Part shown: positions 1-32,581 of the stretch, one piece after another | How positions within the stretch are numbered: position 1 is the stretch's first letter | Layout of the letters: each line of letters begins with the position of its first letter | From: an uncultured Erysipelotrichaceae bacterium | Lineage (GTDB): Bacteria; Bacillota_I; Bacilli_A; RF39; UBA660 | Assembly: GCA_902779035.1 (NCBI GenBank) | Contig: CACZAH010000016.1 | Coordinates: 1 to 32,581, forward strand | Direction: 5' to 3' | DNA length: 32,581 nucleotides | The notes under the pieces: generated by a model | Database searches by the model: none | What the model was told of the DNA's origin: nothing | The model's input: only the letters and a program-made list of their open reading frames with translations | Program-made: the position numbers and the translations under genes

Positions 1-120
1 TTTGAAAAAAATAGTATTTTTATGAAAATTATGTATATTTAGTTATTTTAAAGAACATTTATTTTTTAACAACTGATTAGATTATATATTATTTTCTATT
101 TGAATTCAATAGATGATAAT

Positions 121-148
121 TAAAAATATTCAGATTACTCTGAATATT
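121..148 (-). terminator. Rho-independent terminator after decayed prepilin
   Basis: Perfect 10-bp inverted repeat AATATTCAGA / TCTGAATATT (125-134 and 139-148) with a 4-base loop. It is followed on the minus strand by a T-rich tail. It lies about 45 bp downstream of the prepilin remnant and was probably its terminator. Bases 1-120 and 149-192 show nothing I can name. Confidence 0.65.
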
Positions 149-192
149 AAGGTTTTACATTAATTTAATTATTTTGATTAGTTTAACGCTGA

Positions 193-561
193 TTAAGGTA
201 ATAATATAACAGGACGAACCTTGAACTTAGCGCTTACATTATTACCTTGTAGCCGACCGTCTAGATTAACCAGCAAAATACTAGATGAATTATCCTTAAA
301 CTTTTGTGTCAAATATCTATATTCATAATTAGGTTCATAATTTGCTTTCCGTACATCTACCAACTGCTTTACATTCGATACAGTATAACTTGTACTACAT
401 CATGAATAAACAGCACTATTATATATTACACTATCTCCAACATTATATACTTTTGGAGTTTTATCACTACCATATTTATAATTAGATACATCTCTATTAT
501 TTACTTTACAGTCAGATAGATATACACTACACTCTTTGTTACCAAAACAAATCAACCAGGT
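193..561 (-). pseudogene. Remnant of a prepilin-like protein (C-terminal part)
   Basis: Minus-strand translation from about 561 down to the TAA at 193-195 stays in one frame, with one internal TGA at 400-402. It aligns by eye with the intact prepilin at 12172-13074. YLSDCKVNNR matches YLAGCTVNGR, YNVGDSVIYNS matches YEVGDTVTYNN, and KVRPVI matches VVRPVI before the C-terminus. The N-terminal prepilin helix and any start codon are missing, and two further stops lie just upstream (about 562-573). It is therefore a truncated, mutated paralogue. A retained hairpin terminator follows. Function is lost unless the fragment serves as a donor for recombination with the intact paralogue, which is only conjecture. 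Confidence 0.75.
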
Positions 562-626
562 TTAATTCAACTATTTTAACTTTTTTACAAATTTCTTCAA
601 AAAAACGGAAAATTTGTATGATACTA

Positions 627-1604
627 TTATATTTTTTCTATCTTTTCAATAGACATTCCTGTTGTATTTGCAATAATATCTGTTGAAATACCAGCATCTT
701 TCAGTTTTTTAGCAATATTCAAAGTAGTTCTCTCAGTTACTTTATTGGTCACATCTTTTGTAACTTGTTCAGTTACTTCTTCTGTAACTCTTTTTGTTGT
801 CTCTTCAACTGCATCGGCAACGGCATACTCAATATTGGCTTCAAATGCTTCTTTTAAGTATTCTTCTCTGTCATAGGCTACAATTACATCATCTACCCAA
901 CTATATTTCTTCACTATATCACCTATCTCCTCTAGGATTTTATTGCGTTTAGAAAGTCTATTAAGTAAATTTTCTTGATATACTCCAATTATTCCAACCG
1001 CAACTTCAAAATCACTTAGTTCATTTATACCTTTAGTATAACACAATTTTAAATAATGTGATACATTTATATTGATAATTTCTACTTGATCTGTTAATTT
1101 AAAATTAGAATCTTCATCATCATTAAGCGAAAAAGAAACATATGGCTTTTTGTTTGTATTAACATTATTCAAATTTATCTGTACATAATGTCTTTTTGCT
1201 CTTCGATATTTTCTTTTTTCTTCCCTAGACAATTTTTCATCTGGTTTACGGCCACTCGATGCGAGTCTAAATACAAAGTCAACATTTCTATCAATTTCAT
1301 ATGATGCATACGAAGTATTAACCTCAACATTAACATAATCGAATTCTCCTATTTTGCATACTAAATCTACATACTTTGTACAATTTAATCTATATTCTCC
1401 AAGTAGTTCATCATTTAGTATCTCAATTACATTTACTTCTTTATTAAATATACTAGAAAGTAAATAATTAAGTCTCTCTAAATGATTAGAGTCTCCGTAT
1501 ACCTTCTTAAATAGTACATCTGACATAAGTGGTACTACCTCCCCCTTAGGAAGACGAGTTCCTCTTAATGTTCCTTCTCTTTTCTTAGGTTTTATACTAT
1601 TCAT
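627..1604 (-). CDS. Rpn-family PD-(D/E)XK nuclease / transposase-like protein
   Basis: 325 residues. The N-terminal half has the signature of the Rpn/YhgA-like (PDDEXK_2) family: PLMSDVLFKKVYGD followed by an RLNYLLSSIF segment, then the core strands YVDLVCKIGEFDYVNVEVN, where the D..(E)xN positions replace the usual D..ExQ. Family members promote RecA-independent recombination or act as degenerate transposase-like nucleases. The C-terminal third is a low-complexity, coiled-coil-like run of VTEEVTEQVTKDVTNKVTE repeats. It ends in the typical KKLKDAGISTDIIANTTGMS helix-turn-helix-like tail. The start ATG has an AGAGG site 9 bp upstream. It sits beside a decayed prepilin gene, which suggests an accessory patch. 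DNA cleavage by this copy is inferred, not shown. Confidence 0.82.
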   Translation of the reverse strand: MNSIKPKKREGTLRGTRLPKGEVVPLMSDVLFKKVYGDSNHLERLNYLLSSIFNKEVNVIEILNDELLGEYRLNCTKYVDLVCKIGEFDYVNVEVNTSYASYEIDRNVDFVFRLASSGRKPDEKLSREEKRKYRRAKRHYVQINLNNVNTNKKPYVSFSLNDDEDSNFKLTDQVEIININVSHYLKLCYTKGINELSDFEVAVGIIGVYQENLLNRLSKRNKILEEIGDIVKKYSWVDDVIVAYDREEYLKEAFEANIEYAVADAVEETTKRVTEEVTEQVTKDVTNKVTERTTLNIAKKLKDAGISTDIIANTTGMSIEKIEKI

Positions 1605-1796
1605 AACATCATTCCTCTCTTTTAAAATTTAATATAAAACGCTGCAGCACATCAGTTATATCAAATCAAATAAAAAAGTTCAAATACTAGTTTTTCAAGT
1701 TTAAACCAAAAAAAATTACAGTATTTTAAAATCTACAAGTAAATTTTTAATATCTGTAATTATTAGACTGTAAATAATCAAAAAACGTAAAACACG

Positions 1797-1839
1797 AAAA
1801 AAGTTAGAATTTACTTATATAATATTTTCTAACTTTTTT
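1797..1839 (-). terminator. Terminator of the SNF2 helicase gene
   Basis: Inverted repeat AAAAAAGTTAGAA (1797-1809) and TTCTAACTTTTTT (1827-1839), ending just past the helicase stop codon. On the minus strand the second arm gives the T-run. The 17-base loop is long, but the 13-bp stem is perfect. Confidence 0.7.
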
Positions 1840-1853
1840 AAATATTTTTTATA

Positions 1854-4800
1854 TTAATCATCTTCTCCTTGTGCAAGAAGTTTCTTAATATCTTTTTCAC
1901 TAAGTGATGATAATACTTCTGAATCAGCTTTACCTTCAATTAGATTATCACTTAATATTTTCTTTTTATTTTGTAATTCTAAAATACGTTCTTCTACTGT
2001 ACCTTTAGTAACTAATTTAATAACTGTTACTTTATTTTTTTGACCTATTCTATGCGCTCTATCTGTAGCTTGATTCTCAACCTGTGGATTCCACCATATA
2101 TCTAAGTGTATTACTACATCCGCACTAGTTAGATTAAGTCCAGTACCACCAGAACCTAGTGTAATTAAGAAACAATTAGTATCATCTTCATTAAATTTAT
2201 CAACTAATTCCATTCTAGTTTTACTCTTAACATCTCCAGCAATCATATAACTAGTAATACTCTCTTTATTAAACATTACTTTTACTTTATCTATTACTTT
2301 TTTAAAACTTGAAAAGATTAATATCTTATGACCTTCAGCTACATAATCTTTAACTACTTCAATTAGTTTTTCAAACTTAATAGATTCCTTTTTATAATTA
2401 CTATATAGAATTGATGGATCAATACAAATCTGCCTTAATTTCATAAGTAATTGTAATATTTTAAATCTAGCTTTCTTAAATCCCTGTGTAGCAATTAACT
2501 CTTCCATCTCTTCTCTAGATTCACGAAGTACTTTTAAATATAATGCTTTTTGATAATCAGGTAAATCTAAGTATATAGTATTTTCTATCTTATCAGGTAA
2601 ATCCTTAGTTACATCTATCTTCTTTCTTCTTAATATAAATGGTTTTATCTGATAATTTAATTTAGAAAGTCTTTCTAGAGATGCTTCATCTACATCTTTA
2701 ATACCATATAACTCTCTAAACTTTTTAACACTATTTAAGTATCCTGGCATAATAAAGTCAAATATACTCCATAATTCCATAACCGAATTTTCAAGTGGTG
2801 TACCTGTTAGGGCAATCTTAGTTCTTGCTTTAATCTTCTTAATTTCCTTAGTCATACCAGCTTGATAATTCTTAATCTTTTGTGCCTCATCAATAATACA
2901 TAAGTCAAAAGTTTTATCTTCATATTCATCATTATCATTTCTAATTATTCCATATGATGTAATGAATATATTATATTTATCAAAATCATTAATAACTTCT
3001 AATCTTTTAACCTTATTATCGGCAACTGTTACATATTTTAACTCTTTACCAAACTTATCAAACTCTTTTTTCCAGTTATATACTAAAGCAGTAGGAACTA
3101 CTATCATTATTTTAGCATCCTTCTTCTCCTTTAGTAATAATTTAATAAACATGATAGTTTGAATACTTTTACCAAGTCCCATCTCATCAGCTAGTATTCC
3201 ACCTAAATCACATTTATAAAGTGTATATAACCATTTAACTCCATCTTTTTGATAATCACGAAGTATACTTTCATCTTTTTTACTAAGACTAATATCTACA
3301 TTTTTATACTCTTTAAAGTTATTAATAAATGTATCAAATGAATTATCAGTATTAATTGATTTATATTTATTACTCTTTAGTGAATCAATATAAAATGCTC
3401 GATACTTTGGTACTTCTACCTCACCTTCAGCAAGACTTCCACTAATAGATAAATCACTCATCAAATTATTTAGCTCATTTAACTCTTCATTATTCTCTAA
3501 ATCAATTACATTACCATTTTTTAATTTATAATACCTCTTATTACTTTTAAGTGATGATAGTACTTTATCAAGTTCATCTAAGTTAATATTATCAGCATCA
3601 AATGTATAAGACATAATACCAGATGCACCAATACTAAAGTTAGAATTAATATGACTATCTTTAATAATAGACGTATTATCTATTTTCTTAGATGTAAATA
3701 CTTTATATGTATCTGATAGTTCCATTATACCTTCTGCTAGGAAGTCATATACTAAATCAAAATCATCTAATACTATTTTTTTATTACCAATCTCAAAACC
3801 GTAACTTGCAAGTTTACTAATTACTTCTCCTTCATACTCTTCATCTCTTAAAATAGTATCATTAGTATCAAAGTAATCAATCTTAGTATCTTTATAATCT
3901 AACTTCATCTCACAAGTAATTTTATCTCTTTTAAGATCAAAGTATAGTTCACAATCCGGTTTTACCCCAACAACTATATCAGTTACATTATCAGTTAAAT
4001 TAATATTATTTCTAACCTGTTTTAATAAACCATTTTTAAATAACTCAACATCTTTTTTCTCAAATATAACTTCATCTAATCCATATCCTATATATTGCAT
4101 TAATATATTACGGTATTTTTCTGGTATGATGTATAGAATATGTTTATATGCAATATATTTAAATGAACGATTAAGTATTTTATATGAAGACAAATCTTCA
4201 ATACTTAAATGATATATATCATCAATAATATCTAGACTAAGTTCTGTAGGCATACCTTCAGCTATTCCTTTAATAATGCCTACGTCTTTAATAGTAAATT
4301 CTCTATTCTTTAATTTATCTAATAAAGCAGATAACTCTCTAGGACTTAAATACATAACTTCACTACTATAATATCCATTACTACCACGTACTGCTGATGT
4401 TAAAAAATCAAATAATTCTGAATCACTACTATTAAAATAATACTTATCACGATTATAAGTAAAAGACTTACCAAATACATATTCACCACCATTACGATAA
4501 GCATCAACAAAGTTTCTAAGCTTACTTTCTGTATTTAATACATAAGTCTTTTTTAATCCAACATGTAATTTATAATTTACATAATCCCCAAATACTAATT
4601 CTAATTCTAATTTCATTTCTTCTTTTATATTAGATTTAGTATTTTTTTTAGTATTCTCACTTTTAAAACTATTTAATACTAAATTAGATAGCGTCATAGG
4701 ATTAACTAACTTATGCTCTATATCATCACTATAATTATAAATAGCAGCTGCAATATGCTTACAAGTATGATGAGACTTATATTGTTCACAGTTACATTTA

Positions 4801-5003
4801 TACTCAGTAATACTAAAGTCTTTAATCTTAAATTCTACTTTATAGTGACGATAAGTGCGCTCTGACTCTACACTAAATTTATAAAAATAACCATCTGTAG
4901 TTTTTCTCTCATCTTCTAAATCTACATAATGAGAATAATATCTTCTACCTTTTACATAAGAATCCATTCCTAAAAGTTCTATAATATATCTATCCATGTT
5001 CAT
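1854..5003 (-). CDS. SNF2-family helicase with SWIM zinc finger
   Basis: DNA-dependent ATPase/translocase of the bacterial SNF2 (HepA/RapA-like) superfamily 2 group. An N-terminal SWIM zinc finger CxCx8CxH uses C70, C72, C81 and H83. It is followed by a roughly 450-residue SNF2-associated region. The helicase core begins with Walker A in ADEMGLGKS near residue 608, has DEAQ near 704, and carries motifs V and VI in GSGGTGLNL and DRAHRIGQ near 984. I choose the ATG at 5003 (1049 residues) over the upstream ATG at 5054. A GGTGG site lies 8 bp before it, and the promoter -10 (5026-5031) would leave the longer start untranscribed. Substrate is unknown. Members are thought to remodel protein-nucleic-acid complexes, often RNA polymerase. 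Confidence 0.92.
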   Translation of the reverse strand: MNMDRYIIELLGMDSYVKGRRYYSHYVDLEDERKTTDGYFYKFSVESERTYRHYKVEFKIKDFSITEYKCNCEQYKSHHTCKHIAAAIYNYSDDIEHKLVNPMTLSNLVLNSFKSENTKKNTKSNIKEEMKLELELVFGDYVNYKLHVGLKKTYVLNTESKLRNFVDAYRNGGEYVFGKSFTYNRDKYYFNSSDSELFDFLTSAVRGSNGYYSSEVMYLSPRELSALLDKLKNREFTIKDVGIIKGIAEGMPTELSLDIIDDIYHLSIEDLSSYKILNRSFKYIAYKHILYIIPEKYRNILMQYIGYGLDEVIFEKKDVELFKNGLLKQVRNNINLTDNVTDIVVGVKPDCELYFDLKRDKITCEMKLDYKDTKIDYFDTNDTILRDEEYEGEVISKLASYGFEIGNKKIVLDDFDLVYDFLAEGIMELSDTYKVFTSKKIDNTSIIKDSHINSNFSIGASGIMSYTFDADNINLDELDKVLSSLKSNKRYYKLKNGNVIDLENNEELNELNNLMSDLSISGSLAEGEVEVPKYRAFYIDSLKSNKYKSINTDNSFDTFINNFKEYKNVDISLSKKDESILRDYQKDGVKWLYTLYKCDLGGILADEMGLGKSIQTIMFIKLLLKEKKDAKIMIVVPTALVYNWKKEFDKFGKELKYVTVADNKVKRLEVINDFDKYNIFITSYGIIRNDNDEYEDKTFDLCIIDEAQKIKNYQAGMTKEIKKIKARTKIALTGTPLENSVMELWSIFDFIMPGYLNSVKKFRELYGIKDVDEASLERLSKLNYQIKPFILRRKKIDVTKDLPDKIENTIYLDLPDYQKALYLKVLRESREEMEELIATQGFKKARFKILQLLMKLRQICIDPSILYSNYKKESIKFEKLIEVVKDYVAEGHKILIFSSFKKVIDKVKVMFNKESITSYMIAGDVKSKTRMELVDKFNEDDTNCFLITLGSGGTGLNLTSADVVIHLDIWWNPQVENQATDRAHRIGQKNKVTVIKLVTKGTVEERILELQNKKKILSDNLIEGKADSEVLSSLSEKDIKKLLAQGEDD

Positions 5004-5025
5004 ACTTACACCACCAAACTCAATT

Positions 5026-5077
5026 ATTTTACCATATAATTTATGATGTTGCAACCAAAAAGCAAATGTATTATAAT
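5026..5077. promoter_or_regulatory. Divergent promoter pair sharing one -35 box
   Basis: TTGCAA at 5049-5054 is its own reverse complement. On the plus strand it stands 17 bp before TATAAT (5072-5077), facing the SGNH hydrolase. On the minus strand it stands 17 bp before TAAAAT (5026-5031), facing the SNF2 gene. Both spacings are ideal for sigma-A. Confidence 0.7.
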
Positions 5078-5095
5078 ATACCTCGTGGTGATTTT

Positions 5096-5761
5096 ATGAA
5101 GAAATTTAAAAAGATATTGCAAATCACATTAGTATCATTATTAGGAGTAATTACTCTATTATCAGTTATTGGAAGTATTATTAATAAAAGTAAAATAGAT
5201 AGTATAAAAGTTCAAGATGAAAACATAGTATTCTTTGGAGATTCTATTACCGAGGGATATAACGTTAAAGAGTTTTTTGATGAGTATAGAGTTGTTAATA
5301 GTGGTATTAGTGGTAATACAACTAAAGATTTAATTAATAGAATTGATAGTGATTTATATGATTATAATCCATCAGCAGTAATAATTCAGATAGGAACTAA
5401 TGATCTTAGAGTAAGTATTAAAGATGAAGAGATAATTAGTAATATAAAAAAAATAATTAAAGGAATTAGAAAAAACAGAAAGAATGCAAGTATATTAGTA
5501 GAATCTATTTATCCATTAAATAGAGATATGGATACTGAATACTGGGATGGCGTTAATGAAGATTATAACAATAAACATATAATCAAACTTAATAAAGATA
5601 TTAAAAAGTTATGTAAGATAGAACACATTAAATATATAGATGTATATACATCACTTTTAGATGATAATAAAAACTTAAAAGAAGTATATAGTAAGGAAGG
5701 ATTACATTTAACTGATTTAGGATATTATAAAGTAACAAAGATAATTAAAAAGTATTTATAA
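5096..5761 (+). CDS. Membrane-anchored SGNH/GDSL hydrolase
   Basis: 221 residues from the ATG at 5096, preferred over the ATG at 5066 because GGTG stands 6 bp upstream and the promoter -10 ends at 5077. A basic start plus one hydrophobic helix (about residues 8-30) suggests a signal anchor, placing the domain outside the membrane. SGNH blocks are visible: FFGDSITEG with the nucleophile Ser50, the block II glycine in GISGNTT, block III Asn in IGTNDL, and the block V His in GLHLTDLGY (His204). The usual block V Asp is Glu201 here, a mild departure. Family members deacylate lipids, polysaccharides or peptidoglycan; the substrate cannot be told. It shares a terminator hairpin with the convergent MBL gene. 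Confidence 0.85.
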   Translation: MKKFKKILQITLVSLLGVITLLSVIGSIINKSKIDSIKVQDENIVFFGDSITEGYNVKEFFDEYRVVNSGISGNTTKDLINRIDSDLYDYNPSAVIIQIGTNDLRVSIKDEEIISNIKKIIKGIRKNRKNASILVESIYPLNRDMDTEYWDGVNEDYNNKHIIKLNKDIKKLCKIEHIKYIDVYTSLLDDNKNLKEVYSKEGLHLTDLGYYKVTKIIKKYL

Positions 5762-5765
5762 ACAC

Positions 5766-5797
5766 AAAACTAGTAAGTTCATAATCTTACTAGTTTT
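5766..5797. terminator. Bidirectional terminator
   Basis: AAAACTAGTAAG (5766-5777) pairs with CTTACTAGTTTT (5786-5797) around an 8-base loop. T-runs on both strands let it serve the plus-strand hydrolase and the convergent MBL gene, whose TGA stop (5779-5781) lies in the loop. Confidence 0.75.
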
Positions 5798-6282
5798 TCT
5801 ATTTCTCTACCTAATTTAGTACTATCACCATGTCCTGGATATAAAGTAATATCTTTATCATATTTAGATATTTTCTTAATACTACTTACTAAATCATGAT
5901 AATCTCCACCTAAATCAGTTCTACCTACGCCATCTTTAAATATAAAGTCTCCAACAAACATAACACAATTATCTTTAAAATAAATAACTATTGAATCATC
6001 AGTATGACCTGGGGTATATATCACTTCAAAATTAAATTCTCCAATATTATTAATACCTTCTTTTAAATTATGATAATCGTATATATTGTCAAAACAGTTT
6101 AAGGCACCTACATGATCAAAATGATTGTGTGTAACAATTACACCAACAACATTTTTATTATTAATTACTTGTTTTATTTTATTATATTCATCTCCTGGAT
6201 CAATAACTAAACAATTATTTCTTATTGAAAGTACATAACAATTAGTTTGTAAATCTCCAACAATAACTCTATCTATTTTCAC
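5779..6282 (-). CDS. Metallo-beta-lactamase-fold hydrolase (glyoxalase II-like)
   Basis: 167 residues from a GTG start at 6282. A GGGTGA site sits 6 bp upstream, and the protein then begins with the family-typical KIDRVIVGDLQTNCYVL; the longer ATG start at 6309 has no such support. Metal ligands are clear: THNHFDHVG (HxHxDH), the His of PGHTDDS, the Asp of VGDFIFKDGVGRTDLGG, and the His of YPGHGD. This is the YcbL/glyoxalase II-like branch, which hydrolyses thioesters such as S-lactoylglutathione or related substrates. The true substrate is unknown, and glutathione may be absent in this organism. It overlaps the upstream DHH gene by 14 bp, so the two are probably translationally coupled. Confidence 0.88.
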   Translation of the reverse strand: MKIDRVIVGDLQTNCYVLSIRNNCLVIDPGDEYNKIKQVINNKNVVGVIVTHNHFDHVGALNCFDNIYDYHNLKEGINNIGEFNFEVIYTPGHTDDSIVIYFKDNCVMFVGDFIFKDGVGRTDLGGDYHDLVSSIKKISKYDKDITLYPGHGDSTKLGREIEKLVRL

Positions 6283-7192
6283 AATTATCACCCAAAAATA
6301 TATAATCAATTATTTTATCTTTTATATCAGTAGGCAAGGGCATCGCACACGCTAAAGGATGACCTCCGCCACCATAAATTTCTGCAAACTTATTAATACT
6401 AATATCTTTTATACCTCTAAAACTAACATGGGTATTTAAATTAATTATACATGCAAAATCTATTTTATCCTGATACTTTTCACATATAAAGTGTCCTAAT
6501 TCACTACGATATTCTTCAGCAAATACAATACCTATATTATAATTTCTAATATGTTTTATGGTCACATTACATGCCATATTTTCTATATAATCATGCTTTT
6601 TACTATTCAATCTTTCAAGTATAGTTAATTCCATGTCAGTATAATAAAATGTATTATTATTCTTTAAGAACATAGTATAATTATCAATAAAATACTCATT
6701 ACCAAAGAATGCAAGTAAATTATTTAAATCTAGTGCCTCACTTTTTAAATCAGTAAACTGCCATGTATCACATTCTCTTACTAATTCAACAAAAGTAATT
6801 ACACTATCACGCTTTAAAATCTCACTATCATAGTTATTAATTAGATAATCAAAATATAAAGTAGTTCCACATTCTTTGTAATCATTAGTACTTTCACGTA
6901 CATTAGCAAACTCATAATCATTTAAATAATAAGCACTAATATGATGATCTAGTAATCTAAAATTATATTTACTATTACTTATTTTATCTGCAATCTCCTT
7001 ACTAACAGATAAATCAGTAATAATAATCTCATCATACTTATCAAAATAAGAATTATCAATATTAGTATTAATAAACTCATTTAATTCATCTAAATCAAAT
7101 AGTTTATACTCAAAATCTAATCCAACTAAGTTAGATAATATTACTGGAGTTACTCCATCTAAATCTGCAACATGGCTTAATAATAGTTTCAT
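6269..7192 (-). CDS. DHH-family phosphoesterase
   Basis: 307 residues. The N-terminal DHH domain shows SHVADLDGVTP (an Asp ligand motif), a second Asp in ITDLSVS, and the name-giving LLDHHISAYY near residues 83-92. The C-terminal DHHA1-type substrate-binding domain ends in YGGGGHPLACAMPLP. Relatives (NrnA/GdpP-like and oligoribonuclease-like proteins) hydrolyse short RNA or cyclic dinucleotide breakdown products with Mn2+. This copy lacks membrane or PAS segments, so a soluble nanoRNase or nucleotidase role is most likely. It overlaps rnhB by 4 bp and the MBL gene by 14 bp, so the three are read as one operon. Confidence 0.85.
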   Translation of the reverse strand: MKLLLSHVADLDGVTPVILSNLVGLDFEYKLFDLDELNEFINTNIDNSYFDKYDEIIITDLSVSKEIADKISNSKYNFRLLDHHISAYYLNDYEFANVRESTNDYKECGTTLYFDYLINNYDSEILKRDSVITFVELVRECDTWQFTDLKSEALDLNNLLAFFGNEYFIDNYTMFLKNNNTFYYTDMELTILERLNSKKHDYIENMACNVTIKHIRNYNIGIVFAEEYRSELGHFICEKYQDKIDFACIINLNTHVSFRGIKDISINKFAEIYGGGGHPLACAMPLPTDIKDKIIDYIFLGDNCENR

Positions 7193-7830
7193 AATTTTTC
7201 ACCTTCTAATATTCTTTTAACAGGACCATAAGTTTTTCTATACCCTTCAATTAATCCATACTTATTTAAGGCATCATAATGCTTCCTTGTAGGATATCCT
7301 TTATGTGATTTAAAGCCATATTCAGGATGAATACTATCGAGTTCAATCATCATATGATCCCTAGTTACTTTAGCAATCACAGAAGCTGCAGCAATACTCA
7401 TGCTAAGCAAATCTCCTTTTATTATTGGCTTAACTGGAATATCTAGCTCTATTGGCATAGCATCAGAGAGTACATAATCAACATCAATCTTACTTCTAAC
7501 CTTATTAATGGCAATAAGCATTGCTTTTCTACTTGCTTCATAAATATTAATCTTATCTATTTCATCAGGACCAACTATCCCTACTCCATAAATAGTATTT
7601 TGAGTTATATAATTATACATCTCTTCTCTTTTTTTCTCAGTTAACTTTTTAGAATCAGTAAGACCATCTAGTTTAAACCCATCAGGTATATAGCACGCAC
7701 CAGCAACAACAGGACCAATTAATGGACCTCTTCCAGCCTCATCAGTACCAACTATTATTTTATAACCTTCTCTTTTTAATTCTCTTTCATACTTTAAGTT
7801 ATCAATTGCTTCTATTTCACTTATCTTCAT
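7189..7830 (-). CDS. rnhB: Ribonuclease HII
   Basis: 213 residues, normal for the family. It cleaves the RNA strand of RNA-DNA hybrids and removes single ribonucleotides misinserted into DNA. The metal-binding acidic residues are in place: Asp-Glu of GTDEAGRGPLIGPV, the Asp of VLSDAMP, and a later Asp in KVTRDHMM. The block SMSIAAASVIAKVTRD and the C-terminal PEYGFKSHKGYPT are diagnostic of RNase HII rather than HIII. The start has AGAAGG 4-5 bp upstream. The gene begins 15 bp after the ATPase stop and overlaps the DHH gene by 4 bp, consistent with cotranscription. Confidence 0.96.
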   Translation of the reverse strand: MKISEIEAIDNLKYERELKREGYKIIVGTDEAGRGPLIGPVVAGACYIPDGFKLDGLTDSKKLTEKKREEMYNYITQNTIYGVGIVGPDEIDKINIYEASRKAMLIAINKVRSKIDVDYVLSDAMPIELDIPVKPIIKGDLLSMSIAAASVIAKVTRDHMMIELDSIHPEYGFKSHKGYPTRKHYDALNKYGLIEGYRKTYGPVKRILEGEKL

Positions 7831-7845
7831 AATACCTTCTTACTA

Positions 7846-9129
7846 TTATGGTTTTAATGCTGTAATCGGAATAACATATACTCCATCTTTTCTTTGATAT
7901 GCATAATCAATCATCCCACAAACTACACATAAGAATTTAGGTTTTTCATCACAACTTTTAGAAAATTTTAATAAGTTATTAGCTGCTTCATCTATCTTTC
8001 CAACACCTAGTTTAACTTCTATTGCCCCGTAAGTACCATCACTCAGTTCAATAATAGCATCAACCTCAGAACCGCTATTATTGTCATGAAAATGATAAAT
8101 TCTTCCGCCTAAATATTCAATATATATCCTTAAGTCTCTTACAACTAATGCCTCAAACATGAATCCAAATAATTCTAAATCCTTAATTAAATGTTCTTGT
8201 TTTAATCCTAAAACGGCACATGCTAAAGATGGATCAACAAAATGTCTTTTAGTTTTTTTTCCAACTCTAATACTTGACCTAATTTTTTCAGCAAATGGTA
8301 GTTGATTTTTAAGCAGATGAATTTTTTCTAAAACATCTAAATAATCAGATATAGTGTTTCTACTAACCTGATATGCTTCTTCAGTAGTATAGTCTTGAAT
8401 ATCATTTATAAGTTTTTCATTATTTACAAGAGTAGACTCATTACGCGCAAGAGCTCTTAAAAGCATTCTCATTTTTTCTTTATCTCTTTTTACACCATCG
8501 TAATTAATATCATGATCTAATACATCTTCAATATAACTTTCAGGTAATCTATAATAATTCCTTTTTTCATATTTTAAACTAGCAGGCCATCCTCCACGTA
8601 TTATTAAATCAGCATACATATCTATTGTAGGTTTCGTATTTAAATTAATTGCAATATTTTTATTTTTAAATAAATCTAAAAGAGATACTAATCCTTCTGA
8701 ATCACCAGATTCATACAAAGACATTGTATACATATTAAGTTTACATATTCTTCCCGCACCAGAATGAAAAATCTTTTCAGGACGAACCGGAACTGAAGAA
8801 CCTGTTAAAATATATTTCCCACTTTTACCATCTTCATCACATTTAGTTCTTATATCATCCCATATTTGTTCGATTGATTGCCATTCATCAATAAGTTCTG
8901 GATAATCATTCTTATATATTAAATCTCTATTTATTAACGCCTTCTGATAATCAGAATTAGGGTTATCAGATTTAGTAAGTAAAACATATGAATTTGCATG
9001 ATTTAATGCAGTCCAAGTTTTTCCACAATATTTTGGCCCTTCAATACTTATAGCTCCAAACATTTTTAATAATTCATTTATTTCATTATCAACTAATCTA
9101 GTTTTATAGTTTTCCTTTGTAAGTGACAT
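7846..9129 (-). CDS. AAA ATPase with DUF4143/PD-(D/E)XK-like C-terminus
   Basis: 427 residues. Walker A is EGPKYCGKT near residue 32, and a Walker B-like stretch is YPELIDEWQSIEQIW. The sensor region KYILTGSSVP and the GGWPASL motif are typical of AAA_14/DUF4143 ATPases. The C-terminus holds SGSEVDAIIEL...YGAIEVKLG, the E/D-ExK pattern of a PD-(D/E)XK-type fold. Such proteins are abundant and mobile in gut bacteria, and their cellular role is unsettled (defence, toxin-like or DNA-related roles have been suggested). A strong AGGAGG precedes the ATG. Its own promoter lies at 9152-9180, with three phased repeats just upstream. It is followed closely by rnhB, which may be read through from it. 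Confidence 0.87.
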   Translation of the reverse strand: MSLTKENYKTRLVDNEINELLKMFGAISIEGPKYCGKTWTALNHANSYVLLTKSDNPNSDYQKALINRDLIYKNDYPELIDEWQSIEQIWDDIRTKCDEDGKSGKYILTGSSVPVRPEKIFHSGAGRICKLNMYTMSLYESGDSEGLVSLLDLFKNKNIAINLNTKPTIDMYADLIIRGGWPASLKYEKRNYYRLPESYIEDVLDHDINYDGVKRDKEKMRMLLRALARNESTLVNNEKLINDIQDYTTEEAYQVSRNTISDYLDVLEKIHLLKNQLPFAEKIRSSIRVGKKTKRHFVDPSLACAVLGLKQEHLIKDLELFGFMFEALVVRDLRIYIEYLGGRIYHFHDNNSGSEVDAIIELSDGTYGAIEVKLGVGKIDEAANNLLKFSKSCDEKPKFLCVVCGMIDYAYQRKDGVYVIPITALKP

Positions 9130-9151
9130 AAAAACCTCCTCAATTTACATA

Positions 9152-9180
9152 AATATATCATAAAAAATGAATAATTACAA
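9152..9180 (-). promoter_or_regulatory. Promoter of the DUF4143-type ATPase
   Basis: On the minus strand TTGTAA (9175-9180), a 17-bp spacer, then TATATT (9152-9157). The ATG follows 22 bp downstream with a good ribosome site. The phased repeat array starts 10 bp upstream of the -35, where activators usually bind. Confidence 0.6.
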
Positions 9181-9189
9181 TATACCATT

Positions 9190-9248
9190 GTGCATTTAGC
9201 ACACCTTCTACTGTGCATTTAGCACGATTTTCATTGTGCATTTAGCAC
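9190..9248. repeat. Three 13-bp palindromic repeats at exact 23-bp period
   Basis: GTGCATTTAGCAC occurs identically at 9190-9202, 9213-9225 and 9236-9248. Each unit has GTGC/GCAC arms around ATTTA. The two 10-bp spacers differ in sequence, so selection acts on the units and on the spacing. The last unit contains the stop codon of the ORF6N gene. The position upstream of the ATPase promoter suggests an operator array. Only three units and short spacers make a CRISPR reading untenable. Confidence 0.9.
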
Positions 9249-10156
9249 AAATTACAACCATCTTTGTATTTAATCAAACATTCAACTTTATCAATTAACA
9301 TATTTGCTACATCAGCATCGCTAACTAAATTAATAGAAAATGTTCTATAACCAATCCTATTTATACTAGTTCCACAATGATATACTATTTCATTATCAAT
9401 AATAAAATATCTATCATGAAAAATATTACTAAAATAAACCTTTAAATTATGATACTGTTTATTATATTTAAACAAATCTTGTTTAGTTAATAAATTATTT
9501 TTCTTAGTAATAATAACCACTTCTACATTTAATCTTTTTACAATATCAAGCAAAGTATTATCTGCATAAGAATCTACAATTATTAACTTTTTATTCGCTT
9601 TTTTTAAAATATCTTGTATCTTGGAATAAGCATCAAATATTTGACCATCAAAAAATATCGTATTAACTTCAGTCTTTTCTTCAAATTTTTGAAATGAAGC
9701 TTGTAACAATTTTATATCTTCTGTATTTTTCATAACTTGATTATTAATATACTTCTGCTCAATCAAATTAGTAGAAATATATTTACGCATCACAACAAAA
9801 GCCTGCATAATTGCTACACTCATTTTTGATGCAACACTTGTTCTTAAGATTGTAGCAAGCATTGCTACTCCTTGTTCTGTAAAAACATAAGGAAGATATT
9901 TAGAATACTTTCCTTGTTCTAATTCTAAGGTTTCAGATTGAAACCTTAGAATATTATAATACTCTTCCTTAGTTAATTGAAAATAGAAGTCATTTGGAAA
10001 CCTATCAAGGTGCCTTCTAACTGCTAAATTAATAGTCTTAGTTCCATTTTTGCATTCATAAAGTTTCGCAAGATCAGAATCAATCATAACTTGTTTACCA
10101 CGTACTTCATAGATTAAATTTTCAATAATTACATCATCAACTTTAACAATATCCAT
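9242..10156 (-). CDS. ORF6N-domain protein with phospholipase D-like C-terminus
   Basis: 304 residues from the ATG at 10156 (AGGAGG 8 bp upstream); a GTG one codon earlier is possible. The N-terminal ORF6N domain (about 10-120) is a phage-type DNA-binding module related to KilA-N. It shows YEVRGKQVMIDSDLAKLYE, RFPNDFYFQLT and the YVFTEQGVAMLATIL motif. After a coiled stretch, the C-terminal half carries a single HKD-like motif HDRYFIIDN (H-x-R-x4-D) and CGTSINRIG, as in phospholipase D-like nucleases. The two halves suggest a DNA-binding effector or regulator of phage or mobile-element origin. A near-consensus promoter with overlapping palindromes precedes it, suggesting autoregulation. The neighbouring ATPase may be a partner, but nothing proves it. 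Confidence 0.85.
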   Translation of the reverse strand: MDIVKVDDVIIENLIYEVRGKQVMIDSDLAKLYECKNGTKTINLAVRRHLDRFPNDFYFQLTKEEYYNILRFQSETLELEQGKYSKYLPYVFTEQGVAMLATILRTSVASKMSVAIMQAFVVMRKYISTNLIEQKYINNQVMKNTEDIKLLQASFQKFEEKTEVNTIFFDGQIFDAYSKIQDILKKANKKLIIVDSYADNTLLDIVKRLNVEVVIITKKNNLLTKQDLFKYNKQYHNLKVYFSNIFHDRYFIIDNEIVYHCGTSINRIGYRTFSINLVSDADVANMLIDKVECLIKYKDGCNLC

Positions 10157-10191
10157 CACATATACCTCCTGAATTGTTTAAATAAATAAAC

Positions 10192-10230
10192 TTATACAAC
10201 AAGTATAACGCGTGAACAAATGTTTGTCAA
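10192..10230 (-). promoter_or_regulatory. Strong promoter with operator-like palindromes (ORF6N gene)
   Basis: Minus strand: TTGACA (10225-10230), a 17-bp spacer, then TATACT (10202-10207), almost full sigma-A consensus. Two dyads overlap it. ACAAA-TG-TTTGT (10216-10227) covers part of the spacer and -35. TTATAC-AACAA-GTATAA (10192-10208) covers the -10. Both are well placed for repression. Confidence 0.75.
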
Positions 10231-10943
10231 TTATTTTCACTAACAATTATTACAAATCTATCTAAATAATTTAAATCTTTTTTAATAAATACATCTATAT
10301 TATCTAAATACTTTAGTGCAAGATTCTTAACTAGTTTTCCCTGTGACTTTCCAATCTCAAAAGCAATAATAAAGTTATCTTTTAAATTCTTCTTACAGTT
10401 TTTAAGAATCTCTTCATAATAATATAATCCATCATTATCTGCATATAAAGCAATATGTGGTTCATTCTTCTCTACTATACCTTGTATATCTTCTTCTCTA
10501 CCTATATAAGGAGGATTAGATATAATTACATCATACTTCTTACTAACATTACTTAACATATCACTTTTAAATAAGTTGATATCTACATCATTTAATTTCT
10601 TATTATATTCTGCAACCTTAAGTGCATCACTAGATATATCTACTGCATCTACGTTGCAATTAATATTTTTCTTTAGTGTAATAGCTATACATCCACTACC
10701 AGTTCCAATATCAAGAATATCAACAACACCATCAAACTTATCACTAATATACTCCATAGTAAGTTCAATTAACTGTTCAGTTTCAAATCTAGGTATTAGT
10801 ACATTCTTATTAACTTTAAATATATTACCATAAAAATCTACTTCCCCTACAATATATTGTACGGGTAATCCTTCTTCTAATAATTTATATGCATCTTCTA
10901 TATTACCTTTATAATACTTCTTTAAATATTCTATATCAGTCAT
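10227..10943 (-). CDS. prmC: Peptide chain release factor N5-glutamine methyltransferase
   Basis: 238 residues, about 40 shorter than usual because the N-terminal helical segment is reduced. It methylates the glutamine of the GGQ motif in release factors, here presumably PrfA encoded 5 kb away, using S-adenosylmethionine. Diagnostic features are PVQYIVGEVDFYGNIFKVN followed by VLIPRFETEQLIE, the SAM-binding loop LDIGTGSGCIAI, and the catalytic ISNPPYIG. It starts inside the end of nagZ (8-bp overlap) and is probably coupled to it. Its TGA stop overlaps the start of the ORF6N promoter, so transcription through prmC and initiation there may interfere. TGA here as terminator argues against a recoded UGA. 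Confidence 0.93.
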   Translation of the reverse strand: MTDIEYLKKYYKGNIEDAYKLLEEGLPVQYIVGEVDFYGNIFKVNKNVLIPRFETEQLIELTMEYISDKFDGVVDILDIGTGSGCIAITLKKNINCNVDAVDISSDALKVAEYNKKLNDVDINLFKSDMLSNVSKKYDVIISNPPYIGREEDIQGIVEKNEPHIALYADNDGLYYYEEILKNCKKNLKDNFIIAFEIGKSQGKLVKNLALKYLDNIDVFIKKDLNYLDRFVIIVSENN

Positions 10944-12093
10944 GTAACACCCCTAAACTATATTTTAAAGCAAGCACCCTAAATACTGCTTTATTAATTG
11001 TTATATCATCTATCTCATTATTATTATAAGCCTCTTTAATATCATTAAAACTAGTTTCATAATCAGTAGTAATAAGTAAATCATTACCAGCTTTAACTGC
11101 CTCTACATTAGCATTATCTACATACTTACTTATCGCGTCCATCTCTAAATCATCAGTTATAATTACACCAGTAAAACCTAAGTCATCCCTTAGTATCTTA
11201 TGGACCCTAACAGACAAACTACTAGGTACACTATCCATACTATTAACTATATTATGAGATACTAAAATACTTGGTACTCCAGCTTCAATACCTGCTTTAA
11301 AAGGTAGAAAATCAGACTCTTCAAATACACTATAATCCCTATTATCAATCGCAATACCAGTATGAGTATCAACATTATTACCATATCCCGGAAAATGTTT
11401 TAAGCAACTACCTAATCCAGACTCATTATAAGTATTAACTACACTCTCAACATACTTACTAGTTTCACTCGCATCCTTACCAAAACTTCTATCATATATA
11501 AAATCAGAAGCATTAGTAGAAACATCCGCAACAGGCGCAAGATTAACATTAATACCTAGACTTTTTAAAAGCTCACTCTTCTCTTTCGTATCACTAATAA
11601 TACCATCCATACCTGATTCATTATATATATCTTGTGGAGATTTAAAAGCACTATCCCTTAATTTAGGATTACTACTAACTCTAACTACAGTACCACCCTC
11701 TTCATCAACAGTAAAAAGCATTGGTATCTTACTCATACTTTGATACTTATCAATCTCATTCTTGACCTCTTCTTTACTCTTATTTTTAAAATCCCTTGAA
11801 AACATAACAAACCCAGCAACATGATAATCATTAATAATAGAATCAGCACGAGTATCATCCATACGAACAAGAAGCATCTGCCCTATCTTCTCATCAATGT
11901 TCATACTACTTAACTTCTTATAAGCAGCCTCATAATAATCCTTAAATATCCCAGAATCATTATACTCACTAGGTACACTAGTACTAATCTCACTACCTTT
12001 CTTCTTACTGTTTGCCTTCTTATCACTAACACTTTTACTACCACATCCAACAACCAAAACAAACACAATCAAACTAATTAATACTTTCTTCAT
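10936..12093 (-). CDS. nagZ: Lipoprotein beta-N-acetylhexosaminidase, GH3
   Basis: 385 residues. A signal peptide ends in a lipobox (LVVGC, lipidation at Cys17), so the enzyme is anchored on the outer face of the membrane. The catalytic domain is glycoside hydrolase family 3. The substrate-binding/acid-base loop is CLKHFPGYGNNVDTHTG, where Tyr replaces the common His in KHFPGHG, and the nucleophile Asp lies in ITDDLEMDAI. A Ser/Lys-rich linker separates lipid anchor and enzyme. The expected job is release of N-acetylglucosamine from peptidoglycan fragments during wall turnover. The start has AGGAGG 3 bp before ATG. It forms an operon with prmC. Confidence 0.92.
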   Translation of the reverse strand: MKKVLISLIVFVLVVGCGSKSVSDKKANSKKKGSEISTSVPSEYNDSGIFKDYYEAAYKKLSSMNIDEKIGQMLLVRMDDTRADSIINDYHVAGFVMFSRDFKNKSKEEVKNEIDKYQSMSKIPMLFTVDEEGGTVVRVSSNPKLRDSAFKSPQDIYNESGMDGIISDTKEKSELLKSLGINVNLAPVADVSTNASDFIYDRSFGKDASETSKYVESVVNTYNESGLGSCLKHFPGYGNNVDTHTGIAIDNRDYSVFEESDFLPFKAGIEAGVPSILVSHNIVNSMDSVPSSLSVRVHKILRDDLGFTGVIITDDLEMDAISKYVDNANVEAVKAGNDLLITTDYETSFNDIKEAYNNNEIDDITINKAVFRVLALKYSLGVLHD

Positions 12094-12112
12094 ATTCCTC
12101 CTTATCTATACA

Positions 12113-12137
12113 CAAAAGCAAATGAATATCATTTGCT
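12113..12137 (-). terminator. Terminator of the prepilin gene
   Basis: Perfect 9-bp stem AGCAAATGA (12117-12125) / TCATTTGCT (12129-12137) with an ATA loop. It is followed on the minus strand by TTTTGTGT. It separates the prepilin gene from nagZ. Confidence 0.7.
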
Positions 12138-12171
12138 TCAAAGGTTTTACTTATATATTTTGTTAATTACA

Positions 12172-13074
12172 TTATAGTGCAGATTTTTTAATTGTTATAA
12201 CCGGACGGACGACTAAATCATAACTACCTACGTATAAAGCTAAAAGACTGCCACTACTATTCACACTCCAAACATTAGATGCCAAATCAAGATACTGACT
12301 ACCTGTCCAGTAGTGATAATCACTATTATATACCAAACTTGGTGTTGATGACGATGGATTATATGACTCCGATGTAGCAGATATATCTAAAACATATCCT
12401 AAGTTATCCTTTAATTCATCAAGTGTAATTAATCTTGATTCACTTGCTGCTGGCGCTTTAGATTGAGTCCAAGCATCAATAGATGCTTTTATAAATGAAG
12501 TTGAATATGTACTTGTTGTTCCATAACTCATTCCTCCATTACCATCTGTTGACGCTCCTGTCCCTGATGAATATGTTGTAACTTCTTCTGCACTTAGTGG
12601 TTCTGCTTTTAGTAGTGTTACAGAGTCTTCTGATGAACTAGAATCTTTAATTACATAATAATCAATATTATTATATGTAACTGTATCTCCTACTTCATAA
12701 GCAGTATATGTTGGAGCAATTTCTTCTTTTCCATAAGTATATTCAACACTTCTGCCATTAACTGTACATCCAGCTAAATATATAGATGAATCAGTATTTA
12801 TTTGTGTTGTAGAACATACTACTTCATTACCTGAGTATTCAATAGTTAACTGCGATACTTCTGTTGGAAATTTACCATTATCTAGTAAATACCCAGCTAT
12901 AGCTAGTTCAATACTTCTTCCATATGCATCAATACTACGTTTGTCTGCTGATATTCTAGTTTTCCTAATTATGGATATAACTAGAGGGGTTGCAATTAAA
13001 GCAATTATTGCCATAATTACTAATACTGCAATTAATTCTATAAGTGTAAAACCTTTTTTTCCATATTTCTTCAT
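12172..13074 (-). CDS. Type IV prepilin-like protein
   Basis: 300 residues. A short basic leader MKKYGKKG is cut after Gly8 by a prepilin peptidase. It is followed by the class III signal FTLIELIAVLVIMAIIALIATP, whose Glu5 is conserved. The rest is an extracellular Ser/Thr/Tyr-rich domain with two cysteines (CSTTQ and AGCTV) that may pair. The C-terminal block has NVWSVNSSGSLLALYVGSYDLVVRPVITI, the DUF6273-like module seen in many gut Firmicutes surface pilins. No pilus assembly genes lie nearby, so this is a stand-alone pilin or pseudopilin served in trans. A decayed paralogue is at 193-561. AAGGAGG precedes the ATG. Confidence 0.88.
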   Translation of the reverse strand: MKKYGKKGFTLIELIAVLVIMAIIALIATPLVISIIRKTRISADKRSIDAYGRSIELAIAGYLLDNGKFPTEVSQLTIEYSGNEVVCSTTQINTDSSIYLAGCTVNGRSVEYTYGKEEIAPTYTAYEVGDTVTYNNIDYYVIKDSSSSEDSVTLLKAEPLSAEEVTTYSSGTGASTDGNGGMSYGTTSTYSTSFIKASIDAWTQSKAPAASESRLITLDELKDNLGYVLDISATSESYNPSSSTPSLVYNSDYHYWTGSQYLDLASNVWSVNSSGSLLALYVGSYDLVVRPVITIKKSAL

Positions 13075-13093
13075 GTATAATTCCTCCTTCTTT

Positions 13094-13123
13094 ATTTTAT
13101 GGAAACTTGTATTTGAAGGTCAA
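13094..13123 (-). promoter_or_regulatory. Putative prepilin promoter
   Basis: Minus strand: TTGACC (13118-13123), an 18-bp spacer, then TAAAAT (13094-13099). The transcript would start about 15 bp before the ribosome site. The A21 tract and the phased repeats lie 36 and 130 bp further upstream. Confidence 0.55.
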
Positions 13124-13158
13124 TATTATCTTTCCTTACCTTCTGATACTATTCTGCT

Positions 13159-13179
13159 AAAAAAAAAAAAAAAAAAAAA
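13159..13179. repeat. Homopolymer A21/T21 tract
   Basis: Twenty-one consecutive A on the plus strand (T on the minus), 36 bp upstream of the prepilin -35 box. A tract this long is prone to slippage and intrinsically stiff or bent. It could change promoter output as its length varies. The exact length may also be an assembly uncertainty. Confidence 0.9.
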
Positions 13180-13253
13180 TCAATAGTTAATTGTGAAAAA
13201 TACACTATTTCTGAAGAATTATACATTTTATTTACATTTTCAAAGAACAATTT

Positions 13254-13297
13254 TTATCCGCTTTTATTCCGTTTCTTATCCGTTTTTATTCCGTTTA
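13254..13297. repeat. 22-bp tandem duplication made of 11-bp phased units
   Basis: Two 22-bp units (13254-13275 and 13276-13297) differ at two positions. On the minus strand each unit is itself two 11-bp units, giving four (A/G)CGGA(A/T)AA motifs at 11-bp steps, one helical turn. They therefore face the same side of the DNA. The array is in the 270-bp gene-free stretch upstream of the prepilin gene and downstream of the frameshifted gene. Confidence 0.8.
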
Positions 13298-13345
13298 GTC
13301 TTCTGAAACAACACCCATTATATATCAATATATACTCTTATACAA

Positions 13346-15128
13346 TTATCTTACCTTAATATCCTCAAGTATATCATAGTCATATGCATCACTACCATTT
13401 AAATAATTATCCTTATCAAGTCTTTCTAAACTACCACTTTTTTTAGTATACTTTTTACTGTTAATAACAACTATTGGTATACCTAATTCTCTTGCAATAC
13501 TTCTATCAATATCATCAATTATATCAAAACAAACCACATAATCAGGTTTAAACCCATCTTCTTCCTTATATAATATTTCATTATATGAGTTAGTCTTTTT
13601 TATTAGATTTTCTTTAGTTTCAATATCATGTATTTTATGAGTTCCTTGTTCACGTGTAGAAAATGCATCACTATGATACAGATGCATAATATTATCTATC
13701 TTTAATTTAGAAAAACCGAATATAACCTCATCATTATCTATTGTATTAATATTATCATGACTAATTAGACTAAGACATATAGTCTTTTGATTATTTTTCC
13801 AAAACCCCGATCTAGATGAATGAATATAAAGATAAAAATCATCTCCATTTAGTTCATATGTATCAACACCTAATTCACTAGATAAATCTTTTTTATATAA
13901 TTTACTATTTTTATCAAAATTAGTTATACCATTATTAATCTCTTCATAAGCTGTATTTCGAGCTTTCCTAAAATCATCGTAGAAACTAGTAGCTAAATCT
14001 TCATTCTTATACTTATTAAAAAAATTAATAATACTATCAATACTTAATTCATTAAAATTTAAAAGTGTATTATATATATTTATATTACGAGGGATATATT
14101 TAGAATTATCTTTACTATAATTAATTAATTATTGTTTTTAAATTTTGCATAAAATTATAAGGTACATCTTTAAAGAATACATCTATAATCATTTCAAGTA
14201 ATTTCTCTTTAGTACTATATTTAAAATACTCATTTAATTTTCTATCATCATCTTTTATACTATATAGTTTAGATGCAGTTTTATAATCATAGAGATTATA
14301 AATATTAGTTTTATCAAAATTATGATATTCTTCTAATATATCATTCTTTATACTATTAACTTTATTATCAACATATTTAAATCTTTCTCTTTCTACTATT
14401 TCGTAAAACTCATAATTATTATTCATTAAAATATTTACATAATCTCTGTATCTATTAGTATCTAATTTTATATACTTATCTATTAAAGTATTACTATTAA
14501 ATAATCTCTTAGGTATAACTAGACCATTAGATATCATTATACTAATGTCATAAACAGTTGAATTTAAAAACATAGATTGAAACTTTTCATAATCAAGTAA
14601 TTTATTTATTACTTTACCTTTTAAATTGATTAAAAATCTATCTGGTAACCCATTATATTCTAACAGCTTAACTATATATTCTGAATTAAATATATTTAAT
14701 TGTTCACTAGTCTTATAATTAGATAATATATTAAGATGATATGTACCATTTTTAATATCATAATCTATTATTTTATGTCCTATTCTATAATCTAGATTAT
14801 ATAGATATGTAGAAAGGTTAGTAGAGGAATCAAGTATTAAAGCAATAACTCTATCATCAAGTAGTACATCAGTTGCATAAGAATTGCATGATGACATAAT
14901 TGCATTTATTTTATCAATTGCTCTATTATTACTTAATATATCTGTTAAATAAGTAGAATCAATAAAATATTTAAGTTCTATACCATTTAATTGCTGTACT
15001 AACCACACAAAAGGATAATGAGCATCATCACTAAGAAATCTTTGTTTTATAGTTTTATTAATTAATAAATTAATTCTCTTATTACTAGGCAAAGATATTA
15101 TATACTTATAAAGTTGTTTTGCATCCAT
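13346..15128 (-). pseudogene. Large unknown protein split by a frameshift
   Basis: I do not recognise the family. The upstream part runs from the ATG at 15128 (AGG site 8-9 bp before; the -10 at 15151-15156 rules out the earlier ATGs) to a TAA at 14121-14123. A second reading frame is open from 14128 to the stop at 13346 without any ATG before 13687. It reads LINYSKDNSKYIPRN at its beginning and PDYVVCFDIIDDIDR near its end. The junction lies in a tandem TTAA repeat (about 14118-14130). Removing one 4-bp unit fuses the frames as KTIINYSKDN, giving one protein of about 590 residues. The gene is rich in Asn, Ile, Tyr and Lys, has no signal peptide or membrane helix, and looks soluble. Either it is recently broken, phase-variable, or the repeat count is a sequencing error. 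Confidence 0.75.
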
Positions 15129-15150
15129 AAGAACCATCCTATCCATATTA

Positions 15151-15178
15151 ATTATACTATAAAGAAGAAAAAAATCAA
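15151..15178 (-). promoter_or_regulatory. Putative promoter of the frameshifted unknown gene
   Basis: Minus strand: TTGATT (15173-15178), a 16-bp spacer, then TATAAT (15151-15156). It is embedded in the prfA terminator hairpin, so the -35 is one arm of that stem. Start-site position favours the ATG at 15128. Confidence 0.45.
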
Positions 15179-15190
15179 GAAACCTTGATT
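15165..15190 (-). terminator. Terminator of prfA
   Basis: AATCAAG (15173-15179) and CTTGATT (15184-15190) form a 7-bp stem immediately after the prfA stop codon. A run of about eight T on the minus strand follows. Confidence 0.75.
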
Positions 15191-16246
15191 CTATTCTCCA
15201 CGTAATTTTCTTGTTTGATCTTCAGTAATTAAAGCTTCAATTATCTCGTCCATTGCGCCTTCCATTACTCTATCTAACTGCTTAGTTGTAAAACCTATAC
15301 GATGATCAGTAACTCTGTTTTGTGGATAGTTATAAGTTCTAATCTTCTCACTTCTATCACCTGTACCAATCTTACTTCTACGCTCTACACCTAATTTTTC
15401 TTCTTGTTCTTTTAATTTTAAGTCATAAAGTCTAGTCTGCATAATTTTAATAGCTTTTTCTTTATTTTTAATCTGTGATCTTTCAGTTTGTGAATAAACA
15501 ATAGTACCTGTTGGAATATGTGTAAGCCTAACAGCCGAATCTGTTGTATTGACACCCTGACCACCACATCCTGATGAACGAGTAATATCTATTCTAATCT
15601 CACTCATATCAAGCTTAAAATCAAAATCCTCAGCCTCAGGCATAGCAAGTACAGTTGCAGTTGACGTATGAACTCTACCTTGTGTTTCAGTAGCAGGTAC
15701 TCTCTGTACACGGTGTGCACCACTTTCATATTTTAATTTAGAGTACGCATTATCTCCCTTAACTAAAAATTCAATTTGTGAATATCCACCAGCCTCGCCT
15801 GGTTCTTCATTATATACTTCAATCTTCCAACCTTGTTTTTCAGCATATTTAGAATACATTCTGTATAAATCTCCAGCAAAGATATTAGCTTCATCTCCAC
15901 CTGCCGCACCACGAATCTCAATAACTACATTCTTACCGTCATTAGGATCTTTTGGTAATAGCATAATCTCAATATCTTTAAGTAGTTTTTCTTTTTTTTC
16001 CTCTAAATCCTTAATTTCTTCTTTTACCATTTCACCAAGTTCAGGGTCATCAATTACCATTCTATCTGCTTCAATATCATTATCAATCTTCTTTAATTTT
16101 TGATATGCATCATATGATTCTTTTAAATCAGATAATTCTTTATTAAGTTTTAATGTCTTATTAATATCACTTAATACTTCAGGATTCATCAACTCTTTAC
16201 TTATCTCATTATACTTACTTTCAATAGTTTCAAGTCTTTCTATCAT
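15191..16246 (-). CDS. prfA: Peptide chain release factor 1
   Basis: 351 residues, full length. It recognises UAA and UAG in the ribosomal A site and triggers peptide release. The GGQ loop is present in [17 protein letters not shown], the glutamine that PrmC would methylate. The codon-recognition region is [10 protein letters not shown] (PxT-type loop neighbourhood, upstream of GGQ), and the C-terminal [16 protein letters not shown] is typical. The start carries GGGAG 7 bp upstream, and a TTGAAA-17-TATAAT promoter precedes it. In many Firmicutes prmC follows prfA directly; here about 4.2 kb, including the prepilin gene and the broken gene, separates them. Confidence 0.97.
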
Positions 16247-16272
16247 AGTATCTCCCTTTCAAAAACATATTG

Positions 16273-16301
16273 ATTATACTATAAATATACTATTTTTTCA
16301 A
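16273..16301 (-). promoter_or_regulatory. prfA promoter
   Basis: Minus strand: TTGAAA (16296-16301), a 17-bp spacer, then a perfect TATAAT (16273-16278), 26 bp before the ATG. Confidence 0.7.
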
Positions 16302-16337
16302 TAATTTATGAATTACAATACTAGGAAGAAATTTATT

Positions 16338-17345
16338 TTATAAATTCATTAAATACTTTGCAGTTCTAACCATTTGGTATGTATAACTAGCTTCATTATC
16401 ATACCAAGCAACTACTTGTACTTGATAATGATTATCATCAATCTTACTTACCATAGTTTGCGTTGCATCAAATAATGAACCATAAGTAATACCAATAATA
16501 TCCGTAGATACTAAATATTCTTCTGTATAACCAAATGTTTCGTTACTATGTTCTTTCATATAGTTATTAATTTTATCTGCAGTAATATTCTCTCCTTCTA
16601 CTACAGCAACTAGTATTGTAGTAGAACCAGTTGGAACAGGCACACGTTGTGCAGAACCTATAAGCTTTCCTTTTAACTCAGGTATAACATTTCCAATAGC
16701 CTTAGCTGCACCAGTAGAATTTGGAACAATATTAACAGCTCCAGCTCTAGCTCTCCTTAAATCACCTTTACGATGAGGTCCATCAAGTAACATTTGGTCT
16801 CCTGTATAAGCATGAACTGTAGTCATAATACCACTTTTAATTAAACATAAATTATTTAAGTTATAAGCCATAGGCGCAAGACAATTAGTAGTACAAGAAG
16901 CAGCAGAAATAACAGTATCACTACTATCAAGTATTTTCTCATTAACTCCATATACAATAGTCTTCAAATCATCACCAGCAGGAGCAGATATAATTACCTT
17001 TTTAGCTCCAGCATTAATATGTGCGCTGGCTTTATCTTTGCTTGTGAAAAATCCAGTACATTCAAATACTACATCAATATCCAGACTACCCCAAGGCAAA
17101 TTATTAGGATCTGCCTCTTTATAAATTTTAATCTCTTTACCATCTACTATAATAGAATTATCAGTAGATTTTATAGTATGCCCTTCATATCTTTTCTGTG
17201 CAGAATCATACTTAAGTAAATGAGCAAGCATATCAGGACTAGTTAAGTCATTAATAGCTACTACTTCATAATCCTTATCACCAAACATCTGTCTAAAAGT
17301 TAATCTTCCTATTCTTCCAAAACCATTAATTGCAATTTTAATCAT
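16338..17345 (-). CDS. gapA: Glyceraldehyde-3-phosphate dehydrogenase, NAD-type
   Basis: 335 residues from the ATG at 17345, 6-7 bp after GGGAGG; the ATG at 17354 abuts the ribosome site and is unlikely. It oxidises glyceraldehyde-3-phosphate to 1,3-bisphosphoglycerate in glycolysis. The Rossmann start [14 protein letters not shown], the catalytic Cys in [12 protein letters not shown], the His in [10 protein letters not shown], and the C-terminal [13 protein letters not shown] are all intact. The gene begins 15 bp after the stop of the nucleoside-kinase gene, so it is most likely cotranscribed with it. No separate promoter is obvious in the short gap. No clear terminator with a T-run follows. 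Confidence 0.97.
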
Positions 17346-17360
17346 ATTATTCATCCTCCC

Positions 17361-19010
17361 TTATTTAAAACAACTTCCCCCAATAAATTCTCTTATAACT
17401 GAATCATTCGGAATATCATCACTAGGTATAGGTAAAAAATTATTTAAGAAATTTATTAATCTTAATGCCTCAGGATACTCTGGATCCTCTTCTTTCACAC
17501 TATATAGTAAAGGCTCCGCATAAGTTTTTAATACCCCTAATTCATAAGATAAGCAAGAATTAATAGCCGCATCTACATTATTTTGATAAGGGTAAATATT
17601 TTCTATTTCTCCTTTTTGTATATCAGCCCACATACTAAGTGTTTCAATCGCTCCTAATCCTCTACTTCTAGAATCTCTAACTATTCTTCTTAGTTTTCTA
17701 ATATCAGAAACATGTATTGGGTTATGATAATCTATACAAATGCTAGATAGTGGACTTATATAAATCTTAAATTTATACCTATCTTCTATATTACTTAATA
17801 ATATATCATTTAGCGCATGTATTCCCTCAACGACAATTATATCACTTTTATTTATCTTAGTAGCAATCTTCCTAAATGCACTTACTCCTTTTTCAAAATC
17901 ATAGTAAGGTAGATTTACTTCTTCACCTTCTAATAAGGATTTAATCTGTGTTTCAAAAAGAGTTGTATTTACAGCCTTAATTGACTCAAAATCATAACTA
18001 CCATCAGGAAGTCTATGTCTCTTAGATAAATCTGTAAAGTAATCATCTAATGAAATAGATATTGTATTATAACCCTTAGTTTTTAAGAATATACTTAATT
18101 TCTTCGCACTAGTAGTTTTACCACTAGAAGATGGTCCAGCAAGAAGTATAACTCGCGACTTCTTAGTAATAATATTATCTGCTAAATTCATAAGTTGTCT
18201 ATCATAAAATGATTCACTCATTAATATTATGTCCTGTACATTACCATGTGATACACGTGTATTTAATTCAGATGCAGTTTTAACATTAATACTAGTACTA
18301 AAATCAACTGCTTGAAAGAATATATCTTGAAGTTTACTATATTTTACTTCATCACCAAAACTATCAGGATTATAAATAGTTGGTAGTTTTAATACAAAAC
18401 CATTACCTAGATTTTTTACTTCAAACATATCAATTTGTGATGTACTATAAGCCATTTTGCCATAAAAATAATCATATACATTATCTATTCGATATAAATT
18501 AATATAGGTATTACTAATATACTTAAGCATATTGGCTTTATCATACATTCTCTTTTTAGTAAAGAAATTAATTGCCTCTAACCTTGATACTGTAAGATGT
18601 GTAAATAAAAGGTCACTATCAACAATATTTTGAAACTCTTTATTAATTAATTTATCCGCACCTCTTAAGTCCTTAATACCCTCTATCCTAAAGTAAACTC
18701 CCTTATCTTGTGAATGAACAACAATTACTTTAGCGCGCGCTCCATACACTCTTTTTACAGCAAGTATAAGTATAAATCTTGCAGACTTAGAATATATCTT
18801 ATTACCATATTCATCAGCTTTTGTAAAAAAACATACTTCACTATCTTTTCCAATTTTAGTACCTAAATCAAGAAAATCTTCATTAGATTTAACACCCAAT
18901 ATTGGATATTCATAATCTTCTTCGAAATATGTAGATATTTCTTTAAAAGTAGTACCTTCCTTAAACTCTAACTCCTTACCATTACATACAACTTTATAAT
19001 ACTTTTCCAT
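17361..19010 (-). CDS. Uridine kinase-like nucleoside kinase with TGS domain
   Basis: 549 residues. The N-terminal 60 residues form a TGS-like domain (KVVCNGKELEFKEGTTFKEI). They are followed by a region resembling the threonyl-tRNA synthetase second additional domain, and then by a phosphoribulokinase/uridine-kinase domain from about residue 285. That domain shows Walker A in LLAGPSSSGKTTSAKKLS, SLDDYFTD, and the lid-region RRIVRDSRSRG. This fused form is common in Clostridia and related gut bacteria and is annotated as a nucleoside kinase; the exact substrate is unproven. It stands where udk stands in the B. subtilis yrrN-yrrO-udk-greA order, though it is about 2.6 times longer than Udk. 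A divergent promoter region separates it from clpP. Confidence 0.88.
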   Translation of the reverse strand: MEKYYKVVCNGKELEFKEGTTFKEISTYFEEDYEYPILGVKSNEDFLDLGTKIGKDSEVCFFTKADEYGNKIYSKSARFILILAVKRVYGARAKVIVVHSQDKGVYFRIEGIKDLRGADKLINKEFQNIVDSDLLFTHLTVSRLEAINFFTKKRMYDKANMLKYISNTYINLYRIDNVYDYFYGKMAYSTSQIDMFEVKNLGNGFVLKLPTIYNPDSFGDEVKYSKLQDIFFQAVDFSTSINVKTASELNTRVSHGNVQDIILMSESFYDRQLMNLADNIITKKSRVILLAGPSSSGKTTSAKKLSIFLKTKGYNTISISLDDYFTDLSKRHRLPDGSYDFESIKAVNTTLFETQIKSLLEGEEVNLPYYDFEKGVSAFRKIATKINKSDIIVVEGIHALNDILLSNIEDRYKFKIYISPLSSICIDYHNPIHVSDIRKLRRIVRDSRSRGLGAIETLSMWADIQKGEIENIYPYQNNVDAAINSCLSYELGVLKTYAEPLLYSVKEEDPEYPEALRLINFLNNFLPIPSDDIPNDSVIREFIGGSCFK

Positions 19011-19036
19011 GTTATCCCTCTATTCCTTATATAAAT

Positions 19037-19065
19037 ATAATATCAAAAACATAATTATTTGTCAC
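19037..19065 (-). promoter_or_regulatory. Promoter of the nucleoside kinase-gapA operon
   Basis: Minus strand: GTGACA (19060-19065), a 17-bp spacer, then TATTAT (19037-19042). The GAGGG ribosome site and ATG follow within 30 bp. Confidence 0.6.
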
Positions 19066-19073
19066 TAATTTTA

Positions 19074-19103
19074 TTGAATAAAAATATAATTTGTAACTAT
19101 TAT
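19074..19103 (+). promoter_or_regulatory. clpP promoter
   Basis: TTGAAT (19074-19079), an 18-bp spacer, then TATTAT (19098-19103), eight bases before the GGAG ribosome site. It is back to back with the kinase promoter. I see no CtsR- or HrcA-type inverted repeat here. Confidence 0.5.
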
Positions 19104-19122
19104 ATATATAGGAGATGATATA

Positions 19123-19686
19123 TTGATACCAACAGTAATAGAAAAAGAACCATCAGGAATTAGAGCATATGATATTTATTCAAGACTACTTAAAGATAGA
19201 ATAATTATATTAAATGGAGAAATAACTGATGAGTCAGCAAATGCAGTAGTCGCGCAAATACTATACCTAGATTCACTTAGCCATAACGATATAAGTATAT
19301 ATATTAATTCACCAGGTGGTTCAATTACAGCAGGAATGGCTATATACGATACTATGAACTTTGTTAAAAGCGATATATCTACAATATGTATTGGCATGTG
19401 CGCATCAATGGCAGCATTCTTACTTAGTAGTGGAGCAAGAAATAAAAGATACTCACTACCCAATGGAGAAGTTATGATACACCAACCACTAGGAGGAGCA
19501 CAAGGACAAGCAACAGAAATTAAAATAGCAGCAGAACGAATCCTAAAACTAAAAGAAAAACTAAATAAAATACTATCTAAAAATACTAATCAAGATATTA
19601 AAAAAATAGAACAAGATACAGAACGAGATTATTTCATGAGTGCGAATGAAGCATTGAAATACGGTTTAATTGATAAGATACTATAA
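19123..19686 (+). CDS. clpP: ATP-dependent Clp protease proteolytic subunit
   Basis: 187 residues from a TTG start at 19123, 8 bp after AGGAG; no ATG lies between the ribosome site and the conserved N-terminus [19 protein letters not shown]. The catalytic triad is visible: Ser in [14 protein letters not shown], His in [14 protein letters not shown], and Asp in [14 protein letters not shown]. ClpP forms a tetradecameric barrel that degrades proteins fed by ClpX or ClpC. It is a little shorter than the usual 193-200 residues. It is the only plus-strand gene in the prfA-to-pduL stretch and stands between the kinase and greA genes, interrupting the ancestral order. Confidence 0.96.
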
Positions 19687-19689
19687 ACC

Positions 19690-19721
19690 AGACTAAATAT
19701 AATTATTTAGTCTAATTTTCT
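19690..19721 (+). terminator. clpP terminator
   Basis: AGACTAAATA (19690-19699) and TATTTAGTCT (19704-19713) form a perfect 10-bp stem with a TAAT loop, followed by AATTTTCT. Confidence 0.75.
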
Positions 19722-19728
19722 ATTTATA

Positions 19729-19753
19729 AAAGAAAAACATAGGTATACCTATG
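19729..19753 (-). terminator. greA terminator
   Basis: The palindrome CATAGGTATACCTATG (19738-19753) includes the greA stop codon. On the minus strand it is followed by TTTTTCTTTT. Confidence 0.65.
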
Positions 19754-20222
19754 CCGTTATTGCAACTACTTTAACATCATATGTTCCGTTAGGACTGTCT
19801 ACAGAAACTATATCTCCTATTTTTTTACCAAGAATTGCTCTTGCTATTGGAGATTCATTTGATATTTTGTTATTAAATGGATCTGCTTCTTTAACTCCTA
19901 CTATTGAATATTCTTCTGTATCATCATCACCTACATATTCAATAGTAACTTTTGTTCCTATTGATACTTCATCTGTATCAACATTCTCTATGATTACTGC
20001 ATGTTCTATCATAGCTTCTAACTCTTTAATACGAGCTTCTGTTTGAGCTTGTTCTTGTCTAGCAGCATCATATTCAGCATTTTCTGATAAGTCTCCTAAA
20101 GCACGCGCTTCTTTTAAAGCTTTAATTACTTCAGGTCTTTTTACTTGAATTAAATCTTCAAGTTCTTGTTTCATTTGTTCAAGTCCTTCATTAGTTACAT
20201 ATATTTCTTTTGTATCTGTCAT
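19749..20222 (-). CDS. greA: Transcription elongation factor GreA
   Basis: 157 residues, full length. GreA enters the RNA polymerase secondary channel and stimulates cleavage of backtracked RNA. The N-terminal coiled coil (YVTNEGLEQMKQELEDL to about residue 75) carries the tip acidic pair in ALGDLSENAEYDAAR. The C-terminal FKBP-like domain has IGTKVTIEYVGDDDTEEYSIVG and SPIARAILGKKIGD. The start is preceded by GAGGTGAT. It has its own strong promoter overlapping the end of trhP2, and is also downstream of the trhP1-trhP2 pair, as in the B. subtilis yrrN-yrrO-udk-greA cluster. Confidence 0.97.
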   Translation of the reverse strand: MTDTKEIYVTNEGLEQMKQELEDLIQVKRPEVIKALKEARALGDLSENAEYDAARQEQAQTEARIKELEAMIEHAVIIENVDTDEVSIGTKVTIEYVGDDDTEEYSIVGVKEADPFNNKISNESPIARAILGKKIGDIVSVDSPNGTYDVKVVAITA

Positions 20223-20274
20223 TTTATCACCTCAAATTAAATATTGTCTGTAATCATTTTTACAAACTTACAAA

Positions 20275-20303
20275 ATAATACTACAAAATTATGTCTTTGT
20301 CAA
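20275..20303 (-). promoter_or_regulatory. greA promoter
   Basis: Minus strand: TTGACA (20298-20303), a 17-bp spacer, then TATTAT (20275-20280). The -35 is inside the last codons of trhP2, and its stop codon is in the spacer. Confidence 0.7.
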
Positions 20304-21492
20304 TTCTTTTTATGCGTATCATGGAATCTTTTTCGATTTTTTTACTTATAGGTATTTTTACTACTTGAAGTGGATGATTAACTACTTCTATTAAATTATT
20401 ATCTTCATCATATATTTTATCTATTTTTAATTCAATTATGTCATTAGAAGGTGTAAATAATTCGACTATATCACCACGTTTAAAATAGTTTCTCTCTTCA
20501 ATAGTAGCTAACTTTGTTTTTTCATCATAATCAAGTACAATACCTAAGAAATCTTGATTAGATACTTCTACTCTACCATTATAATAACTACAAGTATTAT
20601 CATATACTCCATTATAGAATTGTGGTATAGAATCTCTATTCGCACAATTATCTAATGTTTTCTTATCTTCTATAGTATATACATTATCACTTTTTTGTTT
20701 CATACAATTATCAATTACTTTACGATATACAGATATAATGGTTGCAAGATAATAACTAGAACGCATTCTACCCTCTATTTTAAATGATTTAATACCAATT
20801 GAAATCATATCTTTAATATATTCAATCATTGATAAATCTTTTGAACAAAATGTAAATGGTTTGTCTCCTTTTAATAGATTTTTATTCTCATCTAACAAAT
20901 CAAAATCCCATCTACATATTTGACTACATCCACCACGATTAGCATCTCTATTAGTTAGAACATTAGACATAACGCATCTACCACTAATACCCGCACACAT
21001 TGCTCCGTGAATAAATACTTCAATATCCATATTAGTTTTATCAATTATATCTTTAATTGCTTGTCTATCACATTCACGAGCAAGTACTATTCTTTTAACA
21101 CCCTCGTTTTTATAAAATAAGGCTGCTTTATAATTCATAGTTGATGCTTGAGTAGATAGATGTATTTCTATATTATATTTCCTTGCAGACTTAAATATAC
21201 TAGGATCACTAATAATTAATGCATCTACACCAATGGATGATAACTTCTTTATGTTTTCATCAATCTTACTTAACTCATTATTATGAACAACAATGTTTAC
21301 AGTAACATATACCTTCTTACCTAAATTATGAGCAAAACTAACTGCTTCTTTTATCTCATCATAAGTAAAGTTAATAGCATTCGCTCTTAAACTTAACTCT
21401 TTATAGCCTATATATACAGCATCCGCACCATACTTTAAGGCTATCTTTAATCTTTCTAAATCTCCTGCTGGAGCAAGTAATTCTACTTTCAT
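20281..21492 (-). CDS. trhP2: U32 family tRNA hydroxylation protein TrhP2
   Basis: 403 residues. A U32 peptidase-family protein of the YrrO/TrhP type. Members use prephenate-dependent chemistry and an iron-sulphur cluster to make 5-hydroxyuridine at position 34 of tRNAs, rather than acting as proteases. Family marks are VELLAPAGDLERLKIALKYGADAVYIG at the start, HLSTQASTMN, and the Cys-rich core FIHGAMCAGISGRCVMSN followed by GGCSQICRW, which supply the cluster ligands; a further Cys is in FTFCSKDLSMI. The C-terminal beta domain (DFLGIVLDYDE onward) is present. It overlaps trhP1 by 4 bp (ATGA), so translation is coupled. Confidence 0.9.
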   Translation of the reverse strand: MKVELLAPAGDLERLKIALKYGADAVYIGYKELSLRANAINFTYDEIKEAVSFAHNLGKKVYVTVNIVVHNNELSKIDENIKKLSSIGVDALIISDPSIFKSARKYNIEIHLSTQASTMNYKAALFYKNEGVKRIVLARECDRQAIKDIIDKTNMDIEVFIHGAMCAGISGRCVMSNVLTNRDANRGGCSQICRWDFDLLDENKNLLKGDKPFTFCSKDLSMIEYIKDMISIGIKSFKIEGRMRSSYYLATIISVYRKVIDNCMKQKSDNVYTIEDKKTLDNCANRDSIPQFYNGVYDNTCSYYNGRVEVSNQDFLGIVLDYDEKTKLATIEERNYFKRGDIVELFTPSNDIIELKIDKIYDEDNNLIEVVNHPLQVVKIPISKKIEKDSMIRIKRIDKDIIL

Positions 21493-22328
21493 TTTTTCAC
21501 CTTACTTACTACATCTTTATAAAGAAATCCAGTATCAATATTTGTAAAAATGTCCATAACTTGCAAAGAAGAATCTTCGACATTCTCTTTAGTTATATTA
21601 CCTATTATTGATAATACTTTAGTTAGTTTTTCATTATCTATCAAGAATCCATTAACTACATAGTAATCTACATCCATATTATAGTATTCTTTAATACCAT
21701 TAAATATATTATTAGAAAAAACATAAGTATAATTAGAATCTTTTATTGGATAAGTTTTCCCTTCTTTCTTCATAAAATGTATCTTACTATTATCTTTAAT
21801 ATTAAAATTATTTAAATAATTCTTTACTATATGTCTTTTTGATACAAACATAGACTGATATCCAAATATATTAGCCATTAACTTTACATCTGTATTCTTA
21901 GTAATTATATTAATCTCATTTATATTTAAATCACTTGATAAATATGCATAATTAACACCAAAATCATGCCAATAATTAATAGTTTCATAATTTGTTACTA
22001 AATGTTCTTGAGCCCAAACTAAATCATAATTAAGTTTGTCTTTATAAGTTACAAGTGCAACATCACTATAAAGCACCCCCCTAATATTTAATTCATTTAA
22101 ACTAAGTAATATACTTTCTAATTCATCTAATTCATTATTTTCAATATTCTTATTAATAGATATAAATACTTCTTTATTAGGTATAATCTTAATAATATCT
22201 TTTATTTCATTAATACTTAGAGTATATCTACTATTTACACTATACTTATCAATACTAAGTATTACACCATCATATAAGTTTTTATTATCTTTAATCTGAT
22301 CAACATTATCAGGCATAATTAGAATCAT
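21489..22328 (-). CDS. trhP1: U32 family protein TrhP1-like partner
   Basis: 279 residues. A divergent U32-family barrel corresponding in position and size to B. subtilis YrrN (TrhP1), the partner of YrrO. It lacks the four-cysteine core of TrhP2, so it probably does not bind an iron-sulphur cluster itself. Visible features are a beta-alpha repeat pattern (DGVILSID, EVFISINK, GVLYSDVAL, VWAQEHLVTNYETINYW) typical of U32 N-terminal halves. The start ATG at 22328 has AGGGTGAT 4 bp upstream. Identification rests mainly on order and coupling with trhP2; sequence alone would only say U32-like. Confidence 0.75.
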   Translation of the reverse strand: MILIMPDNVDQIKDNKNLYDGVILSIDKYSVNSRYTLSINEIKDIIKIIPNKEVFISINKNIENNELDELESILLSLNELNIRGVLYSDVALVTYKDKLNYDLVWAQEHLVTNYETINYWHDFGVNYAYLSSDLNINEINIITKNTDVKLMANIFGYQSMFVSKRHIVKNYLNNFNIKDNSKIHFMKKEGKTYPIKDSNYTYVFSNNIFNGIKEYYNMDVDYYVVNGFLIDNEKLTKVLSIIGNITKENVEDSSLQVMDIFTNIDTGFLYKDVVSKVKK

Positions 22329-22348
22329 TTTATCACCCTTTATATACT

Positions 22349-22372
22349 AAAAAAGTCATCCGAAGATGACTT
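22349..22372 (-). terminator. Terminator/attenuator before trhP1
   Basis: AAGTCATC (22353-22360) and GATGACTT (22365-22372) close a four-base loop that reads TTCG on the minus strand. TTTTTTAG follows. It ends the pduL-dockerin transcript. Confidence 0.75.
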
Positions 22373-22374
22373 AA

Positions 22375-22403
22375 ATATTATCACAATTATTATACTTTGT
22401 CAA
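22375..22403 (-). promoter_or_regulatory. Putative trhP operon promoter
   Basis: Minus strand: TTGACA (22398-22403), a 17-bp spacer, then TAATAT (22375-22380). The predicted start falls inside the terminator hairpin, so an RNA made here would carry only part of that stem and escape termination. Upstream readthrough RNA would fold it fully. Confidence 0.5.
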
Positions 22404-22405
22404 TT

Positions 22406-23311
22406 CTATTCTTCACTTTCTGAATCATCACTAGAAGAACCATCAACTGCTTCAACCCAACCTCGTGGTTTAACACCTATATCAGTATCACAATCAACTT
22501 GTGATTTAGAATCTACATCATAACAATTACCATATCCATCTACAAAATATAAAGAACCATTACAATCATTATTAATGAAACAACTTAAACAGTTATTTAC
22601 ACTAGCAAACTCAGAACCATCTGCAGCCTTCTTTATAACAAACTGAACAATTGTCGTAACAAAAAATATTAAAGTTGCAGCAATCAATTTTTTAACTAAA
22701 GCACTTTTCGCTTTCTTCATTTCATCTTCATTTTGTGAAGCAATAGCTTTTATTATTTGAACCATACTCATTATTATTAATATAACAGGAGTAACAGTTT
22801 TTAAAATAGCAATCGCATAAGATGTTATTCTTGGTAAAAACTGCGGTATATCGTGAGCGTCTGTATCACCTTCACCACAAGCTAAATAAGCAAGGCCATT
22901 TGGACTACAGAAATTATATTTATCATTCCATGCACAACCATATCTACTACCATCTAGAGCAATCCCTAAATTACACCCATCTGGATCTTCAAATCCAATA
23001 CAACTATCTACATCTGGTGTTAATGTATGTCCATGTTGAATTATAGAAATTATTTCACTTGCATCGTCTTGATCATATTTCCCATCTTTATTCAAATCTC
23101 CATTGGCCTTTACATTTTTTTCAATAATTGCCCATTCTTCATCAGATAATTTAGAGTCTCCACTCAAATAATAACCATACATTGCTGTATCCTCATCATC
23201 AACTTTTCCATCACCATTTATATCACCTGTTAATGCAAATACAGGCATATCAAACATTAAAAAGCTTAATAAAAATAAAATTAAAACTAAAATTGATATT
23301 CTTTTTTTCAT
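22406..23311 (-). CDS. Secreted dockerin-like protein with two-TM VirB2-like segment
   Basis: 301 residues. A signal peptide (about 1-27, ending PVFA) is followed by a dockerin type I module with two calcium-binding loops, GDINGDGKVDDEDTAMYGYY and GDLNKDGKYDQDDASEIISI (residues about 29-92). Next comes a Cys-rich stretch (CIGFEDPDGCNLG, YGCAWNDKYNFC). Two hydrophobic helices in the region SYAIAILKTVTPVILIIMSM to AATLIFFVTTIVQFVI are spaced like VirB2/TrbC pilin helices. A second Cys-rich tail (CLSCFINNDCNG, NCYDVDSKSQVDC) and an acidic C-terminus follow. The start lies 1 bp after the pduL stop, with GGAGGAT inside pduL, so the two are coupled. No cohesin or secretion system is seen in the window. 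Function is unknown. Confidence 0.8.
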   Translation of the reverse strand: MKKRISILVLILFLLSFLMFDMPVFALTGDINGDGKVDDEDTAMYGYYLSGDSKLSDEEWAIIEKNVKANGDLNKDGKYDQDDASEIISIIQHGHTLTPDVDSCIGFEDPDGCNLGIALDGSRYGCAWNDKYNFCSPNGLAYLACGEGDTDAHDIPQFLPRITSYAIAILKTVTPVILIIMSMVQIIKAIASQNEDEMKKAKSALVKKLIAATLIFFVTTIVQFVIKKAADGSEFASVNNCLSCFINNDCNGSLYFVDGYGNCYDVDSKSQVDCDTDIGVKPRGWVEAVDGSSSDDSESEE

Positions 23312-23312
23312 T

Positions 23313-23879
23313 TTAATCCTCCAATATCTCTACAATATCACCATTTTTTATCATATGTGCATTTGCATCATCGGTATCTATATGGAGTTCAAAAAATGCA
23401 TTAGAGCTTGGTCTAAGATAAACATTAGAAATTATTCCACCTTTAACACCAGGTAATAATACATTTACAGAATCTTTACCTTCTAATTTATAATATTTCA
23501 TTTGTTCTTCTGTTAAATGGATATGTCTTGTTGCAATTATACAACCATTAGTTTTAATCTCACCCTTTGGACCAATTATAGTAATCTCTTCGCTACCCAT
23601 TAAATCTCCAGAATTTCTAATTGGTGGATTTAATCCTAACTTATACGAATCGGTTTTAGAAATTTCTATTTGTGTATACATTCTAGTTGGTCCTATTACT
23701 CTTACATTTTTAATCTCAGCTTTATCAGTCTTAATAGTTACAACCTCTTCTGCTTTAAACATACCAGGTTGTGTTAAATCAGCTGCATTATGTAATTCAT
23801 AACCTTCTCCAAATAAAACTCTCAAATCTCTTTGTTTCAAATGAACATGTCTATTTGAAACTCCTACACTTATTTTCAT
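23313..23879 (-). CDS. pduL: Phosphate propanoyltransferase (PduL-type)
   Basis: 188 residues. PduL moves an acyl group (propionyl or acetyl) between coenzyme A and phosphate and replaces Pta in many Firmicutes, feeding ATP formation by acetate kinase. The two zinc-binding repeats are clear: SNRHVHLKQRDLRVLFG with NAADLTQPGMFKAEEVV, then ATRHIHLTEEQMKYY, and FELHIDTDDANA near the end. No N-terminal encapsulation peptide precedes the first repeat, and no microcompartment genes are nearby, so it is a soluble housekeeping form. It is transcribed away from gerQ across a 73-bp gap, with GGTGAT before the ATG. Confidence 0.92.
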   Translation of the reverse strand: MKISVGVSNRHVHLKQRDLRVLFGEGYELHNAADLTQPGMFKAEEVVTIKTDKAEIKNVRVIGPTRMYTQIEISKTDSYKLGLNPPIRNSGDLMGSEEITIIGPKGEIKTNGCIIATRHIHLTEEQMKYYKLEGKDSVNVLLPGVKGGIISNVYLRPSSNAFFELHIDTDDANAHMIKNGDIVEILED

Positions 23880-23903
23880 AACATCACCACTGCACTCATT
23901 TTA

Positions 23904-23932
23904 TCATATTTTACAAATATTTACCATACAAT
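23904..23932 (+). promoter_or_regulatory. Sigma-E-type mother-cell promoter of gerQ
   Basis: TCATATT (23904-23910), a 14-bp spacer, then CATACAAT (23925-23932). This matches every position of the B. subtilis sigma-E consensus (KMATATT, N14-15, CATACAMT) as I recall it. The expected start near 23939 is just before the GAAAGG ribosome site of gerQ. Confidence 0.72.
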
Positions 23933-23952
23933 TTAGAAGAAAGGATAAAATT

Positions 23953-24435
23953 ATGAACAACACTTACTATAGAGAAATACCATCTAATAACTTTTTTTCA
24001 AACAATCAACCACCTAACCAACCCCCGTTTTCCATAAACAGAATGTACTATCAAGATAAGGATATAACAGTTTTAATGAATACTCCCCGGGTCAAGACCT
24101 CGATTGTCCTGATGGACAATCGACTCTCTTCGAGAGCGGGGTATCTATAATCTGCAGTTTAACAACTGCTCAGTTAGAAACATACACAGTATGTTCCTAA
24201 CTTATTAAATCTTAATAAAGGTAAGAAGGTATGCATTTATACATCATTTAAAAACTCTGAGGAATGGAAAAATAAAGCATTTACTGGCATTGTTGAAGAT
24301 GCATACAAAGATTATTTAGTATTAAGTGATCCTAAATGTGGAGATTGGTATATAATACCTATTAAGTATATAGATTTTATTAAATCAGAAGAAAATATAA
24401 ATATTAAACTTAATTATTATCAAACTAGCAACTAA
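23953..24435 (+). pseudogene. gerQ: Spore coat protein GerQ gene, interrupted by a structured element
   Basis: The ATG at 23953 opens an Asn/Pro/Tyr-rich N-terminus (MNNTYYREIPSNNFF, QPPNQPPFSINRMYY), as in GerQ proteins. Reading then enters a GC-richer insert and meets in-frame stops at 24148, 24160 and 24175. From about 24187 the same frame resumes with QYVPNLLNLNKGKKV, YTSFKNSEEWKNKAF, GIVEDAYKDYLVLSDP and WYIIPIKYIDFI, the conserved GerQ domain, ending at TAA 24433-24435. GerQ is a mother-cell inner-coat protein, cross-linked by transglutaminase and needed for the cortex lytic enzyme CwlJ. The second part has no usable start codon. It shows no further lesion, and the promoter is intact. 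It may be a fresh disruption or a gene needing excision, splicing or bypass. Calling it pseudogene is provisional. Confidence 0.7.
24085..24202 (+). other. Structured insert: four-way junction plus two hairpins
   Basis: Read as RNA, CCCCG (24085-24089) pairs with CGGGG (24137-24141) and encloses three arms. These are GGT/ACC (24090-24099), a 9-bp perfect arm CGATTGTCC/GGACAATCG (24101-24109, 24114-24122) and CTCTC/GAGAG (24124-24136). Only two junction bases remain unpaired. Two hairpins follow: GCAGTT/AACTGC (24154-24169) and AGTTAG-A-AACATAC / GTATGTT-C-CTAACT (24172-24202). The last arm reaches into the resumed gerQ frame. Base composition is much richer in GC than all surroundings. The edges are not defined by clear terminal repeats. 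I do not recognise it as a known RNA family. Confidence 0.7.
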
Positions 24436-24450
24436 TTTGTTGCTTTTTTT
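24427..24450 (+). terminator. gerQ terminator
   Basis: AGCAAC (24427-24432) and GTTGCT (24439-24444) around a 6-base loop, then seven T in all. The gerQ stop codon lies in the loop. Confidence 0.75.
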
Positions 24451-24468
24451 CAGCAATTTATTTATAAT
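24440..24468 (+). promoter_or_regulatory. Putative lemA promoter
   Basis: A perfect TATAAT (24463-24468) stands 17 bp after a weak TTGCTT (24440-24445) that is part of the gerQ terminator. The lemA ribosome site AAGGTGAT follows. Confidence 0.45.
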
Positions 24469-24487
24469 GGTATCAAGGTGATGTTAA

Positions 24488-25027
24488 ATGACAGGTTTGA
24501 TTATTATACTATTATTAATTATAACTATTTCTGTATGCTTAGTTGTATTTGTAACTACTTATAATCATTTTCAGGATTATATTATTAGAATTAATGAAGC
24601 TGAAGAGAGTATTGATGCAGTACTTAGAAAAAGATTTGATTTACTTAATAAATCTATTGGCATAATTAAAGCTAATACTAAAGAAGAAGATGTGCTAAGT
24701 ATAGTTAAAGATTTAAAGAGTAAAAAAATAACTAATTTTGAATTAGATAGAAAACTATATGATGCAATTAATGAATTTAATGAATATAAAGAGAAATATG
24801 AAAAATTAAAAACAAATGAAGCATACTTAAAAATAGATATTAATCTATTTGAATCAGAATCAGAAATAGTTGCACTAAGAAAATATTATAATGATATAAT
24901 TACAGATTATAATAAAATGGTTAAAAGTCTACCTTCTAATCTTGTCGCACTAATTAGAGGATATAAAACAAAAGCATACTTTGATGGTAATGAGATAGAT
25001 GTCCAAGGAACTGATTTTAATCTATAA
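24488..25027 (+). CDS. lemA: LemA family membrane protein
   Basis: 179 residues. One N-terminal transmembrane helix (about residues 3-26) is followed by a long helical cytoplasmic or external domain. The family pattern is present: AEESIDAVLRKRFDLLNKSI at the start of the bundle (equivalent of the VQRRADLIPNL motif), and near the end REYYN-type ALRKYYNDIITDYNKMVKSLPSNLVA followed by GYKTKAYF. LemA proteins are widespread, with unknown biochemical role; they are often paired with a TPM-domain or peptidase gene, absent here. It begins 53 bp after gerQ, behind that gene's terminator, and ends with its own terminator. Confidence 0.87.
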   Translation: MTGLIIILLLIITISVCLVVFVTTYNHFQDYIIRINEAEESIDAVLRKRFDLLNKSIGIIKANTKEEDVLSIVKDLKSKKITNFELDRKLYDAINEFNEYKEKYEKLKTNEAYLKIDINLFESESEIVALRKYYNDIITDYNKMVKSLPSNLVALIRGYKTKAYFDGNEIDVQGTDFNL

Positions 25028-25028
25028 G

Positions 25029-25054
25029 AAAAGGTTATTTGCGTAACCTTTTTT
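25029..25054 (+). terminator. lemA terminator
   Basis: AAAAGGTTA (25029-25037) / TAACCTTTT (25044-25052) with a TTTGCG loop and T-run. Confidence 0.8.
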
Positions 25055-25079
25055 AGTTTAATTAAATTTATATTGTTTA

Positions 25080-25712
25080 TTATAGTTTTATAATCTCAGC
25101 ATATAATAAATCATTACCAGTAATATCTGCCCAGTTTTTATCACCATAATCATAGTGCCAATACTCACTATCTAAATTAGTAAAACCAGCTTTAATCATA
25201 GAGTTATAAAGTATCATTCTATTATTATGAATACTAATACTTTTTAAATCTTTATAATCCTTATAGTAATTAGTATAAGTTTTATCACAAAACTCATCAA
25301 AGTTACAACCTAAATCTAAATACTCTCCGTTATACATAATGGTAACATCAACAGCTCCTCCCGTAGTATGAGCGGGTGGATTATCCTTATCTGGAATAGA
25401 TACAAACTTATTAATAAAATTATTTTTATCTAACTCACTATAGTTTTCTAAATGAAACTTCTTTTCTATTATTATAGAATACTTATCAAATAATTCTTTT
25501 TGTAGTTCTATTGGTCTATATCCATCAAGTATTACTAAAGTATATCCATCTGGTAGATAAGTTGCAGCTATCTTTAATCTTTCATATACTTCTTTCTTTA
25601 AATAACACTTATCTATTGCATTATCCATACCTAGTTTAGGATACCGCATATCTACTTTAATTAAATCACTATCATATACTTCTACTAAATCATAATATGA
25701 AAAAATATCCAT
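25080..25712 (-). CDS. D-alanyl-D-alanine dipeptidase (VanX/DdpX family)
   Basis: 210 residues from the ATG at 25712, which has GGAAGTG about 10 bp upstream; longer starts at 25730 and 25721 overlap that site. It is a zinc peptidase of the peptidase M15D group. The motifs are in order: LDGYRPIELQKEL (catalytic Arg), PAHTTGGAVDVTI (zinc ligands His and Asp of SxHxxGxAxD, with Ala in place of Ser), and EYWHYDYGD (catalytic Glu and zinc His of ExWH). It hydrolyses D-Ala-D-Ala, as in cell-wall dipeptide recycling. No vanH or vanA ligase genes are nearby, so there is no reason to read it as part of a glycopeptide-resistance cluster. It lacks a signal peptide, so acts in the cytoplasm. Confidence 0.9.
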   Translation of the reverse strand: MDIFSYYDLVEVYDSDLIKVDMRYPKLGMDNAIDKCYLKKEVYERLKIAATYLPDGYTLVILDGYRPIELQKELFDKYSIIIEKKFHLENYSELDKNNFINKFVSIPDKDNPPAHTTGGAVDVTIMYNGEYLDLGCNFDEFCDKTYTNYYKDYKDLKSISIHNNRMILYNSMIKAGFTNLDSEYWHYDYGDKNWADITGNDLLYAEIIKL

Positions 25713-25769
25713 TATAAACATCACTTCCATTCATTACTTAGTAATTACAAATTATTATTGAATATACAA

Positions 25770-27002
25770 TTAAACTAAATCTTCATTGTTTGCAATAAAC
25801 TTTACGATATTTACATTTCTTATTCCACCAACATTTTCATTTATAATTAAATCTAATAAAAATAAATATCTTGGATATAAATCTTTTATTTCATAAAATG
25901 GTGCATATTCTCTATTCTTTGTCTTATCATTTTCAATATTTTTTGAAACTTGTAGATAATAATAATTATCATTTCCTTGGCGAACGATAAAATCAACTTC
26001 TAAATTTCCTATCTTTCCTACACTCAAACTATAATTTTTACTAACTAAATAATTATGCAATATATTTTCAAGTACAGGACCATAATTAATTCTATTATCA
26101 GTATTTAACGAATAATATATACTTAAATCAGCAAGATAATATTTTTTTTCTCCCTTTAAAACTTGTTTAGATTTTATATCAAAATTTTCACAAGGATATA
26201 ATATTTTGGCATTAATTAATATATCAATATATCTTTCAATAGTTCTATAATCAATTTTTTCATTAAGTCCCTCATAATATTTAACTATACTATTAACAGA
26301 CATTTCGCTGCCAAAATTATTAATTACATATTTTAATACACTTTCAAACATCTCACGATTTTTAATTTTTTCATTACTTTTAATATCTTTTTCAAAAATA
26401 TCATTTAAAACATTTTTTACATATGCTATTTGCGATTCATAATCATCATAATTTAATAAACCTGGAAACCCTCCAATTTTAATATATTTTTCAAACTCTT
26501 CATATATTGAATCAACATGTTTATCTAATTCTTTTTTCATTTCGATATACTCGTAAAAACTAAGTGGTAACATTTCTATTTCTATTTTTCTTCCAGTTAG
26601 TTTTGTTATTAAATCCCCACTTAGTAAATAAGAATTTGAACCTGTAATAAAAATTGAATAATTCCCATCTAATCTATAACTTTCAATAACTGGTTCAAAG
26701 TTCTTAATATTTTGAATCTCATCAATAAAAATATATTTAAACTCATCATCAGTTAATTTAGACTCTAATAAATTTTCTAGTTCTTCAGGTGTACTAATAT
26801 TTTTATATGGTTTTTTATCAAGTTTTATAAAAATTATATTTTTATCTTCAATACCAGTTTCTTTTAACTCCGTAACAATCATATCTAATAGAGTTGATTT
26901 GCCACATCTTCTAATACCAGTAATAACTTTTATCATTTCTGAATCATTATAAAATCCTCTAATTTTTTTTAAATACGTTTCTCTTTTATAAATTTTATTC
27001 AC
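25770..27002 (-). CDS. AAA ATPase with DUF4143-type C-terminus (second copy)
   Basis: 410 residues from a GTG at 27002. GGAGATGAT stands 8 bp upstream, and the protein then begins with the typical NKIYKRETYLKKIRGF; an ATG at 27041 lies upstream of the promoter -10. Walker A is VITGIRRCGKSTLLDMI, Walker B YIFIDEIQNI, and sensor IFITGSNSYLLSG. The C-terminal DUF4143 part has YYLADLSIYYSLN and ends with LEVDFIVRQGNDNYYYLQVSKN, a nuclease-like D...QxxK pattern with Gln where Glu is usual. It is only distantly like the copy at 7846-9129 and of the other common subtype (IRRCGKST versus PKYCGKT). Its role is unknown. A 17-bp perfect inverted repeat abuts its promoter. Confidence 0.88.
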   Translation of the reverse strand: MNKIYKRETYLKKIRGFYNDSEMIKVITGIRRCGKSTLLDMIVTELKETGIEDKNIIFIKLDKKPYKNISTPEELENLLESKLTDDEFKYIFIDEIQNIKNFEPVIESYRLDGNYSIFITGSNSYLLSGDLITKLTGRKIEIEMLPLSFYEYIEMKKELDKHVDSIYEEFEKYIKIGGFPGLLNYDDYESQIAYVKNVLNDIFEKDIKSNEKIKNREMFESVLKYVINNFGSEMSVNSIVKYYEGLNEKIDYRTIERYIDILINAKILYPCENFDIKSKQVLKGEKKYYLADLSIYYSLNTDNRINYGPVLENILHNYLVSKNYSLSVGKIGNLEVDFIVRQGNDNYYYLQVSKNIENDKTKNREYAPFYEIKDLYPRYLFLLDLIINENVGGIRNVNIVKFIANNEDLV

Positions 27003-27020
27003 ACTATCATCTCCAAAATA

Positions 27021-27049
27021 ATTATACATCTTCAGTTTCAAAATATCAA
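27021..27049 (-). promoter_or_regulatory. Promoter of the second ATPase
   Basis: Minus strand: TTGATA (27044-27049), a 17-bp spacer, then TATAAT (27021-27026). The -35 touches the first base of the 17-bp inverted repeat. The leader to the GTG start is only about 12 bases and still holds GGAG. Confidence 0.65.
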
Positions 27050-27107
27050 GTTATCAACGGTAAAACACTAAAAAACAGTAAAAATAAACATTTTACCGTT
27101 GATAACT
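27049..27107. repeat. Perfect 17-bp inverted repeat with 25-bp spacer
   Basis: AGTTATCAACGGTAAAA (27049-27065) and its exact complement TTTTACCGTTGATAACT (27091-27107). It fills the gap between the SDR stop codon (27115) and the ATPase promoter. It lacks a T-run after the stem, so it is a poor intrinsic terminator for the SDR operon. A two-site operator or the ends of a tiny mobile element are alternatives. Confidence 0.9.
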
Positions 27108-27114
27108 GCCATTT

Positions 27115-27873
27115 TTATACACAAGTATAACCTCCATCTATAGGTAGTATTACTCCTGTTACATAACTTGCTTCGCAACTTGCAAGAAATATCGCACCTG
27201 CATTAAGTTCACCTGACACGCCATATCTTTGCATAGGCACAGTACTCTTCATATATGTTTTAAACTCAGCAGTATCAAGTACATCTTTAGTAAGTTCAGT
27301 CTCAAAGTATCCAGGACATATAGCATTACAAGTAATATTATATTTAGCCAGTTCTGCAGCAACCGCTCTTGTAAAGTTTACAACTCCACCTTTAGCAGCA
27401 TGATATGCAACTGTTGATAAAGCTTTATTTCCAACGAGTCCATAAATAGATGAAATGTTTATAATTCTACCATAATTATTCTTTTTCATGATATTCGCAA
27501 ATGCCCGAGTTACTTTAAAGACACTAGTAAGGTCTGTATTTACAGTAAAATCCCATTCTTCATCAGTCATATCAAGTACTCCTGCATCTTTAGATGCTCC
27601 TGCACAGTTAACAAGAATATCGACTTTACCAAATTTATTCTCTACTTCAATACATGACTCGTTTATATCTTCTATACTAGTTACATCACATTTAATTGGC
27701 AAAACTTTTACATTATACTTTTCTAGTTCATCTTTCAATTCATTTAATCTATCTATTCTTCTTGCCATTATTACAATATCCGCACCTTGCATAGCAAAGG
27801 CCTTACTCATCTGTCTACCTAGTCCACTGGATGCCCCTGTAATAACAGCTACTCTACCAGTTAAATCAAACAT
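27115..27873 (-). CDS. Short-chain dehydrogenase/reductase (FabG-like)
   Basis: 252 residues. Classical SDR fold binding NAD(P)H: TGASSGLGRQM (TGxxxGxG) near residue 14, NCAGASK (NNAG position), catalytic Ser in NISSIYGLVG, and Tyr-x-x-x-Lys in YHAAKGG. The C-terminus YVTGVILPIDGGYTCV is typical of 3-oxoacyl-ACP reductase and gluconate 5-dehydrogenase relatives. The substrate is undetermined; FabG is possible, but no other fatty-acid genes are near, and gluconate- or ribitol-type oxidoreductases look as similar. It starts 3 bp after trxB and is the last gene of the redox operon. The 17-bp inverted repeat follows its stop. Confidence 0.88.
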   Translation of the reverse strand: MFDLTGRVAVITGASSGLGRQMSKAFAMQGADIVIMARRIDRLNELKDELEKYNVKVLPIKCDVTSIEDINESCIEVENKFGKVDILVNCAGASKDAGVLDMTDEEWDFTVNTDLTSVFKVTRAFANIMKKNNYGRIINISSIYGLVGNKALSTVAYHAAKGGVVNFTRAVAAELAKYNITCNAICPGYFETELTKDVLDTAEFKTYMKSTVPMQRYGVSGELNAGAIFLASCEASYVTGVILPIDGGYTCV

Positions 27874-27876
27874 AAA

Positions 27877-28779
27877 TCACATCCTATTTATATATTTTAT
27901 TGCATTTGTAGCAGCAATTGCTCCATCTGATGTTGCAGTTACTAACTGACGTAATGTTTTTACGCGTGCATCTCCTGCCACAAATATTCCTTCGACATTT
28001 GTTTTACAATCTTCTAATGCGTTTATATACCCAGTCGAATCAACATTTATTATCTTAGTAAAATTAGCATTCTCGGGAATTCTACCTATCGCAACAAATA
28101 AAGCAGATGCATCTATTTTTCTAGTATTACTATCTTTATCAGTAACTTCAATACCCTCTAAATAATCACTACCAATTAACTTAGTAACATTACTATTATA
28201 GATAAATTCAACATTAGACTTATCTTTTAACTCTTCTATAGATTTATCTTCACCTCTAAAAGTATCTCTTCTATGTATTACATATACTTTTTTTACTATA
28301 TCAGATAGATATAATGCATCTTCTAAAGCAGTATTACCACCACCTACTACAGCTACATCTTTATTTTTAAAGAATGCTCCATCACATGTCGCACAATAAG
28401 ATATACCTTTACCAATTAGTTCATCTTCCCTATCTATGCCAAGTTTTCTAATGCCACATCCAGTTGCGATAATAATACTTTTACATTTATATTCATTATC
28501 TTTAGTAATTACTTTTTTTATATCACCATCTATAATATTAATAGCCTTCTCAATCTTAATCTCCGCACCTAATTCTAGTGCTTGATTATAACAATTGGTT
28601 GCGAAATCAAAGCCATTTATATGGGGAGTAGCTGGATAATTCTCTATATCAAGAGTATTGATTATCTGTCCACCATAAGCATTTGCCTCTAAAACTAACA
28701 CTTTTTTTCTTGCACGAGTTCCATATATTGCAGCAGTAAGTCCAGCAGGACCCGCACCTATTATAATAATATCATACAT
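27877..28779 (-). CDS. trxB: Thioredoxin reductase
   Basis: 300 residues from the ATG at 28779; GAGGG lies 5 bp upstream inside the end of trxA, while the ATG at 28791 lies before that site. It is an FAD enzyme passing electrons from NAD(P)H to thioredoxin. The FAD-binding GAGPAGLTAAIYGTRA, the redox pair CATCDG (Cys-x-x-Cys), the NAD(P)H-binding VVGGGNTALEDALYL with HRRDTFRG, and the closing FVAGDARVKTLRQL are all intact. HRRDxFR favours NADPH use as in classical enzymes. It ends in TGA. Confidence 0.96.
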   Translation of the reverse strand: MYDIIIIGAGPAGLTAAIYGTRARKKVLVLEANAYGGQIINTLDIENYPATPHINGFDFATNCYNQALELGAEIKIEKAINIIDGDIKKVITKDNEYKCKSIIIATGCGIRKLGIDREDELIGKGISYCATCDGAFFKNKDVAVVGGGNTALEDALYLSDIVKKVYVIHRRDTFRGEDKSIEELKDKSNVEFIYNSNVTKLIGSDYLEGIEVTDKDSNTRKIDASALFVAIGRIPENANFTKIINVDSTGYINALEDCKTNVEGIFVAGDARVKTLRQLVTATSDGAIAATNAIKYINRM

Positions 28780-28780
28780 A

Positions 28781-29092
28781 CTATCCCTCAATTAATTTTT
28801 CTAATTCTTCTTTATTTTTAAAGCCAATACTTCTATCACCTTCAACTCCATCTTTAAATTTAACTACACATGGAATTGATGAAATACCATAAGACATTGA
28901 AAGCTCTTCAGCATCATCAACATTAATAGATACAATTTTTACGTCTTTTTCCTCTTCAGCAATACTCTCTAACACTGGTCTTAACATTTTACACGGACCA
29001 CACCAATTAGCGTAAAAATCAACTAGTACTACCCCTTTACTATTTAATACCTCTTCATTAAAATTATCTTTACTTATCTCTTTTACCTTCAT
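28781..29092 (-). CDS. trxA: Thioredoxin
   Basis: 103 residues from the ATG at 29092, 7 bp after AAGGAG; the earlier ATG at 29098 is one base from that site. The active site FYANWCGPCKMLRPVLE has the canonical Trp-Cys-Gly-Pro-Cys, and the cis-proline lies in GISSIPCVVKF. The Cys right after that proline is unusual for thioredoxins, where Thr or small residues are more common. It reduces disulphides in the cytoplasm and receives electrons from the adjacent trxB product. It overlaps the end of ohrR by 23 bp, so expression is tied to the regulator gene. Confidence 0.95.
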   Translation of the reverse strand: MKVKEISKDNFNEEVLNSKGVVLVDFYANWCGPCKMLRPVLESIAEEEKDVKIVSINVDDAEELSMSYGISSIPCVVKFKDGVEGDRSIGFKNKEELEKLIEG

Positions 29093-29531
29093 AATCATTC
29101 TCCTTCACATTTAATAATACTTTATATATAAGTGAATATAAAGTTTTTATATCACTATCACTTAAATTAATACGCTTACCTATTTTACTAGGGATATCTA
29201 TAGCCTTGCATCTAAGGTTAATTCCCTCCTTAGTTAATTTAATAACTAAATTTCTCTCATCAGTAAAACTTCTATTTCTTTCTATATAACCCTTTAACTC
29301 TAACTTTTTTAAAAGTGGTGTTAGAGTGCTTGAATCAAGCATCAAAGTTTTACCTAAATCTTTTAAATTAGATTCCTCTACTTCCCAAAAATACATCATA
29401 ACAATATACTGTGTATAAGTTAGATTAATTTCATTTAATAATGGTGTATACTTTCTAATTATTTCTTTTGAACATAAATAAATAGGAAAACACAACTGAT
29501 TTTTAAGTTTTAAACTATCATACTTATCCAT
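29070..29531 (-). CDS. MarR-family peroxide sensor, OhrR-like
   Basis: 153 residues. The N-terminus KLKNQLCFPIYLCSKEIIRKY matches OhrR. The reactive cysteine sits at position 14 in NQLCFPIY, and a second Cys at 20 could form a disulphide. The winged helix follows: LTYTQYIVMMYFWE, LGKTLMLDSSTLTPLLKKLELKGYIER and the wing RSFTDERNLVIKLT. OhrR represses organic-hydroperoxide defence genes until its Cys is oxidised. Here it stands 9 bp after gpx and before trxA-trxB. An OhrR-box-like dyad lies in the gpx leader, so the whole operon is probably autoregulated by it. It differs from the classical arrangement in that the target is a Gpx rather than OhrA. Confidence 0.88.
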   Translation of the reverse strand: MDKYDSLKLKNQLCFPIYLCSKEIIRKYTPLLNEINLTYTQYIVMMYFWEVEESNLKDLGKTLMLDSSTLTPLLKKLELKGYIERNRSFTDERNLVIKLTKEGINLRCKAIDIPSKIGKRINLSDSDIKTLYSLIYKVLLNVKENDYEGKRDK

Positions 29532-29540
29532 TATTACTCA

Positions 29541-30089
29541 CTATTCACTAAGTAATTTAACTATATCATCCTCAAATTTCATAGGATCACTAGTAGGATC
29601 ATAACGTTTAACTACATTACCTTTTCTATCTACTAAAAACTTAGTAAAGTTCCATCTAATATCTCCTTTTTTAGTAGCTGTCTTACTTATTTTGTCTATT
29701 GCTTTCATTGCCATCTTATTCTTTAACCCTTTTACATTCTCATCAGGAATACTCTTTTTCAAATAAGTATAAAGTGGTTCTTCATTATCCCCGTTTACTT
29801 CAGTTTTTGCCATCTGATCAAACTGTGTTTGATATTTAGCAGTACAGAAATCATGTATTTCATCTGTTGTACCAGGCGCTTGATGACCAAACTGATTACA
29901 TGGAAAATCAAGTATTTCAAATCCTTTATCGTGATAATGCTCATATAAATACTCTAAACCTTTATATTGTGGTGTGAATCCACAACCTGTAGCTGTATTT
30001 ACAATAAGTAATACCTTACCTTTATAATCACTCATTAGTATTTCCTTATTACTTCTATCAGTTATCTTATAATCATATATACTTTTCAT
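29541..30089 (-). CDS. Glutathione peroxidase family thiol peroxidase
   Basis: 182 residues. The peroxidatic residue is Cys36 in NTATGCGFTPQYKGLE, in place of the selenocysteine of animal enzymes. The Gln and Trp-Asn of the catalytic tetrad are in the LDFPCNQFGHQAPG and DIRWNFTKFLVD blocks; Cys in FPCNQ may act as resolving residue. Bacterial Gpx of this kind usually take electrons from thioredoxin, which fits the trxA and trxB genes downstream. It is the first gene of the operon, behind a TTGACA-17-TAAAAT promoter and an OhrR-box-like site. AGGAG stands 5 bp before the ATG. Confidence 0.94.
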   Translation of the reverse strand: MKSIYDYKITDRSNKEILMSDYKGKVLLIVNTATGCGFTPQYKGLEYLYEHYHDKGFEILDFPCNQFGHQAPGTTDEIHDFCTAKYQTQFDQMAKTEVNGDNEEPLYTYLKKSIPDENVKGLKNKMAMKAIDKISKTATKKGDIRWNFTKFLVDRKGNVVKRYDPTSDPMKFEDDIVKLLSE

Positions 30090-30105
30090 AGTTTCTCCTA
30101 GTCTT

Positions 30106-30158
30106 CACAATTAATTTGTATACGATTAAATTTTAACAATAATAATTTCCATTGTCAA
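30106..30158 (-). promoter_or_regulatory. Promoter and OhrR-box-like operator of the redox operon
   Basis: Minus strand: TTGACA (30153-30158), a 17-bp spacer, then TAAAAT (30130-30135). Just past the start is TACAA-ATTAA-TTGTG (30106-30120). This matches the arms of the B. subtilis OhrR site (TACAATTAAATTGTA, recalled) at nine of ten outer positions. Binding there would block transcription. Confidence 0.7.
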
Positions 30159-30170
30159 TATAACAAAAGA

Positions 30171-30207
30171 AAAAAATAAATCGATATATGTAATCAATTT
30201 ATTTTTT
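30171..30207 (-). terminator. Sortase gene terminator
   Basis: A 15-bp A/T-rich stem (30171-30185 with 30193-30207) around a 7-base loop includes the sortase stop codon. A T-rich tail (TTTTTTTCTTTTG) forms the end on the minus strand. Confidence 0.7.
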
Positions 30208-30951
30208 AACTATACTTATTAATTTTGCATGTAAAACCATCCTATCCGTATCATTATAACAACTAGATAGTGTAATTATATTATCATTAGTGTTAACATC
30301 AATATTAAAATCATATATACTTCTACCTTTAATAAGATTAATAAAACTATTATATTCTTCATTGCTGTTAAAATTAGTTTTAATATAATCATCTGTTTCT
30401 TTAACTCGATATATACTAAATACTTGCCACTTAGTACTATAATAATCATTAGAATACTGTAAAATATAATTATCTGGATTAGTATACCACTCTTCTTTAA
30501 TTACCTTTCTAAGTGAGCCAAACATAGTATTATCTAATCTTCCATGAGCATAAAGGATAGTATTAGTATCAAAGTTATCATTGTGATTCCTATAATCCAT
30601 AAATACCCACCCAGCTTTATTATTAGACTTATCAAATGTATGATTTAAATAAAATGTATTATTAGTAGTCTGTACTACAGGATAATTAATATTAGTATTA
30701 TTTACTTTAATATAACCTACAGTATCACTATTTATTTTTTTTAAATCATTTAAATCAACATTAATTAAACCAGATTCAGTATTATCTTCAATTATTTCAA
30801 TACTAGTATTATCTTCAATAATACTTTCCATCTCATTAGTTTTCTTATTATCTTTAAACCAATAATAAATGTTTTTAACTGATATAAATAGTAAAATAAA
30901 TAAACATATAAGTATTATATAAAATATAAAATTTACAAATCTTCTCTTCAT
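30199..30951 (-). CDS. srtB: Class B sortase
   Basis: 250 residues from the ATG at 30951 (MKRRFVNF); an ATG at 30966 is possible, and neither has a strong ribosome site. A basic N-terminus and one transmembrane helix (about 5-27) anchor it with the catalytic domain outside. The sortase triad is seen as His in LYAHGRLDNTMFGSL, Cys in ITLSSCYND (TLxTC-type signature) and Arg in TDRMVLHAKL. The extra helices around EEYNSFINLIKG are typical of class B. Class B enzymes attach haem-uptake, pilin or spore-associated proteins to peptidoglycan. No LPxTG- or NPxTN-bearing substrate is evident in the window. It follows divIC with a terminator between. Confidence 0.9.
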   Translation of the reverse strand: MKRRFVNFIFYIILICLFILLFISVKNIYYWFKDNKKTNEMESIIEDNTSIEIIEDNTESGLINVDLNDLKKINSDTVGYIKVNNTNINYPVVQTTNNTFYLNHTFDKSNNKAGWVFMDYRNHNDNFDTNTILYAHGRLDNTMFGSLRKVIKEEWYTNPDNYILQYSNDYYSTKWQVFSIYRVKETDDYIKTNFNSNEEYNSFINLIKGRSIYDFNIDVNTNDNIITLSSCYNDTDRMVLHAKLISIVKK

Positions 30952-30985
30952 ATTATCACAACACAATTATATACTAAAATTTCAA

Positions 30986-31011
30986 AAAAATAAATATCAC
31001 TATTTATTTTT
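30986..31011 (-). terminator. divIC terminator
   Basis: AAAAATAAATA (30986-30996) and TATTTATTTTT (31001-31011) form an 11-bp stem with a 4-base loop overlapping the divIC stop codon. T-run on the minus strand. Confidence 0.7.
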
Positions 31012-31425
31012 CTTACCACCTCTTATTATAACTGATGTAAATATAACTACTACAAATACTCCAAGACCAATTATTACATAATTAACTTTAATGTTACTTT
31101 CTACCTTCTTAATCTTTTTATCTTTATCTTTAAGTTTAATTATGTATTCGCCATCTTTAGAATAAGAATAGTTTTCTCTTGCATAACTTGCTAGATACTC
31201 TGGATCATTCAACTGCTCAATTTTAACATTTAAATCTTTTTCTTCTTGTTTTAAGTTTTTATATTCTTCTTTTAAATTAGCTTCTTCTACTTTTAATTTA
31301 TGTATTTCATATAATTCATAGCACAAGCAAAAAAAGAAGTATATAATACATATAAGTGACAAAACACCAAACACCCTAAGTCTTCTTACTGTTGATTTTG
31401 CAACTTTTCTTTTATGACTAGCCAT
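31000..31425 (-). CDS. divIC: Septum formation initiator, DivIC/FtsB family
   Basis: 141 residues. A basic cytoplasmic N-terminus (KRKVAKSTVRRLR), a transmembrane helix (about 17-36), then a coiled coil (LKVEEANLKEEYKNLKQEEKDLNVKIEQL) and the family motif NDPEYLASYARENYSYSKDGEYIIKL. Unusually it continues into a second hydrophobic helix (NYVIIGLGVFVVVIFTSVII) and a basic tail, which ordinary DivIC lacks. DivIC acts in the FtsL-DivIB-DivIC complex that activates septal wall synthesis. Position right after yabP-yabQ is as in B. subtilis yabP-yabQ-divIC. A GGTGATG site precedes the ATG. Confidence 0.88.
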   Translation of the reverse strand: MASHKRKVAKSTVRRLRVFGVLSLICIIYFFFCLCYELYEIHKLKVEEANLKEEYKNLKQEEKDLNVKIEQLNDPEYLASYARENYSYSKDGEYIIKLKDKDKKIKKVESNIKVNYVIIGLGVFVVVIFTSVIIRGGKKNK

Positions 31426-31446
31426 AGCATCACCATATTAACTATA

Positions 31447-31734
31447 TCACCTTTTTATATTTTTTGCAATTAACATGATAAGTATATCATAACTAATAAA
31501 TCCTATTACTATTGCAAGTATTGAATACAAGTGAAATATAACATAGCCTATTTTATCTATGGCAATAAAATATATAATAGCCATTAAAAGTATAAATAAA
31601 AAAGATAGTATTATTTGATAAAGCTTATTAGTCTTTCTAATTAATGGATATAATATGTCTAATGCAATAGAGAATAAAAATCCATATATTAAAGAAAAGA
31701 CTAGTAATTTAATTTGAATATTTAAACTAATCAT
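31447..31734 (-). CDS. yabQ: Spore cortex biosynthesis protein YabQ
   Basis: 95 residues, shorter than the B. subtilis protein (about 210). Three to four hydrophobic helices are visible: IQIKLLVFSLIYGFLFSIAL, IILSFLFILLMAIIYFIAI, and VIFHLYSILAIVIGFISYDI. The pattern of a first helix ending in a short YPL loop, then an IRKTNK basic turn, fits the YabQ family. YabQ is a mother-cell membrane protein needed for spore cortex formation. Identification relies on this topology and on overlap by 4 bp with yabP and closeness to divIC, the conserved order. Confidence 0.85.
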   Translation of the reverse strand: MISLNIQIKLLVFSLIYGFLFSIALDILYPLIRKTNKLYQIILSFLFILLMAIIYFIAIDKIGYVIFHLYSILAIVIGFISYDILIMLIAKNIKR

Positions 31735-32015
31735 TTAAATAAATTACTAAATATACTTTCTTCTTTATTCTTCTTTTTTACATTATCGCTATATATAATA
31801 CTATCTATTTTACCTTTAATAGCTACATCTCCTTGATAAGTATCAAGTTTAATAATCTCTAAACCACTACCCTTAATATTCATAAATCCCATAATAGTAT
31901 CAAGCATAAACTCAGACTCATTAAAATTATCAATCTTTTTAACACCACTAATATTAATACTACTACGTTTAACAATATTTACTGTATGATTTCCTGTAAT
32001 TATTTCCTTGTCCAT
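31731..32015 (-). CDS. yabP: Sporulation protein YabP
   Basis: 94 residues from the ATG at 32015, where GGAGG lies 6 bp upstream; a GTG at 32027 would place the ribosome site inside the gene. YabP/YqfC family, a small beta-rich sporulation protein: NHTVNIVKRSSINISGVKKIDNFN and the pattern EFMLDTIMGFMNIKGSGLEI with a closing DVAIKGKIDSIIYS. It is a sigma-E-dependent gene in B. subtilis, of uncertain mechanism but required for normal spore envelope formation in some species. The yabP stop overlaps the yabQ start (ATGA). Confidence 0.88.
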   Translation of the reverse strand: MDKEIITGNHTVNIVKRSSINISGVKKIDNFNESEFMLDTIMGFMNIKGSGLEIIKLDTYQGDVAIKGKIDSIIYSDNVKKKNKEESIFSNLFK

Positions 32016-32030
32016 ATTTGCCTCCACTAC

Positions 32031-32058
32031 AATATATGCAAGAGATATTATTATATGA
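32031..32058 (-). promoter_or_regulatory. Possible sigma-E-like promoter of yabP-yabQ
   Basis: Minus strand: TCATATA (32052-32058), a 13-bp spacer, then CATATATT (32031-32038). This is a weak fit to KMATATT-N14-15-CATACAMT, one base short in spacing. It lies between the spoVG terminator and the yabP ribosome site, where a promoter is needed. Confidence 0.35.
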
Positions 32059-32089
32059 AAAAAACAAACTACTTATTAGTCTGTTTTTT
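32058..32089 (-). terminator. spoVG terminator
   Basis: An A-rich arm and T-rich arm (about 32058-32071 and 32077-32089) pair around CTTAT, with one G-U pair and a seven-T tail on the minus strand. It separates spoVG from yabP. Confidence 0.65.
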
Positions 32090-32329
32090 ATATTCTGTTA
32101 AAATTACATCATTAAATAACTCTCTAGTTTCAGAATTAATTGGATATACTATATCTCTATTAGTACCATCCTTAAGTCTTCTACTTGGCATAGATAAGAA
32201 TAAACCATTCACACCATCTATAATCTTAATACCAGTTATTTTAAAACAATCATCAATAATAACTGATGCACTACCTTTCATCTTTGAATCATCATCAATT
32301 ATGTATAATTTTTCTAATGTAACTTTCAT
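32069..32329 (-). CDS. spoVG: SpoVG family regulator
   Basis: 86 residues. SpoVG is a small site-specific DNA- or RNA-binding regulator; in B. subtilis it affects septation during sporulation, but it also occurs in non-sporing bacteria. Family marks are VTLEKLYIIDDDSKMKGSASVII, FKITGIKIIDGVNGLFLSMP, and PSRRLKDGTNRDIVYPIN with the conserved SRRxxDG (normally PSRKxxDGxxRDIxHPI). Tyr replaces His in the last motif. It has AGGAGG 5-6 bp before ATG and a TTGCAA-17-TATACT promoter. Confidence 0.94.
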   Translation of the reverse strand: MKVTLEKLYIIDDDSKMKGSASVIIDDCFKITGIKIIDGVNGLFLSMPSRRLKDGTNRDIVYPINSETRELFNDVILTEYKKQTNK

Positions 32330-32351
32330 AAATACCTCCTATTACATGATA

Positions 32352-32380
32352 AGTATAATATATTTCTTTGGTTTTTGCAA
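32352..32380 (-). promoter_or_regulatory. spoVG promoter
   Basis: Minus strand: TTGCAA (32375-32380), a 17-bp spacer, then TATACT (32352-32357). This is a sigma-A-type promoter; I do not see the sigma-H pattern known for B. subtilis spoVG. Confidence 0.6.
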
Positions 32381-32471
32381 TAAAATTACTAAATTTTTCA
32401 GGATAAAAAGATAGTTTTATTATTTGATATCTAGTTTTCCCTTATATTTCAATACATTATTAGGATATATG

Positions 32472-32500
32472 TTGTAAAAAAACGTCAAGTATTATACAAT
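32472..32500 (+). promoter_or_regulatory. Promoter of the partial gene at the window end
   Basis: TTGTAA (32472-32477), a 17-bp spacer, then TACAAT (32495-32500), 30 bp before the ATG. Confidence 0.55.
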
Positions 32501-32530
32501 GATTATACTAGAAAGTACGGTGTATGATTT

Positions 32531-32581
32531 ATGGCAAAGCCCCCAAAAAAATATGATGGATTAACTAAAGAACAAAAGAAA
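32531..32581 (+). CDS. Start of an unknown gene, cut by the window edge
   Basis: The ATG at 32531 opens a frame of 17 codons, MAKPPKKYDGLTKEQKK, that leaves the window without a stop. GGTG lies 8 bp upstream and a plausible promoter precedes it. The basic, lysine-rich opening could belong to many small nucleic-acid-binding proteins; the family cannot be named from so little. Confidence 0.5.
   Translation, partial: MAKPPKKYDGLTKEQKK

Follow-up and report, generated by a model that had tools for sequence, protein, structure and literature searches.

An in-frame interruption of gerQ in an uncultured Erysipelotrichaceae bacterium, very probably due to a transposase-less IS200/IS605-type element

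Within a 32,581-nucleotide stretch of DNA from an uncultured Erysipelotrichaceae bacterium (the window), the frame at 23953–24435 codes for GerQ (Spore_GerQ, PF09671), but is split in its middle by a strongly structured insert, with both halves in the same reading frame. The translation of the frame opens with MNNTYYREIP...ITVLM and, after the stops of the insert, continues with ...LNKGKKVCIYTSF...TSN. The split and the dependence of the C-terminal part on the upstream frame, both pointed out in a preliminary description of this DNA, were confirmed: in-frame stops are located at 24148 (TAA), 24160 (TAA) and 24175 (TAG), no in-frame ATG, GTG or TTG occurs between the last of these and the natural gerQ stop at 24433, and the frame is continuous up to that codon. 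The insert region folds at –53 kcal/mol versus –34 kcal/mol in shuffled sequences (z = –5.0; none of 200 shuffles as good). The promoter and terminator had been described as intact as well; a terminator-like hairpin was indeed predicted (Table 1), whereas promoter-like sites are no more frequent than chance would give (5 against 4.6 expected). The stops of the insert truncate the product at 65 codons, upstream of the conserved domain, so that the allele is most likely null and gerQ inactivated in the sequenced population, from which an effect on the cell may be inferred.

Comparison with gerQ of relatives had been proposed as a means of defining the insert edges. The gerQ genes of two other genomes (G002 and G004) are uninterrupted and lack the insert, and removal of 24076–24204 from the frame yields a GerQ protein of 117 aa, colinear with both, which is the predicted product of the gene before insertion. 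In tnpA orientation, the boundaries of the element are TTTAA/TAAG...TTCAT/, and joining the flanks at these positions reopens the frame in three host genes, namely gerQ, an open reading frame at 15.0–15.5 kb of contig C21, and a prepilin gene whose halves are located on contigs C2 and C22. Uninterrupted homologues of the latter two restored joins are encoded on contig C29 of genome G012 (82% over residues 1–89 of the C21 ORF) and on contig C6 of G003 (72% over residues 1–168 of the prepilin). All three restored frames are lost once the edge is displaced by 1 or 2 nt. Since the three genes are restored solely by the exact join, with zero duplicated bases, the gerQ insert corresponds to 24076–24204, without target duplication. 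DNA and RNA folding revealed near-terminal palindromes at both ends of the insert, the LE and RE hairpins; by inspection, the bases at its extremities (TAAGTTAG... and ...AGTATTCAT, tnpA orientation) do not constitute terminal inverted repeats. TTTAA is found 5' of LE (tnpA orientation) at every LE end listed for the own genome and G004; the background density of this motif in the window is about 0.0066 per strand position.

Table 1. Parts of the interrupted gerQ locus and of its insert (positions in the window)
Feature	Position	Strand	Basis
gerQ 5' part (codons 1–41)	23953..24075	+	uninterrupted frame; joining to 24205 onward yields 117 aa, colinear with relatives
Non-autonomous IS200/IS605-type element (PATE/MITE), 129 bp	24076..24204	– (tnpA orientation antisense to gerQ)	own-genome copies, 97–100%; ends common to tnpA-bearing G004:C99; edges from three restored frames
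RE palindrome complex: closing stem CCCCG/CGGGG and three hairpins	24085..24141		RNA and DNA folding; kept in all RE copies
Small internal hairpin GCAGTTTAACAACTGC	24154..24169		folding; missing from the C21:15239 copy
LE subterminal palindrome, AGTTAGGAACATAC TGT GTATGTTTCTAACT on the – strand	24172..24202		DNA fold –9.1 kcal/mol; five further own-genome copies, 97–100%
Target pentanucleotide TTTAA (TTAAA on +), adjoining LE and belonging to gerQ	24205..24209	–	next to all LE ends listed for G000 and G004
gerQ 3' part, conserved Spore_GerQ domain	24205..24435	+	profile search, PF09671, E = 7.5e-17
Intrinsic terminator-like hairpin and T-run	24427..24444	+	terminator-like site prediction

Copies of the insert were collected by similarity search of the genome to which the window belongs (G000), a 90%-complete assembly of 1.19 Mb in 51 contigs. 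With 24060–24235 as query, the left portion was detected at six additional sites and the right portion at five (97–100% identity each), the copies being distributed over contigs C2, C5, C10, C18, C21, C22 and C31. This genome contains seven exact occurrences of the 16-mer AATGAATACTCCCCGG, while the reversed 16-mer, as control, gave one match at ≤3 mismatches; the short pattern CTTATTAAA is too common to be informative. The right ends by themselves give a count of at least seven near-identical insertions (97–100%), and copy lengths are 101–203 bp. Multiple copies of such similarity imply that the element has been mobile in the past. Contigs C2, C10, C22 and C31 end within the repeat, which is what short-read assembly of a multicopy element would be expected to produce. 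The longer copies, for example that at 24.6 kb of C21, comprise about 55 extra internal bases, suggesting that the gerQ copy is internally deleted; with several copies located at contig ends or containing an assembly gap (14 N in that at 24.6 kb of C21), neither this deletion nor the internal structure of individual copies is secure.

Genes interrupted besides gerQ are the prepilin gene, a GNAT acetyltransferase gene, the C21 ORF, which is of unknown family, and, in G004, a gene coding for a Rieske protein; the copies at C5 and at 24.6 kb of C21 appear to be intergenic. In gerQ, the tnpA strand of the element runs antisense to the host gene; in the prepilin gene and the C21 ORF, it runs in the sense direction. 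Contig C31 carries the 3' part of the GNAT gene; C10 and C18 were considered as sources of the matching 5' part and rejected due to disagreeing frames. A second copy on C2 (G000:C2:475) stops abruptly within the LE hairpin, between ACATACACA and AGGGATTT, indicating either a deletion that also took neighbouring DNA or a misjoin in the assembly. The copy on C5 (G000:C5:9872) is about 101 bp long and has lost almost the whole LE hairpin, perhaps via deletion between short AC repeats; it is probably immobile. Prepilin-like (N_methyl) paralogues are encoded at 12172–13074 of the window and at many places in G000, G002, G003 and G004, with 31 matches in the 1.19-Mb genome G000 and 46 in G003, a striking expansion for a small genome.

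On contig C99 of G004, a genome of the same genus, both element ends are present about 650 bp apart and flank a 147-aa reading frame that matches the Y1/HUH transposase family (Y1_Tnp, PF01797; E = 1.8e-24). On contig C36 of the same genome, an RE that is 97% identical to that of the window adjoins a C-terminal segment of TnpA. The repeat ends hence correspond to the two ends, LE and RE, of an insertion sequence of the IS200 type. The 90%-complete assembly of G000 yielded neither a Y1 transposase gene nor an autonomous copy; repeated insertion sequences are often missing from short-read assemblies. Scanning the genome collection for a 17-base RE sequence identified one related genome (uncultured Bacillales MAG SRR12081298_bin.74) as well as single matches in unrelated taxa, which are probably due to chance. 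A TnpA homologue in G030 (58%) has no matching element ends in its immediate flanks. A diverged LE-like copy (TTTTTAATAAGCTAGAAACATACACAGTATAATCC) occurs on contig C17 of G002 (near 3675) and on contig C3 of G004 (near 4123), adjoining a conserved, structured-looking stretch common to both; the stretch in G004 gave no Rfam match at gathering score.

We are confident that gerQ was interrupted by the recent insertion of a core-deleted, transposase-less element of the IS200/IS605 type (PATE/MITE). Of the options offered in the preliminary description, it is the recent small insertion that stands, the insert being a near-identical, multicopy element without a transposase gene. Most likely, TnpA supplied in trans would have recognised the element, in single-stranded form, by its subterminal hairpins and placed it 3' of TTTAA on the antisense strand of gerQ, with no duplication of the target. 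The gerQ frame resumes because transposition added DNA but removed none, and because the insert length of 129 bp is a multiple of three (3 × 43); the intact flanks are due to recency and to the seamless chemistry of the IS200/IS605 transposon family. Seamless reversion of gerQ might be possible in principle, but only if some TnpA excised the element. Against this explanation, the source of the transposition activity is not visible in an assembly that is 90% complete and lacks a Y1 transposase, and the putative mobility of the element is deduced from its copies rather than from observed transposition.

The rival that fares best, although very improbable, is excision from mother-cell DNA by TnpA during sporulation, which would restore gerQ in the manner of the sigK skin element. 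Precise removal would give back GerQ, single-stranded elements are excised by IS200/IS605 transposases (PMC6006769), and the presence of Spo0A and SpoIVA in the genome makes it probable that the host forms spores. However, a Y1 transposase is absent from the assembly, gerQ of relatives lacks the insert, and a restored frame is expected of any insertion without target duplication. The element moreover resides in the prepilin and GNAT genes, the ORF of unknown family, the Rieske gene of G004, and intergenic sites, indicating that it has no link to sporulation. A site-specific recombinase of its own, as in skin-type elements, is not encoded by the 129-bp insert, which contains no gene. Equally improbable is excision of the miniature element in the mother cell by a TnpA whose gene lies in the unassembled part of the genome or on a co-resident element; if it did occur, an IS200 remnant would act as developmental switch of a spore-coat gene.

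Slightly less probable still is removal at the RNA level, the insert being a self-splicing or novel ribozyme intron. The insert is strongly structured and sits within reading frames, reminiscent of the known IStrons, which consist of a group I intron and an insertion sequence (PMC4227781). In contrast, the Rfam search of the insert gave no match at gathering score and two irrelevant weak matches at E up to 10, none of them to a group I intron, a group II intron or another credible RNA family. Some copies run with and others against their host gene, and RNA-level removal could not work for both; further copies are intergenic, and the conserved parts are the transposon ends. With 129 bp, the insert is also smaller than known group I introns. 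An assembly artefact, that is, misjoined repeat copies in this metagenome-assembled genome, has even less in its favour: contigs C2, C10, C22 and C31 break in the repeat and C21 contains a gap of 14 N, but both flanks in the window stem from one gene and rejoin exactly, so that they are correctly paired and only the internal length may be wrong. Ribosome bypassing in the manner of T4 gene 60, for which the hairpins and the in-frame downstream segment might speak, is the least credible of all, as ribosomes would have to get past three stops and several hairpins within 129 nt, the hairpins are transposon ends found at unrelated loci, and the restored frame is accounted for by transposon boundaries common to other genes. 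RNA splicing, developmental excision and bypassing, all raised in the preliminary description, are unsupported.

What interrupts gerQ is a transposon insertion of an ordinary kind, rather than a device for splicing or developmental excision. While the broader importance of this insertion is limited, it provides a clean, well-bounded example of miniature elements derived from IS200 that have spread in a recent burst and broken genes in a small Bacilli genome, and illustrates that the resumed frame of an interrupted gene needs neither splicing nor developmental excision if the element leaves no target duplication.

IStrons (CdISt1 and others) resemble the window element in being of the IS605 type, in inserting 3' of a T-rich pentanucleotide, and in their location within reading frames. 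They need a group I intron alongside the IS605-type transposon (PMC4227781), whereas the window element has no group I ribozyme core, is inserted in both orientations rather than only in that of the host transcript, and shows no sign of splicing in its sequence. Insertion of IS200/IS605 elements takes place 3' of a defined tetra- or pentanucleotide and generates no duplications, with hairpins at both ends serving for recognition (PMC7290912; PMC6006769). Like the IS200-type members with their Y1 HUH transposase, the window element has hairpins at both ends and a pentanucleotide flanking LE, and its ends surround a PF01797 tnpA gene in the same-genus genome; unlike them, neither the window copy nor the assembled genome contains tnpA. 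Judged by these traits, it is a non-autonomous IS200/IS605-type element possessing all described features; its mobilisation in trans by TnpA is putative. PATEs are devoid of terminal inverted repeats and target duplications, have palindromes near their ends and are too short for a transposase gene, and some of them arose from IS605-type elements by core deletion (PMC3119063). The window element differs from the IS605-type PATEs of Haloquadratum in its bacterial host, in its target TTTAA, and in its IS200-like parent, which, in the copy seen on C99 of G004, has tnpA only. It shares with them the lack of target duplication, the near-terminal palindromes and an apparent core deletion of an IS200/IS605-type parent (PMC3119063); its 129 bp are too short for a transposase gene, and its ends are common to the autonomous Y1 element of about 650 bp in G004.
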